Shown: in pieces, positions 1-64,000 of the stretch
Layout: each line of letters starts with the position of its first letter
How positions within the stretch are numbered: position 1 is the first letter of the stretch
From: Physcia stellaris
Lineage: Eukaryota > Ascomycota > Lecanoromycetes > Caliciales > Physciaceae
Length of the DNA stretch: 64,000 nt
Assembly (NCBI GenBank): GCA_018902385.1
Contig: JABSSW010000026.1
Location: 496,001-560,000 of the forward strand
Reading direction: 5' to 3'
The notes under the pieces: generated by a model
Told to the model about the DNA's origin: nothing
Seen by the model: the letters and a program-made list of their open reading frames with translations, nothing else
Databases searched by the model: none
Translations under genes and position numbers: made by a program

Positions 1-247
1 AACTTTGACTTGATCGGAGTCAATGTTTCAGTCATACAGACAAAGACAAAGAAACGCGGATGCTTGCACATACGTTTGTTAACACTCTGGAGCTCTAGCA
101 TTCGACAATACATTTTCTTCGCCTAAGAGAAGACTGAAAGACAAGGCTCGATCAAAATGTCTTAAGCATACATCAACATCATTTCACCCCTTCTTTTTAT
201 ACACCTATCCAAACCACCATCCGGATCTCATTAGCCACCAACTTCAT
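1..247. other. 3' flank of the first gene, no gene seen
   Basis: AT-moderate sequence downstream of the minus-strand gene that ends at 248. No open frame or repeat was recognised. It is probably the 3' untranslated region and spacer. Confidence 0.4.
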
Positions 248-1106
248 CTACTCTCTAAGTCCTTCAATACCCTTCGCACCAGCCACTTCCCTCCACGTCA
301 GGCTCCTCCCACGCTCTTTCTCAACAATCTCGTCCATCGACATCACCCCCTGCCCTCGAACAAGCCCCGGCGAGCCGCGTACAGAAGTGTTAACTCTGGA
401 CGGGGATGAGTAACCACTAGCCAGAATTTGCTCGTACGTTTCTTCTGTCATGTTCGCCATAACAGCATTCTCACACTTCTCAAAGACCTTCTGCGAGGAA
501 TACCACTCATCGCCCCGCTTCTCGATATCCAATTTATTGATATAGTCATTGAAGCGCGGGAGATCGAAGCGGTACTCGTCGATCTGCCGGATACCGTCCA
601 GGGAAACCTCCCCGGTCAGGACTGCGAGCGCTGCGACTAGCAAGGGCGGTGGGACGCTGGTGTTTTCGAAGAGAAGGCGCGAGTCGCAGGTTTCGCCTGA
701 GTCGGTGTGGTAGATGAAGTGTGCGGGCTCTTGCTTCAGGAAACTTGAGTCGGGCGTTGAGGGAAATGGTTTCGAGTCGTCTGTTCCCCGACTGTAGAAT
801 GAGGAGGGGGATAGTGCGGCTACTCTGCTTGGTGGACGAGATATGGGAGTGGAATCTAGCTCGGGAATAGGTAACTGTGCTGGTTGAGGCGGAGGGGTAG
901 ATGGTCTCAAGTCGCTTGGCTCAAGACCTGGGTTAGGAGGAGATGCCGTTTCTAAAATCGGAGTCAAGGGATGGGACTGAGTTTGCTTGGAGCCTTCTCC
1001 TGCTTTGGGGGAAGGCAAGTGGGCAAGCTTCGATTATTGCCTCGTCTAGGTGTATGATGGGGCCGTCAAAGTGCTCTGTGAATTTGCTGGTGCGGTAGGC
1101 TGGCAT
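248..1106 (-). CDS. Unknown SKFTEH-family protein, copy A (frame interrupted once)
   Basis: Function unknown. The protein starts MPAYRTSKFTEHFD, nearly the same as the start of the gene at 46726-47631 (MPVYRKSKFTEHID), so I take the ATG at 1106. The second conserved block is FIYHTDSGETCDSRLLFEN followed by a hydrophobic PPLLVAALAVLTG, matching FIFHSASYSCDTNLLFES in the paralogue; a later block reads FEKCENAV against WERCENVV. The middle is Pro/Ser-rich and low complexity. No signal peptide or membrane segment stands out. The N-terminal block and the body lie in different frames. They would join if the five-base G run at 1007-1011 (plus strand) were one base shorter, so this is either a homopolymer sequencing error or a real frameshift. 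Intact length would be about 285 residues. The paralogy is well supported; the function is not known. Confidence 0.7.
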
Positions 1107-3797
1107 GACGTTCTTGTATGTTGGGTTTCGGGTCGAAGGCTTGGAGGTTTTCTGCTTTATTGAGTGCGAGCGAGAGAATTTTGCTTGAATGTTTCCCATA
1201 ATGCAAGGATAGGTCTTTGCTTTTGTAGTCATTTGAGGTAAGAATATATAGTTGGGGGTCTCTGCATAATGCCATTGTCCTTCTCATCACTCATCACAAA
1301 AATGATATCTCGAAAGATTACCACAATGTGTCTTAAGAACCCAACAATGAAAAAAAAGCCATTGTATGGCCATCACTCGTCATATTCTCCCACGAATCAT
1401 CACCAGCCCGCAATTAGAACCGGAGTATTGGACTATCCGACAATGAGATAATGGAGATATTCAGCTTACCCCTTTCACTGCCTCACCCTGCTTTCTCCCA
1501 GCCCTTCGATTCCTAGCAACTCTCACTAATCATCTCCCCAAGCGAGTTGGATGTAGGAAGTTGTGCAAATATGTGTTGGAGAATTACGAAGTGAAGATTG
1601 GAAGCGGTAATGACGACTGATCTGATCTTCCAACCCTTCCGCCTGTAGGAGTACTAATCATTTTATATAGATCTCCATAGTTTCCAAAATGTAGCAAGCC
1701 TACCTTTTTACGACAGCATGCCTTGGATGCCTGTACGATTGATTGCGTAAGCTTTTTTCGACGTACAGCGTAGCCAGTGTGTGTTAGTATCCGAGGCGCA
1801 TATGGCCGTTGGTCCTCTCAGGTGTCATGAAGATTTAGTCGGACATTGCTCCAGATTGATATCCTAGCCAAGTGACGTTAGCGATCGAACCCAGATTCTA
1901 GTCTGATCAGATAACATTTTCTTCGCCTGGGTTGTTCCTATTCAGGGCATCTAATCCTGCCGGAGAGAATTTCAATCCATGCAATTGCTATGAGTATATG
2001 TTCTCTAAATGCGACACGCTATGTCTCGAACGTGCCCCATGGATTCAGGGACTCAAAATGATTCGCTGGGAGGACCTCTCCATTAACAGCTTTGACCCGT
2101 TGAAATCAATGGTACAGAGTGGGTGATTTTGCAAGCCCTTTGGAAATACCACTACGCTCAGTTTCGAGCTGGCTGCCTTCTTTGTGATTCTTTCCTGCAA
2201 AAACCTTTTCTTTTGCGAAACATATCAGTTTTCATGTCTACCAAATGGCAAAAGGGGCAAATTTAGATCATCGAAGCTAAGAGAAAGCCACTGTAATTAT
2301 TGGAATCCTTCGAATAAAGGGAAAGGCGTAGTCTCCGAATAAGCATTTGGAGGAAGATCTAGTTTGAGGGAAAATCTAGTCATACCTTGTCCTGGAGATT
2401 TGGTTATCGCAATAGTAACCTAGACGACTCGTCTACCATGATGAAAGGCGAGATAGTGAGACAAAAGTACTCATGTAGTCCCGCAATGTTTGTTAGCTGC
2501 TAATATATAGTAGACAGATAGCTCTTAAAGGTAGCATCAAAGTCTATACCAAGGTTCGCCCAGAGGTCCATTTTGAGAAACGACCATCCGCAATTCAATT
2601 TGTCTTTCTCCAAAATGGGACCCTCCATGGTAACAAATGTTTCTGCATCCTGTCATATCGGCAGGGAGGGAATGCTCACTCCTCTAGACCTTCTCTTGAG
2701 ACTCTCATTAGCTATGGAAATATCTACCTGGTAGACCTGCGTTGTCCCTCAAATCAAACACACATGGATTGACAACTACCAATGTTGAACGCGCCACCAA
2801 AATGATTGGGATATATTGGATTGTATAGAAAACTATTCAGTAAGAGGAAGAAGATGAATGGCCTGGATATTTGTTGAATAAAGGAGAGGATAGAAAGTCA
2901 CCTACAATGAGTAAACAATTGCAGCGTTGTGTTTGATGTAGAAATTTTCGAATGCAATGGTGGAGGGCGGCACCTATCTCGGCGCCCGGAGGACGCCTAA
3001 TGATCAATGCTTGGGAGACTTCGCCCAGCAGCGTCCGACTTACCCGGAACATGGTTTGGGCAGCTTTGGGCCTATGTCTCACCTCAACCATTAACCGTGA
3101 GTGGGTTCCATACCAGTGCACGGGTGTAGCCCGCAAACACCGCCAGAAGCTGCAGACATGCTCGACATTATACCTTCGCGTGTGTTAAGCATGTCAAGTA
3201 TGAAAGACCATGAAAGACCAAGACCCATTTCCTAGCAGCCGGATGCCATTGAAGTCCATCGAAGAGGTTGTGTGGAATTTTTCTTCGCCGTGTGAGTTGC
3301 GCTACGATCTCCATTCTCGTTCCACCGAAGGCGCTCTGTCAGAAGCGTTCGTGGAACACCCTCTATACCGTATCCGGCTTTTCTCTTCCTGATTCCATGT
3401 GCTGCCTCCATTCAGGCTTTTCGAAGTCGTCAACAGAAGCTGCGCAAGAGATCCTCCACCTGTCGTCTTCTCTGTCCTTGTGATGCCAAAAGTCATTGCG
3501 CGCATTCTACCTCATTGTAGGATTCGAGATCGCTCTATGCATCCCCCGTCTCATTGATGGTATAGGGCTCATTGATGCTAGATATTTGCATAGAGTATTG
3601 GCTCTTGGCCTGGACCTTACGACCTCCACAAATAGCGTGCTGTGACGGTCACTTATTGCTACTTTGGTGTTGTCCTTTCGTCCATATCCTTAGCTTTTGC
3701 GACTAATGAAGTCCAACCGATCACAGCCCACAGGTAGTTGCGATGGACGCATTGGTGGTGACATAAGAGAAGCTTGTCCATCGATCAGAAGAGAATT
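1107..3797. other. Long spacer with no convincing gene
   Basis: About 2.7 kb upstream of the SKFTEH gene. It holds only short open frames. The stretch 2950-3480 has several 60-100 residue frames on both strands and could be a decayed gene, but no family was recognised and no start, splice or domain evidence supports one. Nothing else is visible. Confidence 0.4.
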
Positions 3798-4121
3798 CCG
3801 ATGTGCAGAACTCTTGCTAATGCTTGGCACTCGTAGATCTTTTTTACCCCGAATTCGTCACCAAGATTACATGTGAAACCTAACCCTGAGATCGAAATAA
3901 CCTGGCATTTGACGATGTCAAATTTTCAATTCGATCAATACGTTGCTGTTGAACATTATTCCAACGTTGTTAGCATTGTGTCGATCATATCATCACACAA
4001 ACGTGTTTAAATAACTGATTATATAGTGTTGACGTTGAATTATATCGATTGAAAACTTTGAATGTGTTGGGGTAAAAAAGATTTACAAGTGCCAAGCATT
4101 AGCAAGAGTTCTGCACATCGG
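3798..4121. mobile_element. MITE-like element with about 50-bp terminal inverted repeats
   Basis: The left end begins CCGATGTGCAGAACTCTTGC and the right end is its reverse complement, ending GAGTTCTGCACATCGG. The arms (about 3798-3850 and 4068-4121) match over about 50 bases with a few transitions. A second inner inverted match (TTTTCAATTCGAT near 3916 against ATCGATTGAAAA near 4041) extends the fold-back. The interior has no open frame, so it looks like a non-autonomous DNA transposon of about 324 bp. No clear target-site duplication was found, so the superfamily is unassigned. Confidence 0.7.
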
Positions 4122-4551
4122 TAAAGATTGGGTCCCGGGCCGATCACCCGCTTAGGGCAGACTTGGCGTGCCAAGACATTGCCTCGTCCACCGAGAACTT
4201 TTGGTAAATATTTGCTACATCATACCAGGCTTAACATGCCTTAATGCATTTTCCGCATGATCTCTCACTTCCAGCGGCTTCCTGACTAGTACTGACCGAA
4301 GTCTATCTACATATCATTCTCCGAGGAGAGCTGGCCAAAGTATGCTCTTAGCTCCAAAATGATCAAGCACACACTGCCAGATATTAAGACTTTCTAAGTG
4401 TAGCCAATAGACTCTCGGCACAGAATTTCATGTCAAAACTTAAATAAACAAATGCAAGCATGTCAATCTATCTTGAGTACTAACAAAGAAGCAAGCTCCA
4501 GCAAGCCTTACAAGTTACCACAATCGCAAACACTCCGTACCGATACCGCCT
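4122..4551. other. Spacer, nothing recognised
   Basis: Between the fold-back element and the stop of the minus-strand gene at 4552. It is probably partly 3' untranslated sequence of that gene. Confidence 0.4.
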
Positions 4552-5922
4552 CTACATTTCCTTCTCAGGGTCCAAATTAAACCCTTTGATCATCCCCAAT
4601 ATGCTCTTATACAACTTAGCTACATTCTCTGCGGCCTTAGGATGACCATTCTCCTTTGCCAGTACAGCGCTGATCCGGAAGTACGCTTCTTGCTCTTCTA
4701 AGGCCCACTCCATATCCTCCACAGCATGAACATGGAACTTTTTATCTATTTTCTCCGGTTTAGCGACAACAGGAACGTGGACTCTTCTCAGAATCCCCTC
4801 TAACTTCCTTATTGCATCTTTGACTTTAGAATACAGCTCAGCCTGATATTCTTTTGAGGATTCAGAGCGCGACTCCACCATAGCAGACCAGTGCGTGAGA
4901 ACGAATCTAGCCGTGTTCGTGTGGAGCACCAAGCGGAACGCAAAAGCTTTGTCCAAGATCTCAAGATCAGGCACTTCGCCATCGGTCTCCTTCTCCTCTT
5001 GCGTGACCTGCTTTTCTCGAATAATCCCGCTACCCAGCTTGACATCGAGCATGTCGCTGAGCTCGAGGTATTGCTCAATAAAGATTCGAGGGGCCCAGGA
5101 AAAACTGACACCATCATCCTTTACGTCTGTATACCAAGGGCTAGTCAAAGGATGGCGCTCCTCATTGCTGAAGAACGGCTTGCAGATAAACAGGTCCCGA
5201 TTTATGTCGTATACGACGGCCCACCCCTCCTTCTCGCCAAATCTTGACGTTTGCAGGCTGTCAACCATGCTAACAAGAACCATAAGAGGGCGTGACTTGC
5301 CGGAAGGAGCTTGAAAGGTGAGCATGTTGATCATTGCCTGTCGCTTCTCAGCGGTTTTGAGTCCTGTAAAGAGGGTGTTGAAAACCACTGGCTCTAAACA
5401 TCCATGCTTGCACCATTCGCGAAGTCGTCTGTAAAGATAGCGCTCCCTCAAGTCCTGATTACACTTATCCTCGTCGCCGTCTGGGGCTGAGATCTTTGAT
5501 TCTCCCCTCTTAGACTTGACTTTCTCAATTTGGGCCTTCAAGGCGATATCCATCAAGGGCCAAAATTCCTTCCAAATATCCTCGTAATCACCTTCCTTTG
5601 AGCTGCCTTTGTCTTTCACAAGCGCTTGAACTTCGCTCCGATGCTGCGGCTTTGAGTCGTCTACGTCAGCCCACAGCATGCGGCCAGATACAGCGAAATC
5701 GTAGCATGGAGTCTGTCTTCCTATGGTTTTGCTGAGGAGTTCGTCGAAGTAAATTACACATTCTGGAGATCCGTCAGGGCTCTGTAGTATACCATCATTA
5801 TTTCCATCGTCGATCTGTCGGCGAACCAATTTCTCGGACATCCCGACCACCGCGTAATCGTCATCTGTGGCATAGAACTCGTGGTCTGGGACAAACCAGC
5901 GGGTCGCGGTTGGGCAGGACAT
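4552..5922 (-). CDS. Unknown 456-residue protein, divergent paralogue 1
   Basis: A single uninterrupted frame of 456 residues starting MSCPTATRWFVPDHEFYA. I do not recognise the family. It is clearly related to the divergent neighbour at 6864-8072, which starts MPCDTAKRWFVPDQEDYA. Other shared blocks are WADVDDSK against YADVDDTK, RPLMVLVSMVDSLQT against RPVMLLICMIDTHQT, HPLTSPWYTDVKDDGVS against HPLTQPWTSNVPDDGIS, and the C-terminal KSILGMIKGFNLDP against ERIMKLIKDFNADP. There is no signal peptide or membrane segment, so it is probably cytosolic or nuclear. An acidic and lysine-rich insert (about residues 135-165) makes it longer than its neighbour. No intron is needed. The head-to-head pair with a spacer of about 940 bases suggests a tandem duplication with inversion. 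The coding call is firm; the role is unknown. Confidence 0.85.
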   Translation of the reverse strand: MSCPTATRWFVPDHEFYATDDDYAVVGMSEKLVRRQIDDGNNDGILQSPDGSPECVIYFDELLSKTIGRQTPCYDFAVSGRMLWADVDDSKPQHRSEVQALVKDKGSSKEGDYEDIWKEFWPLMDIALKAQIEKVKSKRGESKISAPDGDEDKCNQDLRERYLYRRLREWCKHGCLEPVVFNTLFTGLKTAEKRQAMINMLTFQAPSGKSRPLMVLVSMVDSLQTSRFGEKEGWAVVYDINRDLFICKPFFSNEERHPLTSPWYTDVKDDGVSFSWAPRIFIEQYLELSDMLDVKLGSGIIREKQVTQEEKETDGEVPDLEILDKAFAFRLVLHTNTARFVLTHWSAMVESRSESSKEYQAELYSKVKDAIRKLEGILRRVHVPVVAKPEKIDKKFHVHAVEDMEWALEEQEAYFRISAVLAKENGHPKAAENVAKLYKSILGMIKGFNLDPEKEM

Positions 5923-6863
5923 GGCTCGTTATCGTGAGTAAAAGACTTTGTTAAAGTTGATATTGTTGAAAGAGTAGCTGAGGATTTTATGGTCTCGCGT
6001 GGAAGTTGCTCGATGCAGTGGTGCTGAATGGAGATGAAGGTTTTAGTTAGGTACATGAAAGAAAGTTTGGGTGCAGGAGATGTCCAGGTATTTATATTAC
6101 TCTATTGTATGGCAAAGACTCATCAAGGAAGAGAGCTAACAATTTTCAGTCCTTACTGCAAGACTCAGTGTGGAAAGAGCCATTAGTTAAGTCATTGCTT
6201 CTACCAGTGACTCAAATAAAGGCATAAATAATCAGCCGCATACTATTGTGATACTGTTTGTGAAAATTCACATACAAGATTGGTCACTACAGCTCTGACT
6301 TTGAAGCAAAGTATCAAGATCATAGATGACGCGAAGTGATCACCTGCAATTGATATCAGCAAGACCAAGGCATTGCATCTTCGAGCATCCTCAATGTACT
6401 TCAAGTGATTGTTCCCACTTCTACGTCTTACGCTTTATAGTACATAGGAATATCGTATCGTTGTACTTGGAAGGATTGCAACTTCAAAAACTAGAGCAAG
6501 CTATCCAACTAAGCCCCTTCGAAATATTGAGTCAAGGATTTACCTGTCATAATCAGTCGCTGAGTTTGACTACAAGTCTGTATGGAACTAGAAGAGGTTG
6601 TTGGGGAAGTCACAGATCATGAGTGACCCACCGATGGACCCTTGCTGTTCCTATTTGGGCACGAGGAAGAGCTGTGATGCGATCAAAGTCATTCACCCAC
6701 TGTAGCTGGCAACAGCTTCACGACAAAATTAACATAGCAACATCTCTCGAATATCTCTGCAAACTAGAACTGTAGAACAAGAAACCATTACTGCTAGCTG
6801 AACATCAAGCCTTTGTCTACACAAGGAAGGAAGTCTACTACCGTCCTAAAAAAAAACCAAAGC
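5923..6863. promoter_or_regulatory. Shared divergent upstream region of the paralogue pair
   Basis: About 940 bases between two head-to-head starts (5922 minus, 6864 plus). No coding frame is convincing. A bidirectional promoter or two separate promoters could lie here; no motif was identified with confidence. Confidence 0.4.
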
Positions 6864-8072
6864 ATGCCTTGCGACACAGCAAAACGTTGGTTTGTGCCAG
6901 ACCAAGAAGACTATGCGCTCGTAAACATCCCAGAAGCCGAGGTACGAGCGAACATCAACCAATACGACAATGCAATTCGTGGTCTCCCTGCCAGGGAGCA
7001 GTATTTCTCTCACTACCTAAAGAATGGCGGTGGGGCTCTTTATAATGAAATATTTTCTCCGAGCAGTTGCCCGTTAATATATGCAGACGTGGACGATACG
7101 AAGCATGAGCACAAGCAAATGCTCAGAGAGAAAGCTATCCAAGAGGACCTGTGCCAGCCTAACGCAGATTTTGCCTCTCTTCGTGAGAAATTCATAACAG
7201 CGCTGGTCGACGGCCACGAACCTAATCCCTGTGACGATCCAACACGCGAATCAGAAGGAGAACTAAGAGCTCATTACACAAGCCGCTTCGACGCTTACAT
7301 CTTGAATTCCAACGTCGTCGAAGATGACACAGCGAGGCTTCTCTTCGAGCTAGACTCGGCTCAGGATCAGCAACACCTCCTGGAGATGATCAGCGGCCAG
7401 CACCTCAAGAAAACTGCGCGCCCCGTTATGCTACTGATCTGCATGATCGATACCCACCAAACAACCACATATGGCTGCACCGAGGGCTACGCTGCCGCCA
7501 TCGACGTCCCGAAAAACCTCCTCATCATCAGACCCTTCCGTAGCGACAAGGATACTCACCCCCTTACCCAGCCCTGGACCAGCAATGTTCCCGACGACGG
7601 TATTAGTATCGCATGCTCGAGTTCCTCCTTTGTTTCTGCCTATACCGTCATGGCCTCGAACCTGGAGAACGAACACGACGACTTCAAGCTGATGGTCTAC
7701 TCCCAAGTAATCCAGTATTTCCTGAAGGGTTGGAACCACATCTTCAATTTCTATTTCTTGAAACCGGAAAGCGCTGCCAAGGTGCGGACACAGGTCGAAG
7801 AAGCAGACGCCAAGGTCTGGGAAAGGTTGAGTCGTACACCCTTTCCGGTCAAGGCGAAGGAATGGCTTCTCCCGCCTGGGGGACTTGTGGGCTTTAGGGA
7901 CCTGCAGCAGGTTCTCGAGTGTATGGAACCTGAGTTGAGGAAGGAGGCTGTTAAGGCGAAGAGTGATGGAGATGATCAGGTTGCGGAGAATGCGGCGATG
8001 GTCTTTGAGCGGATTATGAAGCTGATAAAAGACTTCAATGCAGATCCGAGTGGGGAGGCTGTGATGGAATAG
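6864..8072 (+). CDS. Unknown 402-residue protein, divergent paralogue 2
   Basis: An open frame continues upstream to 6813 with a TTG, but the first ATG is at 6864. Starting there gives MPCDTAKRWFVPDQEDYA, which aligns with the first residues of the divergent neighbour, so that start is chosen. The protein has 402 residues, no signal peptide, no obvious membrane helix and no intron. Conserved blocks shared with the neighbour include YADVDDTK, RPVMLLICMIDTHQT and HPLTQPWTSNVPDDGIS. Between these blocks the two proteins have diverged considerably, so the duplication is not recent. The family is not recognised, and the conserved Asp pairs (DVDD and PDDG) are not proof of an enzyme. Confidence 0.85.
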   Translation: MPCDTAKRWFVPDQEDYALVNIPEAEVRANINQYDNAIRGLPAREQYFSHYLKNGGGALYNEIFSPSSCPLIYADVDDTKHEHKQMLREKAIQEDLCQPNADFASLREKFITALVDGHEPNPCDDPTRESEGELRAHYTSRFDAYILNSNVVEDDTARLLFELDSAQDQQHLLEMISGQHLKKTARPVMLLICMIDTHQTTTYGCTEGYAAAIDVPKNLLIIRPFRSDKDTHPLTQPWTSNVPDDGISIACSSSSFVSAYTVMASNLENEHDDFKLMVYSQVIQYFLKGWNHIFNFYFLKPESAAKVRTQVEEADAKVWERLSRTPFPVKAKEWLLPPGGLVGFRDLQQVLECMEPELRKEAVKAKSDGDDQVAENAAMVFERIMKLIKDFNADPSGEAVME

Positions 8073-8719
8073 GATGCTCGTGCTTGTCGTGAGCCGGAGT
8101 GGTCGAGGGTTTTCTTCAGGAGTTACTCGACCTCACCACTTGTATGTATATTTAATCTCAAGGATAGGATGGGGAGATTGAAATGAGTACAGTACTATGC
8201 CTAGCTACTTGATTACGAACATCTGATTGACAATTTCTAAATCGGGCAAATTCTAGTGTTTTGATAGACTTTCATTGAACGTATCCAATCCTCATCACAG
8301 GCACTTGAAATGAATGAAGGTTTAGATTATCAAATCAACGAATTAAAACAATGGTTTCGTGAAACCAAGCGGTGAATCAAATCATCACCACAAATCACTT
8401 CCTGCTCTTCATCTCCTGAGCCTGATGATGTTGCCCGCTTGTGGAGCGACGACATAATTGTACTACCAGTGAGTTGATTGCTCCATCTAGAAAATAGGGG
8501 GTGAATTGATTGATCCCTTACCGTCACGCAACTAGGAGAAGGAATGCAACCTTGTTACCTGACGAAGTCATCTGAGGTCAGATCGGGTGTGAATTTACGG
8601 TACACTTTCCAATGAATTTTGCTAGCTCATGCTAGTAACATGATTTTTTCAGCCTCTTAACGTAGGTTGCGTCGCTTTACCCCAAGATCTGGATGTGCCC
8701 AAGGTAATAATTCAGATGT
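8073..8719. other. Spacer between convergent genes, nothing recognised
   Basis: This lies between the stop at 8072 and the 3' hairpin of the minus-strand nucleoside hydrolase. It contains only short open frames without support. Confidence 0.4.
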
Positions 8720-8750
8720 CCCGGGATCATTCCCAAGAGATGATCCCGGG
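8720..8750 (-). terminator. Perfect 11-bp hairpin just past the nucleoside hydrolase stop
   Basis: CCCGGGATCAT and ATGATCCCGGG form an 11-base perfect stem around a 9-base loop, 18 bases beyond the stop of the nucleoside hydrolase gene. It would sit in that gene's 3' untranslated region. A role in RNA 3'-end formation or stability is inference. Confidence 0.45.
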
Positions 8751-8768
8751 GCTATTGAAGGATACTGT

Positions 8769-10362
8769 CTATCTGCCAAAAATAGCGTCTAACATGAACG
8801 GAGCCAAACTCTTGTCACCTGGCGTTCCAACGCACCGATCTATTCTGTTGCCTCTGGATCTACTAAGCCACCCACCGGTGTCGCCTGGAACATCCCCCCC
8901 TTCGCCATCATCGTCACGTGTTCTACGGTCCCTTCTGTCAACCACGCACATTCCTCTTGTCCATTGCCCCGCAGTCTCAATACGAATATCTTCAGCTGTT
9001 TTGAGCTGCCACAACGACGCTTGACTCCTACTTGTCAAAGCATACCATACGCAAAGGGGATCATGTAGACTCAGGGATGCACCGCCTCCTTCATGGCCAT
9101 GATGCAGGCTTTCTATTTTTTGGAATGTTGGACCAAGGAATCCTTGCGCCCAGTCGGCCAATGGACTGCCTTCGTTGACAAGACCTGCGGTTTTCTTTTC
9201 AAAATCGTCTCTTCGAAGCGAGTGGCGAGTCGTTATATCGAGTGGGAACAAAACCAGATTTAGCCGACGATGTTCAAGCTCATCTGTTGGTGGATAAGGT
9301 GGTAGGAAATGCCTGTTCGACGGAGACCCTGGGTGACTTGGTGGTGTTGGAGGCATGGTGCTTGCTGGTGTGGGAGATGAGAGCAAAGACACGAGCAGCA
9401 GCGGTAGGATCTGCTAAAACGTTGAATTCTCCGACTGGCGTGATATTCCCCGGTTCTGCGATCGCGCCACCCATAACCAAGACGCTTTTTGCACGGAGAA
9501 AAGTCAGTGGTGACCGCGAGGCTGCAAGAGCTAGGTTTGTTAATGGGCCAATGGCTATGATGTCGATTGTGCCTGGCGGATTGTCTTCGAGTATTTTGAG
9601 TATCTCTAGATGAGCGGATCGTGTTGATGCTTTGAAAAGCGGTTGTGGCGACGTAAGGTCGACTTCAGAAACTCTAGTAGCGCTAGATGTGAGCAGGCTG
9701 TCCGCAGGCGGGCGCTCAAATAATGTCTTCCAAGTGTGCTCTGGACTCGTATGGTGAGGATGCTAAATATAGATTAGTGCAAGTTGAGGCACGGAGAGAG
9801 GTATAACCGATCGAAGGAATCTAGGGTGCCCGAACTGTAGTATGAACACCTCCTAGGCCATCAATTCCATCTACTTTTTTCGGCCCTGTCAGCGCCTGTC
9901 ACTCAGAGCTTCTGTTTTGGGAGCTCTTACGGAAGTAGTCAGCCATCACCATCTGATCCGCCAGTGGGGCGTCAGCCCCGATCGCAACCAGTGGCTTGGT
10001 CTTGCGAAGGCTTTCAAAGCCTTGAGGCCTTCCGTTGTCTTTACGCCAAGCTAGCTCCTTCTCGATAACATGGAACATGGAAACAACATTTCGAAGACAG
10101 CTGGACTTATGAGTAAATGATAGAGCCGCGTAAGAGGATGTCCACTACTTCTTGACTTCTACGTTACCAAATGTGAGAGAAAGTAGAAGGACCTCCAGGT
10201 CTCCTGGCAGAGCCGAGAACGCAAGCAACATAGCAAGCACATCATCAACGCCCTAGGTGAGTATTCAGTCTACTTTCATCGACCGCAGTGGAACAGAGCT
10301 GGAAAAGATAAGACTAGACATACCGGATCAGTGTCGATGATAACCTTGCTTCTGGAGGTCAT
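8769..10362 (-). CDS. Fungal nucleoside hydrolase (IUNH type), five exons, one probable frameshift
   Basis: Hydrolyses the N-glycosidic bond of ribonucleosides in salvage or catabolism. Exon 1 (10324-10362) encodes MTSRSKVIIDTDP and exon 2 starts GVDDVLAMLLAF, giving the metal-binding DTDPGVDD motif. Proposed introns are 10253-10323, 10101-10148, 9886-9930 and 9763-9835. They rebuild family landmarks: FGNVEVKNCLRNVVSMFHV, DGIDGLGGVHTT, and in exon 5 IAIGPLTNLALAA, VMGGAIAEPGNITPVGEFN and a late SLHDPLCVWYAL. The C-terminal IETAGQWTRGMCVVDRR is typical of fungal members. Exon phases agree up to exon 5, which carries one base too many. The frame changes near 9392, just after RVFAL, where no intron is possible. 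This is either a sequencing error or an inactivating frameshift. Expected length is about 450 residues. The donors of introns 2 (GTAGTG) and 4 (GTTCGG) are weak. Confidence 0.85.
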
Positions 10363-10745
10363 GATTCCCCGTTAAACAAATAATTAGCCCAGGTCAAGTT
10401 GTGGATGAGAAGGCGGCATGGACGAGTCTTGAGATGAAACCGGCCCTGTTCAAGGCAAGTAATGGGGATCTACATCATCCTCTTACTGGAGATGCGTAGG
10501 AGTGTGTGGAAAGAAATGCTATAATCGCTTTCGTTGCATTGAAAACGCCAAGACATTATTCTGGATTCGATCTAGCCGCCTGCTTACCTCATCATGACGC
10601 AATGTACATGCTCTAGGAGCTCCGTCCGGCGTTCAGAAGAAGAGAATTCCTGCACTTCTCAGCGACATCACCTTGGTAATCCGTTGCAAAATTCTGTGCA
10701 TTGAGCCCTCCCTATAAGCAGTCGAGCCTATTCTATATCCTCGAG
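10363..10745. promoter_or_regulatory. Divergent upstream region of nucleoside hydrolase and the 10746 gene
   Basis: A 383-base spacer between two head-to-head starts. It must hold both promoters. No specific motif was identified. Confidence 0.4.
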
Positions 10746-11269
10746 ATGTCAGACCAGAAGGACTCGTTCCCTCAAGGAGGTGATCTTTCCGACATGGCTG
10801 CCACCGGAACTTCGGTTCCTGAAGACTCTGCAAAACCACGAATTATTCCGTCTGTTGCCAAACCTAGTCAGGTAACAGATACGGCCGCTGATGCCAATGA
10901 TCTTGGAGCAACTGATCTTGCCTCGGCAGCCGACAACGCCAGCGACATGCCTCGTGTAAGTCGTTAATGAAAGCCACTATCGACCAAGGCCATATTTTGT
11001 TGGATGTACATAGCATGAAAAGACTAATTAGAATCTAGGATGTGCGAGACACGGCGCCCGTTCCTGAAAGCATAACGGGAACCGGCGATGCCTTACCTTC
11101 AGAAGTCGGATCCAAGAACCTTCACTTCCTCGGCAATCCTGATCTGAGCAAGGGAGATGCTAGCTACGACAAGCACGTACGGCAAAAAGGCAGTGACCAA
11201 GAGAGGGGTGCTGTGCCCATGGATGAGGACACTGGAGAACAAAAGGTCAAGGATGGTGTGGCACAATGA
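10746..11269 (+). CDS. Small acidic disordered protein of unknown function, one intron
   Basis: The start is the ATG at 10746 (MSDQKDSFPQGGDLSD). The intron at 10956-11038 has a GTAAGT donor, an ACTAAT branch-like site and a CTAG acceptor, and removing it keeps the frame (MPR joined to DVRDTAP). The protein has about 146 residues and is rich in Asp, Ser, Ala, Gly and Pro, with no hydrophobic core, signal peptide or membrane segment. The C-terminal half holds SKNLHFLGNPDLSKGDASYD and ends KVKDGVAQ. Composition suggests an intrinsically disordered, hydrophilic protein, perhaps stress-related, but no named family is recognised. The gene model is good because of the clean intron. Confidence 0.7.
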
Positions 11270-13415
11270 ACATGTAGCTGGCAGTGTTCCATTAGGACTA
11301 CGACAGTAACAATCTGTTCATGGCTACCTAGGACCCTGAGAGACTCTCGTAACTCATTGAGCCAACCACGGAGGGCAGAAGGGTGATCTTGTGCTCGAAG
11401 GTATCTACACATCCGACCGACACCTTGCGCTTACAAATCTGATCTGACACAAATCGACATGTCGATGTTTTGACTGTCTATCGTTTCAATGCATTTTCTG
11501 ATCGAATGTCAAGCTCTTCCAAACTACATTCGACGCCTATTTCTGCCTACAATTAACATCTCTAGCAACCATTGCCTGGTCGATCGACCTACGCTAAATT
11601 CTCTATGGTCGGCACAATGTATTTTGCCTGTATCCACGTCAATCGAGTGCGAAGATAGCGTCAGACACAGTATTGACAGCAAAGATACATGAGAGTCCGG
11701 TTAATCCTTTCGATACCTCGAATTGGAGAGGCCTCCTGCCTTGTTTGAATGCTTTTGATATTCAGCCAAGTCGGTATGCCTGCAAATAAGCTTATTCTGG
11801 CTGTAACTTCGGTCACGAAAGCTGTCTCGATTCTATTGATAGGTGAAGACCATCCTTTATCTCAAGCACTCGGAACGTAAATTCTCCTAGCGCTTTACTA
11901 TCATTTATGCAAAATCCAAAACCAGTTCGAGGCGCGCATGGCCATTCGGCGGCGGCGAGTGGGCCTTATACACCTCCCAATTTCCCGTGCCATTCTTCTC
12001 GCATATCGTTCCAACTTCATTGGCCTGTCGAAACACTCTGGATGGAATCATTCTCACCCCAAGCCGAACATTTGGGCGCTGTCCTGTATTCCACGCGATC
12101 TTCTGGGAGATTTTAGATCGTTAGTAACTATCCTCAGTCTACATTGGATACATAGCTCGATAAACAACATCGACTTCAAAACAGCTACCCGGAGTTACGT
12201 TATCAATATTGATGCACAATGTTTACGAAGCATGTCTGAAGTTGCACGGTGGATAGCTCTTGCAAACTTGGCCGTGGCCGTGGATGCGATTTGTGTACAC
12301 CGCTCTCCTTCTGGTTTTGTCTACAGTCTCGGTAGGTATTCATCCGTACACGAGTCTACACGCATCTGTTCATTCTCGCTGGTCTCCATCCTGGTTTGAA
12401 ACCGTAGCTCAGGACCGTCAATTTGAGCTCGGAGTCTCCAGCCGATACATTAAAGAGGCCTCGCAGAAATAGATCCAGTCTGAGGCATGGCTTTTTGCCA
12501 TGAGTGCCTTGGTAACAAGATTCTTAAAGGTTAGGAACCATTGTGTGATCACTTCACTCTAGCCTGATCCGCGGCAGTAGTGGACTGACAATCTTCTCTG
12601 ACTTTCTCTCTTTATAGTCTATTGAGGTCACGCACAATCCCTCACACAGAGATCTTGCGACCTGTTGGCTCGCTGATCTTTGTGTGGTCTGTCTGCCACA
12701 GTAGGAGCCTGCGTTTTCTTTACCCGGGGTATATCGCGCTATCCTAGCACCTTTCCGTTGAAGCTTCCTCTATTTGCCTAGCTGCTCTCAAGCTTCGAGG
12801 AAGCTAAATTCTTCCTGACAGACTTGGTAAGTCAAGGCTATGACTGCTTTACGGATCATCCGATCAACGCCGATCTTTGATCCTATCTAGGCAGATCGCT
12901 TCGTGGCTATGAAAAACCAAAGTTTCTACACGCTTACCTCTCGTTCCAGTCATGTCTGACGGGACCAAGACATCGCAAAAAGAGTCTACTTCGGTTGTAC
13001 AAGATTCGATTAGATATCTGTTGTGTGAAGCGGGAACGTTGGTTTGACCGACTTGGTGGGCTCTGATCAGCTGCAGGGTCAGGGCACATAGGGCAATGCA
13101 CGATGGATGCATGATGGAAGCGAGCTGAAGCCAGGGCTCATGCAAGGAACCGCAACTTACTGCGATGCTGCGTCAATTGGGCAACTATGGTGCCACCAAT
13201 CCTGCAATCGCTCGACACTCGGCCTTATGAGATCACCATGACAGCTTGGCTATTTCCCCCTAGGATTCTAGACGAAACCCCGCAGCTTCCCTCCATGAGT
13301 ACCTTGGTTCGGACGAACTTTTGCTTTTTCCTCAAACCGATACAAATCCCGCTTGAATTCCTTGAAAGATATCTTCACCAGTGGTCAAAAGTACATCTAG
13401 TAACAGTGTGCCACC
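11270..13415. other. Gene-poor stretch with one weak candidate
   Basis: About 2.1 kb with several overlapping short frames on both strands (11489-12472) and no recognisable domain. The only candidate worth naming is the possible secreted peptide at 12938-13112, listed separately. Confidence 0.4.
12938..13112 (-). CDS. Candidate first exon of a small secreted protein
   Basis: From the ATG at 13112 the frame gives MHPSCIALCALTLQLIRAHQ, a plausible signal peptide, followed by a short Cys-containing stretch (SCTTEVDSFCDVLV). It reaches a strong GTAAGC donor just after 12938. A second exon was not found, so the gene may be a remnant or may not exist. It lies divergently from the PQQ-type gene that starts at 13416. 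Confidence 0.25.
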
Positions 13416-15261
13416 ATGTTGGGCGCTTTCCTCCTGGCAGCCTTTGTACCTTTGGGTAACTTACCCACCATTGCACAAGCCTCCAACCCCAAGCCAATGG
13501 CCATTTGTTAGAAAGGACTGATAACAATGCTGGACAAGTGCCTTCGAGCCGTGGCAGCTGGCTTGGCTGGGGCGCCAATGTCTACAATAACCGCTGGGCA
13601 GCTTCTGACGCAAAAATTGACAGTTCCAATATAGCGTCTCTTCATCCAGTCTGTAAGCTCCAGTATATACCAGGCGAGACGGCTCCCCCGCTAGTTGTCC
13701 ATGGCGTGGCTTATTATCCCACCTGGAACGGTCTGCTCGTGGCCCTTGACTACGCGAAGTGTAAGGTACTTTGGCAAACTAATGTCACCGAATTCATCTT
13801 GCAACACGGGCCAACCAACGAGACATATTTGAGCGTTGTTAAGCCAGTCTCGCGGACTACACCAGCTTTGTACAAGAATTATCTTATCATCGGGACACAA
13901 CTTAAAGCTCTACTTCTGGCAATTGATAAGAATAGTGGGAAAGTGGTCGACACATTTCAGATCAGTACTCACCCACTCGCCATAATCACCATGTCACCAA
14001 CTGTATGGCGCGGTAGAATATTCATAGGATCTTCTAGTAGTGAAGAAACTGGTGCAGACGTGATTCCTGGCTATGTGTGCTGTTCTTTCATTGCGGCAAT
14101 GAATGGTCTAACCTTCAAGAATAATCACTTCCACCTACTGTGGAGCCAACCAATGATCCCAGCAGGTTCGAATTTCTCTGGCGCTGCCATATGGGGCTCG
14201 CAGCCTTCGATCGACCCAAAGCGCAATCAAGTCTTCATTGCTACGGGCAATATATATACTGTTCCAGAATCTTACGACGCTTGTGTAAATGCTACTGCCA
14301 AGGCTCCTTCTACCGATCCTGGAAACGCTACAGACCCTTGCCTTCCAAAGGATGTCTACCAAGAGGCTTTGCTTGCATTCAATATCGTCAACGGCCATAT
14401 CAACTGGTCACGTCGACTAAGCCCCCTTGACGCATGTATGTATTATTTCGAGTCTTATCTTCCTCTTCTGCATCGCTCTGTTATTCACAAGTCATGTCTT
14501 ATGAATAATGATAACATCGTTTCACGATATTCCTCGTACAAACAATCGGAACTTTCAGGAAAACCAACATTGAATCTAAAATCTTCACAGGGAATCTAGC
14601 ATGTGTCCCGGGCTTTCCTGGCGGCGGCCAAAATCCAGGGGCTTGCCCAGACAGCCCTGGTCCCGACGCAGACTTCGGGATAGCTCCAACTTTCGTGCCT
14701 GGCTCTCAACACACCCCTCATAAACAAGATATACTCGTCATTGGTCAGAAGAACGGTAATCTATACGCTCTTGCTGCAAGCGATGGAACGCTCTTCTGGG
14801 CTCAAGCCACAAGCCCCGACGGCGGGATAGGCGGGCTGATTTGGGGCACAGCAGTAGATGCTACCGCAGCATACTACACAGCAGTCAACTTCGATCGTAA
14901 GCCATGGAAGCTACAGAATGGCACTCAACTTTCGAATGCTGCCTTCGGTGCGGCGTCTCTGCTAGACGGAAAGATACTATGGGAGACGCCAGTCCCGCGT
15001 AACGGGACCTCTATGGTACAGCCGACTGTGGTCAATGATATCGTATTGACTGGGTTGGGAGGCCCTTACACGGGTGAATTTACTCCGAGTCCTGGTAGCT
15101 TCATCGCACTTGACAAGTATACGGGGGATATCTTGGAAGAACGAATCTTAGATTCATTCTTCCAAGCCGGCATCGCTGTCGTTCATGACTACGTGATGTT
15201 TGGTACGGGCTATCAGCAAACGCCTAACGGGTCTTTCAACGTGTGGCAATTGAAGAGGTAG
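13416..15261 (+). CDS. Secreted PQQ-repeat beta-propeller protein (quinoprotein dehydrogenase-like)
   Basis: Resembles fungal proteins of the pyrrolo-quinoline-quinone repeat family, which fold as beta-propellers; some relatives oxidise alcohols outside the cell. The start at 13416 has a GCCACC context. Exon 1 (13416-13455) encodes the hydrophobic MLGAFLLAAFVPL, a likely secretion signal. Introns 13456-13511 and 14436-14590 (donor GTATGT) keep the frame, the second restoring SPLDAWNLACVPG. The product is 544 residues. Repeats of propeller type are visible: WLGWGANVYNNRWAASD, LVALDYAKCKVLWQTNV, ALLLAIDKNSGKVVDTFQI, AIWGSQPSIDPKRNQVFIA, LYALAASDGTLFWAQA, and FIALDKYTGDILEERI. Many NxT/NxS sequons support secretion. 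Substrate and cofactor cannot be told from sequence. The first intron (56 bases) is the weakest part of the model. Confidence 0.85.
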
Positions 15262-15287
15262 AAATTATCTATCCCATGAACAGGCGT

Positions 15288-15346
15288 GGTGTTCGTGGCT
15301 TGGCGGGACCGGGTTATATATATAGTGATGGCAAGCCACGAATACC
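15288..15346 (+). terminator. 3' hairpin after the PQQ-type gene
   Basis: GGTGTTCGTGGCTTG at 15288 pairs with CAAGCCACGAATACC at 15332 (14 of 15 bases, the other a G-T pair), enclosing an AT-rich loop. It starts 27 bases after the stop. It would be a 3' untranslated structure; its function is inferred only. Confidence 0.4.
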
Positions 15347-15853
15347 ACAATTTGCCCGTGCATGGGAAGGAGATCAACATATGGGAATTGCCAAATTTTC
15401 GTTACCTTTCTTTGACCACATCTCATTGCACTGATTGCATCGCAGAATGATCAACTATGGAGAGATTTTGCTTGCATTCCAAAAGTATTGGTGGCGACCG
15501 TTGATAATAGCTTTGTAGAGAAAAGGGGAAAAAAACCATGGCGTCGTATTTCCGTAACTTCATCTGCCGTACAGCAGATGGTGTAGGATGCTACCCTAGC
15601 CCCTACCCACCTAAAGCCCGAGACACTTTTCGATTCTGTCTTCAGGGATGCGACAAGCGAGCGGCAGTCGCAACACACTGTCAGTAGATTCCAGAAGCGA
15701 TCCACTCTGCATTAAGGTAGTTTTACCGGACAGCAAAGGGCCTAATCCTGCGATGCAATGCAGGAACCCCATCTTTCGATCGATCACCTGTCTCAAACAT
15801 CTGTATCTCCAGCATTTCCGTCGATATCATAGCTATCGCTCTAGTCACTCGCT
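15347..15853. other. Spacer, nothing recognised
   Basis: About 500 bases between two plus-strand genes. Overlapping short frames on both strands have no support. The promoter of the 15854 gene should lie here. Confidence 0.4.
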
Positions 15854-16581
15854 ATGTATCACTTTAGACCTAGCATTCTCTTCCTCTCATTAGTACTCCA
15901 CACCTACGCTCATACCATCAAAATCCAAGAATCCGAAAGCTTGGACTCTGCTTCTTCACATATCATCTTTCCAATCAACCAAACACAATCCAATGCTCGC
16001 CCACACAACCTCAGGTAACAACTCCGATCTCTCCTCTCCAACAACTATTCCCCATCGCAAAACTAACCCCACTCGCCCCAACCAGCGCCATCATCTGGCC
16101 AGAAGTCCCCTACAAAATCTCCATCCCCAAACGAAAAGGCAACCAATTCATCATCGTGACCAAAAACGACCGCAAAGACCACGGCAGCCGCGCCCGCACT
16201 CTCGCCCTCGAAGTGTGCAAACAGATGCTGGGCTACATCCTAAAAGTGCCCATGGGCAGCTTTCTGACCGACGCGCACTGGGAGCACCAATCTTACGGCG
16301 ACTCCCACCACGCCGAAGACTTCAGCATCTGGATGCAGCTCGTTCCCTCCACTGTAGCGGATAGGCAGGCACGTGTGCTGGATCGAGAACTGGCGTATTT
16401 TGCGCTGCAGGAGTTTCAGGATCTGGTCGCTGTGTTTGGGGCTATGGAGGGGGAGTTTGAGATCTGGGCGTATGAGTTTCGGAGGGCGAGGGTGACGATG
16501 CATACTTGGCAGTGGCCGATAAGGACGACGAGAAGGGGGGTCGATGGGACGTTGGGGGTTGGAGATAGGGAGCTGGGATGA
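15854..16581 (+). CDS. Small secreted protein, unknown family (possible relative of the 58.5/62.7 kb proteins)
   Basis: The ATG at 15854 gives MYHFRPSILFLSLVLHTYAHT, a clear signal peptide. The intron at 16015-16085 has a GTAACA donor, a CTAAC branch site and a CCAG acceptor, and joins ARPHNLS to AIIWPEVPYKIS in frame. The product is 218 residues. The core holds HAEDFSIWMQLVPSTVADRQ, ALQEFQDLVAVFGAMEGEFE and a Trp-containing end (MHTWQWPI). The order strand, helix with aromatic residues, then EFEIWAYEF resembles the module seen at 58514, 62671, 61714 and 16696, but identity is low and the link is inference. The 3' end faces the minus-strand relative at 16696-17149. No catalytic motif is seen; a role outside the cell is likely. 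Confidence 0.7.
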
Positions 16582-16695
16582 GGGCAATTTTGTCCCTACC
16601 TAGAGACTTATACTGCTCGCGCGGGCTAGGGAAGATAATCTTCTTATTATCATATCTCACAGCAACCCCCCCATGCCCCCGGTCTGTCACGCTGA

Positions 16696-17149
16696 TCACG
16701 CTGTTACCCCAGCCGGCTCTCCACCCTTCACCCTCACACCCCTATTCGAAATGACAGCCCCCTTCCCAAGATACCTCTGCGTCTGCTGCTGCCCAGGCGG
16801 CCAATCCTGCAATACCATGAACTGAAACTGCCGATCGAAATGCTGCACCCCCGCAAAAGTCCCCAGCCCGTACGCCGCCGTGCCCCACATGTCCCACGTC
16901 AATTTCGTGTTGCCCTGGGCATCGAAGTCGGGGAAGAGAAACAGATCAACCCCACGGAAGGTGTAGACGTAGGAATCTTGGGTGTCCATGGGGGCGTTGG
17001 ACGGATGGCTGCGGGCGTGGAAGGCGGCGCCCCGGCAGGCGCGCCAGGTGTTCCAGCTCGGGACGTGGGAGGTGTAGCCGTAGAGCTCGAGCATCATTCC
17101 TCGGGGGTTAGGGACGTAGATGCGGAGGTCGTATGGGTCGGGGAAGTTG
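16696..17149 (-). CDS. Related small protein, last exon only (5' end not found)
   Basis: The exon begins after a CCCCCACAG acceptor at 17150 and reads NFPDPYDLRIYVPNPRGMML to a stop at 16696. The core FRGVDLFLFPDF, then LTWDMWGTAAYGLGTF, then FQFMVLQDW follows the pattern seen in the secreted proteins at 58514 and 62671 (VDIDLQ, then IWALYEAAWDMI, then FDMVWRGKVVAVL). No upstream exon with an ATG and signal peptide could be found in 17150-17700. The gene is therefore either 5'-truncated or has a first exon I could not see. It is tail-to-tail with the 15854 gene, with 114 bases between stops. Confidence 0.55.
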
Positions 17150-17781
17150 CTGTGGGGGATATCAGTGCGGGTTTTGTTTTCTTTCTTCCCTTTTTTATTG
17201 ACTCGGTTGGGGGTGGGGGCAGGGCTGTTTAGGTAATGAGGGATAGTGTTGCTGTGTTTTCAAAGCATTCATTCGGTAGCTTCACGTGACTTACTTTAAG
17301 GAAAGGGATGCATTAGTGGATGTATTATGCAGTGGGAATATAAGGGATTCTGGATGCAGAATTGAGCGACTGTGAACCGATGAGGCTATCAGGAGAAGTG
17401 TCCATAGGACAGCGCTGATGTTCCAATTGCAGGTGAACATTATGGACTCCTGCGTTTACTGATTCCTCCAAGTGCGAAATTGAGAAATGTTCGACTATAG
17501 ATGTGGGCTGGTGTTGCCGCGTACCGACCCGCGACAACGGTATAATCCTCGCGTATCGGGAAAAGGCCTATTTTTGTGGCGATCCGCAATAGTCGCTACT
17601 CCGTATACGCATTGTCGGAACGGGACGGAATGATGACTTGTAGCAGGAGCCATGCGAGATAGACTGACGGATGGCCGAAAATTGTAGAAACGACGAGATG
17701 AACGTGGCTGAGTCATCTAGTCAATATGGTATAACTATGGTCTCAATATACTATGTATGTTTGACAGCAGCTTCGTGAGTC
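17150..17781. other. Spacer, missing exon region
   Basis: It should contain the first exon and promoter of the minus-strand gene at 16696-17149 if that gene is whole. No signal-peptide exon was recognised. Confidence 0.35.
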
Positions 17782-18325
17782 CTATTCCTTTAGTCCATGA
17801 GTTTTATTCTTATATTCAGGAAGCCGCGTCCTCACGAATCGCTGCACGAAAAGTGGATAAGTGTCGTCAAAAACCAGAAAATGCTTGACTGTTTGCAAAA
17901 TCACTTCAAACATTGCTGTACCGAGATCTGCACCTTTCGCTACGACACGAAGATGCTTATGACCCAGATAGGTAATCGCTTCAATGAAGTATATAGGCTT
18001 TCCAAAGATTAGTAAATGAATGATGGAACCCATGGATGAGCATATTGATTATTTACTAACCTTCAAACTGGAACTGACCTCTGAAGAATAGATGAATGCA
18101 ATTGACCGTGTGTGGCATGACGTCGACATACCGATGGAAGTCTTCTTTTGGAGTAAATGTCGAGACGTCATGTGTTGTGATCCAACGTTGCTGCAATGAG
18201 TAGAGAAAGTATCCAGTAGCATGAAGCAGGTTATGGCAATGTCGGCATATCGCATGGACACCTCTATGTTTACTGTTCTCGCGTGATATTTTGGTATCCC
18301 CAGCTCCTCCGGCGCTTCTCTTCAC
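17782..18325 (-). CDS. Candidate two-exon gene of unknown function, 5' incomplete
   Basis: A frame open from 18325 (no ATG) ends PHTVNCIHLFFRGQFQFE at a GTTAGT donor. A proposed intron at 17979-18060 contains TTTACTAATC, a good branch-like site. Using the acceptor after ATTGAAG keeps the frame and continues AITYLGHKHLRVVAKGADLG to the stop at 17782. The amino-acid composition looks protein-like, but no domain is recognised and the start is missing. It may be a decayed gene. Confidence 0.3.
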
Positions 18326-20097
18326 TTAGCCAAAGGCAAGGCAAGCTCCCAAACCCTATATGGCAGCCTTAGAACCTTAGAGATCTCGTCGTAAATTTAG
18401 AGATGAGATGATGCAGTTCAATTGTATGAGCAGATAAATCAAGTCGTACAGACAGACACAAAACGATAAATAGAAAGAAACGACAGATGACTTAATATGG
18501 AATACGAATACGAAGAATAACTTTACCGAACATGCATTTTTGACATTCAATGAAGAACTTGACTCTACAAATGTTTCGAAACATATTCTAACGATTGAAT
18601 AACTTCAACAAAAAATCCCTGTTTGCCGATTAAAACGCCGAAGGAGGCCAAAAACAAGGAGTGGGTGGGCGGGGCAAAAGAAGAGACGAAAGATGGGGAA
18701 TGGAATAGATGGGGCATTGACCTCCTATTTAACTAGGAGGCCAGTCCCTCCAAGCCCCTTTCATTTCGTCATCCCTGCATTAGCACCCATGTCTAGCCTG
18801 GACGATTTGCCGATTATCTAAATCGGATAGCTTCCGGGATTGCTTTTGGGTGCTGTTCCGGGCTATGGAAGTGCGCGTACTGGTCGCCTTTATGACCGTC
18901 TACAGATACGAGGGCCTCAACCTGGTAATGTAGCTATGATTAAGGTCCGAATTAAGTAAAATAGCGATCCGTTGTACTATCCCTGCGGCTGACTGATTTT
19001 CAGGCTCCCATACAATGCTAGTGAACGAGTGGAATATATATCCAGTATGCGGCTTAGTTGGGCCACTGAACAAGAACTGAGGCCCTTGGAAAGGTTACCG
19101 CTGCCGGCTGCTCGGTGACAACACACCTTCTCACCGTCAAGCGTGACGTACAAAATGAATCGATAATGTAATGGACATATATAAAATGGTGGATGCCTAG
19201 AGGCTACACTGTTTAAATCTTGATGATTAATTCGTCTGCGCAGCCACTTGGTATCAATACTTTCTGCAACAGGAATTTGTTCACTAGACAGGATCGGCAT
19301 GACACGCGGCAATCTCTTCGTGAAGTCTGTTTGTAAGCCGATGGAGATGGCCGGTTTGAAAGGGTTGGTGTGAAATGCTTTGATACCAAAACAGAGAATC
19401 TCACGTGGAACCCGAAATCCAAGAAATGGTGAGCAGCCTTCGTGCCAACATCAATAATTTGCGCTTTGAAAATGTGACTGGTTCACATTTCTTGTCAGCT
19501 ACATTTTTGATCTCGAGGATACGGGGCGTTTTACTGATGATCCAGAACCTGCGATGATTACGGACTATACCTACTCTGAGTGGAACGTTGCCCGACTCAG
19601 GGAAGAACCGGAATGGTAGATCATTCTGTTGATGAAGCCTTTTCAGTGCAATTTCGCTCAGCTTGAAAAATTAGACGTGGAAATGAGCGGAGAACAGTAG
19701 GTAAGAAGGTTCCCGGATGATAGACACTTTGTGATTCAGATTTGCGAGCAGATGGCTTTGGAGGTCGAATTGACTTCAAGATCACGCCTTTACGATGAAT
19801 TTTTGTCTTACCTACGGTGGTTTTCTGTCATCGCTACGCAATATATCCGTTTGTTTGTCTGAAATCACACCACACATCTTCATACTTAATATATCAGACG
19901 CTGTACAATCAAAGATGGAGTAATGAATTATCAAGAAGCTGATATGTATGAGTAGCAGAACGCAAAGCTCGATTAGACATCCGAAGTCTGTTCTGTCGGT
20001 ATATCCCATTGGCGGATCACCAGGTTCTCATAACGCACCTAGCATATCCACCTTCCATTTTGCTATTCTTACCCCTTCCTGACTTAGATAGTCTTTC
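18326..20097. other. Long spacer, nothing recognised
   Basis: About 1.8 kb with only short unsupported frames. It contains a small hairpin, CCTCCTA...TAGGAGG, near 18720-18740. No repeats or RNA genes were recognised. Confidence 0.4.
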
Positions 20098-20702
20098 TCA
20101 AGACCCCAAAAGTGGCGACCCAATTATAGCAACCGCAACACCAGCAGCCAAAGCCGGCCCCGCCCTCCCCCAGTTCCGTCGCCGCCACATACCAATCAAC
20201 TCCTCCAACTCCTCCTCAACAGCACTCTGACTCCCATCATCGCCTTTCTCTTTAATTTCATTCCCTGCCTTCAATTCCCTCCCCACCTCCGCAACCCTAT
20301 CATTAATCCAAAAGATGCAACAAACCTCATACGGCGCCACAGGAAGCACGACCAACAACGTGCACGCATACGCCCAACACCGGGCCCCCCACCCATCAGC
20401 CAAATACTCAAGTACCGTGAGGGTGAGGAGGCAGGCGGAAAGGACGCGGCTGCTGGGCTGCAGATATTGACCGCCTTTGTGGACTGTGGAGTTGAATTGG
20501 GCGATGCGGGCAAGAGGGGAGGCGTGCTGCAGGAGGGGCATTATCCAGATGGAGAGGCAGGTGGAGATTCCTGTTGGAGGGGGGTTAGTTGGGGCTGGCG
20601 AGGGAGGGAGGGAGGGAGGGGGGGAAACGGACCTCCTACGAAGGCGAATCCGATGATTGTGGCGAGATGGAGGGTTTGGTGGGTGGTTTGGAGAGATGTC
20701 AT
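20098..20702 (-). CDS. DUF1772 (anthrone oxygenase-like) membrane protein
   Basis: Exon 1 (20633-20702) encodes MTSLQTTHQTLHLATIIGFA. The intron at 20571-20632 carries a G/A-rich tract (plus strand) and joins FVGG to ISTCLSIWIMPLLQHASP in frame. The product is 180 residues with about four hydrophobic segments: residues 10-30, SACLLTLTVLEYLADGW, ACTLLVVLPVAPYEVC, and the C-terminal ALAAGVAVAIIGSPLL. Between segments three and four is an acidic EEELEELIGMWRRRNWGRAG. This is the DUF1772 layout. Some members act as anthrone oxygenases in polyketide clusters, while many others are unlinked and uncharacterised. No polyketide synthase is near, so a secondary-metabolite role is not supported. Confidence 0.8.
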
Positions 20703-21179
20703 TGTTTCGAGAAGGGGGTGGTTAGGCGGAAATGTTTTGTGTGTGTCTAGGGAGCGGTTTTTTGGTTTGGGGAATGGAATCAACATTGGGCTTGTCAGTT
20801 ATATACATGACTTGATGAACAGGGGCACGGAATTAGGTGGAGGATGCTAATCCGCGTTACAAAATCCGTGCATCCGAATCTCATTGGGCCCGAGGACCTG
20901 CCAGGAACCAAAATCTCGAGAGGATGCATTGGCCAAGCTAATCTATCCGTGTCTGTAGGGATCCATTTTTATTAGAGCTGCAGAATGATCAACGTCATTC
21001 CGGGCTTGGCGATGAAAATGTCCCGAATCACGGACTTTGGACGGTGCGATGTAGTGCGAAATCGGTTGTGTGCCTAGCCACAATAATTCTGACAGTTCAG
21101 CATTGGAATGCTGTTCATCATGATTGCATTGTGTTCTTCCTGGTCGCTTTTGGCTTTGCTGATTCACCAATAAGGACCC
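20703..21179. other. Upstream spacer of the DUF1772 gene
   Basis: About 480 bases between the DUF1772 start and the TIR repeat. It should include the promoter. Short frames here are unsupported. Confidence 0.4.
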
Positions 21180-21333
21180 TTTTATCCCATGCACTGGTGT
21201 GGCACTTTAGAGGTCGCACTTAGCTGAGGACTAAATAGACCGATGCCCGGAAACGTCCCTAGAGCGTTCCGCTGCCGGGTATCCATAGCCGTGGAATCGG
21301 AAGTGCCACTCTCCACCAGTGCATGGGATAAAG
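21180..21333. repeat. About 155-bp TIR repeat, copy 1 (complete)
   Basis: The left arm TTTATCCCATGCACTGGTG is matched as an inverted repeat by CACCAGTGCATGGGATAAA at the right end, so the unit is a small fold-back of about 154 bp. The central part (GAGCGTTCCGCTGCCGGG) and right arm recur at 44530-44680 in reverse orientation and at 56148-56220. With no coding capacity it is best read as a MITE-like repeat family. Confidence 0.6.
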
Positions 21334-21794
21334 TGAGATAAGCTTGGGGATAAATAAAAAGATTCTATCGAAAGAATAAAAAGTGAGTGAGATTGGTTCA
21401 AATATGTATTTGGATGTTCGAGGAAAATACAATACGAATAGGAATACACGAAGACATCGAGGGGCTGTTGGAATGCGGTGAGGGTGAGCCTGCCAAAGGT
21501 GAGCGAGGTGGCGAGCACGCTGAGAGTTGCATCCTCGACAAATGAAAGATATTACGTTGCTTGGATATAAAAAGACATGAGCTATTGATATGTTATTATT
21601 GTTATATTGACTACCATCGCGTCCTGTTTACCATCCTGCGCCTCGCTTGTACGTTGCCATTCCACTTCACTCGTAATTACAGGGTTCATCCATCAGACTG
21701 CATTGTAGAAGTAATCCAGTAGCTTGACATTATCAACGGTGTACGTGTTCGGGGTATTGTTATGCACGTTATGATGATGCTAGCAGAACAGAAG
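21334..21794. other. Spacer, 3' side of the Apple-like gene
   Basis: About 460 AT-rich bases downstream of the minus-strand gene at 21795. No gene was recognised. Confidence 0.4.
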
Positions 21795-22975
21795 TCAATA
21801 ATTGGGCGTGGAAGTCGGTGGATTGGATGGGTTCTTGAGGGAGTAGCTGTAGGAGCGGGAGATGGTGTAGCGGTCGCTCCCACGCGTTTGGCCTCGGTTT
21901 GTCGCGTACGATGGTGCCCAAGTTTCGCTGTAAAGTGAGCAGTAGAGGCCTTGAGGTATAGCGTTTTGAGAGAGAACATAGGCATTGAAGAAGGTGCAGG
22001 TTAGGTAGGTTCCGTCTGCGGCCGGGTGGCGACTGTTGTAGGCTGTCTGTATGTTGCATGAATCGGCGCAGGTCTGGGTATCGTAGCCTTGGCTTTGGCT
22101 GAAAGGGAAGAATTTGTATCCTAGGTAAGTGTTCTGGCCTTTGGAGTTGAGGGGGGCGTTGATAGCGCCGCCGAGCGAAGTTGGGCCATCATAGCCATTG
22201 ATTGGATCAGGCGGTGCGACCTTGTTGTATGCTGTTCGGCAAACCTAGTCAGCCAGTAAATTTCTGATTAAATTAAGCTGGTACCTACCGTTAGAGCCTG
22301 TGATAACAACTTGGAAGTCGTCTCTGTATTGACCCTTGTTGGTGGCCTCCTCCACTGCGACGGGAGCTCCCCACAGCGTGCACTTATAGTTAGTGGTGCT
22401 AGGTGGGTTGGGGCAATTGTCCTTGTTTGGGTCCAAACTCGGATCACGCTCGATGTAGAGATTGAAAGCTTGGCAGCCATTGGCCTGATCGCACTTTGAG
22501 GCACACTCTAACGTATCAAAGCTTTTGAGAGTGTAAAGACCCATGTAGTTGGATGCGCTCAAGGAAGCATCTTTGTTGTTGAAGACGAGTGTATACCCAT
22601 CTGGTGTAGGAGCATTAGTCGACGTTGCCTAAAGAAACATCAGCTGTTGTTGCTCGAACGGCACTTGGGACTTACCTGCAAACCTGGGTCGGCCTGAAAC
22701 GCTGCTGCTGTATCTGGGCTTGTAACAGGGCCGTAACCTGCAGGTTGAGGGCTGCAGTTTCCATCTCGCTTTTGCACAAGATGCCTTCGAACTCTGGATG
22801 GAGCTTTGGTGATAGGCTCAATGGGAGCCGCAGGAACATCGGGAGGGGTGTCCGTGACGACATCCAGAGGAGCAGTGACGAGTACGGCGTCTGGAAAGCT
22901 ATCAATAGCAACAAGATCAATGAGCTGAGACGCAGCTAAGCTCATGAGAGCGGGAAGAACGAGCGTACAACGCAT
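21795..22975 (-). CDS. Secreted Apple/PAN-like cysteine-rich protein
   Basis: The start at 22975 gives MRCTLVLPALMSLAASQLID, a signal peptide, then a Pro-rich linker and a VRRHLVQKRDGNC dibasic site that looks like Kex2-type processing (SRVRRHLVQKR). Introns 22629-22675 and 22232-22288 restore the frame (DPGLQ to ATSTNAP; ITGSN to AYNKVAPPD). The product is 358 residues. The first domain has FDTLECASKCDQANGCQAFN, then CTLWGAPVAVEEATN and GQYRDDFQVVITGSN. The second part has YDTQTCADSCN and YLTCTFFNAYVLSQN. This cysteine layout is common in fungal wall-associated or secreted Apple-like proteins, which probably bind carbohydrate or protein. No catalytic residues are seen. Confidence 0.8.
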
Positions 22976-23827
22976 CTTGACAATATCGAAGAGTGCTGTT
23001 AAACGAAGGGGGCTATACCACAAGGACACAGAGCTCACGAGAAGTCGAGGAGATTTCTACAGTTTAAATACAAGAGGTGAAGCAACCTCGAAGCACCAGT
23101 GTAGACACATCCAATGATCCTACCTCGCTCTTGTCTACGAATCACAGAAGAGAAATCATGTCACAAGGGCACTCAATAAGCCTCCAAATACTACGTGGTG
23201 CCATCGTACAAGATCGAGACCGGATAGATGTGGGGAACAGCGGTGAACTAGATTATATTCCCGTAGTGGCCGCGGAACGTTGTCGTGGGTACTCGGTCTA
23301 GTCTTCTGTGAGGAGGAATATTTGACGAGATTGCATTCGTTTCTGCAATAGGTAGCGCCACATCTTGCCCGTTTCAACAGAATAAGGTTTCCGCCAAGAC
23401 GGGTGTTGGCCGAATGGAGATTCTTGAGACGAAAGAGGATCTGGCAGCTTTAAGCGAAATACGATCTTTGTCGGAAATGTAGGTCTATTGGATGTTTGTT
23501 GAACTTGAAATGAGGAGCGTTCTCCAGATACTCAATCGAACGCAGCCACAAAGGCAGATGCCGTGAGACATGGGAAGGAATGGCCGAGGTTGAAGCGCCC
23601 ATTGACTTTTGCAGCTGAGAGGCGTATGTAAGCTGCGGACATATTTTCTGGCTCAGTGCGCCATGTACACTTCGTGTCGCTGCTTGCTTATTGCACCGGC
23701 TCGAAAGACTGCGATTATCTTCTCGAGAACTGATAGTAAGCCACAGCTTCCCACAAGGTGGGCCTTCCCTTAAACCGTTTTGAAAGTCCTCGGAAGCTTA
23801 CCACCCATTTACTAGGCTTGGAAGACT
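22976..23827. other. Spacer upstream of the Apple-like gene
   Basis: About 850 bases containing the promoter of the gene at 22975 and the region where the truncated ligase gene should continue. No continuation of the ligase and no other gene were found. Confidence 0.4.
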
Positions 23828-24490
23828 TCATCTCCTATCCGAATGAGAACCTTGTAACTCTTTGAACACGGGATCTGTCAACAGCAGAGGTTGTCGGTTT
23901 AGAGAGACAAATTCGGGCCACACGAATGCGTCTCCGCTGGTATTATTGCCCGCACGGAGTATGGTATCCCATCTCTCAATTTCTGTGGGATTCTCGCCAC
24001 TTTGAAGCTCGATCAGTTCATCGAAATGGTAGCAAGCATCTTTCCAAGCGGTGATGCCTTCACCTTTCCTCCATTTTGCCATCTGAGTAGCCTCCAATAC
24101 AATAGCCCTGAATTCTTTGCTCGTTAGGAGTACTGTAGGCTCGACCTGCTCTATTTGTTGACTTAGATCATATACGTCAAAGCTTGGCTGGGCACCAGCG
24201 AATACGCCACCTGCCATCAATGTGCCCATGAAGACTACCGCTGTGTATATGCTATTTGAGCTAGCAAGGAAGACCCGATCGCCTGCCTTTAATCCATGCC
24301 GGGCTTTTAAACCTGCAGCGAAATTTTGTGATAGGCTACGATATGTTGACAATGTCAAAAAGAGGTTCTCTGGGTCTGTGGTGCTGCGCAGTATTGGCAT
24401 GTTTGGAAGATCTGAGGTAGGAGACCCAAAAACAAATGTAGGAATGGAGACTGTAGGAATTTCGACACTGAAGCAGGATTTGAGAGACAT
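23828..24490 (-). pseudogene. Truncated 4-coumarate-CoA-ligase-like AMP-binding gene (N-terminal third)
   Basis: The ATG at 24490 starts MSLKSCFSVEIPTVSIPTFV. Family landmarks follow: FAAGLKARHGLKAGDRVFLA, SNSIYTAVVFMGTLMAGGVF, AQPSFDVYDLSQQIEQVEP and RWDTILRAGNNTSGDAFVWP. Adenylate-forming acyl-CoA ligases have about 550 residues. This frame stops after about 220, before the ATP-binding SSGTTGLPKG motif, and nothing downstream continues it. The last 20 residues (QPLLLTDPVFKELQGSHSDRR region) do not look like the family. It is therefore a 3'-truncated, presumably inactive, gene copy. It is one of three truncated genes beside the AT-rich island. Confidence 0.75.
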
Positions 24491-24859
24491 GATTGCCGCA
24501 AAGGATTCTCTTTCCTACGATCACAGACTTCTGGGCGCCCCGGGTGTTTAGTAGACTTTATAGATCAGTATGCACTGTTGTCGTCACCCGTATCTGTGTT
24601 CTCAGGCACCCCTCAGTTGCTTACCCAAGCATCATCCAATCATCCAAGCCTCCGAGCTATGCCGACCGGATACTGTGCATCACCATATCGTCATGACTGC
24701 CGCTGATTTTCAACTCGAGTGCGGCGAGCGGCAACTTCGTCGAATTTGAAAAAGTAAGACTTTGTACAGTTCATCCTCCGGAATGGAATCGGACATGTTC
24801 GCAATAATCCGATAGCTGATCTTGCCTACATGGAATTCCAACAAAAGGAAAGATAGACC

Positions 24860-25380
24860 TTGAGCGTGAATCAGAAACACCGCTTCAGAAGATATACATT
24901 TCTCCGTTGCGCCGCGTTGAACTGGGGAAACCATGCGCATGGCTCATCTGAAGACTCATGCAAGGACCTAATCCTTAGATTCTTGTCGGATGATTGTAAA
25001 AGAGCTAGTGCGAAACAAGCCTCTAGTGTACGTGGCATTGAACCGGCCACAGCTGCTTTCATCCGCTGGTCCCACGCATACCGCTCCAATATTTCAGTAT
25101 TATCAACCGCCGCGGCTTTCCGGCTAGTGAAGATTGTAAAGCATCTTATACAAGAAGGGCATAATAACGAGTCAGCGGATAACCCTGGGACTACAGCCCT
25201 ATGTTGGGCAGCTGCCAAGGGCCATGTTCGAGCCATTGAGACTTTTTTAGCCGCTGGCGCAGATATCACCCGTACAGATGTGCAGGGGAGGACTCCACTG
25301 ATCGAAGCGGCTGCGAGTGGTCATAGTGAGGCCGTCGAGACTCTTATCAAGCATGGAGCCGAGTGGGCTGTTTTGAAGCA
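24860..25380 (+). pseudogene. Ankyrin-repeat gene fragment
   Basis: Reads as the tail of an ankyrin protein of the fungal NACHT/ankyrin type: RRYTFLRCAALNWGNHAHGS, then TTALCWAAAKGHVRAIETFL, AAGADITRTDVQGRTPLIEA and ASGHSEAVETLIKHGAEW. Two to three repeats remain. No ATG starts the frame, and after about 25380 it runs antisense through an F-box gene fragment, so both ends are lost. A short related-looking stretch may lie upstream (24720-24850) in another frame. It is a broken host gene. Confidence 0.65.
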
Positions 25381-25384
25381 GATT

Positions 25385-25632
25385 TCCGCCCAACTGATAG
25401 GTTTCGTTAAGACGATACCGCGGACATTGAGAGTTTGTAGGGTAGTTTGCGGAAGGATCTTTAATCGATGAGCCGTGTAGATTCTGTGGATAGCTGGGGA
25501 GGCGTGGACTTGCGCGGAGAGGGTAGAAGTATCTTCGATTTCGTCCAGGATTTGGATTTCCAACTCAACGGGAAGCGTGTCAATGCCACTGGTAGCCAGC
25601 TTGCTTAGCTTTACAGCTGCTGAGAGAGTCAT
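25385..25632 (-). pseudogene. F-box-like gene fragment (N-terminal)
   Basis: The ATG at 25632 gives MTLSAAVKLSKLATSGIDTL, then PVELEIQILDEIEDTSTLSA and VHASPAIHRIYTAHRLKIL, the usual N-terminus of large ascomycete F-box-like families. It reaches GIVLTKPISWAEICF and then runs into the antisense of the ankyrin fragment near 25385. The two fragments are therefore joined tail-to-tail at a breakpoint. The rest of the F-box protein (typically several hundred residues) is missing. The start lies about 550 bases from the AT-rich island. Confidence 0.65.
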
Positions 25633-26178
25633 CCCGGGGCTGGTAGTTCGACGAATTTTTGCTTTGGACAAGAGAAATGGGACTTGGGGTAAATAAAGGA
25701 ATAGAGAGGAGGGGTAGGAACGTAAGGTCCAGTGGATCGAAGGGCTGTTTTTATCTTTAAGTCGGATTTACTTCACCTCTGACCCTCTCATGTTATCTCT
25801 CGGGGTTGTACGGCTGATGATATCATGATATGGGAAGAAGACTTAACACTCAACTCCATATCACTGAAGACTTGTTTGTGTTCGACAACGCTCCAGTATT
25901 ACTCTATGCGCTTGATAAGTAGATCTGTAAGTACTCCTGTCTAGCAGGATGGTATTAGCAACATGCTCATGATGCCCATCCAGATTCCAGAGTTCGGCTC
26001 CTTCGGGCAAACTTCATATCAACTCGGTGGCCTTAGGTGTTAGCTTAGAGTAAGGGAAAACACCACTGTTACTAGCGGGGCCTACATAGAAGCAACTCGA
26101 GCAAGTGATGAAGGTATCACATTATTATGATCGGGTTGCGTGGAAATGCAGTGCTGGTGAAGAGACGAAGCGCCTAAA
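25633..26178. other. Spacer between F-box fragment and LTR island
   Basis: Normal GC content, no gene. The last five bases, CTAAA at 26174-26178, are repeated at 42107-42111 and form the target-site duplication of the outer LTR element. Confidence 0.6.
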
Positions 26179-26401
26179 AGAAAATGGGGTTCCTAGCGAT
26201 ACGCAGGGGCTGTAGAATAGGTCACTAATAAGGGGTCTAATATGGATCTGATCAAGTGATTCTGAAAATGCTTGTTATGATCTATCTGCAAATGTGCTAC
26301 GAGCGAATTTCTAATAAATCTATTGTCAAGCAATTAAGATGCGTCACGTGACGTTTCGCTTATTGATCAATTATCAATTTTTTGATTCGTTTTTTTTAAC
26401 A
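26179..26401 (-). repeat. Gypsy 3' LTR (left copy)
   Basis: 223 bp, the same length as the copy at 41884-42106. On the minus strand it starts TGTT and ends near TTTTCT. The outer half (towards the flank) keeps ordinary GC content, while the inner half is AT-shifted. Confidence 0.85.
26342..26353. promoter_or_regulatory. 12-bp palindrome in LTR, left copy
   Basis: CGTCACGTGACG, a perfect palindrome with a CACGTG core of the bHLH/bZIP type, is identical in both LTR copies despite heavy mutation around it. Its cytosines are all in CpA or CpG context, which the mutation process here spares, so survival need not mean selection. Confidence 0.45.
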
Positions 26402-27188
26402 GTTTTCTCGCATAACAAAATGCTGTTTTCAACATCATTTTCGAATCGTTTTTAAAAACATGCAACTAACAAATTCATATTTTTAGTAATTTTGACATCA
26501 AATCGTGAATCAAATGAATTGAATTTTGATTGAACAAACAGAAAATTTATTAATGAGTGAATGAAAAAGTTCTGAAAACAAAAAAATAAAAATTGAATAT
26601 TGTCAATTGATTTTCACATGCATATGTTTGATTCGCAAATTCGAAATGTCGAAATCGTATTTTGTTTCGAAATTTTCGAATTCGAACGTTTTTAAATTTT
26701 GCAAAATATCGATGACGTAATTTTGATTTGTATGAAATTTTGATCGATTTCGTTAATGATGACTAATCGAATTCGAATTGTATTGAATTCACTGCTCGAA
26801 CGATTTGTTGACTTGTTGTTTTTTATTTATTTTTCGCATAATTTTTTTTTTTGATACGTCGGAAATTTCGAAGCATCGAAAAATCTTGTTCGTTGAATGA
26901 TCGTAAATATTTTTCGCGTACAAAGAAAAATCGTAAATGATCGTCATGAAATTGATTTGATGTTTTATTGTTGTTCATTTTCAAAAATTTGTAATTGAAA
27001 TTGTGTTCGTTCGTTTTGTTTGCGATTACGAATGATTTTCGTCAACGAAAAATATTTTTGACGAATATTGAATTGATATTCAATAGAAAAACGTATTGAT
27101 CAAAAATAAACATTTTGACGTTGATTTTTTTATCGTAACGAATTTTTATACGTTGTTTTGATTTTCGCGTGCGTTAAATTACGTTTTG

Positions 27189-27369
27189 TGTTACGAGCAT
27201 GTTTTGAAAGAAATTTCGATTGAATTTTATTTTATCATTCATAAAAAGTTAACGCGATTTAGAATTTGACGTTCACAATTTACTTTTGACATTCGATTTT
27301 CTGTACATATTTGTTTCTTAAATCAAATATTCTCGTTATGTTATTTGTTTTCTAAACATGCGTTTTACA
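27189..27369. repeat. LTR of the non-autonomous element, left
   Basis: 181 bp, TG...CA ends, matches 28948-29128 without indels. Confidence 0.75.
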
Positions 27370-27594
27370 TTATATTTGATTTTCATCGTGACGAACGATG
27401 TAAATTTCACATTCGCTATCAAACGATCAACGAGTAAAAAGAAACAAAATCGATCAATTCGTGACGATCGCACATTTTCAGCACGAAATCTTTTTATCAA
27501 TCGCAATGACGATAAGTCATTGTTTTTAACACGCGATTTCTCGCTTTGAATTCTGCGAAACTAATTGACATTCGATCAAATTTTGCTTTGTGAA

Positions 27595-27760
27595 TTGCTC
27601 GTCGAAATACGCGAGTAATTAAATAAAATCGTCAAATATGCTCGTAGAAATACGCGAGTAATTAAAGAAAATCGTCAATTGCTCGTAAAAAAAACGAATA
27701 AAAACAAAATTTTCATTACTCGTAAAAATACGCGAGTCAAAAGAAAATCGTCAATTTGAA
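27595..27760. repeat. Tandem repeat of about 40-45 bp units, about four copies
   Basis: Units contain CTCGTAGAAATACGCGAGT followed by AATCGTCAA. The CTCGT...ACGAG part of each unit is itself a small inverted repeat. It lies inside the non-autonomous LTR element. Confidence 0.6.
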
Positions 27761-27761
27761 A

Positions 27762-27940
27762 TTTTCTTTTTGAAAACGATAATTGCATTTCATTTTCATT
27801 ATGCGCATCGTGAATCAGCGAAAATGATCGTGAATTTGCGTTAATGAAGAAATTTTTTTCTTTGAAAACGATGATTGCATTTTATTTTCATTTGACGCAT
27901 CGTGAATTTGCGAAAATGATCGTGAATCAACGATAATGAC
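27762..27940. repeat. Direct repeat of about 85-90 bp, two copies
   Basis: Both copies begin TTTGAAAACGAT and contain CGCATCGTGAAT and CGAAAATGATCGTGAAT, at about 27762-27846 and 27853-27940. They follow the 40-bp tandem array inside the same element. Confidence 0.6.
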
Positions 27941-28947
27941 AATCAATCGTCGATTTTTTTGTTCGTCGAAATCAATCGACATTCAGTCAATTGTGTCGAT
28001 TTTTTGTTCGAGTTTTCGATATTTAATTAATAATCGATTTTTTCTTTTTGCTCGTCGACATCGAATGATTTTTACAATAATCATTTTTTTGAAACGTTGA
28101 AACATCGTTTGATAAAATAAAAATAAAAATCACATACACACATCAAATCATCTATTTCTAACAAACAAATCAACATTCAAAACATCAAACAAAAAAATTT
28201 GAATTTCGTTTCGTTTCGTTCTGTTTCAGCGATTTGCTCGTTTCGATGACATTTAATGAGTTCGTTACAACGACTAATGATTTTGCTTCAATGACATTTT
28301 ACGAACGAATTCGCATCGATTTCAATGAATTTGTTATAACGATTTCAAAAACGTATGCGTTCGATTTTATACATTTTCGCAATCAACATCAATGAAGATG
28401 AATTTTTACATACAAACGATACGAAAACAAATGACATGAATAGATAAAAAACACGAATCAATGAATTTGTTATTCAATCAAATTTGTCGTTTTTTTCGCA
28501 AATTTTTGTCAATCGTCGATACGTCAACATTTTGTTTCAAAATTTGCAGTCAATCAGAACGCGTCGATTAATAAAAATTCGAAAAATTCAAATTCGAAAA
28601 GTTTGAAACAACACACGTTCGCGAAATCGATATCGTTTTGTTGTTTCTGTTTCTATTCTGTTCGAGAAATCGATCGTTTCATCATATTAATTTGCAAATA
28701 TTTTCGCGATCAAAATTTTCAACAAGATTTTCATTTCGATTGTTTTGACATATATTTTGTTTTCGTTTTTCTTTTTTTGTTTCGAATTTATTTCTTCACG
28801 TTTATCGTATTTGTTTTGACATTTTCAACGTCAATTATGATTAGACAAATATTTGAATTACAGTCAATGAATTTCTTTGCAATGTCGATCGATAGAAAAA
28901 ATGAATATTCGTTTCGAAACGAAATTTGAAAAAAGAAAAAAAAATAG

Positions 28948-29128
28948 TGTTACGAGCATGTCTTGAAAAAAGTTTCGATTGAGTTTTATTTTATCATTCA
29001 CAAGAAACTAACGCGATTTGAGATTTGACGTTCACAATTTATTTTTGACATTCGATTTTCTGTACATATTTGCTTTTTAAATCAAATATTCTCGTTATGT
29101 TATTTGTTTTCTAGACATGCGTTTTACA
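28948..29128. repeat. LTR of the non-autonomous element, right
   Basis: 181 bp, TG...CA ends, matches 27189-27369 without indels. Confidence 0.75.
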
Positions 29129-29246
29129 TCTTGACGTATTTGTTTTCGTTTAATCATGTGATTTCATACATACGATAACATTTTCTCGACAATAAAAAGA
29201 ATTATCTTATCAAATAACATCGTTGTTTTGATTGATCGTACAATTG

Positions 29247-31375
29247 TCAATCACGAAACTCGATATCATGTAATATTTGATTCGAAATGTAATTCAAATG
29301 TTTCACATAACGTTCGTTGCATGTCGATGCAATTTTTTTCAACGTATCGATAACATTTTCATTTGAAAATGTCATTTTGTTCATCGTCGTTCGAAATGTT
29401 TTATTATTTCGTTTTATCATTTTCAATGATTTGTGCAATTGATTGAAAACGATAATACAAATGATATTTAATTCGTCAAACATTTTTTGCATTTCGTTCG
29501 ATTTGAATGCGATATTTGCGTTTCAATATATTGCGACGAACAAAAAATAATCATTGAATTTATAATATTCGAATGATTGTTTCACATTTGAAATTTTCGT
29601 ATTTATCGTTGAATATGAAAATAAATCGTTCGAAAAGTAATTTATCATGTTGCAAATATTTTTGAATTCATGTTTCGAAAACGTGAGCAAATTCATGAAA
29701 TCAATATCGAAAAAATCGTAAAATTGATAAATTTGAATAAATGACAAAAATACGTGACGATTAGCGATGATTCATTGTGCGCAAAATAAACATTTTTGAA
29801 TATATGATTTGATATTCGAAATCATAAAAAATAAAAATCTGATTTTTGATTGAATTGAATATGATATTTGACGAGAAATGATCGATTTCGTTATGTGATT
29901 TTTGCAACAAAAATGCGATTTTCTTTTTCGCAATGCAAATATTTCATTTATCGTTGTTGTGATACAATAATCGTTCGAAAATTTCGTTTTATCGATATTT
30001 ATTTATTTTACGTTTGAATGCGATTATTGCGATTTTGTTCGCATTTGTTGAAATTTTTTGCTTTGCGTAATAATCGTAAATATCTGAATATCATTTTTTT
30101 TAATGTAATTTGATCGAACATCGATTATTTCGTTCAATTGAAATGTTCGTACAATTGTTTGAAAACGAGAACAATTATCATGATTTGATTCGATGAAACA
30201 AATTTCAAAATTTTGTTTTTTCACATAAAAAACGTTCATTCGACTTTGATTATGATTTTTTCATCGTATTTTTCGATTTTTCGTTTTTCGTTTTCGTTCG
30301 ATAATTGTTTCAAAATATCACGATATTTTTCTTTGTCAATTTTTCAAAATCATTGAATATCGTTTTTGTGATTTTTGATTTTTTTATACAAATTTTTGAT
30401 TAGTTGATTCGATTCGCAATCTTTATCGTTGAAAATTACACGTGAGAAATCGTCGATCATTTGATTTTTTTTATTCTCGATATATTTGATTTGAATATTG
30501 TGATTTCGAAATTTGTTTGTTCAACGAACATATATATTTTCGTGTTTTTGAGCGTTGATGAAACTCATCAAAAATTTGTGATTCGTGTATATCGTATTGC
30601 GTTTCAAAAAATCAACAATATGTTCGTGTTTTTTGATGAAATGAACAATGATATACAATTTTCGTTTGTATGTATCGTAATTGCGTTGCGTGACGTTGAA
30701 TACAATGCAATCATAAAAAATAAATCGCATTTTATTTTTTTGCAATTGACGAATGTAATTATTTTCATTATATGTCAACGCATCGATGTATGTTTCGCAA
30801 AACAACGAAAATCATAATCGAACATGTTCATTACGTTAAAACACAATTGTTTCAATATTTGAAACGACAAATTTTTTGATTTTGATCATTTTTATTCGAT
30901 TTTATTATCGCACAAACGTTGAAATGATTTTTGAAATTCATCGAAATTCAATATTCAACGTCTCGTAAATTGTATTGTTTCGAGAAAACTTCGTATTGCA
31001 ATAACGTTTTGAAAAATTGATCAATTGCGTATTTTATCAATTGATTTCTGTTTAACGTTCAATATTTCATCGATTCGATGTATTTGATCGAATGTTTTGA
31101 ATTTTGTGATTTCGATTTTCAGTTTGAAAAGTGAAATTTTCATTAATAATCACAATAATCTAAAAAAAGAAGTAATATTCTAAAAAATGATATTGTTTTT
31201 CGAAGATTTTATGATCATCGAAGATATCGTCGATATAGAAAAATATATTTGACGACGTCGTATTCACTATCGCATGTAATAATGACGATTTTGAATATAA
31301 TTTCGATATGAATTTCAATACGATATTGATTAATTCGATAAATGTAAACGAAAACGTTTTGATATTTTGTGACAT
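29247..31375 (-). pseudogene. Gypsy pol remnants: RT, RNase H, integrase
   Basis: Minus-strand segments are recognisable by family pattern. At 31160-31375 is a reverse transcriptase piece with FFYIDDIF (YIDD box). At 30521-30805 is RNase H (RNYDTYKRKLYIIVHFIKK, then TIYTNHKFLMSFI). At 29523-29747 is the integrase core (FDIDFMN, MINYFSNDLFSYST). At 29247-29492 is the later part of integrase (NERYVKHLNYISNQILHDIE). The order RT-RNase H-integrase identifies Ty3/Gypsy. Heavily broken fossil sequence. Confidence 0.8.
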
Positions 31376-32011
31376 ACGAATTGATTATAATTGATCGATT
31401 TCAAATACGTGAAAAATCAAATAATGACGATTTTCGAAATGAATTGTTACATTTCAATAATTATGTTTTATATTTGTCGTAAAAAACATTCGATAATTTG
31501 ATTGATTTAACAAATCGTGTGTACGTTGTGTTAATTTCATCATGTTTTCGACGAATTTCTTATACACGAAATGATAATTGAACGTGAATTTCGATTTTGT
31601 TTGATTCGCTTTTGATATTAATATAAATGCAATTTTTCATTGTGAAATACGATCATTTGCGATGACTGTACGTTCGTACATATCGATTTCGATATTTTTT
31701 TGAATGATAATTTGATATCATCATTTTTTATTTGAAATAAATCGATGTTGTTTCGCATTGTAAAATTTCAAATCAAAACGAAAAATGACTCGATGTACGA
31801 TGAAATCAATGATCGATATTTTTTTCAATTTTTTTGTTTTTACATCACGATACGTTCATATGAATTGTAAAATTTTAAAACGAAATGCAACATTTGAAAT
31901 TGCAAATCTCAATGTGATTTTTTCGTTTTTGATTCATTTTTTCAACAATTCGTTGAATTGATTGATATTCAATTTTCGTCGAATTATTCGTCGAATTGTA
32001 AAAAATGTTTT

Positions 32012-32207
32012 TATTGAACGAATGTGAATGACTGTCATTGCATTGCATGCAATATTATCGAAATTACGTACAAAAATAAATACAATTTGATTGCGCAAAT
32101 ATTTCTAGTAATGATCGATTTTGACACGTCTCGTTTAATCGATCAATCAAAAATTCTGATTCTATTCGTGCTCATATTTCAATTTTCTGTCATCGTACTT
32201 TTCAACA
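32012..32207 (-). repeat. Copia 3' LTR
   Basis: 196 bp, matches 37681-37876 without indels. The edge may be two or three bases off because flanking AT bases match by chance. Confidence 0.8.
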
Positions 32208-32313
32208 TTTTCACTCGATGACAATCATGTTCATTGCACTCGTGAATGCGATTTTCATTGAGCTTCAATTTTTGCATTGATTGTGATTTTCATTGAGTGC
32301 TAATTCGTGCAAC

Positions 32314-32722
32314 GACGTAATTTTCACTGAATTTCAATTTCTACGTTCATTGATGAAAAAAACACTGAATTTCTCTGATCAGAAAATTGATTTCAAAAAA
32401 GTCATTCTGAATCATCATGCAATTCGAATTTGAACACGATCAACGAATTTTTGTTTTCAATTATAGTTTGTCAAATTCGTACAATCGAATCATCATCGTT
32501 TCAAAATGAAAAAAATGACGTAACTTTCACTAAATTCGAACTTTCTTAATATTGACGAAAAAAACACTGACTTTTTTGATCAGAAAATTAAATTCGAACG
32601 ATTTCAAAAAAATCATTTTGAATCATCATGCAACTCGAATTCGAGACGATCAACGAATTCTCGTTTTCGATCATGATTCGTCAAATGTGTACGATTGAAT
32701 CATCAGCACGTCAACATGAAAA
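32314..32722. repeat. Tandem duplication of about 203 bp near the Copia 3' end
   Basis: Two units start GACGTAA(T/C)TTTCACT at 32314 and 32517 and share AAAAAAACACTGA, TGATCAGAAAATT, GAATCATCATGCAA and GATCAACGAATT in the same order. The duplication lies between the RNase H remnant and the 3' LTR. Confidence 0.65.
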
Positions 32723-32746
32723 AGCAATTCTGATTATTGAAAAAAT

Positions 32747-35700
32747 TTAATTGATTTTCGATTTTTTCAGTCTCAATTGTTTCACGAATTTCTTGAACTT
32801 ATTTTTTGACAATGACTTAATCAGATCATCGATTATCATGTTTGCACTTGAAACGTAATTCAATTGAATCAAATTTTTCTGATGCAAATTTCTGATATTG
32901 TGATAAATCACATCAATGTGTTTTGATCGTTCATGAATATGTGCGTCTTTGATCAACAGATTAACGATTTGATTATTTCTCAAAATTGTATTGATGAGCA
33001 AATTTCATGCTTATCGTTCTGAATGATTGTTATTTGATTCAATTCGATTTCAAGATATTTGATGAAATTCAAATCACGAAAAACTGTGTTATTCATAGTT
33101 TTTCTTTAGCGCATGTCGATAAAATCATATACTCGATTTCAATGATTGAAATAATAATCGATTTCTGTTTACGACTCATTCACGATATTGATTTCTCAGC
33201 GAACATGTAAACGTATTCGAAAATCGACTTTCTGTTTAATTTATCGATTGCGTAATCAAAATCCGAATAAATTTTGACTCTGAAATTTTCATTGTTGTTC
33301 AATTTCAAATCGTATACAAGATTTAAATCGATGATCGATCGAATATAACGAAGCAAAATTTTCATTGCTCTATCGTGATGTTTCGCAAAATCATTGAAAT
33401 ATTGATTTAATCGCTCTAATGCGAAGACGATATTTGAACGAGTGTGTATGACAACATACATGAGTTTTTCAATTTTGTGTTGATAGTTTTTGAATCAATT
33501 CGCTCGTCGTTCGATTCAGCTGATCTGAGTGAATCGTAATCGTTCATGAATAGTTTCGTACGTTCGTGTTTATCGATATTCATATGCAATTTATTCAATA
33601 TCTCGCTCAAATAATGAATTTGATTCAATCGAATAATTCGTCTTTTACGATCGCGAATGATTTTAATGTCAAGAATTTTTTTCATTTCTTTCAGATTCTT
33701 GATTTTGAATATCTTTTTGAATTCATTTTTGAATCAGTTGACTTGCTTTTTGAATTTGACGACAACAAAAATGTCGTTCACGTAAAGAAACAATATGATT
33801 TTTCGTTTTTTATGACGAAACATGCAAAAGTCAATCGAAATCTGTTCGAAATTCAATTTATGCAATTCTTTTACGCAACGTTCGTGTCAATTTCTAATCG
33901 TTTGTTTCAATTCATAAAAATTTCGACGAATCAAAAATGTTTGTTCGAAAGATAAATTCACGTCGAGTGACGATTTCATGTAAATTATCTTTTTTAGAAA
34001 TGATTTCGTGAAAACATTGTTGACGTTCATTTGATGACATTCGAGATTTTTCAACGCGACGATGACAAAAAACAAACGAAAAATATCGAATTTGACAATT
34101 GAAACAAAAATATCTGTATAATCTATTTCATATATTTGCGAAAAGTCTTTTGTAACGAATTTGATTTTCAATTTATTCAACGTATCATTCACATGCATTT
34201 TGACTTTGAACATTCATTTACTAGTGACGATATTGACGTTTTTCGATGAAATGACGACGTTTCAAATTTCATTAACTATTAACGTCGTCAATTCGATTTG
34301 AATAGTCTCGAGTCAAAGTTTATCTCAAATAAAATCATTGACAATTTTCTGATAGTTCTCGAGCACAAATATGACTAGCTTTTCAACGAATTGTCGTTCT
34401 ATTTTTTTTGTTGTTGCAAATAGAGTTCATTCATCGTGCTCGCACGTATCAAAATTCTCGATTAGAAAAATCATCATGACGCGTGCAATCTTGCTGCGAT
34501 GTTCATTTCGTTTTTTCTCGTTCGTGATATTTCGTTTACGTTTAGAAATTGTCACGTGAAGAAATTGCTGCATCATGCGTGAAAATTTCGTGAGAAATGC
34601 TAATTTAGCACGCGTTTGAATTGTCGATTTCGTCGTAAATTCGTTGATTTCATTTTTTTCATTTGATGTATCGATAAATTTATCGTTTTTCTTCATGTGC
34701 ATTGACTGAATTTTTTTTTGTTTTTCGAAATCATAGACGCAATAAAGATCAAAGATTTCGCAAAAATTGATGCAACAAAAACGAATGCAAACGTCGATGT
34801 CATCGAAACGACTGCAAATGCAAAAACTACTTTGCGTGATTTTTCGACAAATCGTTTTTCAAATAATTCGTTCATTGTAATCGTGAACAAATTCAATGAT
34901 TCACTTTTTCATTTTTCGTTTTCAAAGAACATTATTTTGTGATGTTTAATGACATCGCGACGATCAAAAATTCATATTTTGTATTGAATGATGATGTTTT
35001 CGTCATAATTCATGAACACATCTGATTTTTTTGTATTGACGAATTTATTTTTTCTATTTTTTTCAAACAATGATTTGATATCAACGAGCGAATAACATTT
35101 GCATTTTCAAACGCGTATGTGATTTATCGACGATTTAATATCTGTTCAAATTTCAATAAAATTTGTTGAATTGTCGTCGATTATTGATTTCGTGTTCATA
35201 CGATTGCGAACATATACATTTGTTTTTTCTGCTTCAAATCAAAATTCTATAAACAGTTTTGCATCTTGAGTCATTGCTCGAATTTGATTTTCGAACGTTT
35301 TTATGACACGCTCTATTACATCGTTCTGAATGAAATTATACGAAACGATGTACTGTGAAACAATGTCGATAAATTCGCATCAAAAATCGAGTATGAATTT
35401 AATTTTTTGACGTTGTCACAACGTATTGTCTGTAGTTTTCGTTGAGTTTCTAGTTTCATTTTCAATTTTCATTTGTTGAGAATTTCAAAAGCATCGACTC
35501 GTTTGCGAAAAATAAAATTCACGTTCGTCGAGAGTGATTATTCACGATTTCTAAAAAGTATTCGTAATCGAGTCTTGAAGCAAATAAAAATTCGCAAATA
35601 TCAATAAACATCAATTTCAATATATGAATTTTGCGTTCGACTAGACGACGATTATGTGCATTAATTATTTTCGTAATCGCACATATTTTACATGAATCGT

Positions 35701-37066
35701 TGCGATTCTCGACGATGAAAATCGATTTGCGTAAAGTTGTGATCTTGTGCAAATCTCGAAATTTTGCAGATTTCATATGATCAAAACGTCGATGTCATAA
35801 TTCGTATAAATCACGTCTTTTTTGATCAACATTTGAATCAATATTTGAATCAACATTTGAATCAATATTTGAGTCAACATTCGATGATTGAAAATCGATT
35901 TCGATATCATTTCGAGAATCAGTATCTGCATCGAACAAAATTTCGTTCGAGTTCACGATTGTTGACATTGCAATGAAACAAACAAAATTTTAAAAATTCA
36001 ATTGCAAACATCGTGTTGCTCGCTAACAATGCGTATTTTTTAAATTTTGATGTGATTTTGTTTATTATGTAAACATTTTTTTGAGCGAATGCTCGAAATA
36101 TTTCAACGTTTTGTTTATTGCGCATGAACAAATTATCGTCATTGAAATTTTTTATCAAATTTTTTTTGATAAAGTGTTTGTCGAATAAAAAATTGACGTC
36201 GAAATCAAATACATAAAACATTTTCGTTAACGTGTTTTCATCATTTTTGACGCGTATCGTCATTGAATCACATTGATTTGAATACAATTTTTTTTTTTCG
36301 ATTTTGATCGTGCGTCTTTTAATCGATTTGAAAAATTCATTAAAAAGTCGAAAATCGTCAATCATGTGTGACGAAACGTCGATATTTGCAATTCATACGA
36401 ATTTGAAAAGTTTATTGATCAATTCTTTTGACAGAACGACGATTTTTTTCATATCGTTTTCATTGTTTGAATCGATGTCGATGTCGAAGCTGAAATTGCT
36501 GTTAGACGAAAAAAGTCTGCGACGTTGTACGCTTTATGTTTTTTGTTTTTTTTTTTATTTTTGATTGTGAGCAATTTCTTGATTTGTTGTTTCTTTGTTC
36601 ATTTTTTTAGTGTTTTCAAAAAATTGCATTCGACGATTCTGTGTGAATCGTCACAAAAAAAACAATTTTTAATTTTTTTCGTCATGATTTTGAAACGACG
36701 ACGAAAACTTTCATCAAAATTAAAAAATCGTCGTTGAAATATGCGATACGATTGACGACGATTGTTTTTGATCATCAACGTCGATTCGACGATCTTGTTC
36801 GCAATGAATTGTGTTTTTTTTTTTTGCAATTTTTGAATAAATTTATCGACATCGAAATTGTTTTGTGCGTCGATTGCATCACGAATGACATCGTATTCGA
36901 CAAACAAAAATGCTAAAAATGTTTGAAAACGACGTTTTGATTTGAACAAATTCATCATGTTTGATTGCATGTTTGCAACTTTGCGATTTTTTTTGATGAT
37001 ATCGATATAGACGATTTCAATGATCACGTCTGAAAATTTTTTGTAATTCATGAATTTTTGCAACAA
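32747..37066 (-). pseudogene. Copia gag-pol remnants
   Basis: Recognisable minus-strand segments: gag with a zinc knuckle CFFCDDSHRIVEC (36599-37066), protease to gag-pre-integrase (35919-36365, KKLYSNQCDSMTIRV then MRNKQNVEIFRA), the integrase start (35519-35776, CKICAITK then FIDICEFL), reverse transcriptase (33887-34213, KFVTKDFSQIYEIDYTDIF) and RNase H (33180-33461 and 32747-33001). Family and order are clear; the sequence is a fossil with very many breaks. Confidence 0.85.
35817..35890. repeat. 15-bp minisatellite in the Copia element
   Basis: About four to five copies of a unit like TTTGAATCAACAT/TTTGAATCAATAT in tandem, between the integrase and protease parts. On the minus strand one frame reads a repeated Asn-Val/Ile-Asp-Ser unit. 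Confidence 0.6.
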
Positions 37067-37680
37067 CTGTCGTTCAATTGTAACAAATTTTTGTTTGTAT
37101 TTGTTGACAAAAATTTTTCAAATTTTTCTGACAATTTTCAATTTCGTCATCAATTTTTGATCATCGTCATCGATACATTCGATGAGTTGATATTGTGCTT
37201 TTGCGTCGAATTTTTTTTCAATATTTTTATCATCAAAATTCAAATCGACATTTCATTTTGATTTTCGAATGTCATTCGACAACAATTTCGACACATAATT
37301 TGAATCGACGATCATTCAAATTTTTTCGTCGATAAATCATTGTTTCATTAACTTGAATCATTTCTCGCAATTTTGACGAGTGAGAATATCGCAAACTCGA
37401 CGCGCGTTGAATTTGTTGAATTCGAAATCGTTCATGATGCGTGATATGATATGTAAATGTGTAAATTTTTTTTATTTGTTGTATTGCGTGAAGCATTTTC
37501 ACAGTCGTTCGTTCATTCGTTGAATTGATGATCGAATTCGAATATGTAAAACATTTTTACAACTTTGACGCGATCGAATCGATTTAAACATTTTCACTGC
37601 TGTTTGATTCTCGTGATTTCGTGATCGAGCGATTGACGTTGACAATCACAAAAACTTATGTTAATTCGAATCTCATAATC

Positions 37681-37876
37681 TATTGAACGAATGTGAATGA
37701 CTGTCATTGCATTGCATGCAATATTATCGAAATTACGTACAAAAGTAAATACAATTTGATTGCGCAAATGTTTTTAATAATGATCGATTTTGACACGTTT
37801 CGTTTAATCGATCAATCAGAAGTTCTGATTCTATTCGTGCTCATATTTCAATCTTTTGTCATCGTACTTTTCAACA
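37681..37876 (-). repeat. Copia 5' LTR
   Basis: 196 bp, minus-strand start TGTTGAAAAGTACGATGACA. Followed on the plus strand by GTTTT, the proposed target duplication. Confidence 0.8.
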
Positions 37877-38720
37877 GTTTTGAAATTTGCAAATTTCATA
37901 AAAATAAAATTGACGTTGTTGATTCGTGAAATAAATATTTTTTGTTTTTTGTTTTTTTGTTCGTTTCAATGAAATATACATGCATTATCGATTGAACATT
38001 TGCAATCATATTCGATTTTTGTATTTTCAATTTGTTTGAAAATTTGACGATAAAAAAATGAATTTTTTTGATAATTTCAATGCAAAAAACAAACGTATTC
38101 GATATCACAACGACATTGCGAATTATTTTCGAAATTTTGAACGATGTTGAAAACGACATTAAATATTCGAATGTTGTTTTTTGATTGATCATTTCATCGA
38201 AATGAAAAATCACATGATTCGATATTTGCATTGATGTAATCGACGCATAAATCAACGAATTGATATAACGTTTTTTTGAAAATGTTGTAATGTTTTTTTT
38301 GAATTTCACACGTGAATTTTTTTTAAAATCGTCAACAAAATTTATTGAAAATTCTCATAATCATTTGATTCGATAATTTCATTTTTCGTATTTGATTTCG
38401 ATGCATCGTATTCATTCGAATTTAATTTCTCGTCGATATTCATATTCATAACACGTTGCATCGTTGATTTGAATTTCTTGATCGTGTTTTTGAAAATTTT
38501 CTTTTTGATCGTTTTGTAATGTTGCTTTTTTGCATGATTCGAAAAATTTTTCATGTGTTGTTCAATTAATTTCGAAACATTGATCAACTTTGTTGTTTTG
38601 TTCGTAATTTTGTCATCAATGATGATTTTTTTTTTGTATATTTATCATGATTGAAATCGAATGCAATCATGAAAATTTTAACAACAATTGAATTTTATTA
38701 TGATTCGAATTGACGAAAAT

Positions 38721-40728
38721 TCAAATTTTTCGAATGATTTTCTCGACGTGAACGTGAAAAATGACGAAATAATGAAATTTGTGATAATTATCATTGATCA
38801 CGATCATTCGAATATTTCGAGAATCGATTTTGATGACAAAATACATTTTTAAATCTAAATCATTCATCAATTTTTGATTGATTATGATCAAATTCGATTT
38901 TTGATTTGTTTTGATCATATCGAATGATATTTCAATGATTAAAAAGTTTTTTTTGTCAAATTTGTTGCAATTAATGAACACGTAAAAAACATTGAATGAT
39001 TTATTGATTGTTCGCAAATATTTTTTAATAATTCATTTGTTGTTTTTATTTTCATCGATTTCGACGAAATTCGTGTTGACGATTTGAATATTTGCGATTT
39101 AAATGATTTTTGCTTTTTTCGTGCGTGATTTTCGAAAAACGATAATAAAACGTTTTGATTCGTCACGAAAATAAAATGAAAATTGATACAAATGCATGAC
39201 AAATAAAATAATTATGTTGTTCATGAAAATGTTTTTTACATTGATTTTTGATTTTTTTTTCATTTTCGAAATCGATTTCATCATTTTTTTGATTTTTTTT
39301 TTTTTTTTTTTTTTTGAATCGATCGACGAAAAAATCGACAATACGTTTTTGTTGAATGTTTTCATCAATATTTGAATTGTTGTTGTTTTTTTTTGACGTT
39401 TTCGTGTTTTCATAACGTTGAATAACACGATCGAATCATCGAATTTTTCGTGAAATAAAATGACGAAATTAATCTTGTTAATTTCGCGAAATGTGATAAT
39501 TTTTTTTTCAAAATCATCGAAATCAAACATTGCAAATAAACGTTTTGAATCAAACATTTCAAAAACATATTTCAATGAATTGCAATTAGAATCGTGTTTC
39601 GTTTTACATTGTTTGAGTTGAAACATACGATCAATATGTTTTAATAAAACAATAAATGTTGATGCAAATGTTGCAATTTCAAAATGAAAATCACGATTAT
39701 AAATCTCGTTGTAATACGTGATTTGATTTATTGCAAATTTCGAAAATTATTAAATCGCGTTTTCGTTGTTGATTGATAATCATGTTCGATGTTTTGTTGT
39801 TTTTGAAACAATCGAATTGTACGATGTTTGAAATTGTTGTTGTGAAATATGAAGTTTTCTAAATTGCAAATATGACGAGTTACGAAATGTTGAAAAATTA
39901 TAATTTGTTGTTTTTCAAATAAAACGTCGTTTTGCATAAATTATTTGTTGATGAATCGAGCAATCGCATTGATTTTCATGATAATCAAATAAATCGCATT
40001 TGAAACATCAATGATCGTGTTTCGAATAATTGTATATTTGAATTTCATTGAACAATGAATTCGAATGTTGATATTTACGTGTTTCGAAATTTCGATTTTT
40101 TTGCGCACGTTGCTCGTCGATTCATTTTTTCGATTGATATGTATTCGAAATTGAAACAAAATGTGTGAATTGATTATGTTTTTGTTCGAATCGAAAATTT
40201 TGTGAAAAATTTTTTTGTTGATGTCGAATCAACGAATTTGTTACAAAATCATTGATTATATTTTGAATGCGATCATTATTTCGAATACGTTTGAAATTCG
40301 TAAAACGATTATTCGAAAAAATAAATTCGATAACATATTTCAATATGATCATTTGCGATTGTAAAATTTGAATCGATGTATTCGAATTGTAATTTTCGAT
40401 TTTGATGATCATGAATTTTTTATCGAAAAATGTTAATTTCTCGTTGCGTTTCTTTTCAATCTTTTTAATTTGATATTTTTTTTGACGTTTTTGAATTCGA
40501 AAATTTTTTTTGTCGACGTGCAAATTTTATAGAAATTACGAATTTCAATGTTTTCGTTATGTTTGACGTAAATTTTTGTTTGCAATTTCTCGTCACGTAT
40601 GTTTTTGATGTAATACGCGATAATATTTTTGAAAAAAATTTCAGAATATTCAACGATTCGACGATCGAAAGATTTTTGTCGTCGAATTTTTTGAACAATT
40701 CGATCGTGCGTTTATAATAATTTCTCAA
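38721..40728 (-). pseudogene. Gypsy gag and protease remnants
   Basis: At 40465-40728 a gag-like stretch (YYKRTIELFKKFDDKNLSIV) is seen, and at 38721-39017 a retropepsin-like stretch (FLIIEISFDMIKTNQKSNLI, then NDLDLKM) resembling the protease region of fungal Gypsy polyproteins. The basic, coiled region at 39099-39626 lies between them. Fossil, heavily broken; the gag call is weaker than the protease call. Confidence 0.5.
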
Positions 40729-41883
40729 CGTTTCGTTTTTTTTTTGTCAATCGATTGAAATTTCAAATTATAATCGTGTTCGCGTTTTGTTTTCGTTGTG
40801 TTTTTTTTATTTTTGTCGAAATATTCGTAATCAATAAAACGAATAAATTCGATTTTATCGATCTCGATGAAATTTTTTTGACGACGATATTTTTGACATC
40901 GTTATTCGTATTTATTCATTTTTTGCATCGTTTTCGAACAATGTTCAAATTGTTTCGATTCATTTTTTGTTCGAGAAATTTTCAAAAACTCGTTTTTGAG
41001 TTTCGTAATTCAACGTTTTTCATTTTTTTCTCGTCAAAAATGATATATTTGAATTTGATCGACATGATTGTTATATTGTTTTTGACGAATTTTGAAAACG
41101 TAAATTGCGAAAAAGTAAAAATAAAATTTGAATTATTGATAAATATGATATGAAAATCGTTAAATTTGATTGTGAATTGATTTGAATTTTGTTTTTCGTT
41201 TTCGTTTGAATGATAAAATATATCGTATGTCTTCGATCACAAATCACACTTGATACAATGAAATCGTTGATTGATATCGACTTCGTACGATTTTCGATGA
41301 TCGCAATCCGGACAATGAGCGTGTAAACACAGAGACAAATTGACTGAAAATCAGATAATATCTGATGCAAATATCGAAGTGCTAAATGATCTGAAAAATA
41401 TGAAATGCTGAAATTCTGATTTCGAATGCCTGATAATGTTTAACATTTCAATCGAATGATTTTGCGTTTTTGTTGTTTTATAATTTTAATTTTATTTGAT
41501 GTCTAATATGCGCTTGATTTTTGATTTCTATAATAATTGATTTACACTGTTTGATAGTGTAATATTGAATTTTCTCGATAATTTTGATTTGAATTGAGTG
41601 TTGAATTTTAAACTCGTTATGTTCGTTTCGATATTTTTTTCGAATAACAGTTTGAATGTTTTAGTACGTTGTTTGAAACAACGCATTTTTATGATTTTGT
41701 ATAATGTTGTAATTCGATATTTCTATTCGCTATGTGTTTTGAATGTTTGATATTGATTTTTGATACTCAATGAAAAATGATTGTTGTATTGTAATATGAT
41801 CGATTTTGCTGTTTCGATTGAAAAACTAAAAAAACGTTCAACGAAAATTTCTTTTAACAGTTTTTTTTCTCAGAATGATCATC

Positions 41884-42106
41884 AGAAAATGAAATTTCTA
41901 GCAATACGTAAAAATTGTAAAATAAATCACTAATAAAAAATTTAATATGAATCTGATCAAATGATTTTGAAAATGCTTGTTATGATTTATTTGCAAATGT
42001 GTTACGAGCGAATTTCTAGTAGATTTATTGTCAAGCAATTAAGATGCGTCACGTGACGTCTCGCTTATTGATCAATTATCAGTTTCTTGATTCGTTCTTC
42101 CTAACA
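41884..42106 (-). repeat. Gypsy 5' LTR (right copy)
   Basis: 223 bp, matching 26179-26401 without indels. Its minus-strand start is TGTTAGGAAG. The outer part near 42106 keeps GC, while the inner part is AT-shifted. It is followed by the CTAAA target duplication at 42107-42111. Confidence 0.85.
42047..42058. promoter_or_regulatory. 12-bp palindrome in LTR, right copy
   Basis: The same CGTCACGTGACG as at 26342-26353. Its position in the LTR is compatible with a promoter or enhancer site of the element; binding is inference. Confidence 0.45.
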
Positions 42107-42111
42107 CTAAA

Positions 42112-42943
42112 GATATTTTTAGACTAGAGAAGCTTGGCAGTATCTCGGCCCGATGTTCTGCCGTAAGAATAGTTCAGAGTCGCGACTCGCATTATTGCCG
42201 AATTTGTCCAAATGGCTAGAATCTCCAGCACTATCATTGTTGCTCGAGCAATATTTCTTGCTGACGCGATGGTCCTTTTCTTCCATGTTGACTTGGACTT
42301 TTTTGAAGTCGTGTCCGTTGGATCCTCACATTGTTTGCAATGGTCTGGAAGTGCAGGTCCCACCTCCCTGTTTCAGGTTGCCGCCCTTCGCATTGACCAA
42401 ACCCATAAGATCTGCGCATTAATCTCCATCAATGCGATTCACCGGCGTTTACTGTCTCAGACACTTAGTAATCGCAGCTTCCAAAACTTGTACTCCCATC
42501 CGAGCTCGAATCGGGGCTCCCGGAGGACGGGCCCTTGGCGCGTAGGTCGCGCCCTTGGGCCGACAGTGACCGTGGGACGATAATGCGAAGCTCTGGCAAG
42601 CTTCCGGCTGGTCGTCGAATCTGTCTCATCGTACTGTAGGCTTTGTGAGGTGGTACTCTTCATTTCCTTGAAGCGTCGTTGAGAGTGGAGCTTGGCGCGT
42701 AGGTGGGAGGAGAGAGGAGAGGGTCGAAGAGTATCTATATCTACAGCGCCCAGCACGGTGGTATAGCTCTCTTCTGTCAACAGTCCAAACAAAACCTCAT
42801 AAGGCAGCTTGTCGTTCTTTAAGGAGTAGATCTCCCAAGTCACTCATTCCACCATCCACTAGCTGATTCTGCATCCACTTCCTGAAAGTCAACTACTCTA
42901 CAGCACCATCTACCTGACTCTTTCCCACTACCAAAGATCGAAG
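42112..42943. other. Spacer between LTR island and lectin-like gene
   Basis: GC content returns to normal directly after the target duplication. Overlapping frames exist on both strands (42124-42583; a minus frame at 42457-42843 without an ATG), but none has a recognised domain. It contains the promoter of the gene at 42944. Confidence 0.4.
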
Positions 42944-43756
42944 ATGTACTTCTCCCAAATCACCGCTCTTATTCTCACCCTCTCTACCCTAACAACCTCC
43001 CTTCCCACCCCCGACCTCGTCTCCTCGTCAATCTCCCTCCCACACACCCTCCGCTCCTCAATTGCCCAGCCCAATCCCCTCTATCCTCGCAACGATACAG
43101 GCGTAATCGACGTCGCACGCGCAGGCGGCGTCCTTAACTCCGCCGCAGCAGCCGAAGCCAATATCCGTGACGATACCGCCACCCGCGCCTTTTCCTCAGC
43201 TAGCATCAAATCCTCCGACGGCCAATGTCTTTTCGTTGACCCCACGGCGGGTGACTTCCGTGAGAACTTGATACCGGTTACATTGAAGGCTTGTGACGGT
43301 AGCACGGAGCAGCAGTTTGATCTCATTACGAAGGGAAAGCATAATCAGGAAGAGGGGAGTGTGTTGGTTGTCAGCGCCGCGGTATGTTCTGCTCTTTACC
43401 TCTTCAATATTGGAGATAATGACAGCTGATATGATTCATATGTAGACTCAAGGATGCTTGAATTTTGATCCTAGACGCGCGGCGGGTGACCAGGTTATCA
43501 TTTTCTCATGCGGTGGGAGGGCTGACGGAGGTAAGCCACCTCTACCATCACAACGGTTCCCCATTATTCAGCCGCTGATGATACAACAGAGGGTCAGCAG
43601 ACCGACTCTCAACTTTTCGCTTTCAAGGCTGGAGAAACAACCCTCCCGCTATCTCTGACAAATGGTGGAGACTCGACCTGTCTAATTCCAGATGGTGGGA
43701 AGCTTGGCTCGGCAACATGCAATGGCGATGCTAGTCAACAGTTTACTATTGGTTGA
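42944..43756 (+). CDS. Secreted R-type (beta-trefoil) lectin-like protein
   Basis: The start at 42944 gives MYFSQITALILTLSTLTTSL, a signal peptide. Introns are 43382-43445 (GTATGT donor, TGTAG acceptor) and 43531-43589 (GTAAGC donor, ACAACAG acceptor). Exons of 438, 85 and 167 bases give 229 residues. The mature part has beta-trefoil repeats with QxF/QxW-like ends: SSDGQCLFVDPTAGDFRENL then STEQQFDLI; TQGCLNFDPRRAAGDQVIIF then DSQLFAFKAG; GGDSTCLIPDGGKLGSATCN then ASQQFTIG. Such folds bind sugars and are common in fungal secreted proteins. There is no second, catalytic domain, so it is a lectin-like protein rather than an enzyme. It is the first host gene beyond the repeat island. Confidence 0.8.
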
Positions 43757-44529
43757 GAGCCGGTTCTCCCATGGATTCACCAAGCAGAGATCTCTCCCAG
43801 ATGTCGTGGCCTTCAGAGCCTTTGCCTTAAATTCTTGCTTGATGATACTTTACCTAGGGGTTTTGTTTCAGACGGCGCAGGGATATACATGATTCAATAG
43901 ATGGCATATATTATGGTATCATAGTATGCTGAAAGGACATAGATATCTACACTTCAGCGGTACACTTTACCCCTACCTCTGCTAGCCTTGCGGCCTGCGA
44001 AATAGTCTCGAAGTACCGCCAGCATAGAGCATACCTGAGCCAGTGCATCTACCATCTGTGTCCTCACTAGATTCATCTCCACCCATTTCCCCATTACCTC
44101 CTATTTCCCTTCGCCTCTTCTCTTTTCACCTTTCCCCAGCACCCTCGTCCATTGACGTCAACTCCAATGTCTTTTCAGTGAAAATGACATGCCTTGCCGC
44201 ACATATCATTCTTGTTCGTGGCATGCTACTGTTACTATGCATCACCGGAAGCTTAATCACGTGACTATCACATGCTCCTTGGCGAGTTACCTCCTACGTC
44301 ATCAAGCACCACAAAAGGACTTCACGTGATATTCGTGTGCAGCACGGATCCTTTAGTTCTTTCATCGCGAATCAAGAGCGTACGCCTTGATCAATAAAGT
44401 CTAGGGCCCCATAGAGGCATGCAGGCATCTGTACTGACGACACCTGGACTGGAAACCCTTTCTATCGCTGGTGCCCCGCTGAATTGGGCAGAGCAACCAT
44501 ATCGCTGCTTCTAAAAGCCCATACCTGGG
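43757..44529. other. Spacer, nothing certain
   Basis: About 770 bases with short unsupported frames (for example 44043-44264). No repeat or gene was recognised before the TIR repeat. Confidence 0.4.
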
Positions 44530-44680
44530 AAGATTAAGATACCCCTGGGCTGGCACTTCAGAATTTGTGCCTTGGGGCTTTTGACACCGGAACGCTCTTG
44601 GGGTAGTTCCCGGCTCTGCTCCGGCTCGACGTCAACTGAGTACCACCTAGAATCGAAATGCCACACTGGTGTATGTAAAT
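44530..44680. repeat. TIR repeat family, copy 2 (reverse orientation, diverged)
   Basis: Read in reverse complement, it follows the 21180-21333 repeat: CACCAGTGTGGCATTTCGA near one end, AGAGCGTTCCGGTG in the centre, GAAGTGCCA near the other. Identity is moderate, so edges are approximate. Confidence 0.45.
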
Positions 44681-44724
44681 CTGTCTAGGGATTTTCCGAA
44701 CTCCAAAGGGGAAATACACGAAAC

Positions 44725-45498
44725 ATGATGTCATCGCAGACATATCCCAAGCTCACCAGAGCTAAGTCTTCACTCCTGGGACTACCACGAGAAATCCGTG
44801 ATATGATTTACAAAAGACTGTTGTACGAGCCGCAATCCCCACCATCATCACCAGGAGATGCAGGATCTCGATTTGCAGAATTGAACGACCGCAAAGGAAT
44901 ATTTACGGTGTATCTCGCCGCTGAACGTTTTCCTGGACATACACACCTTAATCTTTTACTGTGCTGCCGTCAAATCAATAGGGAATTCTCGCAGCTACTA
45001 GCCTTAAAAGCTCCCCTCCGCCAGTGCCTGGATTTCACTTTAGATTGCATGGTAATGGAAAGAGCCTTGTGGCCAACATGGAATGTGTATCCAGGCTTAT
45101 ATACCGCTAATATCCGCACTTTACGAGTTGATCTTCGAATTTGGCCAATGGTCGATCAAACACCTGACCGTCGTTTAAGATATTTGCATCAAGCTATAAG
45201 CTGTCTGTTAAACCGCTTTCTGCACTGTGGACCGCGGCTCACTGCTCCGCCTCCCAATTTGGAAGGTATTCACCATGGCACTCATATAGATACACTTTGT
45301 ATCAACATTTCCGCTGAGAGAATCACGAGTGTATATATGTTCACTGAATCGTTTTTCGATATTATTATAATTTTTAAGTACATTCTGTCGCGGCTAATAG
45401 ACAAGCTGATATTGACGAACAACTTTGCTGGGAATGTAGCGAGGCTCAAGCTCTGTCATCAGGACTTTGTGGTCGAACACCAATTTGAAGAAAAATAG
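44725..45498 (+). CDS. 2EXR/F-box-like domain protein
   Basis: The ATG at 44725 opens a 257-residue frame with LLGLPREIRDMIYKRLL at residues 18-34, the start of the 2EXR/F-box-like domain common in expanded ascomycete families, followed by LNLLLCCRQINREFSQLLAL, also typical. The rest (IRTLRVDLRIWPM, RYLHQAISCLLNRFL) is family-like but unassigned. There is no signal peptide. Relatives are often longer, and the hydrophobic FFDIIIIFKYILSRLIDKLI near the end could be read-through of a lost splice site, so the C-terminus is uncertain. Function of the family is mostly unknown; protein interaction is likely. Confidence 0.65.
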   Translation: MMSSQTYPKLTRAKSSLLGLPREIRDMIYKRLLYEPQSPPSSPGDAGSRFAELNDRKGIFTVYLAAERFPGHTHLNLLLCCRQINREFSQLLALKAPLRQCLDFTLDCMVMERALWPTWNVYPGLYTANIRTLRVDLRIWPMVDQTPDRRLRYLHQAISCLLNRFLHCGPRLTAPPPNLEGIHHGTHIDTLCINISAERITSVYMFTESFFDIIIIFKYILSRLIDKLILTNNFAGNVARLKLCHQDFVVEHQFEEK

Positions 45499-46725
45499 AT
45501 GGCCTAGCATACGATCTCTTTTTGTGAATACCAGGCTCTACACAGAATCTTTGGATTCTCTTCTAGATGGCAAAGAGAAAATCAGTACAATGATTGATTA
45601 GGTTGGACGTCCGAGAGTCTTTCTTGTTGACAGTAGTCTCGTCCGCTCGCACAGATTATCAAGGTGCCTACTTTCGTAGGCAAGATAGCCAGCTGTCAAG
45701 GTAGAAGTATCATATCAATAGCAGCTAGATAAGACGCAACTCCACAATCTTCCTACTAGACCTGGGATCACGCCATAGCTTTTGCAGACTCTAGATCGCC
45801 GTTTAGACTTTCATGTCCGTCAGAGACAGAATTTTAAAGGTATCATACGCGAAGAGAAGATCTTCAAGCTATTGCGTGCTCTACTTCCGACCTTCTACAA
45901 GGCGTACGCCTCTCAGCTCCTGTTTTTCCCTGACAAGGACAATCCGCATTCGCCGAATGATCATGCTCCCAGTCGGTAGTAGCTTGCATTGTTATTCTTA
46001 CTAGCATTCAAGCAACGTGATTGAGCGAATGACCAGCAATAACTTTGTCACGAGCTCCTTCCTTGCGGAGCCCACCACACGAGACTCATGATTCTGATTA
46101 CCTAGCGTACGGATTATACTGCATATTGGACGCAGTATCCCCGCAGCACTCCCTGGTTACGTCCCTCGGTCTTGCTACTAAGGTTCGCACATTGAACATT
46201 GTCTTGCGTACCTGAAAAATATTGAAAGAGAATGGGCAGATCATTTGCTGGGAGGAAAATTAGGGATATGCGTCTTATTGCTAAGAATGCTTTTGAAATT
46301 ACTAAAGAATTACCGAAGCTCTAGGTAGAGGTCTAAACCTGAATTTTGTTCATCTCTCATCCGTCGCACTTTTGTGCCGAATGTTTCGGCATGAGCAACG
46401 AGTGACCCCAGGCTCTAAGCTTTTCTGATGGCGGTGAACACGAGTATAATGTACAGATCAATACTCTCTGGCTCACTTCCCTACCGGTAGCGAGACTGCA
46501 GTCATGTAAAGGCAAATTAGACCGGTCTTCCAGTCGGCTCTAAGCACGATGACCCCAGAGAAGAATACTTACATACAAGCGCTCTATTACCAATACATGA
46601 TCATTTGCATCCTTTTCAAAGAGAACCGAATTTGACCAAATGTAAAGCACATGTATTACTATACTGCAAGCTACTAGATAACCTCAAACTCAGGCCTGTC
46701 TGCTCTGAAACCAAGTACCACAAAT
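45499..46725. other. Spacer, nothing certain
   Basis: About 1.2 kb with a few short frames. One (45782-45979) has LLRALLPTFYKAYASQLLFF but no start or domain. It may be debris of an F-box-like gene. Confidence 0.35.
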
Positions 46726-47631
46726 TCACCACACTTCGCCTTCCCTGAACCTTCTCCTCGCAGCCGTAGCCCTCCTTCTCGTCCGACTCCTCCCTCTATG
46801 CTCCTCACGCCCCTCTCCATCCAAGTCTTCTCGCTGCCCCAGAATCTCCCTCCAACCAAAAGCCACATCATCATCCGAGATATGTCTCTCTTCATACCAA
46901 AACCTATCCTCTTCCAGTCCCTCAGACACTGCATCCCCCCCACCACCAAAATCATTACCAACATCCGCGAAACCCTCAGCAAGGCGATCGTCGTAAGAAC
47001 CATAAACCGTTCTCAAAATCTCCGCATACGACTTCTCCCCCTTGTACGCCTCCCATTCTCTCTCCAGCACTACGTTCTCGCAGCGCTCCCACGCTTGCTG
47101 ATTCGACAGCCATGCATCAACGTCTTCATCATCCCAATCAAAGTCGGGATCGAGACCGGAATAGGCTCTATAGATGGGGAGAGTACATCTATATCTCTCA
47201 ACAGCGCTCAAATCCTCAGTGGCGCCCACCCCGTTGAGGACATGCAGGACTGAGGTCAGAAGGAATGGGGAGACGGGATGGGATTCGAAGAGGAGGTTGG
47301 TGTCGCAGCTGTAGGAGGCGGAGTGGAAGATGAAGGACGTTGCGCGCTCTTGTGGGGAATGGGATAGGGGGTGTAATGTCGCTGGGTCGGCGCTCAATGT
47401 GGATGCAGCTGTAGAGCTGGATGTATGGCAGAGTTTAGAGCTGGAGGCTGTTGTACTGGGCATAGTTGAAGAGCGTCTGGGACGCTGAAGGGGGAGGGGA
47501 GGAGACCAGCTCAGACTGTTGGGCTCTGCTGATGGGGGATGACATGTTTCGAGCGATTGGGGTCGCTCGATCTCAGATGGATGGGCGTCGTCGATGTGCT
47601 CCGTGAATTTGCTTTTTCGGTAGACGGGCAT
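46726..47631 (-). CDS. Unknown SKFTEH-family protein, copy B (intact)
   Basis: The open frame continues upstream with a TTG, but the first ATG is at 47631 and gives MPVYRKSKFTEHID, matching the start of copy A at 1106, so I choose it. The product is 301 residues. Layout: conserved N-terminal motif, a Pro/Ser/Thr-rich linker of about 75 residues, the block SFIFHSASYSCDTNLLFESH and LLTSVLHVLNG, a WERCENVVLEREWEAYKGEK block, and an acidic Gly-rich then Arg-rich C-terminus (RGRSRTRRRATAARRR). No signal peptide or membrane helix. The basic tail could be a nuclear signal. Family unknown. Copy A, 46 kb away on the same strand, is about 285 residues. Confidence 0.8.
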   Translation of the reverse strand: MPVYRKSKFTEHIDDAHPSEIERPQSLETCHPPSAEPNSLSWSPPLPLQRPRRSSTMPSTTASSSKLCHTSSSTAASTLSADPATLHPLSHSPQERATSFIFHSASYSCDTNLLFESHPVSPFLLTSVLHVLNGVGATEDLSAVERYRCTLPIYRAYSGLDPDFDWDDEDVDAWLSNQQAWERCENVVLEREWEAYKGEKSYAEILRTVYGSYDDRLAEGFADVGNDFGGGGDAVSEGLEEDRFWYEERHISDDDVAFGWREILGQREDLDGEGREEHRGRSRTRRRATAARRRFREGEVW

Positions 47632-48066
47632 TGTGAATTGTTTGTGTTTGGGCAAATGGGTTGGTGATGTATTGCTCTTTTTTATAGTAAAACGCCTCGT
47701 TCTCTGCTTTCTGCTGATATTCTGCTGTGGAAAGGTTCACGCTTGTGGGTTTATGAATACGCATACGGGACAAGAGGTGGAATGTGACAAAGCTATTGTC
47801 TGTGATTTCATTGCCTCGCGACAACAAAGACTCATCGTCTGGGGAATGACAACAAGGGCAGAACAATGACTCTGTGTGTCCCTGTGCTCATCGCAGACAA
47901 AAACATTGTTAGATAAAGGACCCCCATCGCTCGAACGCATGAAAATGAAAATCGCAATACCAACCTACCTTATCGATTGCCAATACAATTAAACACACAC
48001 AAGCATACAAAAAAAAATTAAGATACCACCTTCCCGCAGATTCATTCAAAAACATAAAAGATCAGC
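47632..48066. promoter_or_regulatory. Divergent upstream region of copy B and a small membrane protein
   Basis: 435 bases between head-to-head starts at 47631 (minus) and 48067 (plus). Promoters of both genes should lie here; no motif was assigned. Confidence 0.4.
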
Positions 48067-48342
48067 ATGACCCTCACAAGCCTCACCCACCCTATAACCT
48101 TTATCTTTTCGACCTGGCCATTCATCGTCGGCGCAATCTGCTGCACATCATTCTTCCTCTTTCAAACCTTTCGAAAAGGCCAAACACCTCGTAGACACGA
48201 AGCAGCATGGCCAGCCGAGGAGGGCGATCTAGATGTCGAGGAACCATGGGCGAGTGACGCGGTGTCAGAGCAGATGATGGTGGAATGGATTAGGGGATGG
48301 CAGAGGAGGGATGATGAGGCGCTGGGGCTCAAAGAGGAGTGA
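48067..48342 (+). CDS. Small single-pass membrane protein, unknown
   Basis: The ATG at 48067 starts MTLTSLTHPITFIFSTWPFI and leads to a hydrophobic span (about residues 8-32, including VGAICCTSFFLFQTF), followed by a basic RKGQTPRR stop-transfer stretch and an acidic tail with MMVEWIRGWQRRDDE. The whole is 91 residues without introns. Membrane anchoring with the charged tail inside the cytosol is inferred from the positive-inside rule. No family is recognised. The divergent spacing from copy B supports its being a real gene. Confidence 0.6.
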   Translation: MTLTSLTHPITFIFSTWPFIVGAICCTSFFLFQTFRKGQTPRRHEAAWPAEEGDLDVEEPWASDAVSEQMMVEWIRGWQRRDDEALGLKEE

Positions 48343-49200
48343 AGTCTTGCTGATGAATCATAGATGGATGTAGAATACCTTGTAGAATAATGTCAGACAT
48401 GTTTCAAAGTCATAGCCCGATATCGCTGCAGTGCGAATTCCCTAATATCACCGGTGAGGACAAAGGTGCGGCCTATTGGTATAGAATCCACTTGATGATC
48501 GTGTGATGCGAAGCCGACTGATGATCCGGTGATTCGAAACCGAAGGATCGTGGAAGTCTGTAGAATAATAATAATGTATTCACCGCCAGAAGGATGCTAT
48601 TAATACAAGAGCGACGCCTCAGACGCCAGCCGCAATTTCGAAACAATCTGACGGTATAACCGCGCAAACCACGGCAACCACAACTGGCGACCCGGAACCC
48701 CCAAGAAATTTCTAGGCTTGCGTCTCGTCGAATTACACACTGAGTACGTCTCCATGCTCAGCCTTCTCCGCGAAATTGGTTCTTGTGGGCCCATGTCCCC
48801 ATGATCATCCATTCAGATCACCCCACGGGACCCACGCGATCCACCCACATACGATCCCCACAATCCGCCTCGTGTAGATCATGTGGGGATCCATTCCCAT
48901 TACCTCACAGGGTCTCTGGAGTTCCACATGGCGTTCCCAGTTTCCATACCGTCCATCACGGGATACACGAATGATTGGCGTGCCGTCTCTGCAAATAATC
49001 CGTAGGAACTAGTATGTAGGAGTGGATGACGAGGCGCCCAGTGGTTTGTCTCGGCGTCGCTCAAACTCCTTCGCTTCCAATGCATCGTCTCAGCCACGGT
49101 TTTTTTTTGACTTTCTGGCTATTTGACTTTTGATGTTTCTTCCCCGTGCGTCCTCTCGATATCTTAGGACAACCACAGTCATTATCAGTACACAACCGCC
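48343..49200. other. Spacer with a small inverted repeat
   Basis: About 860 bases without a convincing gene. GATCCCCACA at 48853-48862 and TGTGGGGATC at 48882-48891 form a 10-base inverted repeat about 310-350 bases upstream of the next gene; a regulatory role is possible but unproved. Confidence 0.4.
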
Positions 49201-50662
49201 ATGCGCTATACCTGTCATCTACTGCTATGGCTTTATTGCAGCCGTCGAGTCGCCGTCGCTTCTCCAATACACAGCATCAGCGAGCGATATGTAGATGTCG
49301 ACTGTCACAATGAGGCAACTATGTTCATGTCCGACTGCTGGACCCGTCTAGGCATTAGCGACTGGCTCAGAGAATGGAACCAAACAACGCCCGTGTGCTC
49401 TGACTCGAGTAGATGCTGTTCATCGGATGAGTCATGGTCGACATGTTTTCTTCGGCTGGCCAGGGGACTAGGAGGACAAGACTGCACTACCGTGAACGAT
49501 CAGACCTGTACGTGGGACAACAGAGTCAGCGAGTATCTGGCCCCGAGTATATTCGACGAAGTCCGATATGTCGTCAAAAGCATCTACGGAGTCCACGATT
49601 TCTTTTCCAGCTACTTTAAAGGTAAGTTCTTATTGTAGACCTTTGATCCATGCTGTCGCAAGCACACTGACCGCTTGTGAAGCTCTCCAATATGCGACTA
49701 CGCAAACCGCTCTCATGATCACGCCGCTTACGAACGTCATCGATCCCAACTCGGACACCATGCTGGGACTCAATATCATGATGTTCGTACTCAGCTTTGG
49801 CTTGTCGTTTCTGCTCGTAAGTAAGACATGTCCCGTGAACACGCAACCTCTGATGCCAGTAATCTAGGCACCCACAGTGGCCGTAAAGTTTTTCTCGCTC
49901 TCAAACTCGTTGAGGTATTCCGCTCAAAGTTTTGCCCTGAGTATGCAGCAAGCTCCCGCCGTTGCGCGAACAATGTGGCCGACTGGAGGCGAGGAATCTC
50001 GTACATTTCAGATCTCATCCCTGAACACGCAACTCAACAACGCCAGCATGACGTTGTCGGACACCCTAGATCGCGCCTTGAAGCTATTGATGAGCGACGT
50101 GCCATCTTTCGTCAGCTATGCCCAAAGTGGGGACTATTGCGGCAACGAGACGATCGACATCGCCACCAAGACCGAGGGTCTCGATCTCGCCTTACGAACT
50201 TACGTGACCTCCGAGTCGATGAAGCAGAATGGCTGGTACGCCGTTCCGCTCAAGATCAGCACTGAAGAAGAGTATCAGGCTTTGGTGGATGCGGCGCCAA
50301 CCGCGAAAGGCTGGCGGAACGGTTCGGACGTTGTGGACAAGATTTGGTGGAGCCCTACTACAGGGCGTCAATATAGCCTCGAGCATAGCGGATCCTTTAC
50401 GGTCTCCTCGCGAGATCTCATGGAAAGCATCGATAATTTCGGGTGGGCAAACATACCAACGCTCTTCGATGGGAGCTATAATTGTACTGCGGCAGGGAGA
50501 GCGGGCAGCGCAGCCAAAATATTGCCCCTCTTCGACGGCTCGCTAGACGTAGCGTGTATCTCCTCACTACCGATCTACAGGCCGTGTGGGTCTAATTGTC
50601 CCGATAAGCTCGAAGATGGCTCCTGTCCCTTTGGGTTCAAGGAGAACTGCGATTCTCGCTAG
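49201..50662 (+). CDS. Cysteine-rich secreted/membrane protein of unknown fungal family
   Basis: The ATG at 49201 gives MRYTCHLLLWLYCSRRVAVA, a signal peptide or first anchor. Introns are 49622-49682 and 49817-49867, both with GTAAGT donors and in-frame joins (YFK to ALQYATT; LSFLL to APTVAVK). The product is 449 residues. The N-terminal domain is Cys-rich (CHNEATMFMSDCWTRLGISD, TTPVCSDSSRCCSSDESWST, CFLRLARG, DCTTVNDQTC). A central membrane span follows (LGLNIMMFVLSFGLSFLL), and the C-terminal domain ends in another Cys cluster (YRPCGSNCPDKLEDGSCPFG). This pattern recurs in uncharacterised ascomycete proteins; I cannot name the family with certainty. Good splice sites and codon pattern make the gene firm; its role at the cell surface is inference. 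Confidence 0.75.
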
Positions 50663-51748
50663 TCTCTTCCCGGAGTTCCTCCGGATAGACAACAGCCAGG
50701 TTTTGTTAATCCTCCACCTTGAGGGTTCAAGTAATGACAGTAGTATAAACCATGAAACTTCATATGGTTGCTGCCGTGAGTTTAATCAAACTGATTGCTC
50801 GACGGTAAGAAGCTGTAACACCCTGTTCACGCTCAAGGACGGACTATCAAGCCAGGCAGCGATTTACACGGTGCGCGCGGCGCACTCCGAGGTTCTTTCG
50901 GCTTTCCCGAACGGCTAATTCAACACTGCTACGCTCATAGAAAAGTGCTTGCCAGACTCCCTAATTGGACAAGGCTCATGACAAAGATTTCTGACGTCGT
51001 GCTTTGATATCCAACAGCCTGCTAGAATTCACATGAAACCATCAAGGATTCTGGAATGGATTGCAGACTCGTCAATGTTTAGGTTAGAACAGACCCATTA
51101 TGGAAATAGAAGAAAGCTAGCAATGGCGCGATGCAAAGACGATGGAGTTGGGAAAGATGTAGACAGAATCCGAGTTGGGCATAGCTTACAGATTCGTGGA
51201 TGCGACTTGAGATCTTTTAGGAAGGTAAAAAGCAGGGTTTGACAGGAATAAAGAAGGCGGAGCTGCATAGGAAAGCTCCTGCGAAGCCGAGCAGAGGTTC
51301 GCTACCTAATGTTAAAATATATTCAATTAGCATGAAGAGGATGACAATATGCGGTATGGGCGGGATGACGCTAGGAAAAGTAAATGTCAAGCACTAAATA
51401 CATGCCAGTCACCTCCTGTCTCGGTGTTGAAAATACGGTTTCGATGAGTTCTGAGCTGTTATCTTGGATAAGTTGATCTTATGTCCCGTGCATATCAACG
51501 TGTGTTGCCAGCTTGCTAAACGGAGCACTGAACTTTTGTAATGAGGCAAATCTCAATCGATAATTATTATGATTAGGTTGCCTTGGATATGGAATTATTA
51601 AATAGTGGAGTGGCCGGTCCAAGTATAGGATGTTGGGTGATATGAGGTGTGAGGCTCAACATTGGCGGAACGCGTGGACAAGCGGCAAAACTGAACCTTT
51701 CGGGAACTCAGTAGTGAACGCTGAAGGAGCCAAAGCCAGTGATCTTCT
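50663..51748. other. Spacer, nothing certain
   Basis: About 1.1 kb between a plus-strand gene end and a minus-strand gene end. The frame at 50586-50918 overlaps the previous gene in another frame and is not supported. Confidence 0.4.
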
Positions 51749-52421
51749 TTATGTGCGATATGATACGTTCCGAAAGCTCGTCTTCTTTTGACTGGGCTGG
51801 GCCATGGAATTCCTTCTCTCAAGTTCTTTCAACTCACCCTTCTTGGCCTCAGCAACATCTGTCAGCTCTTTACCATCCAAAAGGCTGGGTAGATAATGCT
51901 CGAGAATTCCCAAGGTGAGTATGACTGATGGGAAAGAAATCCAAGAGGAAATGCCCAGATGTACGTATAAGATCAAAAAGAAGGAGACGCCGCTTATGAA
52001 CCGCGTTAGAGGATGTCGGAAGTTGCCGAGCACCGCTGCTAGTGCTATAACAGTCGTCAAGATCTGCATAATTAGATGGGCCAATTTTTGAACTGTCTTG
52101 AATGCCAGGACCAGAAAGCGACCAGCGAACCAGATGTTCCATTGGACCAGTAGGATGACCCTGTAACTTATCAGCAAATTCGAGAATGAGTACATATACT
52201 CGAAGTATCCGGGCCTAATAATCACAGTTGGTGGAAACTTACAGTAAGGCTGTGATGATACGGTCGACGTCGTGAAGTCGCTGTCGTGACCGAAACCAAG
52301 TGCCAATTGACCCTTCATTGCCGGAGATATCGAAAAATTCCTCGAAAAACTCTGCGACAGTTGTCATCGAGTGTTCAAGGATCATCTCTCCAGCTCTAGG
52401 GTCAGTAACAGAGCGTTTCAT
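51749..52421 (-). CDS. Multi-pass membrane protein, unknown, one intron
   Basis: The ATG at 52421 gives MKRSVTDPRAGEMILEHSMT. The intron at 52161-52242 (GTAAGT donor, TTACAG acceptor) joins RIITAL to LVILLVQWNIWF in frame. The product is 196 residues. Three to four hydrophobic spans follow the soluble N-terminus: ALLVILLVQWNIWFAGRFLV, LIMQILTTVIALAAVLG, FISGVSFFLILYVHLGISSW and FPSVILTLGILEHYL. The C-terminal tail is charged (LTDVAEAKKGELKELERRNS). No transporter or enzyme motif is seen, and no family is recognised. The frame stays open upstream to a TTG at 52448, but the ATG is preferred. Confidence 0.7.
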
Positions 52422-54153
52422 GATGTTAGGGAGGGAATTTAGGTTCAAGTTGACAACAATAATAGAACAAGAAGGGTGTAATTGCAGTGCTCATTCAAGA
52501 TCATGCACAAGTGTTTTACAGCAGAGTAGGAATTTATCTTAAAATGTACTCGGAGCGAGGGGAGTGGCAGGAACGGAAAGATGGTGGGTGAGCTTTCATC
52601 GCCGGATGCAGTAGGCTTTGACCTTTGTATTGTACCCCAAGCACAACAAAGGCGGTGGTTCATTTTCATGCTCAACCAGGTACGGGTCTGTTCAAGATTA
52701 TTTGCTCAACGAGGTCAGATACAAAAAGCATTATTTTGTCCGGCATCTGGCTGGCAACTAGTAAAGAATCTAAAGGCAATCAGTAGGACCGGCCTACTAC
52801 CTAGACTCAACCAGAAAGCAATCATTTCAGAGACGAGAGATGATCGAGACAGAATCAACAATGTGATGAGCAAATTAGACCCAGTTGCCATGCCGCTGCT
52901 ACGAACCTCGTTGATTGTTAAAGTGAATGGTCGCGCGCCTCCAGCTGAGCAGATTGTGAGGGTTAGGGTTATTGCGTGTTAGCGTGTGTTGGGATACGTC
53001 ACTTCGATGGCAACAACAACACTTTTCATTGCAACTGTTGTCGTACGACCGGTCCATTTGTACACCTACAACCCTCGCTCCTCGATGTCACCTGATACAG
53101 GGGATCACGACCTTGTGTTGACTCGACACAAGAATCTCCTTATCGATTCTAGGCGAAATCCTGAAAGCGCCACGACTAATGAACGTCCAACATCACGTGG
53201 GAAACCTGCTCTGGGGGAGTCTGCTTGCACTGCCTCCTTAATTCAGAGATCCGCTATCGGACGAAGATGCTAGCTCGGAATCTCTTGGGAATTTGTATAT
53301 GCTGTGGTCTGGGACGGTGGTCAGACGCTGGAACGGGGTGGTGATACAGAGAAGGATCTCCTGGAACACAACGGATACTGGTGGCATATTAGGGCTGCTG
53401 CTAGAGCCGTGGAGAAAGAAGTGTTGCGCCATGGCTCCCTGCCCTGGTAATGGAAGGCGTGAGCCCGCAAATCATCACGGAGATGTGTCTTTAGAAAAAA
53501 AAATTGGTTGGACTCTGGTAGTTGTACCGTGGGTCGGCAAGTCGGGGATTGCGAAACACGTCTTTTTTGTCAACTACTCTCTCTTTGTTCCCACTACCCC
53601 GCTCTATCGTGTATGCGCTCGATCTCCCCTGAGGAGGACTTGAAGCTCACAAAAGAAAACTCGATGTCGCAGGTCGCCGTGAAATCCATGATGCATAAAA
53701 TCCTCCTACTATCCGGCTACAATGACATTGCAACCCACCGACTTATAATAAATTGTCTTCCTTGAACTTTGTTAATGTTCCAAGGTTTACCGCGCTGCGT
53801 TCGACCCATACACTATTTGACTATCGATTTCGAATTAGCCTGTTCCAGCACAACGTTGGAGGATAACGTGTCGAAATAAGTAGTAGAACAGGACGTACCC
53901 ATTTCTTCAAGGCAGGTCCCTCTAAGCCTTTTGCTGCGAACTCTTCGATAACATCCGTCACCTTACTAACCTTAATTACGCAAGGCTGTAGATTAATAAC
54001 AGATGCCTGATAGTGTGGCGTGGTATTAGTTTCTTAAACTATTGTAGGCCACGGAGCATGATCTCGGAACCATGACGTACCTGTAGAAGCCAGTCGGATG
54101 TGTCAGGCGAATCTGCTGTGCGACCAATAAACTAGAAGAGATATGGTCAGATC
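52422..54153. other. Gene-poor spacer
   Basis: About 1.7 kb with only short frames. It contains AGGGTTAGGGTT at about 52959-52970, two telomere-like units, not enough to call an interstitial telomere. Nothing else was recognised. Confidence 0.4.
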
Positions 54154-55001
54154 TTAGGTTCGGTATTTGATGAAGAGTTCTGGCATATTCACGCTCATTG
54201 TTGCATCTGGAACATTCTTAAAGAAGCTGGGGATCTTCACCCCGCTGTGGTGGTAAGACATCACAGGTACGTGCAAGATATCTCCCACTTTCCAAATCTG
54301 CCTGGTCGTCAATCCATGGAAACCTTGCCTGGAAGCACCTCGGTGGGATGGTTGCCGTGGACTGTGAGGAATGGTATTCTGCTGTTGGATCCAATGAAAT
54401 CCAGGTTGGTCATGCGTGGAAAACACCGGAACTTGGTTTGCTGCGACTGCTGTTAAGGAAATGATTTGCTGCAGAGTCAAGTCCACATTGATTGCACAGA
54501 CATACCTGGTTCAGACGTATCCATTGCGGAATGCACGGCAAGGCCCGAATCCTCGGAACCAGCATCATTCCTACTGGAGACTCGAGCAAGTCCACTCCCG
54601 TTATCTGATCGACTTGGAGCATCTACCGCTGTAGACATCGAATTACCAATCTCTGGGTAATCCGACGTGAGGTTGTAATATTTAGTAAGGAGGTGCTGCC
54701 CAACAAGCGGATATCCAGTAAAGGCAGCCGCAGCCTCAGACACAAAGACAGAAAATTCAGCTAGCGATTCCTCTACAGAATATACGGGCAGCTGGGTTTC
54801 AGGCTCAGCCAATCTTGTGCTGGCCACCCCTTTGAAAGTATGGGGCGGATAGGATCCAAGGTCAGGATTTTGGTTCAAATGTTGTTGGAGGAGATGCAGT
54901 CCCACCGTTTCACAGCCTGTGAAGCGCTGTGCTTCGGTAGACATGTATTCGGCGAAGGCGACTAAATTACTGTCGACGAGGGAGAAATCGTATGTAGCCA
55001 T
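54154..55001 (-). CDS. Unknown protein with an internal duplicated helical repeat
   Basis: The ATG at 55001 starts MATYDFSLVDSNLVAFAEYM. The intron at 54450-54505 (GTATGT donor, TTAACAG acceptor, 56 bases) joins MDTSEP to AVAANQVPVF in frame, giving 263 residues. Two related units are visible: LVAFAEYMSTEAQRFTGCET then VGLHLLQQHLN, and LAEFSVFVSEAAAAFTGYPL then VGQHLLTKYYN. Shared positions are L, F, S, EA, FTG, VG and HLL. The rest is Ser/Gln/Pro-rich, and the C-terminal part has TRQIWKVGDILHVPVMSYHH. No signal peptide or membrane helix. The repeat suggests a helical binding unit, but no family is recognised. Confidence 0.65.
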
Positions 55002-56147
55002 CTGGATGATCGAAGAAGCTAACGAGCTAAAGGGGTAGCTAGAGTCCGATGATACTGAGAGATTGACTACTCAGATACTAATAGTAGGTCAGCAAAAATT
55101 CCAGCCAACTGGATTTAAAGGAGTCATGGTTTCTAGAATACTTCAATTTGCCCCTATCCATCAATTGGTGTTAAAAGCTGTAACAGCTGACACTCGGTTA
55201 TCTTATCCTCGGTAATCTCTGCAGGCAATATACCCGATTTCTATGGTTCTAAAACAAAACACTTCTATATTCATTCCATAGCTAATCTCTCATCAGGACC
55301 AGTGGAACATTCAAATGAATCATGCTAAAAGTTATATGAACAGGTGATTATTGGGTGGGGAAGGGGAGTAGTAGGCCAATTACATGTTAAGATCATAATC
55401 CTCTCTGCCTTTTCAGATATTTGAAATGATCTTCTGACTTACCAAGGTTCACCATTAGAACAAGTAAGAAGTTGGAAATTAACTCTCTAAATTCATCTCT
55501 CATTAATATTGATAGTCTATTGGCGATCTAACCAGCATCCACGATCTGCAATCCCACCATTAAACCAAAACCCACCATCTCCCTCTCCGTCCTCTCTACC
55601 GGCCTTCCCTCCTCCTCTACGAACCCAACCTGCGAACCCAACTCACAGGCGCAATCACAGATCCCCACGTCGTAACCCTTACCGGATCCTCCTTACCACC
55701 ACTCTTCCCCTCCCGCTTAATCGCCGCTCTCGCCCTCCCATTCCCCTTTTCCCCTCCCCCACCATCCTCCAAATCGACCTCCCTCATCTCACCACCGGGC
55801 ACCTTCTCATCACCACTCTCCTCCCAACCCGGACTCGGACTTCTTACGCCCTCCCCACTCCCCTTCCTTTTCCCCGCTACACCCTGAATACTACCCCTCG
55901 CCTGTCGCTTGTTTGATAATGACGTGACGACTCACCGAGAAAGCTCTACTTCAATTTCTGTCAATTCTCTCGGTCGATGTCGCTTATTGATTTCAGACAT
56001 TCGCACATCATGGTTCGAATTTAATCTTCTCTTTCATTGGCGGGATTGAAGTCTTAATACCAGCGCACACCAGACTTTCTCATGTAGGTCTCTGTGTTCC
56101 ACATTCTTATGGAGTACCTGCATTCGTTTTCACCTTTGAGTCACCCT
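55002..56147. other. Spacer with a strongly C/T-biased stretch
   Basis: 55540-55900 is very pyrimidine-rich on the plus strand and open in more than one frame. One frame reads SLLLYEPNLRTQLTGAITDP, which looks protein-like, but no start, splice site or domain was found. It may be a decayed or partial gene. The rest is AT-rich spacer. Confidence 0.35.
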
Positions 56148-56220
56148 AAAAGCGCTCCACTGCCGGGAAACCCCAGGCGCTGAATCAGATGTAACCATCC
56201 ACCCAGTGCATTGGACCAGT
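56148..56220. repeat. TIR repeat family, copy 3 (partial)
   Basis: CCCTAAAAGCGCTCCACTGC continues to CAGTGCATTGGA and matches the right half of the 21180-21333 repeat in the same orientation at roughly 70 percent by eye. The left half is not clear. Confidence 0.5.
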
Positions 56221-56754
56221 CGTGGAATAGTCTAATAATCCCATAGGGTATACCTAGGTCGCCCTGCGGTATTTAAATGTTCCAATTCCTAATTTTCTCA
56301 CCGTCACCGGATATCATCACCACTAGGATACGATCGAGGCTTTGAGGTCAAGTCTTAACACAATCTCACTCTACTCTGCGGTTATAAAAGGATCAAAATG
56401 TACGCTGGATAGCATCATCAGACATCCAGTAAGTTGAAGGGATTAGATACGTCGTTAATCCATTGCCCAAAGGTTTCAAGGTCGCGAAAACCATGCCGAA
56501 CCTGTCTACACTTTAGACTACATTACAAGAGAACACGCCCCGAAAGCTCCTACCCCGCCGACGTTAAGGCTCCAGAATGCCGCCGAATAGCTCGATACTG
56601 CTGCTCCAGAGCAGTTCCTATGGCCAATCTCCATAGTTCCACGCGAGTACTGGCTGTTTTCCCTTAGATCTCCAAATCAGACTGGCTCACAGCAGTAATA
56701 CACAGATCCAGGACGCCATGTCTCCGGAATCTTTCGGTAGCTGGTGGAAGCGCC
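56221..56754. other. Spacer, nothing recognised
   Basis: About 530 bases downstream of the minus-strand gene at 56755. Short frames only. Confidence 0.4.
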
Positions 56755-57258
56755 CTATGCCGAATCAAGCGCGACTTGGGTCCACTGCTGCTCCCTGGAT
56801 TGGTAAAAGGTATGCGCCGTATTCGCTGTCTCTTTTGCAGCCGTGCTTTTTTTCGCTCTGATTGCATTCCTAATTTCCGCGGCAGAAGGGCCTCCGTATG
56901 CGGTATACTGTTTCTCAAGATCGCTTGCCTGGGTGGCTCTCCTCGACCGAAAGCGGGTCAGACCGCTTAAACTTCGTAACATCGATGAAGCTCTAGACGG
57001 TTTTTTATTGATGGGCTCCTGCAGGGTACCGGCTCGGTGGTAGCCAGCGCGGTTGAAAGTTCGTAGAAGGGAGAAGCCACGTGCTGGAATCTCGATAGGG
57101 GTATTGTCGGTCTCGGCGTTTAGCGCTTTCTCTTCGTCGCGGTGCTCGCGCTTGTGGCGGAATTCTTTGATAAGTATGGCGGCGATGCTGGAGATGATGA
57201 GGACGGCGGCGATGATGCCGAGGACGAGGGTTATTTCATTGCCATTTACTGTAACCAT
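56755..57258 (-). CDS. Small single-pass membrane protein, unknown
   Basis: The ATG at 57258 gives MVTVNGNEITLVLGIIAAVL with a long hydrophobic span (residues 9-30, ending SSIAAILI), followed directly by a basic EFRHKREHRDEEK stretch. The remaining 130 residues are hydrophilic and basic (RSLSGLTRFRSRR) with a few Tyr. The frame is 167 residues without introns. With no cleavable signal it is probably a membrane-anchored protein with a short outside N-terminus and a cytosolic tail. The family is not recognised. Similar architecture is common among ascomycete orphan proteins. Confidence 0.65.
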   Translation of the reverse strand: MVTVNGNEITLVLGIIAAVLIISSIAAILIKEFRHKREHRDEEKALNAETDNTPIEIPARGFSLLRTFNRAGYHRAGTLQEPINKKPSRASSMLRSLSGLTRFRSRRATQASDLEKQYTAYGGPSAAEIRNAIRAKKSTAAKETANTAHTFYQSREQQWTQVALDSA

Positions 57259-58513
57259 GTTGTGGTCTGGTGAGTTTGGTGATATTGTTCGAGAACCTGA
57301 TTGTTGCTGTGACGAAAAGCACGTTGCTAGGTATTAATTTGAGGTTAAGAATCTCAAGTGGTCTAGATTTCCCCTTGAAGGTTTAAATTGGTGGTCTGTG
57401 TTTTGGGTGCGAAAAGTTTGATTTATCAGAGACGTGTAGACAATGCGTTTGTCTCACATCTCTTCTTCCACTAAGGTAAGACGGGAAAGCACAGAAGTTC
57501 CAACAAAGAACAAAACAACAACAAAGAGAGATGACACCCTACTGCCGAGCGTGTGCCCGGAGTTTCACCTCATAGTATAAAGCGACAGAGCTGCATAGCG
57601 ATGAAGCTCAAAGAAATTGACTATAGAGATTTCCGGTGACATACCTTGAGACGAGCTATCCTCACGGAGAACAATGCTTCACACACAGATCCACGGGACA
57701 TATCCAACATTCAATTCCTGAAGAGCTCGTACTCTCAATATTGGCAGCTCTCTTGGCTGCAAATGCCCAAGAAGTCCGAAGAAGCTCGGCATTGCAATTC
57801 AAGACATACCAGCCGTGTTCCGCCATCAATGAGCCACCCTAAGTAGTCTTGGTTGCAGTTTCTTACCAAATGAAAAATCAATCTCCTCTACTGTCTCCGA
57901 TACTGGCCACAATCATTCTCGATCCACAGTGAGAGGTTCGCTCTGTTATTAGAGACTATGGCTTGATGTACGGCTTCTCTCTTGTACGGAAGGACTAGTA
58001 GATAGGCTCTTTACCATGAGGGAACTTCCTCAGGCATCAGTGGCCGAGTGCATATCCTCCCTATGCCAGTGATGAATGGTCCCAGACATTAAATCGAGAT
58101 TGAGGTTTCACCAGGAACATTTTTCGCAGAGCGATGGTGAGAAAAATACTGGCGACAATGGCTAGTAGCGCTTAATGCTTGCAAAAGACTGTCCGATCGC
58201 CTGTACGGAGTCCTCCGTGCTCTTGTCTTGGCTTTAAATTTTCACGACTCCTACAGATATCTTTCTCCGCAAGAGCCCGAAACGTGAGGATTCCGAACAA
58301 GTCATTTTTAAGGAATGCTTGCGCAATTACTGACTTGATGTTAACGACAGCCGGCGCAAAGATCGGTGGAATCGAAGCGTTGTCGCAAAAATGGTCGCTA
58401 GTAAGGTGCATTTTCATTACGAATGCTATTATGTTTGGTTGCTGCATATCTCTCCATCTCTCGAATCTTGATCTTCTGTGCTCTTCCCGGATCTTGCGAT
58501 CTCAATAGCAACC
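57259..58513. other. Spacer, promoter of the 58514 gene
   Basis: About 1.25 kb between divergent starts. Short frames at 57636-57846 and 58179-58508 have no support. The region upstream of 58514 should hold the promoter. Confidence 0.4.
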
Positions 58514-59497
58514 ATGCGAGGCTTCTCTCTTCTGTTCTTTTATTCAAACACCTTGACAGTAGCCCATGGCGCAACCATTAGACCTCCAACAGAGCCAGAC
58601 CCATTCTTCTCTTCATCGTTTTCAAACGTTACTCTGGGCACGCATGTCGACCCCCGCTTCTCCCTCCAGCCGCACTACACGACAACCCGCCTCCCCGCCA
58701 CCGCCCTCCTCATGAACACGGTGACCCTGCTTGCTGAGGCTGCGGATCTGGATTTTAATGGGTACGTTAAGTGGAATCGTCCCGCCACCTTCAGTCGATA
58801 CCCTGCTGTAGATATCGATCTCCAGCTCAAGCGGTCAAGAGACCCGGTACATAATTTCCTGCTTATCTGGGCTCTGTATGAGGCGGCGTGGGATATGATT
58901 GATAAGAACAAGTTCTGTGTCAGTGACTTTGACATGGTATGGAGAGGAAAGGTGGTGGCGGTTTTGAGGTACAAACAAGCAACACAGCAAGAGTTGCAGG
59001 AAATAGAAGGTGGAGAGTCTAAAGATAATGAGACTGCGTCGTTGGCAAATCTAGCAACAGCTGGGGGCAGTGGATCGTCTATGCTTGGTGGTATAGCGCG
59101 TGGGACGAGCCCATTGAACACGACCGTGGAATTCCCACTGTCTTTTCGGACATCCAATGAAGAGGTGCTTACCCTGCACCTGCAGTATCTCTCGAACGCT
59201 AGGGATCTGCCTATCTTCGGCGTCTTCATGGCCGTTATAGCTGCACTAAAAGACAACGCCTACTATGACCCCACTGATCGCGTCTATCCATTCTCCTCTA
59301 GCACCCCTGGCTTTGACACCCAGCTCTCGATATTGCGGAACGAACCGCCGATAACAACGCCACCTTTCTTCGAGAGGACCCATATAACACATACAATCCG
59401 ACTCATTCCCGGTTTCATGCTGGAGGAGCGGAAAATCGCAGAGGTAGCTTTCACGTTCAGGCTTGGTAATAAGGGGCAAGTAGACCTATTTACTTGA
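58514..59497 (+). CDS. Two-module secreted protein, unknown family, member 1
   Basis: The open frame runs upstream to 58478, but starting at the ATG at 58514 gives a clean signal peptide (MRGFSLLFFYSNTLTVAHGA), so I choose it. The product is 327 residues, without introns. The N-terminal module reads ALLMNTVTLLAEAADLDFNG, then AVDIDLQ, FLLIWALYEAAWDMIDKNKF and FDMVWRGKVVAVL. The C-terminal module reads FGVFMAVIAALKDNAYYDPT, then PPFFERTHITHTIRLIPGFM and IAEVAFTFRLGNKGQVDLF. Order and hydrophobic pattern match the protein at 62671-63648. NxT/NxS sequons (FSNVTLG, LNTTVEF) fit secretion. A Ser/Gly-rich linker separates the modules. No enzyme motif. Probably an extracellular, lineage-specific protein. 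Confidence 0.75.
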   Translation: MRGFSLLFFYSNTLTVAHGATIRPPTEPDPFFSSSFSNVTLGTHVDPRFSLQPHYTTTRLPATALLMNTVTLLAEAADLDFNGYVKWNRPATFSRYPAVDIDLQLKRSRDPVHNFLLIWALYEAAWDMIDKNKFCVSDFDMVWRGKVVAVLRYKQATQQELQEIEGGESKDNETASLANLATAGGSGSSMLGGIARGTSPLNTTVEFPLSFRTSNEEVLTLHLQYLSNARDLPIFGVFMAVIAALKDNAYYDPTDRVYPFSSSTPGFDTQLSILRNEPPITTPPFFERTHITHTIRLIPGFMLEERKIAEVAFTFRLGNKGQVDLFT

Positions 59498-61713
59498 TCT
59501 GACTTTGTATCTTTGTATCTCTTGTACCCTGAAGGACTAATCGAGGATTTCTGATAAATCGTTGCCATCTGAACTCTCTGTTCTTGCTAACCCTCAGCTC
59601 ATTAGGCTCGGACATGGACTTCTGATCAGGAAAGGTACTTCGGGCACTGAGAGTGGCTCAGAAATATCGTGATGCCCAGTACTTTCATCAATCATTATAT
59701 GCCATTGTGCATAGCGGCATTTGCCTCAGAAGATACAGCCATACCCGCTTCAGCTGTTACGATAGTGCATTCATCATCCCTAATGCGTTGGGGGTTGTAA
59801 TTGGAATACCTCGTTTCTCTGTAGGTAGTGTTGTAGGTAAGTCAACAGTCTCTTATAGTGCGATTGGGGCTATCATAATTTATTTTGTCACCTAAACCCA
59901 GCACAGTCAGCGTCGAGTATGTGCTTATGCTTGATCGACGAGAAAACTCTAGAAACACCACGCGGTTATATGAGTATGCTACACTTTAGACTGCTTATTA
60001 ACTTATCTTGGGGAGAACTGTTGGTTGTATCCCTTGATCGTTGGCGACAAGCCGGTTCGATGATCCGACAAGAATGTCCAATTTAGGAGTTACTAAGCTG
60101 AGGTATGGAGACGATAGGCTCTTGCAACCTTTGTTTCCTTATGTGACGTATACGTTGGCATCCACATAGGATTGCGCGCTTTCCGCTACTGACATAAGTT
60201 CATCTGAGTTAGGGGAGATGCAGAGTGCTGTAGAAGTCAATTCGTGGTAGAGTGTACTTCAAGCGAAGAGATGTCGACATATGCTGGGGTTGAGACTTCA
60301 TTCTTAATATATCACGACTAGTTCAAAGGTACAGACACGAAAAGATGTTTTGAGTTTCACAGCTTCTGCTGCACGCAACAGCGGGCTTAGATGATGAAAA
60401 GCCTAATAAAAGACGATGCCTAGTCAAGCAAGGCACACCGCAACCTCTCTAAATCTTGGGCCATTGGAAAATGTCTCTTTTCGACTTGAAGCTTGTCTTG
60501 ACACCGAAGTTAGCGCATTCCCAGGGTTTTACACAGGCTGTCCAGGTAGTGCACCCACCCTCCCAATTCCATCCAGCAGAGGTAGACCACTCTCCTTAAT
60601 TAAACATGAGGTGCCCACGAATGTCTCAAGATAGGATCATCAACGAAACTCAAAGTTCAAGAAAGGTCTACCTTAAATATAACCCGGAAGATCGGCTCCC
60701 GCACTGCTGTTGTCCATGACGAATCGATATCCTTGATCCATGGACACATCGGAGAGATTCCTCACTCTCTCATTTAAGACCTGATCCGCGAACCGAACCC
60801 CTCATTTCCAGCAGGATCCGGTCCCAGATCCCCCAGCGCGACAGCGCTAATCCCATATCCTAGATAAGTCCCAGTCCTGACACGTGAATCCGGCTGGCGA
60901 GGCCTTTCCACGACGTCACCTCGACATGCCTCATCCGGACATTCCTGGAAACTGAAGTCATGTGACGGGTCTATAGCTCTCCAAGATGAAAACCTGGTGA
61001 AGACGGCATGAGCGACGAAGAAGGGCCGTCGGAAGCGATATACACCATAGGTATCATCGAAGAGATCGAAGGGGACGCAGCACTTGTTCTCTTAAGTTGT
61101 GGATCCGAGGTTGATGTTAGTGAATGGAATTACACAGAGAAGTGCTTGGTGAAGCAACCCTGTGGATTCTAGTACAAAATCCTCGACATTTCTTATTCCT
61201 TGCCTTGCTTTGTAATATGTGGTGAGGTACTGCGATGCAATTTCCTGTTTCCCATCAATGTCGCTTACACGGTGTTCCTGCAGGAAATCCTTCCCTTCGA
61301 GTATCGCGTAGACGGAGTAGAGCGCATATCACTATGCTCAGCGCTTATACAACTCTCGGATTTTATGCGATCGATCCGTATAACATGGGCTAGCATCAAT
61401 TGTGAGGAGCTGGTGGAGTTACGCCTAGCTAGTATGGTAAGATCCCAAATGGCCTGCGTGGAAAATGGCTAACTCATATCTAGTGATTTGAACTTCGACC
61501 TGATCTTTGTTGGGGTCATCAAGAAGGGTACACTCTTTGCGAGCTCACCGCTCATGATAGAGAGTTTCCTTGTGCGCAGAAGCTTTTTGCTTATTACAAC
61601 TAACTCTTTGCAATTGACTACTCACCTCCTCTAACATGCAACCTTTATACACGTATCCTATTATCGACCTCAGATATTTTAATCAAGTCCAGACACTCGT
61701 CACTTAGAGTCTG
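59498..61713. other. Gene-poor spacer
   Basis: About 2.2 kb. Only short frames (59653-59895, 60416-60634, 61200-61472) without support, plus the small frame at 61008-61172 listed separately. Confidence 0.4.
61008..61172 (+). CDS. Possible 54-residue acidic peptide or exon
   Basis: An ATG frame of 54 residues, MSDEEGPSEAIYTIGIIEEI at its start and ending KQPCGF. Composition looks protein-like and acidic, but there is no homologue known to me and no splice evidence. It may be chance. Confidence 0.2.
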   Translation: MSDEEGPSEAIYTIGIIEEIEGDAALVLLSCGSEVDVSEWNYTEKCLVKQPCGF

Positions 61714-62331
61714 TCACACCCTGTCAATTCTTCCTTCCCCAATCTTCTTGCCCGCTATCTCATAAGTAAAGATACACGTAAACTTGCAGCATTTTGAATG
61801 CATGAAGAACATCAAATTCCACATATCTCCCCACGTCATGATCTGGCCCTCAAAATTGGTAATCACAATCTCGAAGCCATTGTGAATGCGATTGTAGAAC
61901 CTTTGATGGCCTTGTCGATCTGCTATGAGAGGTGCGTTCACGTCTTGTAGGTCAATGTGATGCTTCACGACATCTGTGGACGCCAAGATTAGGGAAATGA
62001 GCTGAGACTCTGCGGAACTGTAGAGATTGATCCAGCGATAGTCGACCACCATCTGGCTGTCTGGGATTATGAACCGTTCGCGGTAATTATTGCCTGAAGA
62101 GAAGCTGGGCAAGTAGAGGAGAGATCAGGTTTGCCGAAAAAGAATGGCAAGGTTTAAGGAATGGGTACCTTGCGCTCTGACTGACAGTGTTTGTTGGCCG
62201 CGTAACATTATTGACAGGGATGTTCAACGCGTGCAAGGCGAAAAGGGGTTGTGATTTGAGGCTGGAAGGGAGATGACAAACAGCCAAAGAGTGGAAATCA
62301 CGGTCGCTCGAAAGATCAAAGAAGCAGGCAT
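61714..62331 (-). pseudogene. Secreted family member 2, probably frameshifted
   Basis: The ATG at 62331 encodes a strong signal peptide (MPASLIFRATVISTLWLFVI). An intron at 62105-62168 (GTACCC donor, GCCCAG acceptor) leads into SFSSGNNYRERFIIPDSQMV, then QLISLILASTDVVKHHIDLQ, FEIVITNFEGQIMTWGDMW and FTCIFTYEIAGKKIGEG. The last blocks follow the N-terminal module of the proteins at 58514 and 62671. The signal peptide and the sequence just before the intron (FALHALNIPVNNVTRPTNTV) are in different frames without room for an intron, and exon lengths do not sum to a multiple of three. So this is a host gene with one frameshift, or my exon 1 is wrong. It is a single-module member of about 185 residues. 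It is divergent from the gene at 62671. Confidence 0.5.
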
Positions 62332-62670
62332 TCTGGAGACGTACTCTGAATAATTTTTATAAGTGGCAACTAGAAGAGAAGAGATCTCTCTGAAATTCCT
62401 GGCCTGCAATGCATGGAATTCCTGGCCTCCGCTCGTCTTGTTACGCGCTTTGTGCGTTAACCGCGAATGCGGGATGCCTTGTCAATATCCGGTCTACGGA
62501 GTGCTGCTCGCATAATCGCTTTTCTTTTCTCTACATGCGATCAGCGGAAAATAAAGCCATAATCGGTTAAAATTTCTCTATTCTGCGGTCAGTTTATCGA
62601 AATTGCGGCGACCCCAACTATCTTATTGCAATTCTGTACAGCTGACCCAGTGAGCTCTCAATTTTCTGTC

Positions 62671-63648
62671 ATGTATACGATGAACTGCTCATTGCTTCTC
62701 TTTGTGCTTGCTTGGGCATTCAAGGTATCCTCAAGCCCGGCGCCAATCAATCTTTCGGTAGCAGCCAACCTCACCGCTGTCGCAAACCTCACCTTTGGCC
62801 CCATACCCAACAACTTTAAAATACGGCCAAACATCGTCTTTCCAATGAAGTTCACCCAAGAAGCTGTCGTTATAAACATTGTCCAAGCTTTAAAGACTAT
62901 CGGAAAGGGCGACTTCAAAGGCGAAATGCCAACGCTGAAATACAGTACTGCAAGATATCCGCAGCCCGTGATCTCCGTTCGTCAACCAGACGAGCAAAAT
63001 ATAAAGCGGGAGTACGTGGTTTGGGGATTGCTGCTGTCGTTGCTTGTAATGTACAAAGAAGAACAGGGATTCCATTGGACACATTTTACCTTGCTGCTAG
63101 ATGATGAAGAGGTCGGAGGTCTGGGGTTTGGATCTCCGAGAGGGATAGAGGAAGGCCTCAAACACCACAACCCCAAGACATCGACGACATTTGGAATTGT
63201 CGACGGAGCCCTTTCCATTAGTCAAGTTCCTTCCAGCAGCTCTACAACAAGCGGCGCAGCACTCCCAATGGTCCTAACGGAAGCACCCAACCTCGCGATC
63301 CCATCCAACAACAACCCTCTCAAAGTCGATTTCCAATACAGAGGCCGCGCCTATGGAAAAGGCGATATGTTCGTTGCCATTGTCTGGGCTATGGCTGTGG
63401 CTGCAATACCTCCTTCCAATGCCATACTCCCGGATCGTTGGAATCCTGGTGTTACTGATAGCGCTTGCAAGTTCTTTATGGAGGTCACACCACGGAGGAC
63501 ACCACCATATTTTCAATTTTTCTGGCTCATTGAAACCTTGGCAGAAACAGCAGATTACCTAGTGGAGCATAAGGTCTACCGTGGACTTTCTTTGCTCATC
63601 AAGATCTACGAGAATCCGATTGGGACAGGAACACTGGCGGCAGCGTAG
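62671..63648 (+). CDS. Two-module secreted protein, unknown family, member 3
   Basis: The frame is open from a TTG at 62626; the ATG at 62671 gives MYTMNCSLLLFVLAWAFKVS, a signal peptide, and is preferred (the ATG at 62680 is also possible). The product is 325 residues, no intron. Module one: VVINIVQALKTIGKGDFKGE, then PVISVRQPDEQNIKREYVVW, GLLLSLLVMYKEEQGFHWTH and FTLLLDDEEVGGLGFG. Module two: DMFVAIVWAMAVAAIPPSNA, then ACKFFMEVTPRRTPPYFQFF, WLIETLAETADYLVEHKVYR and GLSLLIKIYENPIGTGTL. The internal resemblance suggests an ancient duplication. N-terminal NLS/NLT sequons fit secretion. It is related to the 58514 gene and the 61714 gene. No known domain is recognised. Confidence 0.75.
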   Translation: MYTMNCSLLLFVLAWAFKVSSSPAPINLSVAANLTAVANLTFGPIPNNFKIRPNIVFPMKFTQEAVVINIVQALKTIGKGDFKGEMPTLKYSTARYPQPVISVRQPDEQNIKREYVVWGLLLSLLVMYKEEQGFHWTHFTLLLDDEEVGGLGFGSPRGIEEGLKHHNPKTSTTFGIVDGALSISQVPSSSSTTSGAALPMVLTEAPNLAIPSNNNPLKVDFQYRGRAYGKGDMFVAIVWAMAVAAIPPSNAILPDRWNPGVTDSACKFFMEVTPRRTPPYFQFFWLIETLAETADYLVEHKVYRGLSLLIKIYENPIGTGTLAAA

Positions 63649-64000
63649 AGCCCAATGAGGAAAACGTGGTATAGAACCGCCTGGAGTAATCGCGTAGGCA
63701 TTCTGCAGTAGCAGCGTGTTTAATGGGGGTAACAAGGAAAATGCCTGAACATGTTTCCATCAGCTCGAAGAAGGATTGAGTAGTTGATTGTACAGATTCA
63801 GATGTGTTCTGTCCATTTGAACGTATGTGATGTATCACAGGCTAAATGTTTAGGTGTCGTTGGAGCGATATTTTATTGTATTGTAGAGAAAGAAAGATGA
63901 TATCGGACTTGTCACCTGAATCTGGATCTAGTCCGGCTTTCGATCTCGTAAACTCTTCATGCATGGATCTTTCATTTACCCCGGGATTTGCCGTCCGATT
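63649..64000. other. 3' flank to the window end, nothing recognised
   Basis: About 350 bases after the last stop, with one overlapping minus-strand short frame that is not supported. Confidence 0.4.

Follow-up and report, generated by a model that had tools for sequence, protein, structure and literature searches.

Repeats of Physcia stellaris are hypermutated at C before a pyrimidine, probably by a RIP-like process

Analysis of a 64,000-nucleotide stretch of the Physcia stellaris genome (the window) and of repeats elsewhere in the assembly showed that repeated DNA had been changed from C to T, on both strands and at every place sampled, almost exclusively at C standing before a pyrimidine (CpC or CpT, together CpY). 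A RIP-like genome-defence process acting on repeats at CpY is the explanation that we favour, with a probability of roughly 83%. The first-pass annotation of the window had proposed that either RIP with an altered target context or a second mutator was at work. This reading was supported by the CpY bias in unrelated repeats and by the methyltransferase genes described below. The two forms of the proposal cannot be told apart by the analysis.

The hypermutated island of the window was an LTR retrotransposon with nested repeats, and the flanks on both sides were of ordinary composition. Its parts are given below, with the length from the annotation's reading where it differs from that of the tool.

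26179..42106, no strand assigned: hypermutated island, LTR retrotransposon with nested repeats; GC 0.279, CC/GG almost absent
26174..26178 and 42107..42111, plus strand: target-site duplications of the outer element, 5 bp, read as CTAAA
26179..26401, plus strand: left LTR of the outer element, 223 bp, direct repeat of 41884-42106
41884..42106, plus strand: right LTR of the outer element, 223 bp, direct repeat of 26179-26401
26402..41883, no strand assigned: interior of the outer element, 15.5 kb; CC 3, GG 2
27188..27370 and 28947..29129, plus strand: nested repeat pair, copies 1 and 2; 183 bp by the tool, 181 bp by the reading
32012..32211 and 37681..37880, plus strand: LTR-like repeats of a nested element, copies 1 and 2; 200 bp by the tool, 196 bp by the reading
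36599..37066, minus strand: Gag-like open frame, 155 aa, with a Cys/His cluster seen by eye

Read by eye, the Gag-like frame contained no Pro, Gly or Trp, an absence that CpY depletion requires.

The annotation had counted 58 differences between the copies of the three LTR pairs, all of them transitions, with 53 at CpT or CpC, 4 at CpA and 1 at CpG. A recount, in which the context was read from whichever copy has the C, gave identical figures (CpT 40, CpC 13, CpA 4, CpG 1). The nested pair accounted for 15 transitions (CpT 13, CpA 2) and the LTR-like pair for 9 (CpT 8, CpA 1); a lone T/G transversion fell within the final 4 bp of the 200-bp version of the latter, outside the 196 bp of the reading. 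With both strands counted, 209 positions carried a C in one or both LTR copies; 73 of these were CpY, and CpY took 53 of the 58 changes (hypergeometric P = 6e-27).

Dinucleotide counts of the interior (26402-41883) were CC 3 and GG 2 (observed/expected, o/e, 0.01), CT 267 and AG 183 (o/e 0.32 and 0.25), CA 863 and TG 1178 (o/e 1.33 and 1.29), CG 899 (o/e 3.03) and TA 831 (o/e 0.42), against o/e values of 0.75-1.17 for all dinucleotides in the left and right flanks. This table agrees with the earlier remark that CpA, TpG and CpG were still plentiful, and the two sample lines on which it had drawn (38761-38820 and 40021-40080) again held 16 CA/TG and zero CT, AG, CC and GG. The RIP indices of the island were 0.404 for TpA/ApT, 1.465 for (CpA+TpG)/(ApC+GpT) and -1.06 for the composite index, which was -0.57 and -0.53 in the flanks. 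The thresholds given for canonical CpA RIP with RIPper (TpA/ApT > 1.1 and (CpA+TpG)/(ApC+GpT) < 0.75; PMC6714961) scored the island as un-RIPed, as the annotation had predicted of the usual indices. The CpC index, (CpC+GpG)/(TpC+GpA), a definition of which is already found in the RIPCAL paper (PMC2621366), was 0.0075 in the island versus 0.78-0.82 in the flanks, and it detects islands of the CpY type at once.

An un-hypermutated relative was sought because composition alone gives no direction of change. Locus L013, whose open frames are split, was un-hypermutated and was compared over 3.47 kb with a mutated, near-identical copy, L030. Sites changed were CC 440/442, CT 452/463, CA 26/443 and CG 0/410, so that the CpA preference typical of most described RIP, though no part of its definition, was absent. 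By trinucleotide, CCA (130/130), CCG (101/101) and CCT (147/147) were all changed and CGN (0/410) was spared. The 892 CpY changes were accompanied by 1 transversion and 1 reverse transition, and the strands were alike at CpT sites (plus 191/196, minus 261/267). A single copy in the family was un-hypermutated, the 23 further stretches that matched lay at 63-75% identity, and no matched copy had an identity between 75% and 100%; with no intermediate copies and 892 CpY changes to 1 transversion, the copies show that the C-to-T change came as a rapid burst on both strands.

Thirteen copies were tried against L013, and all 11 that aligned (L032 and L029 did not) showed the order CC > CT > CA > CG, with 95-99.7% of CC, 75-98% of CT, 3.5-14.5% of CA and 0-7.3% of CG sites changed per copy. 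The +1 base was decisive and the -1 base had little effect; across positions -5 to -1 and +2 to +5 the CpT fraction moved just 0.76-0.87 (six copies pooled). Unmutated CpT sites were common to copies 1.5-2.8 times more than expected, which may reflect common descent or a weak context. Strand patches were weak and clearest in L026 (plus 126/189, minus 217/264). Pairwise counts were informative only once limited to L013 and its close relatives: pooled over 185 alignments of mixed families (CT 14918, CA 7490, CC 5889, CG 5593, transversions 11494), the CpY bias was much lower, since most differences between saturated copies come from ordinary divergence and from CpT sites still left.

A search for RVT_1 in the genome gave 527 candidates, of which 150 matches were scored and the best 30 loci were analysed for composition. 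Among these best-scoring loci, 22 had CC/GG o/e of 0.11 or less, 2 were partial and 6 were normal, and CpA/TpG o/e was 1.04-1.43 in the 24 affected loci. The 150 matches contained 250 TGA, 33 TAA and 3 TAG stops, with at least one TGA in 138 of them, and these TGA stops are TGG to TGA changes. Matches to the DNA transposon domain DDE_1 had stops in 9 of 10 cases (two being pieces of one place; 44 TGA, 3 TAA), and an rDNA relic was hypermutated too. The bias across unrelated repeat families that the annotation had named as support was thus found on both strands in Gypsy-type retroelements, DDE_1 transposons and the rDNA relic, and the contrary sign that it had named, a CpA signature elsewhere, was absent from all 267 AT-rich windows examined.

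In a 60-kb sample chosen without regard to composition, 31 of 120 windows were hypermutated, a count taken irrespective of whether each stretch was repeated DNA. The RIPper thresholds were passed by none of these 120 windows and by none of the 267 AT-rich windows. The surviving CpA and CpG keep the GC content of affected stretches at about 20-32%. A search for integrase (PF00665) gave 6 matches from 14 candidates, 5 of them stop-free; hypermutated copies probably fall below detection. No related loci were found in viral or bacterial/archaeal contig collections. Of 64 homologous open frames taken from other sources in the databases, ENA for the most part, 53 lacked both Pro and Gly, and these appear to record the same CpC/GpG loss in other data. 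Their use as proof of the process in other species was dropped, as a query without Pro and Gly favours such matches, and they are kept as support only.

In the loci that were classified, hypermutation was confined to repeats, and the window flanks were spared. Composition shifted within 100-200 bp at element edges. The left LTR of the outer element kept its CpY sites, relative to the right, in its outer ~120 bp, and the right LTR, relative to the left, in its outer ~90 bp, the inner part being mutated in each. Before position 120 of the pair, 25 of 25 changes were in the right copy, on its inner side, and after it 8 of 9 were in the left copy, likewise on its inner side. This edge sparing was clear in the window but reached no more than about 50 bp in L002 and L004. 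An apparently solo LTR in ordinary DNA (L005, 207 bp; a single case) was unmutated; the minimum repeat length for RIP is over 400 bp by the RIPCAL paper's account (PMC2621366). Repeats can escape, however: L014 and L015, a pair of Gypsy copies that are 95% identical across 3.47 kb and have open frames of 1024 and 901 aa, were not hypermutated. Simple pairwise RIP would not leave L013 and its mutated near-identical copies in one nucleus. The sequenced culture was grown from ascospores (PMC7513301), and their coexistence could reflect a mixture of nuclei or transposition at a later time.

The genome encodes DIM-2 (C3), a conventional RID (C5) and a second RID paralogue, RIDB (C6), the kinds of gene for which the annotation had suggested a search.

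C6:790906 to about 792561: RIDB, 508 aa, RID/Masc1 (DNMT1 class I) family

The best solved relatives of the C3 gene were the DIM2 entries 9bap/9baq (E 4e-188, residues 329-1014 of a 1108-aa frame), followed by DNMT1 (E 2e-34), and the gene is related to DIM-2 across its regulatory and catalytic parts. RIDB has a C5-methyltransferase domain with the catalytic PC motif and a matching fold, and groups with RID/DmtA. In its clade the catalytic loop is changed and the target-recognition segment is short where covered; the named members among those listed are from Physcia and Heterodermia only, both Physciaceae. Structure comparison confirmed the DNMT fold and did not indicate a residue reading the +1 base. 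In the mechanism that we propose, repeats would be recognised by homology, presumably in the sexual cycle, and deamination would be started by a cytosine methyltransferase-like enzyme of the RID/Masc1 family that accepts a pyrimidine in its readout of the +1 base. The candidates, in order, are RIDB, the conventional RID and DIM-2. From its sequence, RIDB may be the catalyst, although the odds are placed somewhat below even. Held just as tentatively is the wider idea that the RIDB clade gained strict C-before-pyrimidine specificity through its rewritten loop and shortened target-recognition segment, and represents a distinct repeat-mutation pathway, common to other lichens, that could have converted roughly a quarter of the genome and been missed by CpA-based surveys.

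The least improbable of the rival explanations, though still unlikely, is slow decay without a mutator burst, in which CpY-specific 5-methylcytosine (for example from DIM-2-type heterochromatin methylation) is lost by spontaneous deamination. DIM-2 is indeed encoded, and CpT saturation of 75-98% among copies looks as if exposure had varied, but the ratio of CpY changes to transversions between L013 and L030, with CpG at 0/410, is far beyond ordinary deamination; the gap in identity between un-hypermutated and mutated copies and the abrupt shifts at element edges also speak against gradual loss. Editing of element cDNA or exposed strands by an APOBEC/AID-like single-strand cytidine deaminase is a distinctly poorer candidate. 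Such enzymes typically show a sharp dinucleotide context, and the genome has 11 PF00383 deaminase-domain matches, counted as domain matches alone. However, the bases that set the context of APOBEC are mostly on the 5' side of the C, and here the +1 base decides; the strands are affected about equally, and so are elements that never pass through cDNA, namely DNA transposons and rDNA, affected too.

Slightly less probable again is canonical CpA RIP followed by a CpY wave, or canonical RIP that has already saturated the CpA sites, with CpT polymorphism alone still visible. CpT-rich or CpT-dominant changes have been described by alignment in CpA-RIP fungi (PMC4352252, PMC7882544, PMC2621366), but CpA/TpG was undepleted in the island and in the 24 affected RVT_1 loci, few CA sites had changed in any copy relative to L013, and the RIPper thresholds were not passed in any AT-rich window; none of the stretches examined held repeats with CpA depleted and TpA enriched. 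Mis-calling of modified cytosines is the least probable account. Nanopore reads were used in the published assembly, but that assembly is a Nanopore and Illumina hybrid (PMC7513301), the change is near-complete across kilobases on both strands, and the database frames without Pro and Gly come from what appear to be other data.

The RIP-like process that we favour would make Physcia stellaris an ascomycete in which CpA and CpG are nearly excluded as targets, in contrast to the conclusion of a survey published in 2025 and covering 1,239 fungal genomes, that RIP-like defences have a CpA preference in common (PMC12543289). Among the matches listed in PMC full text under CC0, CC BY and CC BY-SA licences, no report of CpC and CpT targeting with CpA spared was found. 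Since the usual indices call CpY-mutated DNA un-RIPed, there may be more RIP than has been reported, in lichens as well as elsewhere. Hypermutated frames, with Pro and Gly lost and His and Gln kept, provide a signature for seeking the process in protein databases. Two RID paralogues with different loops, in a genome with an unusual context, make it testable which part of the RID protein selects the target base and whether the mutating step is carried out by RID itself.

RIP in Neurospora crassa, which is RID-dependent with a DIM-2 pathway (PMC11969663, PMC12543289), likewise produces both-strand C:G to T:A bursts in repeats and AT-rich islands, and homologues of RID and DIM-2 are present in both fungi; Neurospora prefers CpA, whereas the order in Physcia stellaris is CpC > CpT >> CpA > CpG. 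In Botrytis cinerea, Sclerotinia and Magnaporthe oryzae, CpT changes in transposons are associated with RID/Masc1-family genes, and CpT even predominates in M. oryzae and in B. cinerea T4 (Amselem 2015, PMC4352252). In those fungi CpT occurs alongside CpA, and CpC is absent from the contexts given, whereas in Physcia stellaris CpC ranks first among the targets and CpA is spared. That RIP-like context varies among fungi is also evident from CpG-type hypermutation in Microbotryum (TpCpG), Tuber and Rhizoctonia solani (PMC2621366, PMC4352252, PMC4014442). In the table for R. solani AG8, SNPs at CpC have the highest density of any CpN class (one per 214 bp across the genome and per 301 bp in repeats), but its authors concluded that there is a CpG bias, which they drew from SNPs and which is not limited to repeats, whereas no CpG site had changed in the cleanest Physcia stellaris comparison. 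Cladonia rangiformis, also a Lecanoromycete, shares sharp AT-rich repeat islands, RID and DIM-2; it differs in having an AT-rich peak at a GC content of about 16%, and the main text of its report contains none of the words CpA, CpC and dinucleotide (PMC12542154). In MIP of Ascobolus, the RID-family enzyme Masc1 methylates repeats without mutating them (PMC4352252, PMC7862722), whereas in Physcia stellaris the sequence itself is changed. The C-to-T burst in repeats with sharp edges is RIP-like, but the C-before-pyrimidine target departs from the CpA preference of most described RIP; the process is regarded as a new variant of RIP.

The island (26179-42106) had a GC content of 0.279, compared with 0.481 on both sides, and was an LTR retrotransposon with nested repeats inside it and a 5-bp duplication (CTAAA) at each side. 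A recount of its three repeat pairs reproduced exactly the contexts of the first-pass annotation, with 58 transitions, of which 40 were at CpT, 13 at CpC, 4 at CpA and 1 at CpG. The excess at C before a pyrimidine (CpY) was significant (P = 6e-27), as 73 of the 209 available C positions were CpY. Only three CC and two GG were left across the 15.5 kb island interior, and the dinucleotide table bore out the earlier remark that CpA, TpG and CpG are plentiful there, all three exceeding expectation.

The context preference was measured between a Gypsy-type element copy of ordinary composition with split reading frames (L013) and a mutated copy of it with hardly any further divergence (L030). The altered sites were 440 of 442 CC, 452 of 463 CT, 26 of 443 CA and 0 of 410 CG (CGN), besides 1 transversion, 1 reverse transition and 13 gap bases. 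By trinucleotide, the altered sites were CCA 130/130, CCC 62/64, CCG 101/101 and CCT 147/147, and CTA 84/85, CTC 117/117, CTG 100/105 and CTT 151/156. The rare CpA changes favoured CAY (21/185) over CAR (5/258; Fisher P = 4e-5), and nine pooled copies showed 179/1610 against 86/2243, as if the enzyme now and then read the pyrimidine at +2. Ten more copies compared with L013 had 95-99.7% of CC, 75-98% of CT, 3.5-14.5% of CA and 1.7-7.3% of CG altered; the CA and CG changes are partly ordinary divergence, since every copy also carried transversions (7-22 each). The base at -1 had a small effect. The first C of CCC was altered at 0.914 in the pooled copies, against 0.98-0.99 for CCA, CCG and CCT, likely because the neighbouring C had become T first and left a weaker CpT target; if so, sites would be mutated one at a time.

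The assembly searched comprised 43.97 Mb in 147 contigs, while the published version for this lichen-forming fungus (Physciaceae, Caliciales), from an ascospore-derived culture, has 46.57 Mb in 184 scaffolds with an N50 of 594.86 kb, and the term 'repeat-induced' is absent from the main text of that paper (PMC7513301). Among the best-scoring 30 RVT_1 loci (150 matches scored out of 527 candidates), CC/GG was 0-0.11 of expectation in 22, partial in 2 (0.21 and 0.43) and normal in 6, and CpA/TpG was 1.04-1.43 of expectation in the 24 affected loci. One locus (L038) had CpT and CpC both at 0.00 across 3.5 kb. The 150 matches contained 250 TGA, 33 TAA and 3 TAG stops, with TGA in 138 and no stop in 10; this fits CpY mutation, since TGG to TGA requires GpG to GpA, whereas CpA-type RIP would give TAA and TAG from CAA and CAG. 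Stops were likewise found in 9 of 10 DDE_1 DNA transposon matches (44 TGA, 3 TAA; two matches were adjoining pieces on C14), and CC/GG in the matched cores was 0.00 in 7, ordinary in 1 and partial in 2. The single 5.8S rRNA match (39 of 2,644 candidates scored) was a relic without CC/GG, flanked by altered large- and small-subunit rRNA sequence. This hypermutated rDNA unit lies at G000:C41:44399-47552 (L045), and the functional array may be absent from the assembly searched.

A composition-blind sample of 12 stretches of 5 kb, picked by contig number and round coordinates, gave 31 hypermutated windows among 120 of 500 bp. These were confined to 4 of the 12 stretches, so an affected share of roughly one quarter for the whole genome is only an approximation. 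The published GC of 43.32% (PMC7513301) fits a mix of ordinary (48-52%) and mutated (20-31%) stretches. The RIPper thresholds (TpA/ApT > 1.1; (CpA+TpG)/(ApC+GpT) < 0.75) were passed by none of these 120 windows, nor by any of 267 AT-rich windows from all retrieved sequence and the window (overlaps counted), of which 263 had a CpC index, (CpC+GpG)/(TpC+GpA), below 0.15. The most extreme stretch found (L067, G000:C90:20001-25000) had a GC of 0.197 and a CpC index of 0.000, lower in GC than the nearly saturated L030 (0.243), perhaps through another starting composition or an additional bias. Three partly mutated loci with intermediate CpC depletion (L049 and L053 on C25; L018 on C30) could reveal event order and strand patches.

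Slow decay is ruled out as the main cause by the 892 CpY changes against one transversion in L030, where CpT sites were altered about equally on each strand (191/196 and 261/267). A search with L013 returned itself and at least 23 other stretches at 63-75% identity, with no intermediate identities among the matches listed. An assembly artefact is made less likely by 64 homologues, mostly from ENA, of a mutated frame from L024 (E <= 1e-10; 32 clusters at 80% identity). Pro and Gly were both absent in 53 and totalled at most 2 in 62, while His (2.3%) and Gln (1.7%) were retained, as expected of CpY and not of CpA saturation, since CpY changes destroy Pro (CCN) and Gly (GGN) and CpA changes His and Gln (CAN); this support is biased, as the query frame itself lacks Pro and Gly. 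The homologues suggest that the process also operates in other fungi or in different strains.

Changes between the two outer LTRs were split by position: up to position 120 all 25 of 25 fell on the inner side, in the right copy, and beyond it 8 of 9 did so in the left copy, again the inner one. The outermost ~100 bp adjoining unique DNA was therefore spared at both ends, as expected if homology is required on both sides. The spared edge was just ~50 bp in L002 and L004, and an apparently solo LTR of ~207 bp in ordinary DNA (L005) was unmutated. Two Gypsy-type copies, L014 (G000:C5:1165021-1168497) and L015 (G000:C12:58812-62288), were 95% identical with ordinary divergence and un-hypermutated with long open frames, despite the strength of the process elsewhere, differing at CC 41, CT 37, CG 22, CA 31 and 40 transversional sites. 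Their protein resembles, by eye, the frames of mutated L029 and L032. Such survival could be explained by several nuclei or by transposition after the last cross. The process works like RIP; RIP in the strict sense is not claimed.

A PF00145 search of the genome showed three genes. DIM-2 on C3 (~1,200 aa, approximate, the exon join being provisional) had DIM2 entries 9bap/9baq as closest solved relatives (E 4e-188). The conventional RID on C5 (934 aa; motifs PPCQ, LEQT) was a 100% match to P. stellaris protein G7Y79_00005g016670, and a short RID paralogue, RIDB, lay on C6 (508 aa; PPCQ, MEET). In a 64-row tree, of 62 of the 120 relatives listed (2,567 found) and both P. stellaris RID proteins, RIDB fell within a 34-row clade (support 100/100), which in turn joined DmtA proteins of Eurotiomycetes in a group of 47 rows (99/96). 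Named rows were a minority, and the sole named clade member besides P. stellaris was Heterodermia aff. obscurata (72% identity), also of the Physciaceae (Caliciales, class Lecanoromycetes), which has a conventional RID as well (P0196) and whose clade protein gave a full DNMT fold in a structure model. The catalytic PPC was followed by S-P-A-Q in 28 of the 34 rows and S-P-M/L-Q in 6, with Q at that position in 0 of the 30 rows outside (mostly A-H-T or A-K-T). Most clade rows had F/Y-E-D-K-Q where the majority of the other rows had an acidic D-D/E and an N, and the segment after PTH was short in the nine clade rows with coverage and likewise in Geoglossum. The parts altered in the clade are thus the catalytic loop and the beginning of the target-recognition region, both of which contact DNA in related enzymes. 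From these changes and the oddity of the context, RIDB may be what sets the CpY target. Changes beside the catalytic cysteine were seen in the RID relatives P0045, P0062 and P0066 of Teloschistales (PPCK, PSCQ, PCCQ), and PPCP in seven RIDB-clade members (P0019, P0021, P0027, P0028, P0029, P0031 and P0034).

The RIP-like context is CpA in most described cases, with CpT alongside CpA in Botrytis, Sclerotinia and Magnaporthe (PMC4352252), and CpG in Microbotryum, Tuber and Rhizoctonia. An alignment-based analysis reported CpT to TpT as dominant in RIP-capable fungi (PMC7882544); composition is decisive over alignment counts, because CpT polymorphism can persist once CpA is exhausted, and in P. 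stellaris CpA is not depleted. A table for Rhizoctonia solani AG8 gives CpC as the class with the highest SNP density, although its authors argue for CpG (PMC4014442). The P. stellaris process is a variant of RIP-like mutation, new in its context and known in its kind.
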